Virus record (IMG/VR): IMGVR_UViG_3300017971_000427
Location: 1 to 43,819 of that record
Source of the DNA: a virus
Reading direction: 5' to 3' (one strand)
DNA length: 43,819 bases
Shown: one piece after another, positions 1 to 43,819 of the stretch
Position numbering within the stretch: the first letter of the stretch is position 1
Layout: each line of letters starts with the position of its first letter
Program-made: the position numbers and the translations under genes
The notes under the pieces: model-generated
What the model was told of the DNA's origin: nothing
Databases searched by the model: none
What the model saw: only the letters and a program-made list of their open reading frames with translations

Positions 1-18
1 CTGGACCCGAAACAAAAC
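1..18. repeat. 18-bp terminal direct repeat (contig closure)
   Basis: The first 18 bases (CTGGACCCGAAACAAAAC) recur exactly as the last 18 bases, positions 43802-43819. The simplest reading is a circular or circularly permuted assembly with a short overlap. The gene order supports this, because the leftward operon ending near the left edge would run straight into the small terminase gene at the right edge. A genuine terminal repeat is possible but 18 bp would be unusually short. Confidence 0.85.
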
Positions 19-163
19 TGCAGGTTATCAGACCTGACGCAGTACCTTTTTAAATAAAAACAAGTAGTTATGCGACCGCGCTCCTGGCTGCAGCGAGGGC
101 AAAGAGCATGCCAAAGCCAAAGCATCGAGGCGCGCGGCGCTGTAAGTGTTTGATATTAAATAT
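19..163. other. Non-coding region upstream of terminase; candidate packaging-site region
   Basis: No convincing gene is visible here. Across the circular join this DNA lies directly 5' of the small terminase gene, which is where cos or pac sites lie in lambda-type phages. Visible structure: a perfect inverted repeat CAGGT-TATCAG-ACCTG at 21-36 and a very GC-rich GGCGCGCGGCGC at 129-140 beside AT-rich DNA. Assigning a packaging site is inference from position only. Confidence 0.35.
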
Positions 164-352
164 TTATCTCTCATTAAGGCCCTCGCTCCAGGCTGAGAGC
201 TTTTGCCCTGGCTGCCGCCCCCTGCCGAGGATCTGATTGATCTTGTTTGCTGCTCGGATCTCGAGCCGTTTCCTGACCCTCTCAATGATTTTTCGGGCCC
301 TTTTATGTCCTGGCAGCGTGTCAAGGCCCTGGATCGCTTCAAATAGTGTCAA
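164..352 (-). CDS. Possible small basic protein (TTG start), unknown
   Basis: An open frame of about 62 residues follows AGAGG placed 7 nt before a TTG codon at 352; an earlier in-frame TTG at 382 has no such site. The product is rich in Lys and Arg and predicted helical in the middle (around TLPGHKRARKIIERVRKR). It lies after the last firm gene of the left operon and before the terminase, the usual place for a DNA-binding accessory protein, but no family is recognised. It could equally be non-coding: the start codon is weak and 353-438 upstream of it shows nothing else. Confidence 0.35.
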   Translation of the reverse strand: MTLFEAIQGLDTLPGHKRARKIIERVRKRLEIRAANKINQILGRGRQPGQKLSAWSEGLNER

Positions 353-438
353 TTTTATACCTCTCGCAGCCCCAGGCGTCAAATCTGAGGCTTTTTTTGT
401 TTTCTGGACCTCTCGGCTGCAGATAGAGCCTTGATCGT

Positions 439-642
439 TTAAAGTCCGTCTATATTAACAAAACAGACATAAGGCGTTAATCGATATCTCTCGCAACATT
501 CAGCGACAAATTCAGGGAAAACAGTTTCGGTAATAAATATTTTTAGCTCAAAAAGTAAAGGTTTGCCGCATCTATTACAAACAGCATTGTCGATCAATTT
601 ATCAAACTCATATTGACGGCCGTTTTCAATCTTGTCTCCCAT
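439..642 (-). CDS. Small Cys-containing hypothetical protein
   Basis: The protein is 67 residues long. The ATG at 642 is chosen because GGGGG sits 4 nt upstream, matching its neighbours; an upstream TTG in the same frame would overlap the previous gene heavily. A CNRCG pair near residue 25 and a CC pair about 30 residues later suggest a small zinc-binding fold, probably in the cytoplasm. It is the last well-supported gene of the leftward operon. No specific family is recognised. Confidence 0.7.
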   Translation of the reverse strand: MGDKIENGRQYEFDKLIDNAVCNRCGKPLLFELKIFITETVFPEFVAECCERYRLTPYVCFVNIDGL

Positions 643-652
643 TTGTCCCCCA

Positions 653-838
653 TTAAAGAGCGTATTCGCTCGGATCGTTAAACCTGGCATTGAAAAGGAT
701 CTTGAGCTCTTTGTCGCTGCTTTCAAAGCTGCCGCTCTCGTCCGCGTTCTCCAGGATCAAGAGCCATAAATTCGCCGTGATCGGGCTCTCCTGATATATT
801 TCGTCGTATGCTTTTTTTATTTCGTCGGCCGATTTCAC
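653..838 (-). CDS. Small hypothetical protein, GTG start
   Basis: The protein is 61 residues, mostly helical and acidic. The GTG start overlaps the stop of the upstream DUF1643 gene (GTGA arrangement) and a GAGGGGGG ribosome-binding site lies a few bases before it, so the two are translationally coupled. There is no signal peptide, membrane segment or cysteine pair. The function is unknown; position suggests an early accessory protein. Confidence 0.7.
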   Translation of the reverse strand: MKSADEIKKAYDEIYQESPITANLWLLILENADESGSFESSDKELKILFNARFNDPSEYAL

Positions 839-1368
839 TTGCCCCCCTCGAGCTTTTTTAAAATTTGCTGATTTAACTCCTCGCGGATCTGATCGTCATA
901 AAAGAGGGCCGGGATCGGTTTGAGATCCTTTTTCAAATATAATGGGTGTCTCGGCTGTCCGCTTTTAGTCAATGCCAGATAACAGGCATTTTTCAAAAAC
1001 GTCTTGACGGCAAAGTCTCGAGCCATAAACGAGCCTGAGGCGCCCCAGGACATGACGGTCAGCTCGGCGATCATTGACAGCTCTTTGACAAAATAATCGT
1101 TATCAGGGCCGACAGGGTCGTCAGCGGCCCTCATTTCGGCCGGGTCCGTTGCTCTGAAAGCGAATAAATTTGTCATGATCAGGCCCCCATATCCCCAGCT
1201 GTCAGCAAAGCGAACGCAGCGCCGAATTGTCGGGTCGTCGATGTTCTCGTCAGCCGTTGACGGATTGAGACCGACAAAATTGACCAGGCCTTTTTTTTCG
1301 TTCCATATCCGACAAAGAGAATATCTATATTTTTTACAGTCTGAAAATCTCGCGCTTTTATTCATCAT
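835..1368 (-). CDS. DUF1643 domain protein
   Basis: The protein is about 177 residues and recognised as DUF1643 by the LNPSTAD motif near residue 32, the following D-P-T-I-R-R-C segment and a NLFAFRATDP motif. DUF1643 proteins occur in phages and mobile DNA and have no settled biochemical function. Start: tandem ATGs at 1368/1365 lie 6 nt after GGGGG; a longer frame from 1407 begins with low-complexity Arg-Thr repeats that are the acidic tail of the upstream gene read in another frame. It overlaps the upstream gene by about 10 bp and the downstream GTG gene by 4 bp, as expected of a tight operon. Confidence 0.85.
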   Translation of the reverse strand: MMNKSARFSDCKKYRYSLCRIWNEKKGLVNFVGLNPSTADENIDDPTIRRCVRFADSWGYGGLIMTNLFAFRATDPAEMRAADDPVGPDNDYFVKELSMIAELTVMSWGASGSFMARDFAVKTFLKNACYLALTKSGQPRHPLYLKKDLKPIPALFYDDQIREELNQQILKKLEGGK

Positions 1369-1702
1369 GATCGACCCCCTCGTCCTCGTCCTGATCCTCG
1401 TCCTCATCGTCGCCGCTCAGATAGTCCTCGAGGCCGGCCAGACAATAAATTTTATGATCTGTCGCGCATTGCATACAAACGAGCCCCGACCTGGTCGTCA
1501 TAACCTGGGCGAGATCCTCGTCCGGTCCCATGACCTCAGCCAGAGCCGGCCCGATCATCAAGTCGAGGCCCTGGCGCTGATTTACTGCAGCCAGATCCAG
1601 GCCCAGGCGTTCGACCTTTACTCTAAAAAAGATCGGGACGCGCGTCGCGATCCCCTCGCCACACAAAGCACATTTTTCGACGTCTTTCCGTTTAAATGAC
1701 AT
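1358..1702 (-). CDS. Phage hypothetical protein with two Cys pairs and acidic tail
   Basis: The protein is 114 residues. CALCG near residue 11 and CMQC near residue 76 are spaced like the two halves of a zinc ribbon. The C-terminus is an almost continuous Asp/Glu run (around GDDEDEDQDEDEG), as found in DNA mimics and histone-like-protein binders, though that comparison is only inference. The ribosome-binding site is GGGGG 4 nt before the ATG. The 152 bp upstream hold no gene, only a small CCCTC/GAGGG hairpin at 1808-1824. Confidence 0.8.
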   Translation of the reverse strand: MSFKRKDVEKCALCGEGIATRVPIFFRVKVERLGLDLAAVNQRQGLDLMIGPALAEVMGPDEDLAQVMTTRSGLVCMQCATDHKIYCLAGLEDYLSGDDEDEDQDEDEGVDHDE

Positions 1703-1854
1703 AAGACCCCCATTGTTTAAAGTTTTGTTAAAAAATAACGTCCAGGACGTCGAGACCGGGATAAAAGGCGAGCGTTTGCAGATCTCCCTCGGGTTGAATA
1801 GGCCCCTCCCTCAAATTATGAGGGTCTAAGGACGCCCCGGCGCGTTATTGGCTA

Positions 1855-2238
1855 TTATTTACTGTTGACCAGGCTGAGCCCCCTGTTTTGTCCCAGGAGC
1901 TTTTGACCTCGCTTTTTTAATACCCTGGCGAGATCGACCGCCTGACCAGGATCGAGCATAATAAACCGGGTCGCGACATTAAACTTGATAACGATCTGAC
2001 CCTCATGCTCAAAAAACTCGAAAGCGATCTCTTGATGAAAATCGGACCGCTTTTTCAGCCTGGTATAAATAAAAACGCCGGCGCCGGCCAAAACAACCAG
2101 GACCAAAAGCGCCAGGAGAAAAATCAAAATGTCTGTTTTCGTCAGCTGACCGTAAACAAACAGCTCAAACAAAACGACGGTCCAGGCCATGAGGCCCAGG
2201 ATCATCGCGGCTGAGTAAATCGCTGCTTTCTTGTTCAT
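1855..2238 (-). CDS. Two-TM membrane protein, unknown
   Basis: The protein is about 127 residues. The ATG at 2238 follows GGGGGTCTT directly; the longer frame from 2328 lacks a site. Two long hydrophobic stretches (about residues 7-28 and 38-60, including LLALLVLVVLAGAGVFIY) are followed by a charged cytoplasmic-type domain of about 65 residues. This resembles small phage inner-membrane proteins made early in infection, for instance exclusion proteins, but no family is recognised. Confidence 0.75.
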   Translation of the reverse strand: MNKKAAIYSAAMILGLMAWTVVLFELFVYGQLTKTDILIFLLALLVLVVLAGAGVFIYTRLKKRSDFHQEIAFEFFEHEGQIVIKFNVATRFIMLDPGQAVDLARVLKKRGQKLLGQNRGLSLVNSK

Positions 2239-2257
2239 AAGACCCCCAGGATAAAAA

Positions 2258-2464
2258 TTATTGTGTTGTTGTTGCCTCAGTCGACCGTAAAATGACGCGA
2301 TCGTTTTCAGCATCAAGATCGGCCCCAAAGTTGAAATTTTTGCCGCCGAATTCCGAAAGATTTTCGATCGTCATTTCGCCGCCGTTTCTATGGACGATAA
2401 TCATCAAATAAGACAAAAGCATCCTGACGTTTTCGTCGGCGTTCATTTCTTGCATTTGATCCAT
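2258..2464 (-). CDS. Small hypothetical protein
   Basis: The protein is 68 residues with a start supported by GGGGGTCTAA before the ATG. It begins MDQMQEMNADENVRMLLSY, has a mid-region GGEMTIENLSEFGGK and ends in a Thr-rich tail. There is no membrane segment or cysteine pair. Its ATG directly abuts the stop codon of the micro-ORF upstream, so the two are probably co-translated. Function unknown. Confidence 0.7.
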   Translation of the reverse strand: MDQMQEMNADENVRMLLSYLMIIVHRNGGEMTIENLSEFGGKNFNFGADLDAENDRVILRSTEATTTQ

Positions 2465-2548
2465 TTAGACCCCCATAATTAAAGAGATTATTAAAACCGC
2501 GCCCGAGACCTTACACACGGCCGCATATATGACAAAATCAAGATCCAT
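2465..2548 (-). CDS. 27-residue membrane micro-ORF
   Basis: The frame fills the gap between two genes exactly. Its ATG overlaps the stop of the upstream gene (TAATG at 2546-2550) and its TAA directly precedes the next ATG at 2464. The peptide begins MDLDF and is then almost wholly hydrophobic (AAVCKVSGAVLIISLIMGV at the C-terminus), enough for one membrane span. Its last codons also serve as the GGGGG ribosome-binding site of the next gene. It could be a real small membrane protein or a leader that couples translation; there is no strong ribosome-binding site of its own. Confidence 0.5.
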   Translation of the reverse strand: MDLDFVIYAAVCKVSGAVLIISLIMGV

Positions 2549-3270
2549 TATTTAAAAAGCCCTGCTCTGTGTAAATGATACTTTGTTGATTTGACGAAAA
2601 ACGCCGGGATCGATTTTTGACCTCTTTTTGACGCCGGCAAAAGCCAGGGCGTCGGCGGTATAGTGATTGATTTTCTCGAGAGATCAAAGATCTGTCTGAT
2701 CCGCGCTTTTTTCTTGCCCCCTGTAATCCAATAAATCCCAGGATGACGATTAAAAGGCAAATAGACAAAGCGCCTGGCGCCCCCCCTTGCTGCAGCTGCT
2801 TTGATCGTCGCGACAATAAACTGCTTTCGGCTTTTTGCTTTTGTCCCGACCCTGAGGAGCCTGATCGCTTTCATTTGATTAGGCCGGCGAACGACCCGGC
2901 GCCTGGGTTTTGTTCCCTGGGCCTCTCCTGAGGCGATCGCCGTCGGGATCGTGACGCCCTTTGCCCCTCGTTTCGGGATAGTCTTGCCGAATTCCTGGGT
3001 CTCAAGATAGTCCTCAGTCGATCCCAGGCGCGCCCAGATCCGAGATTTATTTGACGTATTCGCCTTTTTTACTCTGACGGATCTCATCGTCCAGGTATTT
3101 CGAACGATAAAGCGGCGCCTGATAATCTGCTTTGCTCGTTTTTGCCCTTTAAAAGCCGCGTTGTTGACCGTGTCCCTCTCGACCAGGGGCGCGACCTTTG
3201 AGGCGTATTTTCTGAGATCATGCTGCAGCCCCTTGAGAGATCGGTCATCCATTTTAAACATTTTTGTCAT
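2548..3270 (-). CDS. Basic tail-completion-like (gp10/gpZ-type) protein
   Basis: The protein is 240 residues and strongly basic. The N-terminal half (segments NTWTMRSVRV and ARLGSTEDYLETQEFGKTI) resembles HK97 gp10-like or lambda gpZ-like minor tail proteins, which cap the tail at the head-tail interface. The second half is Arg/Lys-rich (TKPRRRVVRRPNQMKAIRLL). Start: AGGA lies 7 nt before the ATG at 3270, which overlaps the stop of the preceding gene (ATGA). It is odd that a virion-type gene lies in the early left operon rather than with the other head-tail genes. The family call rests on remembered patterns and is moderate to low. Confidence 0.5.
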   Translation of the reverse strand: MTKMFKMDDRSLKGLQHDLRKYASKVAPLVERDTVNNAAFKGQKRAKQIIRRRFIVRNTWTMRSVRVKKANTSNKSRIWARLGSTEDYLETQEFGKTIPKRGAKGVTIPTAIASGEAQGTKPRRRVVRRPNQMKAIRLLRVGTKAKSRKQFIVATIKAAAARGGARRFVYLPFNRHPGIYWITGGKKKARIRQIFDLSRKSITIPPTPWLLPASKRGQKSIPAFFVKSTKYHLHRAGLFK

Positions 3271-3446
3271 GAGAAAGTCCTTTTTTCGTGTTCGCTGCAG
3301 CTGTCTCCCTGCCTGACGTCCTGGCCATAAAATGAGCTGTCTTTATTTCTGCAGCTGAGGACCGAATTTGCAGCTCGATAAAGCTCGGTCATCATGATTT
3401 TTAATTCTATGCCATAAAAGCAATTATGACAAGTCTTTCGCCTCAT
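3267..3446 (-). CDS. Small zinc-ribbon-like protein
   Basis: The protein is about 59 residues, from an ATG at 3446 inside the end of the upstream gene to a TGA that overlaps the next ATG (ATGA at 3267-3270). It has the layout of small phage Cys proteins: TCHNCFYG near the N-terminus, a third Cys about 25 residues on (VLSCRNKD) and a fourth near the C-terminus (GDSCSEHE). The ribosome-binding site is weak, so translation probably depends on coupling. The frame stays open farther upstream, so the exact start is uncertain. Confidence 0.6.
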   Translation of the reverse strand: MRRKTCHNCFYGIELKIMMTELYRAANSVLSCRNKDSSFYGQDVRQGDSCSEHEKRTFS

Positions 3447-3618
3447 CGTCGTTTTTGTCAGATCGTTCAAAGCCGAGCTCCTCTTTCTCTTTTTTGATGC
3501 CGAGCCGTTTAATCGCGAGAGATATTTCATATAAAAATTGTGAGTTTTGCTGCCAGAGATCATAAAAACCGCCCTGGACGTCATCGATCAGTTTTTTCTC
3601 TTTTTCAGTCAAATTCAT
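3424..3618 (-). CDS. Small charged helical protein
   Basis: The protein is 64 residues, rich in Lys and Glu, and predicted mostly helical (TEKEKKLIDDVQGGFYDLW, then KEKEELGFERSDKNDDEAK). The start is supported by GGGGGCTTAA before the ATG. No domain is recognised. Its 3' end overlaps the start of the small zinc-ribbon-like gene. Confidence 0.7.
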   Translation of the reverse strand: MNLTEKEKKLIDDVQGGFYDLWQQNSQFLYEISLAIKRLGIKKEKEELGFERSDKNDDEAKDLS

Positions 3619-3628
3619 TTAAGCCCCC

Positions 3629-4003
3629 TTAAACGGTATAATCGACCTCGAAAAAGCTGAGGCGCCCAGGACATGACATAAACGTCAAGGGCGCGATATT
3701 TTCAAACACAAAGCCATAAGGCCCGAAAAAATAGGGGCTCTCATGATCCGTGACGCACGCGACGAGATCCGCGCGGCCGACGATCCCCCCTCTTAAAAAA
3801 TCTTTCGGATGAGGCAGCGCCGCCAGGCCGAGGGCCTCTTTGTTTTGCTGCAGCCATTTAAAACCGTCATGATCAAACTTTTTGCCGGCATGAATTAAAA
3901 AAGATCCTCGAAAATTTGTTCTCCAGGAGCGATTTTCGACCGGCTTGCCGTTGAGTATCGCCCAGGCCCAGGGCTGCCGAATTGATAAAGCTTTATATTT
4001 CAT
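3629..4003 (-). CDS. ASCH-domain protein
   Basis: The protein is 124 residues. It begins MKYKALSIRQPWAWAILNG, the typical ASCH opening (S-I-R-Q-P-W-A), followed by ENRSWRTNFRG and later GGIVGRADLVACV. ASCH is a PUA-like beta-barrel thought to bind RNA; some members are amidohydrolases acting on modified cytidine, and phages often carry single-domain copies. The start overlaps the end of the upstream PD-(D/E)XK-like gene by 11 bp. Which activity this copy has cannot be told from sequence alone. Confidence 0.88.
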   Translation of the reverse strand: MKYKALSIRQPWAWAILNGKPVENRSWRTNFRGSFLIHAGKKFDHDGFKWLQQNKEALGLAALPHPKDFLRGGIVGRADLVACVTDHESPYFFGPYGFVFENIAPLTFMSCPGRLSFFEVDYTV

Positions 4004-4493
4004 TTTGACCTCGCCGTATATTCCAATATCTAAAAGTGAAAGCGTGACAGATCCTTTTGATCATGTCCTCGGTTATTTTTTCGCGATGCAATCGAGGCGC
4101 GCGCTTTTTCATGGTCGCAAAAACAGGCGCCTCGCTCCGAAAGCGAGAAACGCGCTCTTTTATTTCAATGTGACCCGAATATTCTGGGATCTCCTCGGGC
4201 TTGATGAGGCCCTCAGGAGCGACAAAGAAAAAATAATTCGGTATATGATGAGTATATTTGCTTTTTTTGTTTTCGAATAGAAATTTCATGTCGCCGTGTT
4301 TTTCGGCTTTTGATTTGAACTCTCTGAGAAAATCTGACCGGCTGCATTTGATCTCATATTCATTGATCAGGCCGGCAGTCGTGACGCTGATCAGATCGGC
4401 CTCGAGATATAAATGAAAATTCGGGATCATGTATCGATGAGCCTTTTGATAACAAAAATTATATAAGCAATTTTGAATATCTTTTTCTCTCAT
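3993..4493 (-). CDS. MmcB-like/PD-(D/E)XK-type phage protein
   Basis: The protein is 166 residues. The N-terminal half holds EADLISVTTAGLINEYEIK followed by CSRSDF. This matches the acidic residue, turn and E-x-K pattern of small PD-(D/E)XK proteins related to MmcB, which are common in phages and presumed to act on DNA. The second half (KKSKYTHHIPNYFFFVAPEG) fits the late beta-strands of the same fold, and the C-terminus is basic. It lies between a radical SAM gene and an ASCH gene. Nuclease activity is inferred from the fold. Confidence 0.7.
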   Translation of the reverse strand: MREKDIQNCLYNFCYQKAHRYMIPNFHLYLEADLISVTTAGLINEYEIKCSRSDFLREFKSKAEKHGDMKFLFENKKSKYTHHIPNYFFFVAPEGLIKPEEIPEYSGHIEIKERVSRFRSEAPVFATMKKRAPRLHREKITEDMIKRICHAFTFRYWNIRRGQNEI

Positions 4494-4516
4494 AGCTGCC
4501 TCGCTTTCGTTCTGTT

Positions 4517-5266
4517 TTATTTCAGCCCCCTCAAACTATCCTTGATATAATACTCGGTTTTAAGCCGGCTTAAAAAAGGGATCAATTTTTGATCGCGCCA
4601 GGATCTCCAGTCGGCCGGTTTATAAAAATCATATTTTTTATAGTGATTGATCTTGCCGACCTTGACTTGATCGACCAGGGTCCCGAGGTTTTCCAGGATC
4701 TTGATCGCGTCGCCCTGGTAAATAACCGGCTCGATCGAGATCCAGGTTTTTATACCCAGCTCATGAGCTTTTAAAATACTGTCGACGCGATCTTTTATCG
4801 CGGCCGCGCCCGGCTCAAGTCTCGAGGCCTTTTCTTGATCCCAGAAAACAAGGCTCGTCCCGGCTCTGAATTTTTTATAATGCTTGAGGATGTCAAAGTC
4901 CTTTGTCGCTCTCATGCCGCCCTTTGACAAGATCGTAAACGGCAAACCGTGATCGATCAGGATCTCGATCGTCGGCCTGGCCAGATTAAAAGCCTCGTCG
5001 GCCGGCTGATAGACATCGCCCACAAAAGAGAGCAAGATCTCAGGACATGCGGCGCCATACTCCAGGGCGATCTTTTTTGCATCGATCTCGAGCCGTTTTA
5101 AAAAGTCCTTTTTCGGATCGGCATCGAGATAATATTTCTCGCGATCGGTCCAGGGTGTTTTTGTGTTGTAACAATATCGGCAGCCGTGTTGACATCCCTT
5201 ATAAATATTGAGGGCCAGCTCGGCGTATTCCTGAGCCTTGCCCTTTGGTTTATAGATCAAAGTCAT
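4517..5266 (-). CDS. Radical SAM protein (SPL/COG1533-like)
   Basis: The protein is 249 residues. The sequence CQHGCRYCY near residue 25 is the C-x3-C-x2-C cluster that binds the 4Fe-4S centre of radical SAM enzymes. A later PEILLSFVGDVYQP segment and WISIEPVI near residue 175 fit the TIM-barrel strands of the spore-photoproduct-lyase-like (COG1533) branch. Phage members occur but their substrates are unknown; repair or modification of nucleic acid is the usual guess. It starts one base before the stop of the upstream gene ends. No C-terminal auxiliary cluster is visible. Confidence 0.85.
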   Translation of the reverse strand: MTLIYKPKGKAQEYAELALNIYKGCQHGCRYCYNTKTPWTDREKYYLDADPKKDFLKRLEIDAKKIALEYGAACPEILLSFVGDVYQPADEAFNLARPTIEILIDHGLPFTILSKGGMRATKDFDILKHYKKFRAGTSLVFWDQEKASRLEPGAAAIKDRVDSILKAHELGIKTWISIEPVIYQGDAIKILENLGTLVDQVKVGKINHYKKYDFYKPADWRSWRDQKLIPFLSRLKTEYYIKDSLRGLK

Positions 5267-6130
5267 TTAAGCCTCGCATATATCACATTTATATTTTCCA
5301 TAAGGACAGGAGCTGCAGATCCCTTTTAAATATCGCTCGCGATAATTCTCGCCGTCCTTGCCGGTTAATTTATGATGATATTTTCGGATTGATAAAGTGT
5401 GTCGAATAAACGGCAGCGCCCAGCCTGTTTTTTTCGCGTAGCCGGTCAGCGTTTTCTTGCTCTCGTTTGCTACCAGGACCGCGCTCGACTTTGCAAAAAC
5501 TGTCTCGCCGTTCGCGCCTTTAAAAAAAACGTATTTTTTCCCGAAAGTCGATCGAAAAAAATCGACCAGGCCGTCGCGATCTTTAAAGCGGCATTGCGTC
5601 CAGGGATCTCGGCCGTCATCGATAACGACCTTGACGTCGATCGGGTCAGTTAAAACAGGCATCATGTAACGCCTATTAAAATTATATGCCGGGTTTCTGA
5701 TACCGTTCCAACGATAAGCACAATAAAACCGGCGCCAGGGGTTCGAAATATTCTTTTCGATTATCATGCCCCATTGTAACCAGGCCCCGAGCTTGTTCGG
5801 GTCTCTGGTTTGTCCGATGTTATTGTCAAGATACTTCTCAACGAATTCAACGCCGCCACAGTCAGCGAATTCGCCGGCATCGTCATCGAGAAACCACCAC
5901 AAAAAAGTTGAGATCCAGGCGACAAATTTTGAAACCTTTTTCTCGGGATAATATCCCTCAGGCTCCTCGAGCTTGATCTTGTGATAATTATAATAATTCA
6001 CGCGGACCCAGACCCTGAGATAATACGCGAGAGGATAAAAAAACTTGCTGAAAATAACGCGCAACAATGGGACGACGAGCTGAGCGGTCCATTTAATTTG
6101 TGTTTTGATCATGTCCGTTTTTGTGATCAT
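5267..6130 (-). CDS. DUF7338-like phage protein
   Basis: The protein is 287 residues. The N-terminal 50 residues are aromatic and hydrophobic and might lie in or on the membrane (VVPLLRVIFSKFFYPLAYYL). Next come FLWWFLDDDAGEF and NGIRNPAYNFNRRY, patterns I associate with the phage DUF7338 group. The C-terminus ends in a Cys cluster (CSSCPYGKYKCDICEA) that could bind zinc or iron. Start: AGGAGAG lies 4-5 nt before the ATG at 6130; the gene overlaps the upstream one by 38 bp. The family assignment is tentative and the function unknown. Confidence 0.6.
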   Translation of the reverse strand: MITKTDMIKTQIKWTAQLVVPLLRVIFSKFFYPLAYYLRVWVRVNYYNYHKIKLEEPEGYYPEKKVSKFVAWISTFLWWFLDDDAGEFADCGGVEFVEKYLDNNIGQTRDPNKLGAWLQWGMIIEKNISNPWRRFYCAYRWNGIRNPAYNFNRRYMMPVLTDPIDVKVVIDDGRDPWTQCRFKDRDGLVDFFRSTFGKKYVFFKGANGETVFAKSSAVLVANESKKTLTGYAKKTGWALPFIRHTLSIRKYHHKLTGKDGENYRERYLKGICSSCPYGKYKCDICEA

Positions 6131-6656
6131 GTCTCTCTCCTGGTTTAATGGTCGATTGATATTGATCTTTCATGAGCGCCTCATAATCAAATTTGTCTTT
6201 TAAAATATCCGTGACTTTAACGCGAGGGCCCTCGGTCCTGATGATCTCATCGTTTAAAGTATACTTATATTTATCGATTGTAATCAAGCGATAAACAAAA
6301 TCGACGCCTTTTCTCGTCGGCGAATACATGCCCGAGGATCTCTTTTTCGGATCTGAATTGTCAGCTCTCTCGACCAGGCCCCAGAGCTGCAGCTGAGAAA
6401 AATTGCCGTTGCCCCGGTCGCTCCTGGACATATTGAATTGATCCAAATGTATCGGCTCGCCGTCATACATATTGACGAGCCTGACCAGGCCGGCGACGGC
6501 CGACGATATCGGGCGTTTTTTCCAGACCTGGGCTTTTCTCTCGCAGCAAGGACAGATCGCCGGGCCCTGAGAGATCGCTTTTTTAAATTTATCTTTTATG
6601 TTTAAAAACTCATTGAATATTGAAAAATGGATCGGTATTTTTGCCGGCGTTTTCAT
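6093..6656 (-). CDS. Phage zinc-ribbon/winged-helix protein
   Basis: The protein is 187 residues. A CPCCERKAQVWKRP-like segment near residue 36 suggests a half zinc ribbon. It is followed by a helical region and SQLQLWGLVERADN then SGMYSPTRKGVDFVY, which look like the recognition helix and wing of a winged-helix domain. Proteins of this layout are common hypotheticals in phage early operons, where DNA binding or regulation is plausible. The start is supported by GGGGG before the ATG. Confidence 0.65.
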   Translation of the reverse strand: MKTPAKIPIHFSIFNEFLNIKDKFKKAISQGPAICPCCERKAQVWKKRPISSAVAGLVRLVNMYDGEPIHLDQFNMSRSDRGNGNFSQLQLWGLVERADNSDPKKRSSGMYSPTRKGVDFVYRLITIDKYKYTLNDEIIRTEGPRVKVTDILKDKFDYEALMKDQYQSTIKPGERHDHKNGHDQNTN

Positions 6657-6667
6657 GAGGCCCCCTT

Positions 6668-6928
6668 TTAAAGTTTGCTATCTCTGAGCTTAACCGCTCC
6701 AATATCGCAAGAGCAAAATTTGTCCTCGATTTTTCCTGTATCATTACAGGCCTGACACAAAAAAGCTTTTCGCTCGTTTTCAATTAATCCCTCGAGGCTT
6801 TGAATATTTCTGATTAAAATAATCTTTTCTTGTTGTACCTCATAAAGTTCTTGCTGCAGTTTCTTTTTTATGCTCTCGAGCTCAGGGATTTTTTTATCAA
6901 TTAATTTTTCAAAACTATAATTACTCAT
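6668..6928 (-). CDS. Coiled-coil protein with C-terminal Cys cluster
   Basis: The protein is 86 residues. The first 55 form a likely coiled coil (IPELESIKKKLQQELYEVQQ and onward) and the rest carry CQACNDTGKIEDKFCSC, a DnaJ-type zinc-knuckle spacing. The start has GGGGGTCTA before the ATG and overlaps the stop of the upstream gene (TAATG). It may be a protein-protein adaptor; no specific function is known. Confidence 0.7.
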   Translation of the reverse strand: MSNYSFEKLIDKKIPELESIKKKLQQELYEVQQEKIILIRNIQSLEGLIENERKAFLCQACNDTGKIEDKFCSCDIGAVKLRDSKL

Positions 6929-7167
6929 TAGACCCCCTCAAGATAATAAATCTTTTGATCGGTTATATTCGGCCGGGCACATTTTACGGCCTGGAATAAA
7001 TAAAAATCATGTCCTGGATTTTCGGCTTGTATTCTCAGGAGCTCGGCCTCGGCTTTTTCCTGGTCAAAATAGAGCCACGTCGGCCGGCGCCAGGCCTGTA
7101 TATGATAGCAGTCAGGCAAAAGCTCCGAGCAAATGTCGCTCGTTTCAATAATGACAAAGCAGTCCAT
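6928..7167 (-). CDS. Small hypothetical protein
   Basis: The protein is 79 residues, beginning MDCFVIIETSDIC with a central RRPTWLYFDQEKAEAELLRI. A GGGGGG ribosome-binding site lies 4 nt upstream of the ATG. It appears to be a compact alpha/beta domain of a type often seen as short phage hypotheticals. It directly follows sbcC in the operon and overlaps the next gene. Function unknown. Confidence 0.7.
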   Translation of the reverse strand: MDCFVIIETSDICSELLPDCYHIQAWRRPTWLYFDQEKAEAELLRIQAENPGHDFYLFQAVKCARPNITDQKIYYLEGV

Positions 7168-7177
7168 GAGCCCCCCT

Positions 7178-9502
7178 TTATCGAATTGAGATCGCGTTCT
7201 CGTTTGTTAAAAAGTTGATCGAGTTGTCGGCCATTGCAAGACATTCTTTTTTATGTGAGATATAAAAACAGTCCTCAAATCCCCCCTGATCCATGAGAGC
7301 CCGATATAAATTGACAAAGCGCTCAGCATTGTCGACGCTCAGGGCGCCGTCCTCCTCGTCAGCAAAAAAGGTTTTAAAATCGCGGCCTGATTTTTCCTTG
7401 CTGATCATAGTCATTGCCAGGCGTAAAGCTTTGAGGGCCCAGACCTGTTGACCGCCTGATCGATCGCCGAGCAAAACGTCATGACCGTCCTCGTCAATGA
7501 CGCGGATCTCCATTGTTTCGCGGCCGTCCTCGTTGAGCGTTCGAAAATCGACGCTCGATCCTGGGCCGAAAGCGGTCATTAATAAGTCGTTAGCGTTCGC
7601 CGCGATCCCAGGCGCGACGCTCTCGATCTCAAGAGCTTGGAGACCGTCCTTTGAGCATGCGTTTTTAATATAAATCCATTGAGAGGCCTCGCGCTGCAGC
7701 ATTTTCGATCGATCATCGAGGGCCTTGAGCTCAGCCTTGAGCTCGAGCTTTTTCGCGAGATCGTTTTCTCTGTCTTTTATTATATTTTCAACCTTTGAGA
7801 TCTGGCTCTCTTTGAACCTGAGATTTTTTTCGAGATCCTCGATCTTTTTCTCCCAAGTCGCCAGGCTGTCAGCTGCCGGCGTGTCGATTTTTCTTTTAAG
7901 ATCGATCATCTTTTTATTTATCGCCTCAAGCGCTGCAGTTTTCTCTCTGACGCGCTCGGTCAGCTCCTGGGACATCTTGACCCCCTGATCAATAATGTCG
8001 CCTTTTTGCTCGTTTAAAGCGTCCCGGTTTGCCTGGGCGACATCGAGCTCGCCTTGCTTTGCTGCCAGGAGAGAGAGATTTTCTTTTTGCCGATTAAGCT
8101 CCGCGATCGACGCCTCGCATCGAGCCTTGACGCTCTTTGAGGCCTCGATATTTATTTCTGATATCTTTCGCTCATAAACGTCGCTGACCGCTTTCGCCTC
8201 GAGCTCGAGATCCTCGAGCTCTTTTTTGAGACCCTCGAGGCCGGCGGCTGCAGTCTTGAGAGCCGGGAGATCCTTTTCAGCCTGGAGAGCTGACACAATA
8301 AAAGAGCAAGTTTGACTTTGACAGGCCGGGTCCCTGGTCTCGAGCGCTTTTGTTTTCTCCTGGCATGCCTTGAGCTCGACGTTTTTGATCTCTGTATCCT
8401 GGACAAGCTTTTTGACTGCCTCGATCTTTTCGTCGAAATTTTCTTTTGAGCCGGCTTGTTCTTTTCTCAGTCTCTGGATCTCGAGATCGAGCTCCTCAAT
8501 ATCAATATTGACCTGGCTGAGCTCCTGGGTCGTTTCTATGATCAGGGCCTCGATCGCCTTGATCTTGTCTGCAGCTGCAGCGATCTCCTCTTTTTGACTG
8601 AGGACCTGATCGATCGCCTCGATCTGTTTACAAAGAGCCTCGGCCTTTTTCCTGAGGGCCGCGAGCTTGCCGTCGACCTCGATTTGATCGTTCGTGTTTT
8701 CAGAGCTGATTTTATCTCGCTCGCGCTTTAATGCGTCGAGCTTGATTTTGATTTTATCGTTTTCGATGACGGCAGCCTGAGAGGCCTGGAGCGCGTCGTT
8801 TGTTGCCTGGATATCCTCTTTGACGCCTGGGATCTCTCTCTCATGAGCTGCCTTGCTTTCGGCCAGGCGCTCGATCTCTTTGTCAATATCCGCGAGCTCG
8901 AGGAGCTTGTCCGCGATCCGGTTTTTCTCAGCCCCCAGATCAAACTTTTTGCCGGCGATGATCGTCGCGGCCTTGTTGCTTGTGTCTGTATAAAGTTTAT
9001 ATTTTTCATGACCTAAGAATTCAATAAACAGGGCCGTCAATGCTGCCGGCGTGAGCTGCGATATTTTCTTTGAATTCTGAGCACAAAAGACCGAATTGAA
9101 AAACAGGTTTGAGGACCCGAAAAGATCCTCGATATATTTATCGTATTCTTTGACTTTGCCGTTTGTCTCGCTCTCGGCCTTTCCGTTCTTGTATATAAAA
9201 GCCTCTTGTCGGCCCGAGTGATTATCGATTTTTAAAATCGTTTTGTAATCGCTGCCGCCCATATTAAAGCAATATTCTTTGACGCTGTCTCTCAGCGTGC
9301 AATGATGCTGCAGCGCGCCGCTCCTGGATGCCAGGACCCGAAAAGGATGCAAGTTGTCAATCAAACTTGTCTTGCCGCGTCCGTTCGGGCCGGCGATCGC
9401 GGTCAGGCCGTCCAGGCTCGAGAGATCGAGATCGATCTCGTCCAGGCCCAGGCCCTTTTTTATGCCGATAAAGCCCCTCAATTTAATACTCAAATTTTTC
9501 AT
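7178..9502 (-). CDS. sbcC: SbcC/Rad50-like ATPase
   Basis: The protein is about 774 residues. A Walker A motif (AGPNGRGKTSLID) lies near residues 38-46 and a Q-loop-like NSVFCAQNSKKISQ near 140. Some 400 residues of coiled coil follow. At the apex two cysteines form CQSQTC (about residues 394-399), a zinc-hook-like pair spaced wider than the canonical CxxC. The C-terminal half holds the signature region (LGDRSGGQQVW) and Walker B (FFADEEDGALS). With SbcD it would form an ATP-driven nuclease that trims ends and recombination intermediates, as in T4 gp46/gp47. Start: ATG at 9502 follows AGGAGAGGCAA; the upstream TTG has no site. Confidence 0.93.
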   Translation of the reverse strand: MKNLSIKLRGFIGIKKGLGLDEIDLDLSSLDGLTAIAGPNGRGKTSLIDNLHPFRVLASRSGALQHHCTLRDSVKEYCFNMGGSDYKTILKIDNHSGRQEAFIYKNGKAESETNGKVKEYDKYIEDLFGSSNLFFNSVFCAQNSKKISQLTPAALTALFIEFLGHEKYKLYTDTSNKAATIIAGKKFDLGAEKNRIADKLLELADIDKEIERLAESKAAHEREIPGVKEDIQATNDALQASQAAVIENDKIKIKLDALKRERDKISSENTNDQIEVDGKLAALRKKAEALCKQIEAIDQVLSQKEEIAAAADKIKAIEALIIETTQELSQVNIDIEELDLEIQRLRKEQAGSKENFDEKIEAVKKLVQDTEIKNVELKACQEKTKALETRDPACQSQTCSFIVSALQAEKDLPALKTAAAGLEGLKKELEDLELEAKAVSDVYERKISEINIEASKSVKARCEASIAELNRQKENLSLLAAKQGELDVAQANRDALNEQKGDIIDQGVKMSQELTERVREKTAALEAINKKMIDLKRKIDTPAADSLATWEKKIEDLEKNLRFKESQISKVENIIKDRENDLAKKLELKAELKALDDRSKMLQREASQWIYIKNACSKDGLQALEIESVAPGIAANANDLLMTAFGPGSSVDFRTLNEDGRETMEIRVIDEDGHDVLLGDRSGGQQVWALKALRLAMTMISKEKSGRDFKTFFADEEDGALSVDNAERFVNLYRALMDQGGFEDCFYISHKKECLAMADNSINFLTNENAISIR

Positions 9503-9518
9503 TTGCCTCTCCTCTGTT

Positions 9519-10718
9519 TTAAAGTTTTGTAACCTCATCGATTATCTTGTCGGCCGGCTCAGTCTCGAGCCTCTCGACTTTCTCCAGGACCCCGGCCGGG
9601 ATCTCCTCGTTTTTAATCTCTGCTTGTTCGGTCAGTTTTTCGCCTGTCGTTCTCAACGTGATAAAATTCGCGCTCCTGACATTTTCTCGAGGGATCTGGA
9701 TCAATTCGATTTTAACATCCTGGGCGCCGGCATCGAGATAAAACTGTTTGATCAGTTTTGAATTAAAAAGAGGGACGTCGTCCCGGTATATTTTAACAGC
9801 GATCTTGACAAAAGCGTCCTTGATGTCTGCAGCCTCAGGGACGCCGGCGAGATCCCCAGATATATCGCCTTGAGTTTTGTCGAGCTCAGTTTTAAAAAGT
9901 TTTCTTGTCGGCGTTTTTATAAATCTCGAAAAGGGGACGCCCCCTTTTTTGTGTATCTCATGAACATAAAAGCCCTTGTCCTCGAGCTCGCCCCAGTCTT
10001 TTCGAAAAATAGATCCTGAGTAAAAAACATTTTTCCCGATCTGTTGAGGTTTATGAATATGACCCAGACAAACGAGATCCGCTTGAGCGAGCGAGATCTG
10101 ATCGATCGAGATCTCGATGTCTCGGCCGATTAATTGCTGAGTATCTGAGATATAAGCGCCCCCGACCTGATAATGACCGACATGTATATGAGGGCAGTCA
10201 AATTGATTTGCAAGAGATCCGAAAGATATAAACAGATCTGTCAGGGCCTCAGCGATCAGCGCGTCGCTCTCCTGGACGCCGGCGTCGGTTCTGAAATATT
10301 GCTTTGTCGGCGTCGGCGTTGTTGAGATTATAAGCTCAGGCTTATAAGGCGCCATGTCATCGGGCTCGAGACAGATTTTTGACCCAGCCAAAAACAAAAC
10401 CTCGGGCCTATGTGAAATATAGATCTCATATTTTGCTTTTATATGCTGAAAAACGAGCGGCGCGTTTCCATCATGCGACGGCGTTCCCATAACGATAATG
10501 ACCGGCGCGACGTCAGCCAGGCCGGCCAGCATTTGAAAAAGCATTTTTGTCGAATTACTATCGAGCTTGATCTCCTGGCTGTCAAAACAGTCGCCGGCGA
10601 TCGCGATCAAATCGGGTTTTATTTCATAGGCCTCAACGACGATTGAATTCATGCACGTCGAAACCTCGACAAAGTCTTTCTCTCTGGCGTGTATGTCTGC
10701 AAGGTGTAAAACTCTCAT
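9519..10718 (-). CDS. sbcD: SbcD/Mre11-like exonuclease
   Basis: The protein is 399 residues and a calcineurin-type metallophosphoesterase. Metal-binding motifs in order: LADIH (residues 6-10), AGDCFDS (about 42), GTPSHDG where most Mre11 proteins have GNHD, HVGHYQVG, and CLGHIHKPQ. The C-terminal 120 residues are the capping and ATPase-binding region. It is the nuclease partner of the SbcC encoded next. AGGAG lies 6 nt before the ATG. The changed GTPSHD motif keeps His and Asp and is probably functional. Confidence 0.93.
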   Translation of the reverse strand: MRVLHLADIHAREKDFVEVSTCMNSIVVEAYEIKPDLIAIAGDCFDSQEIKLDSNSTKMLFQMLAGLADVAPVIIVMGTPSHDGNAPLVFQHIKAKYEIYISHRPEVLFLAGSKICLEPDDMAPYKPELIISTTPTPTKQYFRTDAGVQESDALIAEALTDLFISFGSLANQFDCPHIHVGHYQVGGAYISDTQQLIGRDIEISIDQISLAQADLVCLGHIHKPQQIGKNVFYSGSIFRKDWGELEDKGFYVHEIHKKGGVPFSRFIKTPTRKLFKTELDKTQGDISGDLAGVPEAADIKDAFVKIAVKIYRDDVPLFNSKLIKQFYLDAGAQDVKIELIQIPRENVRSANFITLRTTGEKLTEQAEIKNEEIPAGVLEKVERLETEPADKIIDEVTKL

Positions 10719-10730
10719 GTTTGTCTCCTG

Positions 10731-11867
10731 TTAAAAAGGGATATCATCGTCGGGCAGCGTGATCAGTTTGCCGAAAAAATTGAGCCTGGTTTGCTCTGTT
10801 AAGCCCAGCAAAAAAGGCTCGGTCGAAAAGGTTTTCTCGCTGCAGTCATTTAAATTTTTCATTTGATCAGGCAGATCCTTAAATTTAAAAGCTTTGCGCG
10901 AGATCAAATTTATCAGCTCTTTGACTTGCTCAGCCGGCTCCAGATTTCCAAAGTCAAAAAGCGCGTTTTTGTTTTTGTCATCCATACCAGGCCCAGGCCC
11001 AGGCGCCGGCGCTGTCTCTCCTGGGGGCCCTGAGGGATACGGCTCAGCCGGGCCCTCGGGGATCGGCTCCGTGACGTCTTGATGAGGGACGTCAATCACA
11101 GGCGCGCGCGCGTCCAGGTTAGTCGGGACGCTGCCGCCCCCATATACTGCAGCCTGAGCGCTGAGGCCTTTTTCAAGCATGATTTGACGGACCTTTTCGT
11201 CGTTATAATCGGGCTGAAAAACAATTCTGACCATGACAAAAGGCTTTTGCAGCTCCTGGACAGTATAAGCTTGTTTGAGCCCGAGCAAAAACCTGACGAC
11301 GCGGTTCATCGCGCCGGTCTCGCATAATTTTAATTTATGTTTTCTTTTCTGCAGCAAGTCGCGCCTGACGCAGCTGTTTATATATGCGAGCTTTTCGTTT
11401 TTGAATTGTTCATCGGTTTTTTGTCCTTGTTTCCAGTATTCGACTTTTTTTGAATATAGATCAAGGAGCTCTTGCTCGATGACCTCAAAGTCGAGATCGT
11501 ATTCAGCCTTGAACCATACGACCGCGCCGTCCGCTTTTCGGATACCGCCGACCGCTTGAAACGAAATATAATTTTTATCGTTCATCGGATCGGTCCGTCG
11601 TGTCTCTGTCGGATGCCATAAAAGGCCGGCACAAATTGAAAGCTTTGAGATCGCTGTTTTTGTCGGCCGAAATTTTTTGCAGTCCTTTGAGTTGTCGGCC
11701 GGGTAGACGTCGCCGTCGTCAGGGTTCGGGCTCAGATAAACGCTGTCAACGACCGGCGCGTGAAATTCTGACAGGCCGGCGATCGACGTCGAGGGGAGCA
11801 ACAGGTTTGCCCCCTCTTTTCTCGCTGTCTCGATTTCGTTTGTGATTAAATCTGTTTTTTCTGTCAT
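10731..11867 (-). CDS. Candidate ssDNA-binding/annealing protein with SSB-like tail
   Basis: The protein is about 378 residues. The first 190 form a folded domain (SPNPDDGDVYP, KFRPTKTAISKLSICAGLLW, AVGGIRKADGAVVWFKAEYD). A Pro/Gly-rich linker follows (around residues 235-290), then a helical segment. The last residues are LPDDDIPF, whose final six equal the tip of bacterial SSB proteins that docks repair enzymes. Its place between a VRR-NUC nuclease and SbcD, coupled by ATGA overlap, fits a phage annealing or single-strand-binding role. I do not recognise a RecT, Erf or Rad52 signature, so the fold is undecided. Start: GAGGAG 6 nt before the ATG at 11867. Confidence 0.65.
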   Translation of the reverse strand: MTEKTDLITNEIETARKEGANLLLPSTSIAGLSEFHAPVVDSVYLSPNPDDGDVYPADNSKDCKKFRPTKTAISKLSICAGLLWHPTETRRTDPMNDKNYISFQAVGGIRKADGAVVWFKAEYDLDFEVIEQELLDLYSKKVEYWKQGQKTDEQFKNEKLAYINSCVRRDLLQKRKHKLKLCETGAMNRVVRFLLGLKQAYTVQELQKPFVMVRIVFQPDYNDEKVRQIMLEKGLSAQAAVYGGGSVPTNLDARAPVIDVPHQDVTEPIPEGPAEPYPSGPPGETAPAPGPGPGMDDKNKNALFDFGNLEPAEQVKELINLISRKAFKFKDLPDQMKNLNDCSEKTFSTEPFLLGLTEQTRLNFFGKLITLPDDDIPF

Positions 11868-12295
11868 TGTTTTCTCCTCTCTTTTTGAAACCATACGATT
11901 GAGGCCTCAGGATCTTCGAGGCGCTCGTCCAGATATTTTATTATCATGCTGATTGCCTCGTCAGATCCGTTGCAAACTGCATAATAATTGCCATACGATT
12001 TTAATCGCTTGCCATATTCTTTTTGATCGTCGCTTTCGCGGCCGCCATAAACTTTTTTAAGCTCGATAAATAAAGCAGCATAACCGCCGCGAGGGACCGG
12101 CAAATGAATATCGGGCCGGCCCTTTTTCAAACCGCCCAGGCGCTTAATTTTTTTGATCTGGCCATGAGAAAATAATTTAATGCCGTTCATTGATCCCTCG
12201 AGATCCTTGAGCTCTGGCCGGCGCCTCATCATTATCTCGGCCCAGGCGAAAACCGCCTCTTGATGTTTCTCCTCGGATCTGTCAAATTTTTTCAT
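11864..12295 (-). CDS. VRR-NUC domain nuclease
   Basis: The protein is 143 residues. The core GRPDIHLPVPRGGYAALFIE then LK gives the D-(x)n-E-x-K catalytic set of PD-(D/E)XK nucleases of the VRR-NUC family, followed by the conserved Q-x-x-Y helix (DDQKEYGKRL). In phages, stand-alone VRR-NUC proteins often sit beside SF2 helicases and probably process recombination intermediates. It is coupled to the helicase gene (ATGA overlap at 12292-12295) and to the next gene (ATGA at 11864-11867). Full length for a single-domain member. Confidence 0.88.
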   Translation of the reverse strand: MKKFDRSEEKHQEAVFAWAEIMMRRRPELKDLEGSMNGIKLFSHGQIKKIKRLGGLKKGRPDIHLPVPRGGYAALFIELKKVYGGRESDDQKEYGKRLKSYGNYYAVCNGSDEAISMIIKYLDERLEDPEASIVWFQKERRKQ

Positions 12296-14010
12296 GATCC
12301 CCCCCAGGGGACGACCCTCGAGCTGACCCTCTTGCCGCGCCCCCTCTCGATTAAGTTGACCGGATATTTTAACTCGATAAACTTCAAAACATTTTCGAGC
12401 TCAGGGATCGTCATTTCGCCCCTGGGCTTTTGAAAATATTTAAAAAGCTCGCCGTTGACTTTGCCGTTTTCATATCGATTGATATGAGAGAACGCGCGGA
12501 CATGTCGCTCGATCTTTGCCCTCAATTCTTTTTCTCGTTCCTTAGGTGTTTGAATAATCTCTGGCGCTGCAGCTCCTGGAGCCGCGAGAACGAGATCGCG
12601 CTGATCCGTGACGGCCGAGCTTTTCGGTTTTATTTTCATAGGCGGCTTGATTGATTTTTCAAATCGATCGCAGATCTCGTCAAGATAATTTTTATTGTCG
12701 TTTAAAACGCACGCCTCAAAACCGACACAGTCGCCGCATTGATAATCTTTTTCGAGTTCTTGCTCTGTTTTAAAAAGCTCCATTTGTTCGCCAGAGTTAA
12801 CAAAAGGCAGCTGCTCAGATCTGATCTTTTCAACGACCTCTCGAAAAAGCGGATCGTCAGGAGAAAAAACAAAAGCGCGCTGCCGGCTATACGGCCCGGC
12901 GAGGCGATCGATCCGGTTTGCTCTCGCGAGCATTTGCTCGAGCCAGGGCCTTGATCTGATATGAGTTAAACAAACGATATGAGTTATCGCCGGCACGTCC
13001 AGGCCCTCGTATGCCATTGCAATAGTTACCAGGATGTCAATCTCATCTTTTTTAAAGGCGTCAATCGCTGCCTGAGCCTGGGCGCTTTCGTGACTGGTCG
13101 CGATGTTAACGGAAAATTTTTTCTCATACAAAAAATTAAAAGCTATTTTCGCGTGATTAAGATTTGCAGTAACGATCAATAATTTTGATCGAGGATTTTT
13201 CTTTTTGATGCCGATCCAATGATCGACCGCTATACTCAAGAGCTGCCTGGCGTATTGAGTGCTGATCGCTGTATATATCGCGGCCGCGATGTCTTGCCGG
13301 CGCGCTTTTGCCAGGCTCTTGACTTTGACCTCGTCGCCGATCTCGTTCTCCCAGACCGCTTGACCGTCATGAAATTTAAAACTTAAAGGGATGATCGCTT
13401 TTTCTGCCAGGGCGTCGGCTCGCGTGTATTCGATAACATGATAATTTTTTTTGCTCTGCAGATCTGGGACGTCGCCGTCATAATTCAAAAAAGCGATCTT
13501 GCTGCCGTCGCCGCGCTCGATCGTCCCGGTCATTAAAATTATAAATTCGCATAATTCGACGAGCGGTTTCAATGCTTCATGCCAGACCCCGAGATCCTCG
13601 ACATGATGAACCTCGTCGAGTATTAAAATATATTTGTATCTGAAAAACTCAAACTCGAGGAGCCGATCCTTGTCCTGGGATATTGCTTGATAAGTCGTAA
13701 TAAATCCGTCGAGATTTCTGGCCGGGTTCGTTTCGTTCGTGCTCGCCCTGATAGTTAAATCATGATCAAAGAGCTCTCTAAAAAACGGATCAAGAAAATT
13801 TCTTTCGCCCTGGCTCTGCAGCGCTTTTCGAGGAGCGACCCAGCAAAGCCGCTGCGCGAGTTTTTCCCTGATCAGTTTGCCGGCGATAATAGGGATCGCG
13901 CTTTTGCCGCCGCCTGGCGTAACCTTGAGCAAAACAGTCTGACCGCCGGCGCCGTGTCGGATGATCTGATCGATTATGTTTTCAAATTCTGCTTGATGCT
14001 TTCGCCTCAT
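12292..14010 (-). CDS. SF2 DEAD/DEAH-type helicase
   Basis: The protein is 572 residues. Motifs in order: Walker A VTPGGGKSAI near residue 30, motif Ia CWVAPRKAL, DEVHH box (ILDEVHHV) near 133, motif III MTGTIERGDG, and motif VI QMLARANRIDRL near 368. A Cys-rich insert YQCGDCVGFEAC with a further Cys about 12 residues on (around residue 425-450) could bind zinc or an iron-sulphur centre. It would unwind DNA in replication or recombination. It is coupled by ATGA overlaps both to the initiator-like gene upstream and to the nuclease downstream. Confidence 0.9.
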   Translation of the reverse strand: MRRKHQAEFENIIDQIIRHGAGGQTVLLKVTPGGGKSAIPIIAGKLIREKLAQRLCWVAPRKALQSQGERNFLDPFFRELFDHDLTIRASTNETNPARNLDGFITTYQAISQDKDRLLEFEFFRYKYILILDEVHHVEDLGVWHEALKPLVELCEFIILMTGTIERGDGSKIAFLNYDGDVPDLQSKKNYHVIEYTRADALAEKAIIPLSFKFHDGQAVWENEIGDEVKVKSLAKARRQDIAAAIYTAISTQYARQLLSIAVDHWIGIKKKNPRSKLLIVTANLNHAKIAFNFLYEKKFSVNIATSHESAQAQAAIDAFKKDEIDILVTIAMAYEGLDVPAITHIVCLTHIRSRPWLEQMLARANRIDRLAGPYSRQRAFVFSPDDPLFREVVEKIRSEQLPFVNSGEQMELFKTEQELEKDYQCGDCVGFEACVLNDNKNYLDEICDRFEKSIKPPMKIKPKSSAVTDQRDLVLAAPGAAAPEIIQTPKEREKELRAKIERHVRAFSHINRYENGKVNGELFKYFQKPRGEMTIPELENVLKFIELKYPVNLIERGRGKRVSSRVVPWGGS

Positions 14011-14846
14011 ATTTCAGAGCCTTTTAAAAAATTAGCGAGTAAATTTTTGACCCGGTCATCCTTGAAAAAATCGTTTTTAAATTGAGCCGCCTCGGCGATA
14101 TGTTCTTGCTCATAATAATTACCGTTAAGTGTTTTTATAATATTTCGAGTATAAGCCCAGGGCCCTCTTTTCATTTGACCCCATTTATTAATAATAGCTT
14201 TTAAACAGTCAAAAATCGCTCCTGGATGATATCCCTCATTTGTATATTTTTGAATATACTCGTCGACATTAAAATTTTTATATCCTGGGACCTTTTCTGT
14301 CAGGGCTTTTTTATTGAGCTTAAAAATAATATCTCTGAGATAAAGGATCTCGTCGAGATATTTTGAGATCCTGTTTTCATAATGACCAGGCGCCGGCGCC
14401 TGGCCAGTTGTTTTTATGTTTTCTTTTTCTCCCTCTGTTTCTGTTTCTGTTTCTTGTTCGGGCGCTTGTCCCGACCTGGGTCCCGATCTGGGTCCCGACA
14501 TTTTCGCGAGTTGCTTTTGTGTGTATTCGTCAGCGAGTTCTTTTGCTTTCGGACAGTTAAGTCTAATTGACGGCAGCTGATCGATCTTGATTTCTTCATA
14601 AAAAATTCGCTCTCTTTTTTGGAAAAATGTCAGTATTGTTAATACTTTCATGTAAGAAATTCGATATTTTTTTCGGAAAAACTCAACAGAAAAAGTGTTT
14701 TTTCCTGGGTTTTTTATGTCAAATTCTCGGTTCATGATCTCGAGGGTCCTCCAAAAAACATAAGGCCCATTAGCTTTAAAAAGCGTGAAGCTGTCATCAA
14801 GATCGGGATCGTCGCCGCTGTCTGTCATATGCTTAAACCATTTCAT
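14007..14846 (-). CDS. DnaD-like replication initiation protein
   Basis: The protein is 279 residues. The N-terminal 110 resemble the winged-helix domain of phage initiators of the Lin1244/Lin1753 or DUF4373 type (MKWFKHMTDSGDDPDLDDSF; FRKKYRISYMKVLTILTFF). A low-complexity linker follows (SGPRSGPRSGQAPEQETETE). The C-terminus (YTNEGYHPGAIFDCLKAIIN, then GPWAYTRNIIKTLNG) looks like a DnaD-type domain that loads helicase and binds single-stranded DNA. It heads the replication-recombination block. No helicase loader or replicative DnaB is encoded, so host helicase recruitment is the likely role. Confidence 0.75.
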   Translation of the reverse strand: MKWFKHMTDSGDDPDLDDSFTLFKANGPYVFWRTLEIMNREFDIKNPGKNTFSVEFFRKKYRISYMKVLTILTFFQKRERIFYEEIKIDQLPSIRLNCPKAKELADEYTQKQLAKMSGPRSGPRSGQAPEQETETETEGEKENIKTTGQAPAPGHYENRISKYLDEILYLRDIIFKLNKKALTEKVPGYKNFNVDEYIQKYTNEGYHPGAIFDCLKAIINKWGQMKRGPWAYTRNIIKTLNGNYYEQEHIAEAAQFKNDFFKDDRVKNLLANFLKGSEI

Positions 14847-14849
14847 TTT

Positions 14850-15185
14850 TTAATAATCCCTATTAATTTGATTGAGTAATTGAGAGGATAAAAAACTATA
14901 TCCGAAAACTGATTTTATTTTTTTCTTTTTATACTGGATATATTCCCAGCGCTCGCCCCCCCAGGCATAAACGCGCCTGAGCTTATAACCGTTATCAAAA
15001 ATAATAACGAGATCGCTCGCGACATGAGCCCAGCCATAACGCCGATTATATTCGCGAAACGCCAGGACCTCAAACTCGTCCCAGCTGCAAAAATATCCGC
15101 TCTCCTGGGACCCTATAAAACAAATATTATCGGCCGTCAGATCATGGTCGCTCATTATTTTTTTTGTTTCGTCAAGCAAGTTCAT
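14850..15185 (-). CDS. Hypothetical protein
   Basis: The protein is 111 residues. Segments such as SGYFCSWDEFEVLAFREYN and HVASDLVIIFDNGYKLRRVY suggest a small alpha/beta domain. The C-terminus has a KKKK stretch. No family is recognised. The 5' leader contains the 86-bp inverted-arm element at 15199-15284 and only a weak AAGG ribosome-binding site, so structure-dependent translation is conceivable. Confidence 0.65.
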   Translation of the reverse strand: MNLLDETKKIMSDHDLTADNICFIGSQESGYFCSWDEFEVLAFREYNRRYGWAHVASDLVIIFDNGYKLRRVYAWGGERWEYIQYKKKKIKSVFGYSFLSSQLLNQINRDY

Positions 15186-15198
15186 GAGGATCGCCTTG

Positions 15199-15284
15199 AA
15201 AAATTAAAAGGCGCCACAACGCAAAGGAAACAGAGCCCGAGGCATGAGCTTAAAACCTTATTGTCGCAGCGCCTTTTAATTTTT
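15199..15284. repeat. 86-bp element bounded by perfect 16-bp inverted arms
   Basis: The left arm is AAAAATTAAAAGGCGC (15199-15214) and the right arm is its exact complement (15269-15284), with 54 bp between. The interior can fold further: ACAA/TTGT, AAGG/CCTT and a GCC-CGA-GGC tip at 235-243 of the 15 kb block, i.e. 15235-15243. It fills most of the 112-bp gap between two genes. It could be a structured leader, a stable small RNA, a two-way terminator or a tiny mobile remnant. The arms are symmetric, so the acting strand cannot be told. Confidence 0.7.
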
Positions 15285-15297
15285 AAAAACATAAAAA

Positions 15298-15666
15298 TCA
15301 TAAATCCTCATGGATTAAAATGCAATCAATAATTGATTTGCAAAGCCAGAGCCCGAGCTTTTTCGAATACTTCATATTATACTCAACGACCAGGCTCGCC
15401 GGGTCCAGGTTTGTATTTTCCCAGAAAGTTTTTGATCCGCGATGCTCGGCATTTGTAAAAATAGTATGATGACCCATACAAAGCGGCAGCGTCCAGCGAT
15501 CATGAATTTTGCCGGCCGTCATACCATAGCCGAGATTTTGATGAGCTGGGACGACGTCCCCCAGGCAGCCAAAGCCGCCAAAAACGCAAGGCTCAGACCT
15601 GATAAAATCAAGATAGTCAGGATCTCGAATAATATTTTCTTTATCAAAAACCATATCGATCGGCAT
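15298..15666 (-). CDS. HNH-like protein (DUF968/Ref type)
   Basis: The protein is 122 residues. Cysteines in CVFGGFGCLGDVVPAHQN, the following PLCMGHHTIFTNAEHRG and a late FWE give a Cys/His pattern like the beta-beta-alpha-metal fold of DUF968 and P1 Ref nucleases, which act with RecA. It is located among the first early genes, just upstream of the replication block. The start overlaps the end of the previous gene by 23 bp. Catalytic activity is inferred. Confidence 0.7.
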   Translation of the reverse strand: MPIDMVFDKENIIRDPDYLDFIRSEPCVFGGFGCLGDVVPAHQNLGYGMTAGKIHDRWTLPLCMGHHTIFTNAEHRGSKTFWENTNLDPASLVVEYNMKYSKKLGLWLCKSIIDCILIHEDL

Positions 15667-16108
15667 TTCTTACGAGCTCATGTTTTGCGACGCCGAGCTC
15701 CGACGCGATCTCGTTGATCCCGGCGCTGATATACGCCGTCGCGTCCGCGTGATTGCAATTATCATATGATAGCGATCGCGGTATTATCTGAGAGTGATCA
15801 AGCGGCGTCATACAATTCGGACAGGGTTTTTTAATTGATATGATCGCCTCGATCCAGCGCGCTCGCATCCTCATAATAAAATGTACTTTTTCAACAGTAT
15901 CAAGATTTATATTTCTTGTCTGATCAGCCAGGGCCCGGCAGCATGCAAAATATAATTTTAATTGCTGATATGATCGCGGCTTTTGAACGCCCTTGACTTT
16001 ATGGTATGTCAAACCGCCGACAGGAAAATTCAAGGCCTTTTCATGATCCTCAACAGCGAACGGCACAAAAAGGCCGGCGTCGTTTTTTATCATCGACATA
16101 TTAATCAT
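15644..16108 (-). CDS. DUF1367-like phage protein
   Basis: The protein is 154 residues. It opens with MINMSMIKNDAGLFVPFAVE, then a short conserved-looking helix (SYQQLKLYFACCRALADQT) and a CPNC pair near residue 95. The layout resembles DUF1367 proteins of lambdoid prophages, which lie near recombination genes, but the match is by impression. It overlaps both neighbours slightly. Several in-frame ATGs (16108, 16099, 16093) make the exact start uncertain. Confidence 0.45.
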   Translation of the reverse strand: MINMSMIKNDAGLFVPFAVEDHEKALNFPVGGLTYHKVKGVQKPRSYQQLKLYFACCRALADQTRNINLDTVEKVHFIMRMRARWIEAIISIKKPCPNCMTPLDHSQIIPRSLSYDNCNHADATAYISAGINEIASELGVAKHELVRNADRYGF

Positions 16109-16277
16109 TTTTTTCGATCGCCTTTTTTATGAGCTCGCCGCAAAACAAGCATTGACAATGCTTTACGAGCGACCGCATAAAATTCTCGTATTCAAAAATA
16201 ATATTTGTCTCGTCGTGAGAATATTTTTTCGAGATCTTACAAAACAATTTTTCAAGCTGGATTTGATTGTCTGACAT
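16101..16277 (-). CDS. Small Cys-pair protein, first gene of early operon
   Basis: The protein is about 58 residues and carries CQCLFCGEL near the C-terminus, a single zinc-knuckle-like cluster. Start: ATG at 16277 has AGAGG 6 nt upstream, whereas the earlier in-frame ATG at 16304 lies inside the predicted promoter spacer-to-start region. It is the first gene after the promoter at 16307-16334, so it would be among the earliest proteins made. Function unknown. Confidence 0.65.
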   Translation of the reverse strand: MSDNQIQLEKLFCKISKKYSHDETNIIFEYENFMRSLVKHCQCLFCGELIKKAIEKND

Positions 16278-16306
16278 GAGGCGCCTCTCATTTCTGTTTT
16301 TCATTC

Positions 16307-16334
16307 ATACTATAAAAATTAAAACCGATGTCAA
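16307..16334 (-). promoter_or_regulatory. Sigma70-type promoter for the early operon
   Basis: On the minus strand a perfect -35 TTGACA (16334-16329) is followed after 16 bp by TAGTAT (16312-16307), with TATAGT as an alternative -10 two bases earlier. Transcription would begin near 16300, about 23 nt before the ATG at 16277. The -35 lies inside the arm of the late-operon terminator. Confidence 0.6.
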
Positions 16335-16360
16335 GAAAAAGTTTTTTTCAAGACATCGGC
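16311..16360 (-). terminator. Long hairpin terminator of the late operon
   Basis: Perfect arms CCGATGTC (16325-16332) and GACATCGG (16352-16359) continue, after two A-A mismatches, into a G-AAAAA/TTTTT-C inner stem with a 3-base loop. On the minus strand it is followed by TTTTAATTTTT. It closes the head-tail-lysis operon just past the holin gene. Confidence 0.8.
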
Positions 16361-16387
16361 TTTGATGTTCTGTTTATAATATGGGAT

Positions 16388-16906
16388 TTATTTTTTGCCG
16401 CCGGTTATCATTGAGACAACCTTGTTCATGATTTCGTTTTCAGATTTTCCTTTTTTCTCTTGTGACCGGCCCCATGAATAAACAGAGCAAATCCCTGTCC
16501 AGGCGAGCCAGAATTGACCCGGCAGCTGATAAGATCCCAGCTCTTTTAATTGTTTAACCTGGTCAGCCGTAATGTCGCCGACCCCCAGGATGAGACAAGT
16601 CTGCAGTATATCGATAATAAAAGGCGCGACAACATAATTCAGCCCGATAAAAATCAGGCCGCAATATATGACCGACGGCCGCGCTCTCTTTGTGAAAAGA
16701 TCGCTTTGCTGCAGCTCAGCGACAATGATGTCCCTTTTATAACTGTCTCGCCGCTCCTCGCGTGCCTCCAGGGCTGCCGCGAGATCCGTCGTCGCCTTGA
16801 GTTTGAGTTCTGGATCTGCCTGAGGCGGCCAGATTTTATCAATGACTTTGCCGCCAAAATCGAAAGCGCTGCCGAGACCTCCGAGATCTTTTATATCAAA
16901 AGCCAT
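16388..16906 (-). CDS. Holin, 3TM GTA-type family
   Basis: The protein is 172 residues. It matches the GTA-holin 3TM pattern: a charged N-terminal half, then FTKRARPSVIYCGLIFIGLN beginning the first membrane span, a second span around APFIIDILQTCLILGVG and a third near FWLAWTGICSVYSWGRS. It would make holes in the inner membrane to let the amidase reach the wall. It lies last in the late operon, after amidase and spanin-like genes. GGGGG ribosome-binding site. Confidence 0.85.
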   Translation of the reverse strand: MAFDIKDLGGLGSAFDFGGKVIDKIWPPQADPELKLKATTDLAAALEAREERRDSYKRDIIVAELQQSDLFTKRARPSVIYCGLIFIGLNYVVAPFIIDILQTCLILGVGDITADQVKQLKELGSYQLPGQFWLAWTGICSVYSWGRSQEKKGKSENEIMNKVVSMITGGKK

Positions 16907-16915
16907 AAAGCCCCC

Positions 16916-17452
16916 TTATCCAAATTGTTTGAAAGCGCCGCGCGTGATCGCGGCCGCGAAATTATATTGATTTTCTGGCTCTCTTAAAAAGGCCCTCTCT
17001 TTTGAATTACTTAAAAAACCACATTCGACGAGGATCGCCGGGCCGGTCGTTTCCCTGAGGACCTTAAAATCAGATTGCTTGACGCCCCTGTCTCTCAAAT
17101 TCGGGAAAGTAGTCGCGAGCTCTGTCATAACATGCTGAGCCAGGGATCTCGAGGTTTTCGAGGCCCTGGGGTGTATATGGACGGTCATGCCGTTCGCTGT
17201 CTCTTTGTGAAAAGCGTCGCAATGAATTGAGATAAGCGCCGCCGGGTTCATTTCGTTTGCGAGATCCACGCGCTGAGAAAGCGAGACCGTGACGTCCTTT
17301 GTCCTGGTCAAATCAGCGTCAAGGCCCTGGAGCTGCGTCATTAAAAACGCCAGGTTTGCCATGTTGAGATTGAGATCATCCTCCTCGGCCGCGCCATATT
17401 TCGCGCCGTCATCTGGGCCGCCGTGTCCTGGATCATATAAAAGTTTAGTCAT
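16916..17452 (-). CDS. N-acetylmuramoyl-L-alanine amidase endolysin (Amidase_3)
   Basis: The protein is 178 residues and a single Amidase_3 domain. Zinc ligands and catalytic residues are visible in YDPGHGGPDDG (His near 10), the Glu-rich AAEEDDLNLN, LISIHCDAF, and ILVECGFLSN. It cleaves the bond between muramic acid and the stem peptide. It has no signal peptide, so release depends on the holin. Its ATG overlaps the stop of the upstream spanin-like gene (TAATG). Confidence 0.92.
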   Translation of the reverse strand: MTKLLYDPGHGGPDDGAKYGAAEEDDLNLNMANLAFLMTQLQGLDADLTRTKDVTVSLSQRVDLANEMNPAALISIHCDAFHKETANGMTVHIHPRASKTSRSLAQHVMTELATTFPNLRDRGVKQSDFKVLRETTGPAILVECGFLSNSKERAFLREPENQYNFAAAITRGAFKQFG

Positions 17453-17877
17453 TATCCTCGCCCCGTTTTGAGTTTTTCTTTTTCGGCCTGGAAATTTATC
17501 AGCGTGTCAAGGCCGCCTTTTATTTCGTGTATTGTTTCGGTTTGACTTAAAACGAGCTGCTGCGTTTCGCCCAGCATTTTTTGATTTGCTGTTAATGTAG
17601 TGTGAAACGCGCTCGATCGCTCATCAAACGCGGCTTTTAATCCCTCATATTTTGTAAATAAAATATTTAAATCTTTTTCGATCTGGGCCGTTTTCTCGTC
17701 TTGTTTTTCGTTGAGATCTTTTTGCTCCTCGCGATATTTTTCAAAAGCCTTTGTCTCTTTTTCAAACTGTGTCGAGTGCTGCTTGAGTGTCTGTTTTTGT
17801 ACGCCATAAGCGACCAGGAGAGCGCCGATTGTTATGCCCAGGCCGATAATGCTGGGCAAAGAGTTGATCCAGTCCAT
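17452..17877 (-). CDS. N-terminally anchored coiled-coil protein (spanin-like or accessory holin)
   Basis: The protein is 141 residues. One hydrophobic span (PSIIGLGITIGALLVAYGV) lies at residues 7-26 and the rest is coiled coil (KETKAFEKYREEQKDLNEKQ onward). This is the layout of an inner-membrane i-spanin or a single-TM holin partner. No lipoprotein o-spanin was found nested in it. It sits directly upstream of the amidase. Confidence 0.65.
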   Translation of the reverse strand: MDWINSLPSIIGLGITIGALLVAYGVQKQTLKQHSTQFEKETKAFEKYREEQKDLNEKQDEKTAQIEKDLNILFTKYEGLKAAFDERSSAFHTTLTANQKMLGETQQLVLSQTETIHEIKGGLDTLINFQAEKEKLKTGRG

Positions 17878-17893
17878 GAGAGCCCCTTTTCAA

Positions 17894-18712
17894 TTACCAG
17901 TTGATCGAAACATCATAAGCCGCCACGTCCTCGTATGTCGTGAGGGCGCGGACCGCGTCTTTATGATTTTGCATTGAGATAAAAAGCGTCGCGACATGCT
18001 CCGTGACGGCCTTGCCCAAATTCATATAATCGGCCGGCGTCGCGAAAGTCTGATCGACGTTGTCGGCATCGCGCCAGGTTTGCAGCTCAGAGATCCAGGG
18101 ATAATTTGTCGGATCATCGTTGCTGACCTTTGCATATATGGAGCGCTTTGCAATACTGTCTTGAGATTTTTTATCGACTTGCCAGTTTTTACTATCATAA
18201 GGAAAAGGCGCGTCGAGCCGGTTCAAAAACTCTTGTTCGACTTCCTGGAGCCTGGCGGCTTTGTGAGCGTCCTCGTCCCAGATCCAGGCGCTGCCGTCAT
18301 GCGTAGTGTGATAAACGCTCGGGGCCGGGTCCGTTAAACAGTCAGCCGGGACCGTTTCGCCGATATTTTCGATTTTTGTTTCGTTGCCGTCCTGGTCGCA
18401 ATAGGCAGTCTCGCGAAAGTCTGCTTGCAAGGCCCAGGCAGAACCGTCAAAAACCGCGATCTCGTCAGCGCCAGGCGCCGGCGGCTCGATGTCAGTCGCA
18501 TAAGCCGGGATTAAATAAGCCGTATCAGCTGCAGCGGCGGCCGCCTGGCCGTCAGCGTCAGCCTCAGCCTCAGATTTTTCGGCAGCGATCGCCGCGTCAT
18601 ATGCTGCGACATATGCGTCGCGCTGATTTTTCTCAGTCTCGAGAGGATCGACCTGAGCGGCGCTTGTGCTTAAATATTCGCCGGTCTCTTTTGAAAAATT
18701 AAAAATATTCAT
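17894..18712 (-). CDS. Tail fibre assembly-like protein with DUF4376 domain
   Basis: The protein is 272 residues. The N-terminus (NIFNFSKETGEYL) resembles tail-fibre assembly proteins. An Ala/Glu-rich helical stretch follows (AAIAAEKSEAEADADG). The C-terminal third (WRDADNVDQTFATPADYMNL, then VTEHVATLFISM) matches DUF4376, common in phage fibre regions. It follows the collar-domain fibre gene and may be its chaperone or a second fibre part. GGAGG 5 nt before the ATG. Confidence 0.7.
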   Translation of the reverse strand: MNIFNFSKETGEYLSTSAAQVDPLETEKNQRDAYVAAYDAAIAAEKSEAEADADGQAAAAAADTAYLIPAYATDIEPPAPGADEIAVFDGSAWALQADFRETAYCDQDGNETKIENIGETVPADCLTDPAPSVYHTTHDGSAWIWDEDAHKAARLQEVEQEFLNRLDAPFPYDSKNWQVDKKSQDSIAKRSIYAKVSNDDPTNYPWISELQTWRDADNVDQTFATPADYMNLGKAVTEHVATLFISMQNHKDAVRALTTYEDVAAYDVSINW

Positions 18713-18724
18713 TTTTGCCTCCGC

Positions 18725-19705
18725 TTAATATTTGATTATCATCATTCGATAGACGTTTCTCATCCTGGTCTCGTTGCCTCCGTATGCGTCAGTAAAATTA
18801 TTGTAAATATAATTTGACTGGTTTCCGAGGTTCCAATTTGTCCCCCCTTTTCTGAGCGTGCCGTGAACATGGCTCTCGACAGCGTAACCCTGTTTAGTAC
18901 CAGGGGCGTCGCCGGTCGTTCCGTCGCCCCTGTCGGTCCTGGTCGCGGCGTCGGGATCGCGGCCGGCGCCATGATCCCAACCCCTGAGCCCCTCCCCTCT
19001 AAAATCAGGCAAATTAAAAGTATTTATTCCATCGCCGACGCCGTAAGCAGTCCCCAAAACATTAAACAGGGCGTTGTATGTCGTTCGGCTGATCGCGCTG
19101 CCGTCCTCCTCGAGAAAACCAGTCGGCGGCGTTGACAGCGGCCAGAGCATTTCCATCCCGACCGGGATCGCCTCGCCGACAAATTGCAAAAGCTCAAAAC
19201 GATTTGCAACGGAATTGAACCGCGCCAGGACATACCGGCCGGCCTTAATGTCTGCAGCGATTAAGGCGCTGCCGTCAGCATTTGTCAGGCTTTTTGCTGC
19301 CAGGCCGTTGATCTGGACCGTCGCGGCGCCGAGGTTTGACGTTGCTGCCTTAAATAAAATGATCTGGCCGTCAAAATAGGCGACAGGGGCCGCCCCGACT
19401 GAAATAATGACGATATTGTTCGGGGTTCCTGTCCCTTGATCATCAAAATAAATAAAGTCGTTAAAAATGGATCTCAGGGCGTCAAAGCAGTCTGAGGCTC
19501 CGATATTTTCGGGATTTCCTGAGGGTATAATCGCGGCATAATTAATCAATTTTGTCATAAAGCCGAGTATATCATCGGGCCAGTCTTTTTCATATTCAGT
19601 ACCGTCCAGGGCGCCCGGCGAGCTCTCATTTTTAAAAGATCCGTATGGATAGGTCAAAGGGTTCGGGGGCGTCGCGTTTGTATATCTGACAGAAAAATTT
19701 AACAT
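18725..19705 (-). CDS. Tail fibre/collar-domain protein
   Basis: The protein is 326 residues. Near residue 180 GMEMLWPLSTPPTGFLEEDG begins a phage tail collar domain, continuing with FNLPDFRGEGLRGWDHGAGR and a DAATRTDRGDGTTGDAPGTK receptor-tip segment; the C-terminus ends NVYRMMIIKY as in this family. The N-terminal half attaches to the baseplate. It would recognise the host surface. The strong AGGAGGTTTTTAAAATG-type start suggests high expression. Confidence 0.85.
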   Translation of the reverse strand: MLNFSVRYTNATPPNPLTYPYGSFKNESSPGALDGTEYEKDWPDDILGFMTKLINYAAIIPSGNPENIGASDCFDALRSIFNDFIYFDDQGTGTPNNIVIISVGAAPVAYFDGQIILFKAATSNLGAATVQINGLAAKSLTNADGSALIAADIKAGRYVLARFNSVANRFELLQFVGEAIPVGMEMLWPLSTPPTGFLEEDGSAISRTTYNALFNVLGTAYGVGDGINTFNLPDFRGEGLRGWDHGAGRDPDAATRTDRGDGTTGDAPGTKQGYAVESHVHGTLRKGGTNWNLGNQSNYIYNNFTDAYGGNETRMRNVYRMMIIKY

Positions 19706-19719
19706 TTTAAAAACCTCCT

Positions 19720-20511
19720 CTATACATAGTTAATGAATAAACCGACCCAAGTCTGACGCGGTTTGATCTGTAAAATTAATGTTTCAAATTCATTTTTGCG
19801 ATCGGCCGGGACGTCCGCGAACGATCCGAAAGTCGGGCCGCCTACATACCAAAAATGGACCCAGGTATCAGGATCGTCGGGGATCTGATATTTTCTGATC
19901 CTCAGCTCGATCCCTGTAAAGCTGCCGCATTTCGCGCCGGCAGCGCCACAAATAGCGGCCGCGTTTCCACAAATGACCGGGCCTGTAAAAAGTTTATAAA
20001 CAAATAAAATTTTATTTACAAGGACGCTGTCCTCATCGACCCAGGCTCGAGGATCTCGAGGGACGAGCTCCTGATTTGTCATGTTGCCGGCATAAGCGTC
20101 AGGAGATCCGCAAACCGCGAGCGGATTGCCGCAAATGATCGCCTCGTCAAAAACATCGTCGAGAAACCACCATTCATAAACATAAACGTCAAAACCGGCG
20201 TCCCTGAGGACCCCTTGAATATATCCAGGCGATTGACCGCCGACCGCGCGCCATTGCGCGAGGATACGATCGCGGCGATCTTGCTCGTCCGAGACAGCTG
20301 TTAAAAAGCCGAATTGTTTTTCCCATAAATCGAGCTGTCTTGTTGTCTCTGGAAAAACATCAAGGGCGATAAAAACAAAAAAATTAACGACGTCTTGAGG
20401 CCAGGACGTGAGCCCCTCGAAAAACTCTCTCAGCTGCTTTTCGATGACGATCGTCCACGCCTGGGCCCTGGGTAACAAGTGCTGATATATGCGAAAAAAT
20501 AAATTATTCAT
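19720..20511 (-). CDS. Mu gp48-like baseplate/tail protein (DUF2313)
   Basis: The protein is 263 residues. The N-terminal 110 (FFRIYQHLLPRAQAW; WEKQFGFLTAVSDEQDRRDR; GQSPGYIQGVLRDAGFD) are typical of DUF2313/YmfQ proteins, which connect baseplate wedge and fibre. The central part holds two similar Cys motifs, ICGNPLAVCGSPDA and VICGNAAAICGAAGAKCGS. Its ATG overlaps the stop of the gp47-like gene (ATGA at 20508-20511). The order gp45-gp46-gp47-gp48-fibre copies Mu. Confidence 0.85.
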   Translation of the reverse strand: MNNLFFRIYQHLLPRAQAWTIVIEKQLREFFEGLTSWPQDVVNFFVFIALDVFPETTRQLDLWEKQFGFLTAVSDEQDRRDRILAQWRAVGGQSPGYIQGVLRDAGFDVYVYEWWFLDDVFDEAIICGNPLAVCGSPDAYAGNMTNQELVPRDPRAWVDEDSVLVNKILFVYKLFTGPVICGNAAAICGAAGAKCGSFTGIELRIRKYQIPDDPDTWVHFWYVGGPTFGSFADVPADRKNEFETLILQIKPRQTWVGLFINYV

Positions 20512-21710
20512 ACAAAGCTCAAATTCACAAGTTTTGATTTCTCGCCCTCAGCGAGCAAGTATATTTCGAGATTGACAATATCAAGCGTCTTTTTAAAAGT
20601 CGCGCCTGTAAACGTGCCGTTTCTTGAGTTGACGCTATCGTCAATAATGCCGATAATAGTATTTATCGAGATCTTATCGACCCTGGGGGGGACCGTCAGG
20701 CCGTCCACAAAGGGCGCTCTCTCTAAAAAATAAGCGGTCAAGCTCTCCTCGATCTCAGCCTCGACCTCGGCCGGGTTCGTGACCTGGAGATCTGTCACGG
20801 TAACGTCAAAGCCGGTCCTCGTAATCGGTAAAGAGTTGACGAGGGCCGTTATCGGCCGGCGTGTCGCGAGGCCGTTCTCATCGTATTCAATCGCCTCTTT
20901 GACCGCGTCAAGCTGGGCTTGTGTCGGGATGCCGTCAGGGTTCCCAGAACTCTCAGGCGTTGCCTCGCTGTAAACGTCGACCTCTCCAGGGACCGGGCTT
21001 GTATAAGGATAAACATTTATTATGCCTGGGACCTCCTCGCCCCAGATTTCATAATCAGCTGAGGCGCCCCCCTGGGGACGCTTTTGAAAGCGATCGACGA
21101 CGCGCTGCCGATAGCTCTCCTCGCTTTCGGCGTTCGCAGCCGTGACGAGCTGAGAATTGACGACCGCATCGCGAGCGACGTTCGGGACCGGATTGACAAA
21201 CGAAACGATCGCGCCGGCCTCGAGGTTTCCGTCAGTACCGCCGCCGCCCTCGCCGTCAGGATCATTGACCGCGACGATCTCGGCTTGAACGGTCGCAGCA
21301 TCAAGCAAAACAGGGTCCTTTGTAAGATAAATAAAACCGTTTAGATTTGACGTGAGCTGCGTTGATGCCGGCAAAGATCCGGTTTGATTTTCGACCGTGA
21401 TATCGATCAGGAGCTCGGCGTTTGTTGCCGTTGTCGGGGGCCCGACGCCGATAAGCTCGCCCCAGCGTGTCAAGGGCGAAACCGTTGTCCCCAGGATCGA
21501 AACGCTTTCGAACGCTGCAGTCGAGACAAAGATTTGCAGAAAGATCCAGCCCCCAAATTTATAAAGGATAATTATCACGGCCGCGAGCGCTTTCGCGAGA
21601 ACGCGATTAAAAGCCTTAGGCAGCAAAGGGATCGTTTGATTTAAAGAGGCCTCGAGCTGCGCGATTATTAAGTCATTTATTTCTTGAGTTGTCGGCGTAT
21701 CAAGAGCCAT
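20508..21710 (-). CDS. Baseplate J-like wedge protein (Mu gp47)
   Basis: The protein is about 400 residues. A start at 21710 (MALDTPTTQEIND) is preferred, because GGAGG lies about 10 nt before it; the upstream ATG at 21734 precedes that site. Typical J features are seen: a hydrophobic N-terminal helix, LTRWGELIGVGPPTTATNAE near 100, RVVDRFQKRPQGGASADYEI near 210 and the following VPGIINVYPY. Baseplate_J proteins form the wedge ring of contractile tails. Confidence 0.88.
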   Translation of the reverse strand: MALDTPTTQEINDLIIAQLEASLNQTIPLLPKAFNRVLAKALAAVIIILYKFGGWIFLQIFVSTAAFESVSILGTTVSPLTRWGELIGVGPPTTATNAELLIDITVENQTGSLPASTQLTSNLNGFIYLTKDPVLLDAATVQAEIVAVNDPDGEGGGGTDGNLEAGAIVSFVNPVPNVARDAVVNSQLVTAANAESEESYRQRVVDRFQKRPQGGASADYEIWGEEVPGIINVYPYTSPVPGEVDVYSEATPESSGNPDGIPTQAQLDAVKEAIEYDENGLATRRPITALVNSLPITRTGFDVTVTDLQVTNPAEVEAEIEESLTAYFLERAPFVDGLTVPPRVDKISINTIIGIIDDSVNSRNGTFTGATFKKTLDIVNLEIYLLAEGEKSKLVNLSFV

Positions 21711-22158
21711 TTTGCATTGACCTCCAATTTTCAATAAAATTAAAAGATGTCTCGACCCCCTCTGCCGTTATACTACCCGAAATATTTATCTTGTCAACGT
21801 CAGGGATCGAGGCTGAGACCTCGACGCTCGACGCGATCCCGGTCTCGATAAAATCTCTCTCGAGATCTCGTTTTGCAGCCTCCTCGACGCGCCTCAAGTT
21901 TGAGGGCGTTGCCGGCAGCCCGAGGAGTAAATTTTGCGTTTCCGAAATATATCTTTTTTGCGGATCTGGCTCGTCGACGTTGCCCCACCACGTCAAAGGA
22001 TTGTCGACGCTGCCGTCGTCGTCAGCATTGCCTCCGAATAAAGATAAATAAACCATCGTTTCAAAGCCGCCTGTCATTTCTGGCTGACCGCCCTCGACGT
22101 TAATCTCGCCGCCGTCAACGATTTGAAAAAGTAAAATGTCGCCCTCAAATATACTCAT
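21700..22158 (-). CDS. Baseplate wedge protein W-like (Mu gp46/gp25 type)
   Basis: The protein is 152 residues. GGFETMVYLSLFGGNADDDG near residue 30, PLTWWGNV and the helix ETQNLLLGLPATPSNLRRVE fit the Mu gp46 group related to T4 gp25, which starts sheath assembly on the baseplate. It overlaps the gp47-like start by 11 bp. The ribosome-binding site is a modest AAAGG. Confidence 0.85.
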   Translation of the reverse strand: MSIFEGDILLFQIVDGGEINVEGGQPEMTGGFETMVYLSLFGGNADDDGSVDNPLTWWGNVDEPDPQKRYISETQNLLLGLPATPSNLRRVEEAAKRDLERDFIETGIASSVEVSASIPDVDKINISGSITAEGVETSFNFIENWRSMQNGS

Positions 22159-22169
22159 GATAAAAACCT

Positions 22170-22871
22170 TTAAACCGGGGGCCCTGTGTTGCTCGTTCCC
22201 GACGTGACGCCGCTGTGTAAATGACCGAGCGAGCTTTTGCCGGCGAAAAAAACGTCCTGGGTCCCTGTTACTGTTAAAGCTGAGACCGCTTGCCCTGTTA
22301 TTGTGCCAGTAACCGCGAGGGCGCCGGCGATATTTGTCGCGCCGTTGATCTGGACGGCGCCGTTTAAAGTTAAAAGCGCCATAGTCAAATTGATATTTCC
22401 TGGCGTGAAAAGATCCAGGCCCTCAGCTGCAATGATCTCGATTTTGCCGGCCTCAGAGATTGTTAATTGAGCCCCTGGGTTTTGAACATTGACGTCGCCG
22501 GCAGCGTTAATCGTTATTGTAAAAACGAGATTTGATATCTCGATCGATCCGTCATTTTTTAACCAGGCTTGAGCCGTTATCTCGCCGGCCTCGTTCCTGG
22601 AATAGATCCTTTTTTCTCCTGGGAGAGCCTCAGGCGCGTTGTTTACATCATAAAAGCCGGCCGCAATATAGGCGCCGCTCTCGGTCCTGGGCATGCTGAA
22701 AGCGCGATCCTCAGGCAGCGGCGCGCTGTCATCGCCTGGGCTCGAGTATATTTCAGCCTGGATGTTTTGCCCCTTGTTGAGCTCCGCTTTTATTTCGCGG
22801 ATCTGGGCGCCCTCTTTATCGCTTATGATAATTGATAAAATTCGCCCGAGTATGCCTTTTTTTATAGCCAG
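22170..22871 (-). CDS. Baseplate spike protein V-like (Mu gp45), non-ATG start
   Basis: The product is about 230 residues. The C-terminus has the spike apex pattern GHLHSGVTSGTSNTGPPV, with the HxH that binds iron in Mu gp45-like tips, preceded by a repetitive beta-helix (NGAVQINGATNIAGALAVTG). The first ATG in frame (22694) would remove the N-terminal OB-like domain, but the frame stays open to 22895 and encodes a plausible start (AIKKGILGRILSIIISD). No ATG, GTG or TTG exists there; CTG at 22871, 5 nt after GAGGGGG, or ATA at 22865 are the candidates. It overlaps the gp44-like gene by about 10 bp. Confidence 0.75.
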   Translation of the reverse strand: MAIKKGILGRILSIIISDKEGAQIREIKAELNKGQNIQAEIYSSPGDDSAPLPEDRAFSMPRTESGAYIAAGFYDVNNAPEALPGEKRIYSRNEAGEITAQAWLKNDGSIEISNLVFTITINAAGDVNVQNPGAQLTISEAGKIEIIAAEGLDLFTPGNINLTMALLTLNGAVQINGATNIAGALAVTGTITGQAVSALTVTGTQDVFFAGKSSLGHLHSGVTSGTSNTGPPV

Positions 22872-23929
22872 GGCAGCCCCCTCGGGATCTCTCCCTTATA
22901 ACTCTCAGGTAAAACAAGCGTCAATCTCGCTGTATCAGCTGCAGCCCTTTTTAAACTGACCGCCCTGATTAAAAGCTCGGTTTCATTATAGACCATCGCG
23001 TCAGCGCTCTCAAAAATGATCGTTGTATCTGGGGCCCAGAGATCCCCGGTCTCATTTCGCCAGCCCTGGACATCGACGCTGAAAGATATCGCGTCCCCAA
23101 ACATACGACCCATTTTTGATTTGACCGCGCTCTGCAGATCCGCGCTTTTTGCGTCCTGGACCTGGAAAACAAAAGGCCTTTTGACGCCGCTTAAAAACGG
23201 ATTGTTTAAAGTAAAATTTTCGGCGTCCTTTGACGAGCTCGTCGGCGCGAGGCCTGTCACGGATGAAAAATAATTTTGCGCGTTATATGACGGCGACGCC
23301 GACAAAAAGGGCGCTGAGCCCTGCTTGATCGTTGAGCCAGAGGCCTCAGCCTGAGAGACATAAAATTTTAGTTTGCCGTCAGCTGAGTTTGTAACGATCA
23401 GATTTCTCTCATGAGCGAGCTTGATTAAAAATTGAAAAACCTTTTCTCCTGGATTAGCAGCCACGCGATCAAAAACAGCGCCCGGCTCGCCGTCAAACTG
23501 GACGCCCAGATCAAAAAAGCCGGCGCTCTCGTTCGCGATGTCCCTGAGGTTTATATCATTATACTCGATCGGAAAAGCCTCAGCTGGATAAGGGCAGTCA
23601 TTTAAAACGCCCGGCAGCGAGTAACCGCTGACAGAAAAAACTCTTTGATTGTCTGACACCGGCGGCGACGTAGTAATCAAAGAGCCATTAAAAACGATCT
23701 CGCCTCCGATATAAACAGAGACCGGCTTGAAAGATAACGGCTGAAATATTTTTCGATAAAGCTCGATATCAGATTGAAAAGGGCCCCCAAACGAAAAAGC
23801 GTCGATCGTATCCATTGAGAGCTTGAGCTCGGCGTTTTGCCAGAGCCGAAAGCGCTCGCCGTCGATCAGGAGCGCGACCTCGTTTTGATCATCGGCGTCG
23901 ATATTTGTCGGGGTTATAGGATCAACCAT
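22862..23929 (-). CDS. Baseplate hub protein (Mu gp44/gpP-like)
   Basis: The protein is 355 residues. The opening (EVALLIDGERFRLWQNAELK), FSFGGPFQ and the phrase VSVYIGGEIVFNGSLITTSP, then FSVSGYSLPGVLNDCPYP, match the Mu gp44 hub family related to T4 gp27. The hub holds the spike and the tape measure end. AAGG lies before the ATG. It follows the gp43-like gene in the Mu order. Confidence 0.88.
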   Translation of the reverse strand: MVDPITPTNIDADDQNEVALLIDGERFRLWQNAELKLSMDTIDAFSFGGPFQSDIELYRKIFQPLSFKPVSVYIGGEIVFNGSLITTSPPVSDNQRVFSVSGYSLPGVLNDCPYPAEAFPIEYNDINLRDIANESAGFFDLGVQFDGEPGAVFDRVAANPGEKVFQFLIKLAHERNLIVTNSADGKLKFYVSQAEASGSTIKQGSAPFLSASPSYNAQNYFSSVTGLAPTSSSKDAENFTLNNPFLSGVKRPFVFQVQDAKSADLQSAVKSKMGRMFGDAISFSVDVQGWRNETGDLWAPDTTIIFESADAMVYNETELLIRAVSLKRAAADTARLTLVLPESYKGEIPRGLPWL

Positions 23930-23940
23930 TGAGAAACCTT

Positions 23941-25179
23941 TTAAATATAATATCTGATTTCACGGCCGCGAGGGATCTCGAGGATCTCGTCGCCGCCGAG
24001 TTTGTTCGACGTGATTAAAAAATCGATTTTATTGTCGACCTCGCCATATAATTCGGCGGTCAAATCATGAATTGATCGCGGTCGATCAAGATAAATAATG
24101 CGCTCTTGTTTTAACGAGAACGAGATCTCGACGAGCCTGGCCGTATCAGCTGCGATGACATTTAAATATTCTTGATAGGCCTCGCCGGTATCAATAAAGC
24201 TCAGATTATCGCGCTGCAGATCCGACCAGGTATTTATTTTGTCAAAGTTCTCGGCGATGACCTCGGCCGCGCTGATCGCGTCGGGCTTTGTGTCAAACTC
24301 TGTGACGAGGGTCGCCTCGCAAAGAGAAACGAGCTCGGATTTTGCCAGAAAATCAGCGATCAAAAATTGATTTTCGGGCTTGCTATCAAATGACGGCTCG
24401 AAAGTGTTGCCGAGAGAGAGATCGATCAAATTGATATATGCGTCAATTTTTGCCTGGAAAGATGCCGCCGCCCTGGCCGGCAGCCGGCAAAGCTCAACGG
24501 CCTGGAAAACTAAAACGGCCGGGGTCCCGATCAGATCATCGATATTGTCGTTTATATTCCTGACGATCGCGTCAAATTCGCTCTTGATTGCTTGCTCAGC
24601 CTCCGCGATATCGTTTAAAACTGTTTTGACGGCCGCTATCCCGGCCAGAAATTTCGACTTAAAATCGACGGTCTCAGAGCTTGTGTCGATGTCAACAGTC
24701 TCGGCGACCTGGGCCGAAACATTATTTTGAAAAGCGTCGAGAGAGTTGTCAATAAATGTCTCGACGTTCGTATCCGCTGCCGGGAAAGTGATTTCTGTTA
24801 TTGTTTCCCAGAAAATAACGTCAATTATCGCTTGATTTGCGGCCGTTTTGAGATCGTCCCTCTGTCGTATGGTTCCAGTAGGGATGACAGAAAAAGTCCC
24901 ATATCTGGGATGTTCAAGCTTGCCGACGCCTTTCTCCTCGAGGGCTTTGAAAAACCTATCGACCTCTTGATCGTAATCTGAGCCCCAGATAAAAACTCGC
25001 AAGGCAAACCGGCGGCCGCCTCGGCCGAGATCCTGGATAAAAGCGCCGTCCTGATCTGGAAAAGTGAAAACAGTCGTTTTTTTGTCAGTCTCGCGCCCGA
25101 CATTTTCATAATCAAAAGTGAAACGCTCGCCGCCTGGCGAGGTATATGCTGCCTCTTTTAGTCGTTCGTCCCAGGGCAT
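23941..25179 (-). CDS. DNA circularization N-domain tail protein (Mu gp43-like)
   Basis: The protein is 412 residues. It begins MPWDERLKEAAYTSPGGERF, followed by FTFPDQDGAFIQDLGRGGRR and RVFIWGSDYDQEVDRFFKAL, the hallmarks of the DNA_circ_N domain. The name comes from an old Mu observation; the protein is now seen as a structural part of the tail hub/tube initiator. GGAG lies before the ATG, which abuts the tape measure stop codon. Confidence 0.9.
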   Translation of the reverse strand: MPWDERLKEAAYTSPGGERFTFDYENVGRETDKKTTVFTFPDQDGAFIQDLGRGGRRFALRVFIWGSDYDQEVDRFFKALEEKGVGKLEHPRYGTFSVIPTGTIRQRDDLKTAANQAIIDVIFWETITEITFPAADTNVETFIDNSLDAFQNNVSAQVAETVDIDTSSETVDFKSKFLAGIAAVKTVLNDIAEAEQAIKSEFDAIVRNINDNIDDLIGTPAVLVFQAVELCRLPARAAASFQAKIDAYINLIDLSLGNTFEPSFDSKPENQFLIADFLAKSELVSLCEATLVTEFDTKPDAISAAEVIAENFDKINTWSDLQRDNLSFIDTGEAYQEYLNVIAADTARLVEISFSLKQERIIYLDRPRSIHDLTAELYGEVDNKIDFLITSNKLGGDEILEIPRGREIRYYI

Positions 25180-27201
25180 TTAAAAAGCTCCGCTTTCTGC
25201 TAAGTTAAAAGAAACGCCGGTCCCCGGCTTGCCGTTCATTTCAGCGCGGCCGGTTTCGTCTTTAATTGTCAGCTCGGTTTTATTCGTTGTTGATTTCTCA
25301 TCGATCAGTTTTGCAGTCCCGGCCTCAGGGCTGACAACCTGGGGCGCCTGGGGTTCTGGCTGATCTGAGGGCTCTGACGTAAAAACATTTTTTATCAGGC
25401 CGCCGACGCCGCTCGTCAAAGCTTTGAGCGGTTTCGCAATAACGCCGAGGGGCCCCTTGATCATGTTAATTGCTTTCATTGTTTTCTCGACGATCAGATC
25501 CCAGGTTTTGACAATAAAGTCGCGAAAAATTCTCCAGTTTTTGATCAACAGGATCGGCAGCGCCAAAAATGGGAAAAATATCGCCAGGAGCGTCGAGATC
25601 GGATTTTTCTTGAATACGTCCCATAAAAACAGAAAAAACTCTTTGACCGTGTCCCAATGTTTGACGAGCAAGATCCCGACGCCGATCAAAGCAAAAATCG
25701 CCAGGACAACCAGGCCGATCGGGTTCAATGCCATAACAATATTGAAAGCGACCATCGCGAGCTTGACGACGACCAGGACGCCCTTTAATAGCAGCAACGC
25801 CCCTTTGACGAGCCAAACGGCCGCCAGGTATCCGAGCCAGATCCCTCGGCCGATCGCGATGACAGTATTTAAAAGAACGATTGCAAACTTGACCGTCCCG
25901 ATGACGACCAGGAGCTGCAGAAAAACGCCGGCAGCTCCGAGGAGCGTTTTGATAATATTGTCGAGGACGCTCTTTGAAAACTCCTGGTTTTTAAAGATCG
26001 CGCTGTCAATGCTGCGAATAACCTCAGTTATTCGCTCGATTAAACCGCCGAAAGCAGTATCCTCAAGTTTAAAAATTGTTATCTGGAGACCCTCGAAAGC
26101 GCTTTTCATTGTATTGATGCGGCCCTGGAGCGTGTCCCTCATTGTCGCGGCCATTTCTTTTGACGCGCCGGTCGCGCCCTCGAGCTGCCGCCTGTATTCT
26201 TTGAGCTTGTCCGAGCCGGCATCGAGTAAAACATTGACGCCGGCGAGAGGGATCTTTCCGAATATATCAAACAGGACCTTTGACCGCTCTGCAGATCCCA
26301 GCCCTTTGAGCTGCTTTTCAAGATCGCCCAAAATATCAAGGCTGTCTCTCAAGTTGCCCTCGCTGTCCTGGGTCTCAACCCCCAGGCGCTTGAGCTGTTT
26401 TGCTGCAGCTCCGACAGGGGCCGCGAGCCTGACAAAAACATTTTTTAATGTAGTGCCGGCGACGCTCGCTTTTATTCCTGAGTTTGCCAGGGTCCCGGCC
26501 ATTGCTGAAAAAGTCTCTATTGAGGCGCCGGCGGCCGTCGCGATCGGCGCGCCGAGTTTGATCGTTTCAAAAAATTGCTCCATGTCGGTATTTGATGTCG
26601 TGACGGTTTTCGCCATGACGTCATTTATCCGCGTGAGATTTTTCTGCAGCTGGGCGGCGTCGTCGGTCGCCAGGCCGAAAGCGCCCAGGGCGTCGCTCGC
26701 GATATCAGTCGCGCGCGCGAGATCCGTATTCGCTGCAGTCGCAAGATCAACAACAAGCGGCAGCGCCGCGACGGATGTCTCAGCGTTAAAACCGGCCATT
26801 GCTAAAAAGTTGAGGCCCTCGGCTGCCTGGCTCGCCGTGAATTCGGTCGTTTTTCCGACCTGCATCGCGGTCCGCTCCAGGAGTTCAAACTCTTTTGTCC
26901 CTTTTTTTATGCCTCCAGGAAATTTTGCGGCCGCATTGACGAGGGTCTGCTCGAGCTTGACGCCGGTCGTTATCGTCGACGCCATTGCCGATTGCATCAA
27001 GAAAAGGCCGCCGACAGCTCCGACAGCGATCGCGGCCTTAAATGTTTTGTTTAAGAATTGAGCTCGCATCGCGAGGCGATCGATACCGCGTTGCATGCGG
27101 CGCGTAGCGCGCCCGACGCGGTTCGACATGCGATTGACAGGGGCGGTCATACGATCGACCGCTTTGAAAACTGTCTCTATTGAAAAGCGACCCTCAGCCA
27201 T
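25180..27201 (-). CDS. Tail tape measure protein
   Basis: The protein is 673 residues. The N-terminal 360 match the TP901-type tape measure core (RMTAPVNRMSNRVGRATRRM; EFTASQAAEGLNFLAMAGFN; GTLANSGIKASVAGTTLKNV). Strongly hydrophobic segments at about residues 415-560 (LLVVLIG-type runs such as FNIVMALNPIGLVVLAIFAL) follow, as expected for the part that meets the inner membrane. No lytic domain is visible. The start follows the frameshift product's stop by one base. Confidence 0.93.
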   Translation of the reverse strand: MAEGRFSIETVFKAVDRMTAPVNRMSNRVGRATRRMQRGIDRLAMRAQFLNKTFKAAIAVGAVGGLFLMQSAMASTITTGVKLEQTLVNAAAKFPGGIKKGTKEFELLERTAMQVGKTTEFTASQAAEGLNFLAMAGFNAETSVAALPLVVDLATAANTDLARATDIASDALGAFGLATDDAAQLQKNLTRINDVMAKTVTTSNTDMEQFFETIKLGAPIATAAGASIETFSAMAGTLANSGIKASVAGTTLKNVFVRLAAPVGAAAKQLKRLGVETQDSEGNLRDSLDILGDLEKQLKGLGSAERSKVLFDIFGKIPLAGVNVLLDAGSDKLKEYRRQLEGATGASKEMAATMRDTLQGRINTMKSAFEGLQITIFKLEDTAFGGLIERITEVIRSIDSAIFKNQEFSKSVLDNIIKTLLGAAGVFLQLLVVIGTVKFAIVLLNTVIAIGRGIWLGYLAAVWLVKGALLLLKGVLVVVKLAMVAFNIVMALNPIGLVVLAIFALIGVGILLVKHWDTVKEFFLFLWDVFKKNPISTLLAIFFPFLALPILLIKNWRIFRDFIVKTWDLIVEKTMKAINMIKGPLGVIAKPLKALTSGVGGLIKNVFTSEPSDQPEPQAPQVVSPEAGTAKLIDEKSTTNKTELTIKDETGRAEMNGKPGTGVSFNLAESGAF

Positions 27202-27202
27202 T

Positions 27203-27840
27203 TTATTTACTCTTTGTCATTTCGATGAGATCCGATTTCATGCCTTGATAAAAAAACTTGATCTCATGATATGTTAATGACCGGGGCGCCGGTAAAGTCC
27301 GATAACTCCGACAGATCTGCAAAAGCATTTCGCTGACAGCGCTGACGCCCCTCTCTTTAACTGTTGAACCATCGCGAACGAGCTCAACAGTTATGAAGCT
27401 AAAAAAAGCAAAGAGACCCCCATAAAAAACTTTATGTCGCGGCCGTCCATTTTTGAAAAGATTGCCGGCGCGGTCCCTGAGGCCTCAGCCATAAAACTAT
27501 ATAATTTATGGATGCTTTTTCGGTCCTTGTGCTTGTCCATCGACATATATGAGGAGCCGCTCGGGATCTTCATTTTGATCTCGCTTGTCGCTCCGACCGC
27601 CTCGATCAAAACATAACTGAGCGAGCCGTCATCGTTAAGCGACGCGCGTCCGAGCTTAATTGCCCTGACGATTTTCCGTTTGCAGTCCTCAAAGCTTTTG
27701 AGATCCTCCTCCTCCATGTCAGCGACATCGGCGTCGATGTCCCAGGCCTCCAGGAAACGATCAAACTCCTGGAGAGCTGTCTCAGTATTTACTTTTTCGC
27801 CTGGTTTCAAGTTATCATCCTTAGTGTCTACAAGTTCCAT
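27203..27840 (-). CDS. Frameshifted tail assembly chaperone (gpGT-like fusion)
   Basis: A -1 shift at the heptamer T-TTT-TTA (27406-27400) joins the 147 codons before it to a 65-codon extension ending at TAA 27205-27203. The extension has no start of its own and reads through cleanly (SFITVELVRDGSTVKERGVS, later SLTYHEIKFFYQGMKSDLIE). Such fusions, made as a small share of product, chaperone the tape measure, which is the next gene. The position and the HIV-type slippery sequence make programmed shifting very likely. Confidence 0.85.
27391..27840 (-). CDS. Tail assembly chaperone (gpG-like, unshifted)
   Basis: The protein is about 149 residues. It begins MELVDTKDDNLKPGEKVNTE; the start at 27840 is chosen over 27852. 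A charged N-terminal half is followed by DDGSLSYVLIEAVGATSEIK, and the C-terminus DIKFFMGVSLLFLAS ends at the slippery run. It lies between tube and tape measure, the normal place of tail chaperones. Confidence 0.8.
   Translation of the reverse strand: MELVDTKDDNLKPGEKVNTETALQEFDRFLEAWDIDADVADMEEEDLKSFEDCKRKIVRAIKLGRASLNDDGSLSYVLIEAVGATSEIKMKIPSGSSYMSMDKHKDRKSIHKLYSFMAEASGTAPAIFSKMDGRDIKFFMGVSLLFLAS
27400..27406 (-). promoter_or_regulatory. Programmed -1 frameshift site
   Basis: In frame the codons read CTT TTT TTA GCT TCA TAA. The slippery heptamer T-TTT-TTA lies two codons before the stop, so ribosomes that slip back one base continue for 65 codons in the -1 frame. A downstream stem was not clearly identified by eye. 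Confidence 0.85.
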
Positions 27841-27923
27841 AATGACCCCCATTTATACGGTTATGTGTTGCATACGCCAGGAGCTCGCGCCCTGGGATCC
27901 CCGATCAATAAAAACAAGCATTT

Positions 27924-27952
27924 ATAAAAAAAGTGTTACATACTTTTTTTAT
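27924..27952 (-). terminator. AT-rich hairpin after the tail tube gene
   Basis: A perfect 11-bp inverted repeat (ATAAAAAAAGT / ACTTTTTTTAT, loop GTTACAT at 27935-27941) overlaps the stop codon of the tube gene. The 3' arm supplies a U run on the minus strand. It may thin out transcription after the abundant sheath and tube genes. Confidence 0.55.
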
Positions 27953-28332
27953 TGTTTCGTCCATTTGCCAGTACCAGAGAGCGAGAGCGATGCCGTCGCG
28001 TTCTGGCTGCTATATTGAAATTCGCCAGTTATTTGACCCGAGCCCTGCCAGATAGCGCCGCTCGCGTATGTCGCAGTAATTGGAAAAAAATCTTTCATGT
28101 CGGCCAGATCCTGCAAAAATTCCTGATCGCCGTTGTCATCGTCAACGGATACCGTCAGGCCGTCCATGTTCGGGGGGACGCGAGTTTTTATCAGCCTGGC
28201 AGATCCGTCGCCGTTCGCCTGGGCCTCGTTCTCAAAGCCCCCGAGTTTGCGATTGCTGTCAGCGTCCGCAGCGATCGCAAAAGTCCGTCCATTTAAAGTG
28301 ATGCTCTCCATCGAGCCGCCGATTGCGGTCAT
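27949..28332 (-). CDS. Tail tube protein
   Basis: The protein is 127 residues. Features of the Mu gpM/DUF2597 type tube family are visible: SITLNGRTFAIAADADSNRK, LGGFENEAQANGDGSARLIK, PPNMDGLTVSVDDDNGDQEF and the closing beta segment ASLSLSGTGKWTKQ. It forms the inner tube inside the sheath. The ribosome-binding site is a strong GAGGAGGG. Confidence 0.88.
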   Translation of the reverse strand: MTAIGGSMESITLNGRTFAIAADADSNRKLGGFENEAQANGDGSARLIKTRVPPNMDGLTVSVDDDNGDQEFLQDLADMKDFFPITATYASGAIWQGSGQITGEFQYSSQNATASLSLSGTGKWTKQ

Positions 28333-28364
28333 GATACCCTCCTCTTAAAATTATTCGTTAAGGC

Positions 28365-29861
28365 CTAAGCCGCCGCCGCAAGAGATCCGAAATAAAAACC
28401 GAAATTGAGATCGACAGAAATTATATTCGTATTGCCGCTTAGCTGGACCGTCAAAGAGATATTAATTCTTTTCGGGTTCGAGCCGTCAATCTCGGCCTGG
28501 ATGCTTGCTTTTGCGGCCTCAGGATCTGATATAATCGCATTAAGCGCGAGCTGATCCAGGAGAACCGCGACAGCTGCTTTCGCGTCCTTTGGTTTTTTGG
28601 CCGTCGGGTTTGCCGTCGGCGTGTCATCCGGTAACAGGGGCGCGCCTTTCCAGTCGTCCGCGTTGAAAATCAGCGCCAGATTAAAAATTATATTCTGGAG
28701 CTTGACGATATCAACATGATATCGATAAGCCGGCGGCGTTTCGCCGTCAGGATGATAAACAGTTATTGTGTCGCTCATTTCTGCCACGCCGTCAACGAGC
28801 TCCGACGTCGAGAGACCTTTTTCGACAGCGTCGTTCCTGGTTATATAATCCCATTGATCAGCGTCCAGTCCTGGGACGATCCCGGTCAGTCTCTGGCCGG
28901 CGTAATCATGAGGGGGATTATCAGTCGCAAGAACGGCGGCGCGAGCTGCAGCGCGAGCCGCACAAACAAAGGGCAAATCGTTTGATCCTGGCACAGAGAT
29001 AAAAGCGTTTGTATAATCATCTTTTCTAAGATCCGTGACAGCGATCCCGGTCGCCTGGTTTCCTGTGTATCCAGTATAAACGACGAGCGGCTTTTGTACC
29101 AGGGCGCCCCAGCGGCCGACCCCGAAAGTCTCATAAATATCGAGCGTCGCGTCGTCGTCGTAATTCATGCCAGATATGACCAGGGTCTCCCAAACATCGC
29201 CGATCTTGTCAAGCGCGTCCTGGACGTCAGGATTTGCGGCGCCGCTTGCCGGCTGCGTAATTGTAAAAACAACGCCCGAGACAGTTCCCTCGATCTCGAC
29301 AAAAATATCGTTTCCGGTTTCGCCCTCCCATTTTGCAGTAATCGGGAGAGAGCCGGCAGCAACGACGCCAGTCAAGACAGGCATTTCGATAATCGCGTCG
29401 ATCGCTGTTTTGATTTTTCCGAGCGCCTGATCCGCGTCGTCATCTTTCTCGATCGAGAATTGATTTGTCGCGACGTTATTGATCTTGACGATATAGGTTT
29501 CTGTCGTTAACTGGACGCCGGCTGCGTCGATTGTACCGTCTGCAGCCACGCCGGCCGGGTTATCCTCGAGAGGGTAAACCGTAACAGGGACAACGCCAGC
29601 GCCGTCGCCGTTTGCCGGGAAAAGCTGGGCCGCGATCCGTTCGATCGGGCTGCCATATCCGTAAGTGTCGCCGGCCTCTTTTCGGCTCAGGATCTGATTT
29701 TTGTCCAGGCTATAAGTCGCCGCGCTGTTACCCTGGGCAACGATCGCGATCCGCTGAGGCAGATTAAGAATATTGCCGCCCCTGAGATCCTTAAACTCTG
29801 TTTTGATCCCCAGAACGCGCGCGACAGCGTTTGAGGGGACCGCCGTTGATAATGCAACCAT
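28365..29861 (-). CDS. Contractile tail sheath protein
   Basis: The protein is 498 residues. It opens with PSNAVARVLGIKTEFKDLRG, NILNLPQRIAIVAQGNSAAT, and continues with AGDTYGYGSPIERIAAQLFP, the typical N-terminal pattern of Mu gpL-type sheaths; the C-terminal part (YHVDIVKLQNIIFNLALIFN, TVQLSGNTNIISVDLNFGFY) fits the conserved handshake domain. Its presence makes this a myovirus. AGGAGGTTTTAAAATG start. Confidence 0.93.
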   Translation of the reverse strand: MVALSTAVPSNAVARVLGIKTEFKDLRGGNILNLPQRIAIVAQGNSAATYSLDKNQILSRKEAGDTYGYGSPIERIAAQLFPANGDGAGVVPVTVYPLEDNPAGVAADGTIDAAGVQLTTETYIVKINNVATNQFSIEKDDDADQALGKIKTAIDAIIEMPVLTGVVAAGSLPITAKWEGETGNDIFVEIEGTVSGVVFTITQPASGAANPDVQDALDKIGDVWETLVISGMNYDDDATLDIYETFGVGRWGALVQKPLVVYTGYTGNQATGIAVTDLRKDDYTNAFISVPGSNDLPFVCAARAAARAAVLATDNPPHDYAGQRLTGIVPGLDADQWDYITRNDAVEKGLSTSELVDGVAEMSDTITVYHPDGETPPAYRYHVDIVKLQNIIFNLALIFNADDWKGAPLLPDDTPTANPTAKKPKDAKAAVAVLLDQLALNAIISDPEAAKASIQAEIDGSNPKRINISLTVQLSGNTNIISVDLNFGFYFGSLAAAA

Positions 29862-29879
29862 TTTAAAACCTCCTTTATT

Positions 29880-30578
29880 TTAAGTCATATCATATTGAGT
29901 GTTGACAATGATCTTGCCGTCCTCAGCTCGCTTGATTTCGATCGCGAGCTCCTCGAGATCCTCAGTCGGGACCTGAGGCGAAACCTCGTTAAATTTAACA
30001 TTTAAGACAAAGCGCCCGGCGATAACATTTTGAACCGGCAGCTCGTTGAGCTGGGGCTGAAACATCGTTATTGAACCGGGCCAGCGTCGCCAGACAAAGC
30101 CCCTCAGCTGCAAATATGTATTGAGGCCAGACATCAAAATATTTCTGGAGAGCCTGACGATCCGCTGAGCGGCTCGGGCTGCAGTCTCATCGCCCGAAAA
30201 ATAACCGGCGCCGCCGTCATCGGCGCTTATAGCAGCGGCATAAATATCGATATTAAAAGCAGCGTCAAAAGCCTGTCTCTCGACCGTGTCGCCCTGGGCC
30301 TGGGGAAAAGTCCCATTGTCAAACCAAACATTGACGACCGGGGTCTCGTCCATGACCTCGCCGTCCTCCCTGGTCGTATCGATCAAAGCCTCCCAGGGAC
30401 GAGCGCGCTCAGTATAAACATTAAACGCCCAGGCGAGAGCCTCGTCGGCTGTCTTGCCGTCGTCAATCGCCTTTTGTACCTGGCTGACAGTCTCAGCCGC
30501 CAGGATCGCGGCGATCTGGTCGCGAACGATCTCAAACATGTCTTGCTTTTCGATAAGCTCAGCGATCAAATCAACCAT
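29880..30578 (-). CDS. Tail terminator/completion candidate
   Basis: The protein is about 232 residues. ATG at 30578 is chosen over the upstream TTG because AGAGG lies 9 nt before it and it follows the previous stop by one base (TGATATG). Content: an N-terminal helical section, TPVVNVWFDNGTFPQAQGDT, then FNIDIYAAAISADDGG and SRNILMSGLNTYLQLRGFVW. Its place just before the sheath fits a tail terminator or completion protein, but no specific family is recognised. Confidence 0.6.
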   Translation of the reverse strand: MVDLIAELIEKQDMFEIVRDQIAAILAAETVSQVQKAIDDGKTADEALAWAFNVYTERARPWEALIDTTREDGEVMDETPVVNVWFDNGTFPQAQGDTVERQAFDAAFNIDIYAAAISADDGGAGYFSGDETAARAAQRIVRLSRNILMSGLNTYLQLRGFVWRRWPGSITMFQPQLNELPVQNVIAGRFVLNVKFNEVSPQVPTEDLEELAIEIKRAEDGKIIVNTQYDMT

Positions 30579-30579
30579 A

Positions 30580-30978
30580 TCAGGGCGCCTCTTTGTAAGC
30601 TTCAATAATACAGGTTATAACGCCGCCGGTCTCGTCAGGCATAACTTGACGGACCATAAAAACGCCGGGATGTCCGTTTATATCCTCAAACCGAAAGATC
30701 CAGGGCTTTTTTGTGTCGTTTTTCGCCTGACCTCTCGGCAGCCCGACAAGGCTCGAGGCCTCGATCGAGCTGACCCTGAGCGCGACATGAGCCTCGCGGC
30801 CTGACACGGCGACCCCTGTATTCGGGTCGATCGTCAAACCGATGTCTCCAGATTGACCATTGAGCGGCGCCGTGTTGCCGTCAGGATCTTCGACGATAAT
30901 CGGCCAGCCGTATCCGTTGACATTATCCTCAAGGGTCAATCCGAGATCGAGCTCAAAGATTTCTCTCAGGTTAGGCAT
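30580..30978 (-). CDS. Head-tail joining candidate (gpFII-like position)
   Basis: The protein is 132 residues and beta-rich. The start directly follows the stop of the previous gene with no separate ribosome-binding site. VNGYGWPIIVEDPDGNTAPL, SGREAHVALRVSS and PWIFRFEDINGHPGVFMVRQ suggest a small beta-barrel like lambda gpFII head-tail joiners. Position after the capsid and the FI-like gene supports that, but the call is inferred from place and size. Confidence 0.55.
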   Translation of the reverse strand: MPNLREIFELDLGLTLEDNVNGYGWPIIVEDPDGNTAPLNGQSGDIGLTIDPNTGVAVSGREAHVALRVSSIEASSLVGLPRGQAKNDTKKPWIFRFEDINGHPGVFMVRQVMPDETGGVITCIIEAYKEAP

Positions 30979-31323
30979 TTATTTTTTTTTCTTTGCCGCT
31001 GCCTTTTTCTTTGCAGCCTCGGCCTCTTTTGCTGCAGCCTCAGCCTCGGCTTTTTCTTTGTCCGCTTTTTCCTGGGCGGCCTCGGCCTCAGCGGCCTCTT
31101 TGTCCGCTTTTGCCTGGGCCTCCTCGGCGGCCTTTTCTTCTGCAGTCTCGTCAACGAGCCTCAAGAGATCGTTATCGATAAGCTTTTGAAAACGGCCCTC
31201 AGGGTCCTCGCATTTGAGATCTTTCGCTCTTACGATCGCGCCCGAGTGTGCCATCCCTTTAAGCGTATGAACGCTATAACCGGGCTGAACGACAGCGCGA
31301 GCCGGCTTTTTTTTCTTTGCCAT
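30979..31323 (-). CDS. Ala/Glu/Lys-rich protein at the gpFI position
   Basis: The protein is 114 residues. The first 55 hold a small domain (ARAVVQPGYSVHTLKGMAHS); the rest is a low-complexity charged helix of Ala, Glu and Lys repeats (EKAAEEAQAKADKEAAEAEA) ending in poly-Lys. Lambda gpFI, found at the same position, is likewise helical and aids packaging. GGAG precedes the ATG. The role is inferred. Confidence 0.6.
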   Translation of the reverse strand: MAKKKKPARAVVQPGYSVHTLKGMAHSGAIVRAKDLKCEDPEGRFQKLIDNDLLRLVDETAEEKAAEEAQAKADKEAAEAEAAQEKADKEKAEAEAAAKEAEAAKKKAAAKKKK

Positions 31324-31384
31324 TGGAAAAACTCCTCAATTAAAAATTATAGTTAAAACTCAAACCGTCAGCGCTTAAAAAATA

Positions 31385-32476
31385 TTAAGTCGCGGCGACA
31401 GTATCTATCACGCAATAACCGTCAATTTGTGTCGGGATGCAAAGAGGCGCTGATCTGACGCCGGCCTCCAGGCTGATCGCCCTCTCATCCAGCAACATAT
31501 ACGGATTAAAATCGATCGGTATATTAATCGGGACCCCTGGGATACCAAAAGCCTCGAGGCGAGGATCAACACGCCTGACGATGTTCGGAATTCCAGCAAA
31601 AACAAGATCCATACGGATATTTGAGCCGATAACGCAAACAAGATTTTCGGGAACATAAGGCACAAGCTCGCCCTCGTTCGGCAGCGAAAAGCCTATCGGG
31701 ACCTCATAAACCTGAGGATATGACCATATCTGCAGATTATACGAGCCGGCCGTGACCTGGCCGTGAAAAGTCGCGCCGCTTGTATTCATAACCGGGGGGA
31801 TTATATCCATGCGATTTATACGCCTGAGATCGCCTTTTTCAAGGACCTCGGTATTATTCAGAAAATTTTTAAGCGCTGTTTTTCCAAAAATTGCGATATC
31901 GCTGTCAAGTTTTCCGTCCTCGCGATTGAGCTCAGTCGCGTCAGAGAGATCCCCGAGAGCCGGCGCGCCCTCATCGCTCCAGGATGTCCCGACCTGGAAA
32001 TTATGCGTCGCTTTTTGCTGATAATCGATCGTATCGTTATTGATCAAAGGGACAGTCCCTGTGAAAAGAACATCGGCGGCCTGTTTTTCGATCGCCCTCA
32101 AAATTTTCTCCTGGTGTTCGACCTGGTCGTCAGTCGCTTTCGCGATAAACTTCGCGACATAATCCATTGTGTCGTATTCAGTTTGACCAGGCAGCCGATC
32201 GTTGCCCTCCTCCTCATAAATTGAGCTGTATTCGTCATAAACAGGCGGCTCATATTTCTTAGTAGTAAAGCGCTTGTTTAAATTGAACCGGCCGCCGGTT
32301 CCGCGAATAACATCGACCGCGATGCTTTCCTTGTTTCTTTTCACATCGATAACAACCTCGCGCGACCTGACGATATTTCTCGGGGGGGTTTTGAAAAACC
32401 CAGAGAGGAACATCGTCGGCGCCTTTTTCTGCTTGAAAGCTTCAAGCATTGTACGGTTTGCAAGATCAACAGACAT
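31385..32476 (-). CDS. Major capsid protein (lambda gpE family)
   Basis: The protein is 363 residues. It matches phage major capsid protein E: KAPTMFLSGFFKTPPRNIVR near the N-terminus, EVVIDVKRNKESIAVDVIRG, GGRFNLNKRFTTKKYEPPVY and LPGQTEYDTMDYVAKFIAKA, then SDIAIFGKTALKNFLNN. It forms the HK97-fold shell. The start carries AGGAGGTTTTAAAATG. It follows three decoration genes. Confidence 0.95.
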   Translation of the reverse strand: MSVDLANRTMLEAFKQKKAPTMFLSGFFKTPPRNIVRSREVVIDVKRNKESIAVDVIRGTGGRFNLNKRFTTKKYEPPVYDEYSSIYEEEGNDRLPGQTEYDTMDYVAKFIAKATDDQVEHQEKILRAIEKQAADVLFTGTVPLINNDTIDYQQKATHNFQVGTSWSDEGAPALGDLSDATELNREDGKLDSDIAIFGKTALKNFLNNTEVLEKGDLRRINRMDIIPPVMNTSGATFHGQVTAGSYNLQIWSYPQVYEVPIGFSLPNEGELVPYVPENLVCVIGSNIRMDLVFAGIPNIVRRVDPRLEAFGIPGVPINIPIDFNPYMLLDERAISLEAGVRSAPLCIPTQIDGYCVIDTVAAT

Positions 32477-32533
32477 TTTAAAACCTCCTCTTGTTAATAA
32501 AAATTATTTGTCATTTATGGCCATTTAAAAAAT

Positions 32534-32995
32534 TTATCCTGGCGGCGGCCAGGGGCCGCAAGGTGTAAAATCATTGTCAATAATAGTCTGAGGATATACG
32601 ACATTAATGCCGTATTCTCTCAGCTGTGTTTCAAAGCTATCCGAGCCCCCTGGGGGGATCGTGCTCAGCCCCTGGTCAGGCTGTCCAGCAAATAAAACCA
32701 GATTTGCAGCTATCTCGCCCCCGACGATCAGCCGCGCCGGCGCTGCAACCTCTCCAGGCGGTAAAATTGTATTTTGTGCGAGGATCGCTTTTGCGTTTGC
32801 GAGGCCCGGCGTGTCGGCCTCGGTCCAGACATAAACATCAAACTCGGCAACATAGGCCATGCAAAGCCCCCCGAAAGCATAAGTATAAAACGGCGACGGC
32901 TCGAGAGGGCTCGCGACAATAGCGTCGATAAATACCGGGTCAAAAACCTCGATTTTTTGAGAGCTAAAAGATCTTATTTGTAATAAATCAGTCAT
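32534..32995 (-). CDS. Head decoration protein paralogue 3 (gpD-like)
   Basis: The protein is 153 residues. It shares with the next gene upstream the opening QIRSFSSQKIEVFDPVF, an ANAKAILAQNT block, the LIVGGEIAANLVLFAGQP strand and a closing FETQLREYGINVVYP, and ends in a Cys-Pro tail (FTPCGPWPPPG). These are the features of lambda gpD/PF02924-like capsid-stabilising trimers. It is the third of three tandem copies. Confidence 0.8.
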   Translation of the reverse strand: MTDLLQIRSFSSQKIEVFDPVFIDAIVASPLEPSPFYTYAFGGLCMAYVAEFDVYVWTEADTPGLANAKAILAQNTILPPGEVAAPARLIVGGEIAANLVLFAGQPDQGLSTIPPGGSDSFETQLREYGINVVYPQTIIDNDFTPCGPWPPPG

Positions 32996-33004
32996 AAAAA
33001 ACCT

Positions 33005-33469
33005 TTATCCTGGGGGCGGTTCTGGACCGCAAGGCTGCAGATCGTTGTCGGTTATGTTCTCGCCATACCTGACGACGATCCCGGCTTTTTTGAGCTGGAG
33101 CTCAAAGCTGTCCTCCTCGCCTGGCGCGATTGTTTGCAAATCGTCCTCAGTTCGAATAAAGAGACATTGATTTGCATAAACCTCGCCGCCGATAATTATC
33201 CTCATATATCCCTCGATCGTCACGTCAGGCCCTGGGACAAAATAAGTCTCAGCAAGTAGCGCCTGAGCTTTTGTTATTGGATTGATGCCGCCGGCCGTTG
33301 TCCCCTCATACTGGCCGGTCAAAGGATTAAACCCGAGAACAAGGCCGCCGAAAAGATAAAAACCGGGCTGAGTATTTACAAGCGGCCCGAAATAAAAATC
33401 GTCAAAAATCGGATTAAAAACCTCGATTTTATTTGAGCTAAAAGATCTTATTTGCGGATTTGTCGACAT
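33005..33469 (-). CDS. Head decoration protein paralogue 2 (gpD-like)
   Basis: The protein is 154 residues. It opens PQIRSFSSNKIEVFNPIFDD, has KAQALLAETYFVPGPDV, then MRIIIGGEVYANQCLFIRTE and FELQLKKAGIVVRYG, and ends DLQPCGPEPPPG, close to paralogue 3. Ribosome-binding site AGGA 5 nt before the ATG. Confidence 0.8.
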   Translation of the reverse strand: MSTNPQIRSFSSNKIEVFNPIFDDFYFGPLVNTQPGFYLFGGLVLGFNPLTGQYEGTTAGGINPITKAQALLAETYFVPGPDVTIEGYMRIIIGGEVYANQCLFIRTEDDLQTIAPGEEDSFELQLKKAGIVVRYGENITDNDLQPCGPEPPPG

Positions 33470-33485
33470 CGAGATCCTTTATCGA

Positions 33486-33896
33486 TTAGGGCTGATTGTC
33501 AAGCTCGTCGATAACCTGGCCAGGCCTCAATATGATGCCATAAGCGCGCAGCTGGACCCGAAAACTGTCGTCGCTCGTCGCCGGTATTGTGTCGGGCGTG
33601 TCAGATCCGTCAAAGATCAGTTTGCTTTCATCGACCTCGCCGCCGATCAGAGCGCGCTTGTTTTCAATCGCTTCGGCCTCGCCGAAAGTAACGTCCTGAG
33701 CGAGAACCGCTTTCGCGTTCGCGATCGCTGCAGTCCCTGACGCTGTTTTTTTCCATGTCCCGGTGGTCGCGTCAAACGCAAGAACGGTCCCGGCGCTCCA
33801 GTCCTCGGCGCCGCCGCTCTCGACCGTCAGATCCTCAAAAAGAGGATTGAAAACCGGAATTTTTCCCGAGTTGTTGTTGATTATAACTAAAGCCAT
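33486..33896 (-). CDS. Head decoration protein paralogue 1 (gpD-like)
   Basis: The protein is 136 residues. SGKIPVFNPLFEDLTVESGG, IANAKAVLAQDVTF, KRALIGGEVDESKLIFDGSD and FRVQLRAYGIILRPGQ define the gpD-like domain. It lacks the Cys-Pro tail of the other two copies and has the strongest start (AGGAGGTTTTAAAATG), so it is probably the main decoration protein. Confidence 0.85.
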   Translation of the reverse strand: MALVIINNNSGKIPVFNPLFEDLTVESGGAEDWSAGTVLAFDATTGTWKKTASGTAAIANAKAVLAQDVTFGEAEAIENKRALIGGEVDESKLIFDGSDTPDTIPATSDDSFRVQLRAYGIILRPGQVIDELDNQP

Positions 33897-33929
33897 TTTA
33901 AAACCTCCTGATTAAAATTGTTTGTTATG

Positions 33930-33961
33930 TAAAAAAAGCCTTTTCGCTTTTGTTAAGGCTA
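33930..33961 (-). terminator. Hairpin and U-run between protease and decoration genes
   Basis: On the minus strand AGCCTT and AAGGCT pair across a 12-base loop and are followed by seven T residues. The stem overlaps the stop codon of the protease/scaffold gene. It may partly separate protease from decoration and capsid expression. Confidence 0.6.
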
Positions 33962-34348
33962 AGCCTCAGGGGTATCCATTGCGATCGCGGCGCCCTCTTT
34001 GACTTTGCTGTTTGCCATTACTTTATCAAGTAGATCGGCAGCGAGCTTGTCCTCATCGACGTCGCCGTCGGTTTCGAGATCCGCTGTCTCCTCGCCGTCG
34101 GCCGCGTGATTTTCAAGCGCGTTGTTTTTCATGCCGGCGGCCATATAATGAGCGATGACATTCTCCTCAGTCGTTGACTTTCCTTTTTCAATACAGTCAA
34201 CAGCAAAAAGCAAATCGCCTGACGAGCTCGCGAGAGTAAGATGAGCGTTGACCCTGTCGCGCTCCTGGGCGATGCCGGCGTCCCTTGCTGCCTTTTCAAT
34301 CTGGGCAACGAGATCAGGATGATCCTTTTTTAATTCTTCAAGTGTCAT
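33959..34348 (-). CDS. Nested capsid scaffold protein (Nu3-like)
   Basis: An in-frame internal ATG at codon 231 of the protease gene is preceded by GGAGG 8 nt upstream. It would yield a 129-residue protein beginning MTLEELKKDHPDLVAQIEKA, helical and acidic (DGEETADLETDGDVDEDKLA). This copies lambda gpC/Nu3, where scaffold is made from inside the protease gene. Confidence 0.8.
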   Translation of the reverse strand: MTLEELKKDHPDLVAQIEKAARDAGIAQERDRVNAHLTLASSSGDLLFAVDCIEKGKSTTEENVIAHYMAAGMKNNALENHAADGEETADLETDGDVDEDKLAADLLDKVMANSKVKEGAAIAMDTPEA

Positions 34349-35038
34349 GGTTTTATCCTCCGTTTTGTTGTTGGTTTTTTCATCCGTTAAGATGACAGAG
34401 CTTTTATTTTTAGCTCCATTAAGTTTTATATCTGAGCTGTCAAGGCATGCCGCGATTTTTTCAATATCGTCAGAGCCTTTTTGTTTCATTTCAGAGAAAC
34501 AATTTTCAATTTCAAGACGTGCCTCAGCGACAGCGCTGCCTTTTTCTTTTTTCTTGCCGGTCTCGATGATCTCATCGACAAAGCCGGCCTTTTGAGCCTC
34601 ATCGCCGAAAAAATAACTCTCGGCGTCCATGAGAGCGCGGATCTCGGCGAGATCCTTGCCGGTCCGTTCGGCGTATGTTTTAGCGAGCAAGTTTGTCAGG
34701 CCCTCCAGGACGTCGGCGGTTTTTCTGAACAAATTATAATCGCCGTCCTCCCAGGTGCTGACATTATGGATCATATAAACTGTATTGCTTTCGGCCGTTA
34801 TCTTATCGCCGGCCAGCGCGATATATGACGCCATTGACGCGGCGAGACCCATTAAATGAGTTGTGACATTGCCTTTATAATTTTTGAGAATGTTAAAAAT
34901 TCTCAGACCTGGATAAACAAAACCGCCAGGGCTCGCGATCTCGACGATCAGATCCTCGCCATTTAATCGATCGAGCTGGTTTTGAATATCTCGGGCCATG
35001 CCCGACCAGATAATCCCATCTATTCTAAGCTTTGCCAT
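33959..35038 (-). CDS. ClpP/S49-like prohead protease with C-terminal scaffold
   Basis: The protein is 359 residues. A Ser-protease domain fills residues 1-180: IVEIASPGGFVYPGLRIFN, nucleophile region LMGLAASMASYIALAG (Ser near 88), His in VYMIHNVSTW, and the acidic site around MDAESYFFGDEAQKAG. The last 129 residues equal the nested scaffold. It matures the prohead. GGGGG precedes the ATG. Confidence 0.92.
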   Translation of the reverse strand: MAKLRIDGIIWSGMARDIQNQLDRLNGEDLIVEIASPGGFVYPGLRIFNILKNYKGNVTTHLMGLAASMASYIALAGDKITAESNTVYMIHNVSTWEDGDYNLFRKTADVLEGLTNLLAKTYAERTGKDLAEIRALMDAESYFFGDEAQKAGFVDEIIETGKKKEKGSAVAEARLEIENCFSEMKQKGSDDIEKIAACLDSSDIKLNGAKNKSSVILTDEKTNNKTEDKTMTLEELKKDHPDLVAQIEKAARDAGIAQERDRVNAHLTLASSSGDLLFAVDCIEKGKSTTEENVIAHYMAAGMKNNALENHAADGEETADLETDGDVDEDKLAADLLDKVMANSKVKEGAAIAMDTPEA

Positions 35039-35046
35039 TTGTCCCC

Positions 35047-36804
35047 CTATTGTATCGAGTGATTATGATGAGAAAGTTCGTCGATAACCTCGGCGACGAT
35101 CTCGTCGGTCTCAATTTCTGCCGTCGCTTTTTCCGGTTTTAAGATCCCGGCGTCCAGGAGCGGCTTGTTTGCGTCAGCGATTTGCTCGTTTTCTTTTGTC
35201 AACCGTTTTACGTTTTGCGAAAATTTTGTCCCGGTCAATTCTTTTGAGGCCCGGTCGTTCGTGATCCAGCCCTTTTTGATCATGCGCTCATAAGCCTTGA
35301 CCTCTTTTTCTCTGTCAACGCTCGGCTTGATCGCGCCGGCCCATTCGCTCGAGAGCCACGCCCCGAAAACATGCCATTGACGCGGATCTCGCCAGGCCTC
35401 CAGGAAACCAGGCGCGACGATCATGTCGATTAAAACCATATTGATCAGCCATTGCTCATAAATAGGTTTGCAAAAGTCCTGAGCAAAGTCGGTCCGCGCT
35501 TTGTCAAGATAAAGCTTAAACTCATTGATCGCGGCGCGGCTCGCGCTGTAATTGTTATTGAAAGATAAAAACAGGATCTCGGGCGGTATCTCCAGGGCCC
35601 AGGCGACCGCTGAAATTATCGCGGCCTCGAATTCTTTAAAATTTACATTCGGCCGTTTTGTGTCGTAGCTTGTCGGCTCCTCGCCAGTCTGCAGCTCATC
35701 GATATAAAGCCCCGGCATCATACGAGAGAGCCCCAGGGATTTGAGAGAGCCGTCGCCTTGCTCGACCTCGACCGTATCTTTTCGGACCGCGCCGCCAGTA
35801 ACCGGCAGCGAGCCAGGTTTATCTTTTGTCTTTTTTACAAAGAGCGCGAGAATTGAGTTAACAAAAGCCGCGCGTTGTTCGCTGTCTCGATATCGATCGA
35901 TCTCTTTTAATGACTGCAGAACGCACGCCAGGAGAGGCATGCCTCGAACGTCATCGACGCGGCGCTTTGATCCGTAAATCATGAACGCCATACGACGCTT
36001 TGATTTTTCTCCGACAACAGGGACCCGGCGAGATTTGCCGTCGGCCGTTTTGATAAAATACGCGACATGTCGATTATTTTTGTCGAGCTCGACGCCATGC
36101 AAAATTTTATTTCCGCGACGTTTTGCTGCCTGGACGAGAGCCGCCTCGCCTGGGCTGATAACGTGCACGCCGTCAATGATCTCAACGATCGGCAGCCTGG
36201 TCGCAGTCGATTGTCTTAATATGACGACTATGTCCCCAGATAAAAGCGCGGTCCTCCTGGCAGTTTGCTCGAGCTGTGAAAAAGTCTCTTGCTGTCTCCA
36301 GTCGCAAAGCTTTTTATTTTCGCCCCAGAGCTTGAAAAGGATCTCAGTATTTTCGGCCCAGGTGTTCGCGGCCTCCTCGCTCAACGAAATCAAAGTGTCC
36401 TCGGGCGTCGCCTCCAGGGTCAGGCCTGTATTGATTTCGTTTGTTATCAAACGATTTAAGATCCCTTTTGCGTATGGGTTCTCAGTAAACAGCTGGACGC
36501 TCCTGACCCTCAGCGTCCAATAATCAATAAAATAATCTTTCGTTAAGCCAAAGCCTCCAGCGAATTTGTCGCCGCCGAAAAAACTATTGATTATGTCAAA
36601 CGTATAAGCGGCGCCGCTATCCGCGCCGAAATACGCCGACGGTTCGCGCGTTTGAGGGGATGCAGCTGCCGGCGCCTGGGCCTGGGGGTCCGAGCCTGAG
36701 CCGTCTGCAGCGTGAGCCGTTTGAGCGTCATGAGCTAAAGCGACGACAGCTGCAAGCTCTTTGACCTGTTGATTTTTGGATTTGAAACCGAAAAGATTTT
36801 TCAT
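35047..36804 (-). CDS. Portal protein (lambda gpB family)
   Basis: The protein is 585 residues. Recognised by RSVQLFTENPYAKGILNRLI near residue 115, SGDIVVILRQS, RRMAFMIYGSKRRVDDVRGM, and FKEFEAAIISAVAWALEIPP followed by FLSFNNNYSASRAAINEFKL, all typical of lambda-type portals. It forms the dodecameric DNA channel. The start shows no clear ribosome-binding site and probably relies on coupling to gpW four bases upstream. The N-terminal 60 residues are Ala/Gln-rich and variable. Confidence 0.95.
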   Translation of the reverse strand: MKNLFGFKSKNQQVKELAAVVALAHDAQTAHAADGSGSDPQAQAPAAASPQTREPSAYFGADSGAAYTFDIINSFFGGDKFAGGFGLTKDYFIDYWTLRVRSVQLFTENPYAKGILNRLITNEINTGLTLEATPEDTLISLSEEAANTWAENTEILFKLWGENKKLCDWRQQETFSQLEQTARRTALLSGDIVVILRQSTATRLPIVEIIDGVHVISPGEAALVQAAKRRGNKILHGVELDKNNRHVAYFIKTADGKSRRVPVVGEKSKRRMAFMIYGSKRRVDDVRGMPLLACVLQSLKEIDRYRDSEQRAAFVNSILALFVKKTKDKPGSLPVTGGAVRKDTVEVEQGDGSLKSLGLSRMMPGLYIDELQTGEEPTSYDTKRPNVNFKEFEAAIISAVAWALEIPPEILFLSFNNNYSASRAAINEFKLYLDKARTDFAQDFCKPIYEQWLINMVLIDMIVAPGFLEAWRDPRQWHVFGAWLSSEWAGAIKPSVDREKEVKAYERMIKKGWITNDRASKELTGTKFSQNVKRLTKENEQIADANKPLLDAGILKPEKATAEIETDEIVAEVIDELSHHNHSIQ

Positions 36805-36807
36805 GAT

Positions 36808-37062
36808 TTAATAGACCGGCAGAGCGATTGCCTTGCCTGAGCCATTGAGCCGGGCCTCGTAAATTGTCAGCAAGTTCAAATATCCCTCGAGGCCTTTTCG
36901 CAGATCCTCGATATTGTGTCGCGTGACGCTTTGAACGGTCTGACCTGTATCCAGGCGATATGTCTCAGTCGGGTTCGCAATTAGAAAAGCGATCGCTGTC
37001 TCATAGGCAACGATCAGGGCCTCAGTCGCTGTGATCCTCTCTTGCAAGAAAGTCGAATTCAT
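36808..37062 (-). CDS. Head-tail joining protein gpW-like
   Basis: The protein is 84 residues. A helical opening (ERITATEALIVAYETAIAFL), a short hairpin YRLDTGQTVQSVTRHNIEDL and a final helix YLNLLTIYEARL fit gpW or the related DUF6148 proteins. It is directly upstream of the portal, as in lambda. It is the first gene after the divergent control region. Confidence 0.75.
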   Translation of the reverse strand: MNSTFLQERITATEALIVAYETAIAFLIANPTETYRLDTGQTVQSVTRHNIEDLRKGLEGYLNLLTIYEARLNGSGKAIALPVY

Positions 37063-37103
37063 AGGCTGATTTGATTTTTTTAAATTAACAGTTAATTTTC
37101 TTT

Positions 37104-37131
37104 ATTTTGCATGACATTTTTGAGAAGTCAA
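37104..37131 (-). promoter_or_regulatory. Candidate late promoter for head/tail operon
   Basis: On the minus strand TTGACT (37131-37126) is followed after 16 bp by CAAAAT (37109-37104). It lies about 45 bp before the gpW start codon. The match is moderate and no activator site is assigned. Confidence 0.4.
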
Positions 37132-37179
37132 GCAAATTATCGGGCATAAGTGTCCGATACTACCCTGCAGGGGCCGAGC

Positions 37180-37251
37180 GGTCAAAAATGACCTGGGGGG
37201 GGATTTTTACCAGGCAGAAAAATCCCCCCTAAAATGTGACAATTTTTGTCA
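37180..37251. promoter_or_regulatory. Cluster of palindromes in the divergent control region
   Basis: Three perfect inverted repeats lie in 72 bp: GGTCA-AAAA-TGACC (37180-37193), a 12-bp stem GGGGGGATTTTT/AAAAATCCCCCC with loop ACCAGGCAG (37197-37229), and TGACAA-TTT-TTGTCA (37237-37251). The last contains TTGACA on the minus strand and looks like an operator. The larger stem lacks a U tail, so it may be a regulatory or origin structure rather than a terminator. Confidence 0.6.
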
Positions 37252-37331
37252 AAAAGCCTGTTTTTGAAACGCCTGTTTTTATTACACATTTTTATCAATT
37301 CTGACATTTATTGTTTTCTATTAACAACATT

Positions 37332-37470
37332 TGTTAAAAGAGGGGCCTGGAGCTGCCGGGCCCGGTTTTCTTATTGTTAAGAGCTGTTAAGATCTGCAGC
37401 GATTTCAGCCGTTTAAAATCTTTCTGTTTTCTTGTTAAACCTTGTTAAGTTGGCATGTTAATTGCGTTAA
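37332..37470 (+). repeat. TGTTAA direct-repeat array
   Basis: TGTTAA occurs at 37332, 37375, 37385, 37433, 37443 and 37456, with CGTTAA at 37465. Two pairs are spaced exactly 10 bp, one helical turn. The array sits just before the rightward cassette. A repressor array or replication iterons are both possible. The rest of 37063-37479 is AT-rich and holds no gene. Confidence 0.65.
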
Positions 37471-37518
37471 TAAATAACCATGAGCGCGACAACAAAAAAC
37501 ACAAACGAGGAGAAAAAA

Positions 37519-37737
37519 ATGAAAAAATCAGATCTTATCCGTCATTTTTACAATGACCGCGAGCATGGTTTCACGGCGAATGTAATTCTCAACGGCTGCA
37601 GCAACCCGACAAAAAAACTCAAGGGCCTTTACAACCTGGCGAAAGCGGATCGCGTCAGGCATGCTCAGTTTGATACATACAGCGTCGTAATTGACGGCCG
37701 TCAGGTTTCAATATCAGAGCTCGAAAAATACGCATAA
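37519..37737 (+). CDS. Small hypothetical protein, first gene of rightward cassette
   Basis: The protein is 72 residues. The ATG at 37519 is preferred over 37480 because GAGGAG lies 6 nt upstream. It opens MKKSDLIRHFYNDREHGFTA, contains NPTKKLKGLYNLAKADRVRH and ends SELEKYA. It is basic and mixed helical; it may bind DNA or RNA, but no family is recognised. The next gene's ribosome-binding site overlaps its stop codon, so the two are coupled. Confidence 0.7.
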   Translation: MKKSDLIRHFYNDREHGFTANVILNGCSNPTKKLKGLYNLAKADRVRHAQFDTYSVVIDGRQVSISELEKYA

Positions 37738-37747
37738 GGAGAAAAAA

Positions 37748-38752
37748 ATGAACAACAGGCCCGAGGCAAACATCGACATCGAAAATTATGATTTTTACAT
37801 CGTCGCTTTTTCTGGCGGCAAAGATAGTCTTGCTTGTGTCCTGGATCTCCTGGATCGCGGCGTCCCCAAAGAAAAAATTGAGCTCTGGCATCATTGCATT
37901 GACGGCCGCGAGGGTTCGACCTTAATGGATTGGCCAGTCACAGAGGATTATTGCAAGAAAGTCGCCGACGCCCTGGGCCTCAAGATTTTTTTCTCCTGGA
38001 AAGTCGGCGGCTTTGAGAGAGAGATGTTAAGAGAGAACGCCAGGACCGCCCCGACAAGTTTCGAAAAATTAAACGATGACAATATAATCGAGTGCGGCCT
38101 CGCCGGCGGCACAAGAGGCAAAGAGAGCACGCGCCGCAAGTTCCCTCAAATGAGCGCGAGCCTCTCAACGCGCTGGTGTTCGGCTTACCTTAAAATTGAC
38201 GTTTGCACCGCAGCCATAAACAACCAGGAGAGATTTTTGAACAAGAGGACCCTGGTCATTACAGGCGAGAGAGCCGAGGAGAGCCCGGCCCGAGCGAATT
38301 ATAAAACCTTTGAGCCTGACAGATCCGACAACAGGGACGGCAAAAGAGTTGTCAGGCATGTTGACCACCTCAGGCCGGTTCATTCCTGGACCGAGCGAGA
38401 AGTCTGGGACATTATCGAAAAATACAAGATCCTGGCTCATCCAGCGTATCGCCTCGGCTGGGCCCGGCTCTCTTGTATGACTTGCATATTCGGATCAAAA
38501 AACCAATGGGCGAGCGTCAAGAAAATCGCCAGGGAAAAGATTGAAAAAATCGCAGCCTATGAAAATGAATTCGGTTTCACAATAAACAGAAAAAAATCAG
38601 TCATGGAGCTCGCAGCTGACGGCCGCGCATATGAGGACATGAGCGACGAGATCGTCAAGTCAGCCATGAGCAAAGAATATAATGAGCCGGTTTTTGTGGA
38701 GACCTGGGATCTCCCGGCCGGCGCTTTCGGCGAGAACGCCGGGCCACAATAA
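37748..38752 (+). CDS. PAPS-reductase/DndC-like PP-loop enzyme
   Basis: The protein is 334 residues. The PP-loop AFSGGKDSLACVLDLL near residue 20 binds ATP. RWCSAYLKIDVCTAAI near 140, VITGERAEESPARANY and WTEREVWDIIEKYKI are typical of the phosphoadenosine phosphosulfate reductase family. SCMTCIFGS near 240 adds a Cys pair. Relatives include sulfate-assimilation reductases, tRNA-thiolation enzymes and DndC of DNA phosphorothioation. No DndA, DndD or DndE partner is present. Start: AAGGAG before ATG 37748. Confidence 0.88.
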   Translation: MNNRPEANIDIENYDFYIVAFSGGKDSLACVLDLLDRGVPKEKIELWHHCIDGREGSTLMDWPVTEDYCKKVADALGLKIFFSWKVGGFEREMLRENARTAPTSFEKLNDDNIIECGLAGGTRGKESTRRKFPQMSASLSTRWCSAYLKIDVCTAAINNQERFLNKRTLVITGERAEESPARANYKTFEPDRSDNRDGKRVVRHVDHLRPVHSWTEREVWDIIEKYKILAHPAYRLGWARLSCMTCIFGSKNQWASVKKIAREKIEKIAAYENEFGFTINRKKSVMELAADGRAYEDMSDEIVKSAMSKEYNEPVFVETWDLPAGAFGENAGPQ

Positions 38753-38772
38753 AAAACAGAGAGGAGAGGCAA

Positions 38773-39153
38773 ATGAAATTAAATCACATCGTTTTAAAAC
38801 CGCAAAGGATAGAGCTCAAGGACATAAACAATGACGTCCCGACATACGGCGAAATTTTTGCCGAGCTCATGCAAGATCTTGTTGACCTGGCCAAAGGGCG
38901 CCGCGACGAGTTTTTGATCGCGCCCTGGAGCTCAAGAGCTGCAGCGATCCAGGAAACAAAAAAGCAGATCCGCGCGCTCCTGGCCGAGATCGTCGTTTAT
39001 AAAGACATTGACGACAACGGTCCCAGCTATACCATTTATGAAAACGGCGTTTGCATCGGATCTTATTTGAGCGACGACCTTTTTGTCAAAGAGTGTCTCG
39101 CCGGCAAACATGGCCGCGTAAAAATCAAGGGCGGTATCGATAACAGAAGTTAA
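38773..39153 (+). CDS. Hypothetical protein of the rightward cassette
   Basis: The protein is 126 residues. It opens MKLNHIVLKPQRIELKDINN, has a helical middle (YGEIFAELMQDLVDLAKGRR) and a beta-rich end (SYTIYENGVCIGSYLSDDLF). AGAGGAGAGGCAA precedes the ATG, the motif shared by other genes of this block. No homologous family is recognised. It lies between the PP-loop enzyme and the methyltransferase. Confidence 0.7.
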   Translation: MKLNHIVLKPQRIELKDINNDVPTYGEIFAELMQDLVDLAKGRRDEFLIAPWSSRAAAIQETKKQIRALLAEIVVYKDIDDNGPSYTIYENGVCIGSYLSDDLFVKECLAGKHGRVKIKGGIDNRS

Positions 39154-39161
39154 AAAGGACC

Positions 39162-39184
39162 GGGCCCCTGTTTATCAGGGGCCC
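39162..39184 (+). other. GC-rich leader hairpin 1
   Basis: GGGCCCCTG-TTTAT-CAGGGGCCC forms a perfect 9-bp stem between two genes, 12 nt before the methyltransferase ATG. No U-run follows, so it is not a normal terminator. It resembles the hairpin at 40071-40094. Confidence 0.65.
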
Positions 39185-39196
39185 CAGGAGAGAGCC

Positions 39197-39898
39197 ATGA
39201 CACAAGAGATTGAAAACATGATCCGCGATTGCAATTATTACAGCGATCAATTTTATCAGACCGACGACATTGAGGATTATTATCTCAGCCTGGAGCCGCT
39301 CAGCCCCTGTCAAAAAACGATCCTGTCGCTTTTTGATTTTTCCGGGACCTGGGCCGCGCCATACGTTGAGGCCGGTTATAACGTGATCCATATCGACATA
39401 AAACACGGCCTCGACATTAATGAGATAAACATCGACTTTTTACTCGACAACGATATCGCCGATTTATACGGCGTCCTGGCCGCGCCGCCTTGTACTGACT
39501 TTTCAAGCTCGGGCGCTCAATACTGGCCGGCAAAAGACGAGGACGGCAGAACGGCCGCGAGCCTGGAGCTCGTTTATCAAGTCTTGAGGATCGTCGATTT
39601 TTGCCGGCCGCGTTTCTGGGCCCTGGAAAATCCTATCGGCCGGCTGCCGCGCCTGATCCCAGAGATTGAAAAGCCCTGGTATTTTCAGCCCCATTTTTTC
39701 GGCGATGCTTACACGAAAAAAAGCGGTCTCTGGGGTCATTTCAATAAGGACCTGGAGAGAAACGACGTCGAGCCGATCCGCAGCTGCAAGGCCGGCTCCT
39801 GGCTCATGAAGCTCGGCGGCAAATCAGAAAAAACAAAAGAGTTGAGATCGATGACGCCCCCAGGATTTGCGAGGGCATTTTTTAACGCTAACCAATAA
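39197..39898 (+). CDS. Compact C5-cytosine methyltransferase-like protein
   Basis: The protein is 233 residues. Motif I appears as SLFDFSGTWAAPYVEAGYNV near residue 44, motif IV as LAAPPCTDFSSSGAQYW (catalytic Cys in PPC, near 100) and motif VI as WALENPIGRLP near 142. These would place SAM and attack cytosine C5. It is short: no large target-recognition domain, and the QRR motif VIII is not clear, so specificity may come from a partner or the protein may be a distant relative. AGGAGAG before ATG. It could protect phage DNA. Confidence 0.8.
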   Translation: MTQEIENMIRDCNYYSDQFYQTDDIEDYYLSLEPLSPCQKTILSLFDFSGTWAAPYVEAGYNVIHIDIKHGLDINEINIDFLLDNDIADLYGVLAAPPCTDFSSSGAQYWPAKDEDGRTAASLELVYQVLRIVDFCRPRFWALENPIGRLPRLIPEIEKPWYFQPHFFGDAYTKKSGLWGHFNKDLERNDVEPIRSCKAGSWLMKLGGKSEKTKELRSMTPPGFARAFFNANQ

Positions 39899-39914
39899 CA
39901 GAGAGGAGAGGCAA

Positions 39915-40061
39915 ATGAAAATTTATTTTGAAAACACCGAGGCCGGCATCCGAGACCTCGCCGTTTATACGGCCGAGCTCGTTCGCCAGGGTATCCAGTT
40001 CGAGGGATTTTTTGACACATCAAAAAAAGACTATGTCGTTATTTTAACCGGGGGATATTAA
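39915..40061 (+). CDS. 48-residue hypothetical protein
   Basis: ATG at 39915 follows AGAGGAGAGGCAA exactly; a longer frame from 39867 overlaps the methyltransferase. The product opens MKIYFENTEAGIRDLAVYTA and ends TSKKDYVVILTGGY, a small alpha/beta unit. Unknown. Confidence 0.7.
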   Translation: MKIYFENTEAGIRDLAVYTAELVRQGIQFEGFFDTSKKDYVVILTGGY

Positions 40062-40070
40062 CAGACAACA

Positions 40071-40094
40071 GGGCCCCGGTTTATCCTGGGGCCC
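40071..40094 (+). other. GC-rich leader hairpin 2
   Basis: GGGCCCC (40071-40077) pairs with GGGGCCC (40088-40094) around GGTTTATCCT; it ends 14 nt before the next ATG. The stem and the TTTAT loop core match hairpin 1 at 39162. Confidence 0.6.
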
Positions 40095-40108
40095 GAGAGG
40101 AGAGGCAA

Positions 40109-40633
40109 ATGACAAAAGAGGACATTATCATCGAGGCGTTAATCAGAGAGCTCAGGCAGCCGATTGATCAAGACAATTATGCCGAGACAATGGACATGCT
40201 CAACAGAAAAAACAAGCTCGTTGAGTGCCTGGAGCTGGATCTCGAGACCGAAACGATCGAGGCGATCAACATGAATTTATTTCTTGTAAAATATCAGAAC
40301 GATCAGCGAAAGCTCTGGGCGATTTTCAAAAACAGCGACCGACATTTTGATATAAAAGAGAACCTCAGGAAGTGTCACGCCCAGCCATATCGGACCGGCA
40401 CGCATTATGATATTTACGAGATCAAGGACGGCACGCCGCGACATTATTTCGAGCCCGAGGAGATCGCGGCTCTCTGGCCAGAGCGACAGATAAAAGAAAA
40501 ATATGGGACGACGGATCTCGAGGAGCTCAACGAGACCCTGAGAGGGATCGCGTTGCAGTATACCGACGGCAACGTCGAATTTTTTGCAACGCGCCAGGAC
40601 GCAAATTATTTTATATTAACCGTTAGATTTTAA
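40109..40633 (+). CDS. Hypothetical protein of the rightward cassette
   Basis: The protein is 174 residues. It opens MTKEDIIIEALIRELRQPID, with an acidic helix NRKNKLVECLELDLETETIE and a later segment HYDIYEIKDGTPRHYFEPEE. AGAGGAGAGGCAA precedes the ATG. No family is recognised. The beta-rich ending is reminiscent of the 126-residue protein in the same block, which may be coincidence. Confidence 0.7.
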   Translation: MTKEDIIIEALIRELRQPIDQDNYAETMDMLNRKNKLVECLELDLETETIEAINMNLFLVKYQNDQRKLWAIFKNSDRHFDIKENLRKCHAQPYRTGTHYDIYEIKDGTPRHYFEPEEIAALWPERQIKEKYGTTDLEELNETLRGIALQYTDGNVEFFATRQDANYFILTVRF

Positions 40634-40686
40634 AACATGGACATTTAGCTTTTTAAAAGTACACCTAAAAACGAGAGGAGACCATC

Positions 40687-40836
40687 ATGAAAAAAGTTAT
40701 TTTTTCGATTAACATTTCCGAGGACCTGAGAGACAAGATTGACGCCGAGGCAGCGCGCCAGGAGAGATCAAGATCCTGGATGATTGAAAAGGCGTTAAAA
40801 GAAAAATTTGACAAAGCCGATAAATCTGATAAATAG
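40687..40836 (+). CDS. Ribbon-helix-helix (CopG/Arc-like) regulator
   Basis: The protein is 49 residues. It begins MKKVIFSINISEDLRDKIDA, an antiparallel ribbon strand then helix, followed by AARQERSRSWMIEKALKEKF, the second helix with the conserved R-S-x-x-I/W-M-I-E turn. This is the RHH fold of small dimeric repressors. AGGAG lies 6 nt before the ATG. It ends the cassette and is a natural candidate to bind the TGTTAA repeats or the TGACAA palindrome upstream of the block, but this is inference. Confidence 0.8.
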   Translation: MKKVIFSINISEDLRDKIDAEAARQERSRSWMIEKALKEKFDKADKSDK

Positions 40837-40870
40837 AAAAGATCTGGCTCGTCTTTTTTCTCCTTATGAG

Positions 40871-40905
40871 GGCCCCCAGGTTTGCCGCCTGGGGGCCTTT
40901 TTTTT
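40871..40905 (+). terminator. Strong intrinsic terminator of the rightward cassette
   Basis: GGCCCCCAGG (40871-40880) and CCTGGGGGCC (40888-40897) form a perfect 10-bp stem with a 7-base loop, followed by eight T residues. It separates the cassette from the converging terminase gene. Confidence 0.92.
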
Positions 40906-42874
40906 ATTTCGAATAGTAGGGCTCAAACTCGGCAGCCCATTTCCAGAATTGATGATAATTTATGCCGTCGATCTCAAACTCCTCGCGGCAAACAGTAAAG
41001 ACAATAAGATCCAGGGCGGCCATGTTATAAATACGACAGTCCCAGGCATGAGCCGGCTTGTTCGGGATCTGGGTCCACCAATAGCCGAGAAATTTGTTTG
41101 TTTTTTTGCTGCGGATCTCTGTTTTGTATTCAGCCTCGTATTGTCTGAAATAACTATCGGGGTAGTCGTGAGGATAATTACAAAAGCCGAGGGGCTGCCG
41201 TTCGGGGGGGTTCCAATCGCGACGCAGCCAGGCCGCGAGCCTGTCTTTGTATAGCGTGACATTAATATTAAAAGCGATCGTCCCGGCCTTGCTCGTATAT
41301 TCAGCGAATTCTCTGAGCCTGGCGGTCCTGGGCGGCGTGTCTCGACCCATAACAGGATAAACGCCGCTTGAGTAATCTGCAGCGAATTGATAAACCGTGT
41401 CCGTCCGATATCTGGCATCGATAAAAGTCGTTTGTATCGCATAAAGTTTTTTGTCGTCAGCTCTCCAGGTTTCGCGCTCGATCATGTCCCTCAGCTGATC
41501 CCAGGGAGAGCCGGGTCCGCTTAAAATTTCCGTGTCGCCCTCGAGCTCGCGCCAGTCGACCGAATACGATCGGCCGTCCTTTGCCCAGCCCATGACCTCG
41601 ACCCCGATCCATTTTTTGTGAACGTCTGCAGCTGCAGTCAAAAGAAAGATCGGGCCGCCGGTCTCTTTTTTCGCTGCTTTGTTCGGGATCTCGTTTCGAG
41701 TATAGATCGGGCGCCTGTGTTGTATGATCCGCTCAAATTTCGGCGCCTCGCCTCGCTCCTCCCAGGGCAAACCGAGACAAGTATTATAAAAAGTCCTGAG
41801 GGCCTCGAGATCCTTTGCGCGGTCCGCTTTGATATCCCAGGCCTCGAGCCATTCATAAACCATTGAGATCCAGCTAAACATACCAGGCGGCGAATATAAC
41901 GCGCTGATATGATACGAGCGAAAATTTCTCTCTTGAGGATCTGCAGTCGCGACCCATTTGCCGCGAGATAAAAACCAGGCCTTGTCAAAGTCATACCAGG
42001 CAGCAAAACAATATTTGCAAAGATATCTGACGCTCTCCTCGATCAAGATCCCTTGCTCGCTAACGTCAAATAAAATACCGTATGCCTCGCCGTCCTCAGT
42101 TTTGCCCTGGAATTCGAGCTCCTGGAATTCGCCGCAATATTTACAGGGGACCTCGTATTTTCTTTGATCGCCGCGCTTATACTGTTTATAAATTTTCGAG
42201 GTTTGCATGACCAGGGGCGTCGACAGATAAACGATCGATCGAGTTAAGTCAAAAGCCTTTGTCCTGTTTTCTGCCAGTTTAACAGGATCGCCCTCGTCGC
42301 CGAGCTTGTCGGGCATGCCGTCGAGCTCATCAAGTCGGATCTTTTTGACGCTCATCTGCCTCAGTTTGCCGGGGTTCTGAGCTCCGACCGGCAGCAAAAA
42401 GCCGCCGGGAAAATCTTTTTTGTCAGTCGTGTCGCCAGTCTTTCGGCTTTTTTCATCTGCCGGCCTGATACGATCCTGCAGTCCGCAGCTCTCGAGCATG
42501 CGATCGACTTTGACCTCGATCGCCATTTTGACGAGGGCCTTGTCGGCCGAGACATACATATAACCGCAAGGATCATGCTCGATTGTATATCCGAGATCGT
42601 TCTCGATGATCGCCGTCGTCGCTCCGACCTGGGCCGCTTTCATTATTGCAAGTTTTCTGACCTCGCTGTTAACGCTGAGACAGTTCATCGGCTCGATCCA
42701 GTAAGGCGTATATGAATTATCCCAAAAGCCGGGGCGGCTTGTGAGCTCGGGCGGCATGTAACGATTTTCCTCGGCCCATTGAGAAACCTCGAGAGAGATC
42801 TTTTCGTCAGTCAGATTGTCAACCTGGTCGATCAGCCAGAGATAATCAAAATTGTCGGCGATGATATCAATCAT
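40904..42874 (-). CDS. Terminase large subunit (lambda gpA family)
   Basis: The protein is about 656 residues. Start at 42874 (GGGG 6 nt upstream); an upstream TTG has no site. ATPase: IMKAAQVGATTAII near residue 68, the deviant P-loop of gpA whose lysine precedes the loop; an acidic Walker B-like KIRLDELDGMPD near 180; zinc-type Cys sets CKYCGEF and CKYCFAAW around 255-300. Nuclease domain: LTAAADVHKKWIGVEVMGW near 420 with a catalytic Asp, and TTFIDARYRTDTVYQFA. It packages DNA with the small subunit upstream. Confidence 0.95.
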   Translation of the reverse strand: MIDIIADNFDYLWLIDQVDNLTDEKISLEVSQWAEENRYMPPELTSRPGFWDNSYTPYWIEPMNCLSVNSEVRKLAIMKAAQVGATTAIIENDLGYTIEHDPCGYMYVSADKALVKMAIEVKVDRMLESCGLQDRIRPADEKSRKTGDTTDKKDFPGGFLLPVGAQNPGKLRQMSVKKIRLDELDGMPDKLGDEGDPVKLAENRTKAFDLTRSIVYLSTPLVMQTSKIYKQYKRGDQRKYEVPCKYCGEFQELEFQGKTEDGEAYGILFDVSEQGILIEESVRYLCKYCFAAWYDFDKAWFLSRGKWVATADPQERNFRSYHISALYSPPGMFSWISMVYEWLEAWDIKADRAKDLEALRTFYNTCLGLPWEERGEAPKFERIIQHRRPIYTRNEIPNKAAKKETGGPIFLLTAAADVHKKWIGVEVMGWAKDGRSYSVDWRELEGDTEILSGPGSPWDQLRDMIERETWRADDKKLYAIQTTFIDARYRTDTVYQFAADYSSGVYPVMGRDTPPRTARLREFAEYTSKAGTIAFNINVTLYKDRLAAWLRRDWNPPERQPLGFCNYPHDYPDSYFRQYEAEYKTEIRSKKTNKFLGYWWTQIPNKPAHAWDCRIYNMAALDLIVFTVCREEFEIDGINYHQFWKWAAEFEPYYSK

Positions 42875-43023
42875 TTTTTGCCCCAGGCATTTTTTTAAAA
42901 TACATATCTGACCAGTCGCTGCAGAAAAACGGCCATGTCTCAATAATAAATTTTCTCAATTTGCAGAACCGATCCAGGCCCCGAAAAGTAAAATTTTTAC
43001 AAGTGCCGCATTGTTTATCTTGA

Positions 43024-43743
43024 TCAGTCAACCTTATGCCTCTTGATCCTCGATTTTATTTCTGTTTTGCAATCCTTAATGATACGGCTCGCAGCCTGTC
43101 GGATGATCTCCTCGACTTTGAAAGCGACATTTTTCTTTTTCTTCGCGCTCTTGACCGTCGCAATTATTTGCTGAGATAACGAGCCCGGCATTTCATTGAC
43201 CAGGCGTTTAAATGCAAGATCCAGGAGACCGAAAGCGATCGCCTCGACGACAACGCGATCGACGAGCTCGGCCCTTTTCTGTTTTGCCTTGATCGCTTTG
43301 TTTTGATAGTCAGCGATCCCCCTCAGGGCGTCAATGTAACCTTTAAAGCCTGGGACCCCTCCGTATCTTGTCGCGATTTCTTTCAAAGTGAGATCCTGGA
43401 GCTCATCGATTTCGCCGTTTAAAATCTTTTCTGGGTCAATGTAAAGTCCGGCAGCGCCGGCGCTTTTTTTACTGTCAGGACCCTTTTGTCTGGGCGGCGT
43501 CGTTTTTTTCTTCGCGGCCTTTTTTTTCGCTGTTTTCTTTTTTGGGGCCGGCGGCGTTTCGTTCTTTTTGTCGATCTCAGATTTTTTTAAATAGTCTTTT
43601 GCTGCTTGATGAGAGGCGTTGATTTTTTTGCCGCTCATCGCCGGCGCCAGGGGTCCCCCTTTTTTTGTCGCTTTCGAGATCGCCTGACGCGATCGACCCG
43701 AGAGCTTTGCAAAAGCGTTTTTCGTCATTAATTTTTTTGCCAT
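43024..43743 (-). CDS. Terminase small subunit candidate
   Basis: The protein is 239 residues. An N-terminal helix-turn-helix (NAFAKLSGRSRQAISKATKK) is like Nu1-type small subunits. A Lys/Pro/Ala-rich linker (KKKTAKKKAAKKKTTPPRQK) lies at residues 67-87. The C-terminal part is helical (LTLKEIATRYGGVPGFKGYI, AIAFGLLDLAFKRLVNEMPG). It sits directly upstream of the large terminase. The ribosome-binding site is weak. It would bind the packaging site. Confidence 0.75.
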   Translation of the reverse strand: MAKKLMTKNAFAKLSGRSRQAISKATKKGGPLAPAMSGKKINASHQAAKDYLKKSEIDKKNETPPAPKKKTAKKKAAKKKTTPPRQKGPDSKKSAGAAGLYIDPEKILNGEIDELQDLTLKEIATRYGGVPGFKGYIDALRGIADYQNKAIKAKQKRAELVDRVVVEAIAFGLLDLAFKRLVNEMPGSLSQQIIATVKSAKKKKNVAFKVEEIIRQAASRIIKDCKTEIKSRIKRHKVD

Positions 43744-43767
43744 GTCAACCGCCCAAAAATGTCAACC
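43742..43767 (-). repeat. Tandem GGTTGACAT repeats before small terminase
   Basis: On the minus strand GGTTGACAT occurs twice (43767-43759 and 43750-43742), starts 17 bp apart; the second includes the start codon of the small terminase gene. Each holds a TTGACA-like -35 word. They could be a terminase or regulator binding site. Confidence 0.5.
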
Positions 43768-43819
43768 TAAAAAAAAATAAAAAAACTCTCCGTATATAAA
43801 GCTGGACCCGAAACAAAAC

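Follow-up and report, generated by a model that had tools for sequence, protein, structure and literature searches.

The DNA analysed here (the window, all 43,819 nucleotides of IMG/VR record IMGVR_UViG_3300017971_000427) contains a phage genome in which a block of genes runs against its surroundings inside the head module. This raises the question whether the block is one conserved machine or a set of accessory genes, and what it might do for the phage. An earlier note had described a seven-gene rightward block that splits terminase from gpW and portal, with a PAPS-reductase-like PP-loop enzyme and a compact cytosine methyltransferase, and had proposed a self-contained module for DNA modification or anti-defence that would not be a standard Dnd system. 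As outlined below, the cassette most likely consists of independently acquired counter-restriction genes under shared autoregulation and probably helps phage DNA to evade host defences, with both enzyme activities being predicted.

Cassette layout and insertion site

All seven rightward ORFs are present in the ORF list (37519-40836), lying between TerL and the gpW-like and portal genes, and the rest of the phage genome is leftward (Table 1). A GGAG-type ribosome-binding site was found upstream of every cassette gene, and when codon use was modelled on the genes of this phage, the right frame scored best for all seven. An additional in-frame ATG lies upstream of g1 at 37480. For the small proteins g1, g3, g5 and g6 relatives were not found where these were searched, and a multi-subunit machine is thus not demonstrable. 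The cassette has a G+C content of 48.6% (phage, 49.6%) and a codon correlation of 0.91 (core segments longer than 2 kb, 0.93-0.96), and is therefore no recent compositional outlier. An Rfam search gave no match in the cassette region.

In Aeromonas phage AeroV_348, TerL and gpW are separated by a gap of 32 bp, and of three further relatives one has 66 bp at the same junction, another a single forward gene and the third a gap of 345 bp. Since related phages have an empty junction, a single gene or a short gap at this site, the cassette can be regarded as an inserted accessory (moron) operon. The insertion between genes that are adjacent in relatives, the own control region and the terminator would, as far as can be read from the sequence, place it in this category. 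No close relatives of the phage were found in IMG/VR via TerL by peptide patterns, and none were present among the 18 contigs carrying relatives of g2 or g4.

Table 1. Features of the cassette and its flanks (positions in the window)
Feature	Position	Strand	Evidence or remark
gpW-like gene	36808-37062	-	cassette flank
A+T-rich intergenic control region from which gpW (leftward) and cassette (rightward) diverge	37063-37518		37% G+C
Tandem TGTTAA/GTTAA boxes, putative RHH operator	37375-37470	+	boxes at 37375/37385 and 37433/37443/37456/37466
g1, 72-aa orphan protein	37519-37737	+	coding signal
g2, PP-loop PAPS-reductase-like protein, 334 aa	37748-38752	+	PF01507, phrog_424, AF2 fold, invariant Cys
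g3, 126-aa orphan protein	38773-39153	+	no relatives found
Hairpin 1, perfect stem, terminator-like on minus strand	39162-39184	-	GGGCCCC-TTTATC type
g4, compact C5-cytosine DNA methyltransferase, 233 aa	39197-39898	+	PF00145, phrog_757, alignment, fold
g5, 48-aa orphan protein	39915-40061	+	coding signal
Hairpin 2, imperfect, related to hairpin 1	40071-40095		repeat family D17; just 5' of the g6 ribosome-binding site
g6, 174-aa orphan protein	40109-40633	+	no relatives found
g7, 49-aa DNA-binding RHH protein (CopG/Arc type), putative autorepressor	40687-40836	+	PF01402
Strong predicted intrinsic terminator of cassette	40868-40900	+	14-pair stem, T8 tail
TerL	40904-42943	-	cassette flank

Control elements

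The 456 bp upstream of the cassette contain eight copies of TGTTAA, where 0.58 are expected, and such an excess was reached in 0 of 3000 simulations. Four same-strand tandem GTTAA pairs with a spacing of 8-13 bp were identified, all of them at 37376-37470 and with no others in the window. The product of g7 scored above the cut-off of the RHH_1 profile (PF01402; 2.2e-8, 34.2 bits, cut-off 20.5), and the tandem GTTAA/TGTTAA boxes are likely its operator, a pairing proposed from their position. A promoter scan of the A+T-rich stretch yielded 16 matches compared with 4.3 expected; among the matches listed, none was rightward within 37375-37518.

With these results and the rightward-facing terminator, the repeat-rich upstream region, the terminal RHH gene and the strong terminator of the earlier note were all recovered, while its shared leaders and repeated hairpins were confirmed in part. 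The exact leader AGAGGAGAGGCAA occurs four times compared with 0.07 expected, ahead of three of the seven cassette genes and of the phage SbcC gene (9503-9515, minus strand), and is therefore neither common to the whole cassette nor specific to it. The two hairpins are related, but only the first has a perfect stem; with T's behind its stem on the minus strand, this hairpin may terminate leftward transcription that runs on from TerL.

The PP-loop protein g2

The g2 protein matches PF01507 (9e-12) and carries a PP-loop motif, FSGGKDS, at residues 21-27. By its match to phrog_424 (8e-36) it belongs to the same profile-level family as other PAPS-reductase-like phage morons, and relatives were collected from about 60 loci of mobile elements. 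The AF2 model (pLDDT 94.7) was closest in fold to the APS reductase 2goy (Z 13.9, 198 residues, rmsd 3.7), with the [4Fe-4S] tRNA thiolases TtuA (Z 11.5) and NcsA (Z 10.9) ranking lower, which agrees with the proposed PAPS-reductase-like PP-loop enzyme. When g2 and g4 were compared by sequence with solved structures, no convincing relative came up; the sole weak match was 'PptA' (21fy_C, E 0.008), for which no paper was found in the literature.

Despite this APS/PAPS reductase fold, an ECGxH-type motif was found in 0 of 47 g2 relatives, whereas C144, C243 and C246 were invariant in 47 of 47. A PP-loop SGGxDS motif together with three conserved cysteines is the TtuA/NcsA-like arrangement. TtuA and NcsA use a three-cysteine cluster, and the invariant cysteines of g2 would fit an open [4Fe-4S] site with a predicted cluster. 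The substrate of TtuA and NcsA is tRNA, so DNA is a proposed rather than an established target of g2. No sulfur donor was recognised.

With DndC, SspD and BrxP, g2 shares the PP-loop core and weak profile scores (BrxP 64.5, SspD 37.5 and DndC 29.5-32.3 bits), and its three cysteines are as in the DndC cluster (PMC10853773). However, the score against the DndC model TIGR03183 (29.5 bits) is far below the cut-off of 290.4. DndC also has a unique cysteine dyad beyond the three cluster cysteines (PMC10853773), and no such extra dyad is conserved in the 47 g2 relatives. Neither DndA, D and E nor BREX partners were recognised near g2, and no family of Dnd partners occurs among the cassette matches or among 25 of the 28 Pfam families listed for the other 46 ORFs. 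A standard Dnd, Ssp or BREX system was rejected because of the model cut-offs and missing partners, and the earlier note was right to set the locus apart from Dnd.

The cytosine methyltransferase g4

The suggestion of a compact cytosine methyltransferase was borne out for g4 by profile, motifs and predicted fold. It scored above the cut-off of PF00145 (1.6e-6, 28.3 bits, cut-off 22) and matched phrog_757 (6e-43), it carries the Pro-Cys and Glu-Asn motifs as PPCT and ENP, with C99 and E144-N145 invariant in alignment A5, and its predicted fold resembles DNMT3A (Z 14.4) and M.HhaI (Z 13.7). These properties are shared with the compact phage C5-methyltransferases of phrog_757, from which g4 differs by having just 233 residues, leaving little room for a target-recognition domain, and by a motif VIII region that reads YTKK[ST]. 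Relatives of g4 at 41-64% occur in viral contigs.

Genomic company of g2 and g4 relatives

Of 60 loci with g2 relatives, 6 have a C5-methyltransferase as same-strand neighbour, compared with 1.6 expected from random genes of these loci in a permutation test (P 0.0024); after removal of near-duplicates this holds for 5 of 49 loci (P 0.015). A simpler immediate-neighbour Pfam test pointed the same way (6/107 near and 1/85 far) but is weak, because three of its six cases were entered by hand at places where a simple gene caller had picked ORFs in antisense, and the permutation test is preferred for this reason. In Pseudoalteromonas phage KB12-38, a g2 homologue (54% identical) lies next to a C5-methyltransferase and also beside a DndB/DGQHR protein and further PAPS-like genes.

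The g2-family domain was also found within giant polyvalent phage proteins, fused to Portal_Mu and ART-PolyVal (L005) or to InPase and Mom (L006). These fusions resemble the described polyvalent phage proteins, the text of which report makes no mention of PAPS or PP-loop domains (PMC5512222), whereas g2 stands alone in the window. Together, the adjacent C5-methyltransferases and the fusions to Mom, portal and ADP-ribosyltransferase domains support a role of the g2 family in DNA modification or counter-defence.

The seven genes themselves show no sign of travelling together. The g2 family was found in 0 of 12 contigs carrying g4 relatives, and among 11 viral contigs that carry the g2 family only 4 have any C5-methyltransferase; some contigs are fragments, so that absences there are weak. 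The scattering that the earlier note named as a refutation is thus seen for the two enzymes. As no relatives were found, where searched, for the five small genes either, the cassette is no conserved seven-gene machine. What remains of the proposed self-contained module is a separately controlled accessory cassette with a context that points to modification, and the conserved co-occurrence and order of all seven genes found no support.

Possible function of the cassette

As a whole explanation, a self-controlled accessory cassette with parallel DNA-protecting enzymes is given about an even chance (roughly 0.5). It builds on the genes, their orientation, insertion site and families, the predicted folds, the invariant cysteines and the tandem boxes, to which four predictions are added: that the operon regulates itself, that g2 works with sulfur, that DNA is the target and that phage DNA is protected. 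The moron operon, inserted between terminase and connector genes, would have a promoter region of its own and be read in the direction opposite to the late genes, and the terminal RHH protein would probably repress it via the tandem TGTTAA boxes. Most likely, g2 would activate a nucleic-acid substrate with ATP and insert sulfur via an open three-cysteine [4Fe-4S] site, comparable to TtuA, NcsA and DndC-type enzymes. Both enzymes would act in parallel (action in sequence is less likely) and, at an early stage of infection, put marks on phage DNA that keep it from being cleaved by host restriction.

A different target is conceivable. High Z scores for TtuA and NcsA among the solved [4Fe-4S] sulfur-insertion structures, and the fact that most g2-family loci have no adjacent methyltransferase, would suit a TtcA/TtuA/NcsA-like enzyme that thiolates tRNA, one conceivable purpose being the protection or tuning of tRNAs in infection, with g4 as an unrelated anti-restriction gene of the same operon. 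This is doubtful, as the recurrent neighbours and fusions of the family are DNA-modification and polyvalent domains and the nearest folds are APS/PAPS reductases, not tRNA enzymes. More unlikely still is a single hypermodification pathway, in which g4 would make a cytosine handle that g2 sulfurates or adenylates, by analogy to CmoX/CmoY carboxymethylcytosine. The g2 family does repeatedly adjoin C5-methyltransferases of several subfamilies, and handles made by a C5-methyltransferase have a phage precedent (PMC12783734), but g4 relatives occur without g2, g4 has APPC where the CmoX-defining motif is SPPC (the Arg350 position is not alignable with certainty), and neither CmoA nor an AMP-forming ligase is among the Pfam families listed for the window.

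The enzymes might also be passengers of a regulatory or toxin-antitoxin-like island formed by the RHH protein and a small orphan protein, since RHH proteins are frequent antitoxins, g7 has weak RelB/VapB profile scores and the orphans g5 and g6 precede it. Against this very unlikely reading, g5 and g6 matched no toxin family in Pfam and PHROGs (g6 also NCBIfam and PADLOC), and the operon opens with a PP-loop enzyme instead of an RHH/small-protein pair. Finally, the Pfam and PHROG names, the 2goy-like fold and the frequent annotation of phage homologues as such (PMC6145125) would suggest that g2 is a genuine PAPS/APS reductase, encoded by an auxiliary metabolic gene that boosts host sulfate assimilation. 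This appears highly improbable: the catalytic ECGxH-type motif is missing in all relatives, and g2 scored 16.0 against a cut-off of 165.1 with the CysH model and 33.7 against 235.3 with the APS reductase model. In viruses, genes named 'cysH' or 'PAPS reductase' are often tallied under sulfur assimilation; for the g2 family, the missing motif and the company of DNA-modification and polyvalent domains make this probably wrong.

Returning to the DNA-protecting cassette, a tentative and rather unlikely extension is that the g2 family represents a new class of nucleic-acid sulfur-insertion enzymes of mobile elements, which works as a single PP-loop/[4Fe-4S] protein without Dnd partners and, alone or after a C5-methyltransferase, yields DNA with sulfur in a base or in the backbone, whereby phages and plasmids would be protected from restriction. 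If g2 does modify DNA with sulfur, phages would possess a one-protein route to DNA thiolation. With two enzymes, one regulator and one candidate operator, the cassette is a compact, testable system.

PAPS-reductase-like genes are known as inserts in mobile elements, as in Thermus phage Tsatsa (PMC11437467) and KB12-38. The present gene differs from these morons in being one of seven genes of an opposite-strand operon that includes an RHH gene, and by a family signature of three invariant cysteines without an ECGxH motif. Blocks of opposite strand that carry the g2 family within a leftward structural-gene region were also seen at L003 and L010/L069, and the one at L003 lies inside the head module with an adjoining XRE regulator.

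Organisation and insertion of the cassette

Family matches across the 43,819-base window, a virus record of IMG/VR, revealed head and packaging genes of lambda type (TerL gpA, a portal of the lambda family and capsid protein E). The phage also carries tail parts like those of Mu, together with SbcCD, a helicase and a radical SAM gene; the 25 of 28 Pfam families listed include no integrase. All genes outside the cassette run leftward. The seven-gene rightward block proposed in the earlier note was confirmed: all seven ORFs have a GGAG-type ribosome-binding site, and each scored highest in its own frame in a codon model trained on the leftward genes of the phage. Intergenic gaps are, in order, 10, 20, 43, 16, 47 and 53 bases, and the assignment as an operon is well supported. 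In related phages, the TerL-gpW junction measures 32 bp (AeroV_348) or 66 bp (Vibrio phage 1.030.O), holds one forward gene (Shewanella phage SppYZU01) or is a 345-bp gap (Acinetobacter phage Scuro), and insertion of the cassette at this site is thus well supported. Its base composition and codon use are close to those of the phage, to which the cassette is thus adapted.

Coordinates of features in the window and in contigs with relatives of g2
Feature	Record	Position (strand)	Remark
Cassette ORFs	window	37519-40836 (+)	
GTTAA pairs, same strand	window	37376/37386, 37434/37444, 37444/37457, 37457/37466	upstream of g1
g2, PP-loop enzyme	window	37748-38752 (+)	334 aa
Hairpin	window	39162-39184	terminator-like when read on minus strand
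g4, C5-methyltransferase	window	39197-39898 (+)	233 aa
Terminator	window		3' of g7; 14-pair stem, eight T's
Radical SAM protein	window	4517-5266 (-)	outside cassette; phrog_13321; distant 'DNA repair photolyase' phrog_9252
Extended Mu-type portal protein	L005	5268-11345	2025 aa
Pyrophosphatase fusion protein	L006, IMGVR_UViG_3300007345_000035	3918-8972	1684 aa
Cluster of several PAPS-like genes with a C5-methyltransferase and a DndB/DGQHR protein	L007, phage KB12-38	4478-12574	

Control region

The motif TGTTAA occurs eight times in the 456 bp before g1, the first cassette gene (0.58 expected; reached in 0 of 3000 first-order simulations), and a scan of the entire window found same-strand GTTAA pairs 8-13 bp apart only in this region. 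The repeat-rich upstream region claimed earlier therefore holds, as do the terminal RHH gene (g7, PF01402 match) and the strong terminator behind it, and a control region of the cassette's own is well supported. Phased tandem boxes are a common form of operator for RHH repressors. From the tandem boxes and the RHH gene ending the operon, we infer that the cassette is autoregulated by this protein at a putative tandem-box operator. The hairpin before g4 would block leftward transcripts from TerL. The AGAGGAGAGGCAA leader had to be dropped as a hallmark of the cassette, since it also precedes the SbcC gene outside it; this copy makes it very likely that the SbcC-like gene (-) starts at 9502 rather than 9538.

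The PP-loop enzyme and its genomic company

The PP-loop enzyme g2 is matched by both PF01507 and phrog_424. Relatives were drawn from viral contigs (L003-L014), bacterial genome contigs (L062-L109) and phage KB12-38 (L007). Across the 47 aligned sequences, the PP-loop FSGGKDS is conserved and C144, C243 and C246 are invariant (47/47), and ECGxH occurs in none. A cluster with three cysteines has been described for DndC (PMC10853773), and the three cysteines of g2 fit such a cluster. By profile scores, g2 was rejected as DndC (29.5 bits, cut-off 290.4) and as CysH (16.0 bits, cut-off 165.1), in line with the earlier claim that the block would not be a standard Dnd system. The only solved chain matching the family profile, weakly and around CxxC (E 0.008), is 'PptA' (PDB 21fy chain C), for which no publication was found in the literature.

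In 13 of 60 family loci, a same-strand C5-methyltransferase lies inside the fetched flanks. It is adjacent (same strand, 600 bp or less) in six of the 60; genes picked at random from these loci gave 1.6 on average (P 0.0024). With near-duplicates removed, the count is 5/49 (P 0.015). These methyltransferases belong to several subfamilies. Fusions also occur, with Portal_Mu and ART-PolyVal (L005) and with inorganic pyrophosphatase (InPase) and Mom (L006). The L005 portal protein additionally carries a methyltransferase-like domain, and a 577-aa C5-methyltransferase lies downstream of the L006 fusion. Direct neighbours elsewhere include RadC, ArdC, MPTase-PolyVal and DndB. In Pseudoalteromonas phage KB12-38, a family gene has both a C5-methyltransferase and a DndB/DGQHR protein as company, and Pseudoalteromonas sp. 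0303 (L095) carries DndB and methyltransferase genes related to these. Opposite-strand blocks among leftward structural genes host the family again in L003 and in L010/L069, apparently one prophage found twice. The L003 block lies in the head module: the major head protein is on one of its sides, and the portal, terminase and head morphogenesis genes are on the other. An XRE regulator follows immediately downstream.

Taken together, the methyltransferase neighbours, the fusions, the RadC/ArdC/DndB company and the opposite-strand blocks point to a common theme of nucleic-acid modification or counter-defence, without one fixed partner. A role of the cassette in DNA modification or counter-defence is the best reading, with a probability of about one half, and a putative sulfur modification of DNA is possible. 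The main rival is a role on tRNA. In fold comparisons of the confident AF2 model of g2 (pLDDT 94.7), APS/PAPS reductases came closest (Z 13.9), and the [4Fe-4S] tRNA thiolases TtuA (Z 11.5) and NcsA (Z 10.9) stood further down; we consider the tRNA role unlikely.

Radical SAM or Gp37/Gp68-like Cys-rich proteins lie near the family in L004, L068, L072, L077 and L088, and by tblastn these genes are unlike the radical SAM gene of the window.

The C5-methyltransferase

The compact methyltransferase g4 scored above the PF00145 cut-off and retains the Pro-Cys and Glu-Asn motifs in the alignment. Its model (pLDDT 74, N-terminal 36 residues unreliable) matched DNMT3A (Z 14.4), M.HhaI (13.7) and CmoX (8yf3, 12.5). 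The proposed sulfurtransferase and methyltransferase module stood only in part: C5-methyltransferases recur beside the g2 family, but this family was found in none of 12 contigs with g4 relatives, so the pairing of g2 with g4 seen here is a combination rather than a conserved couple. In Pseudomonas phage 8P (L146), a g4-type methyltransferase domain (49.5% identical) is part of a protein of ~5,145 residues annotated as structural.
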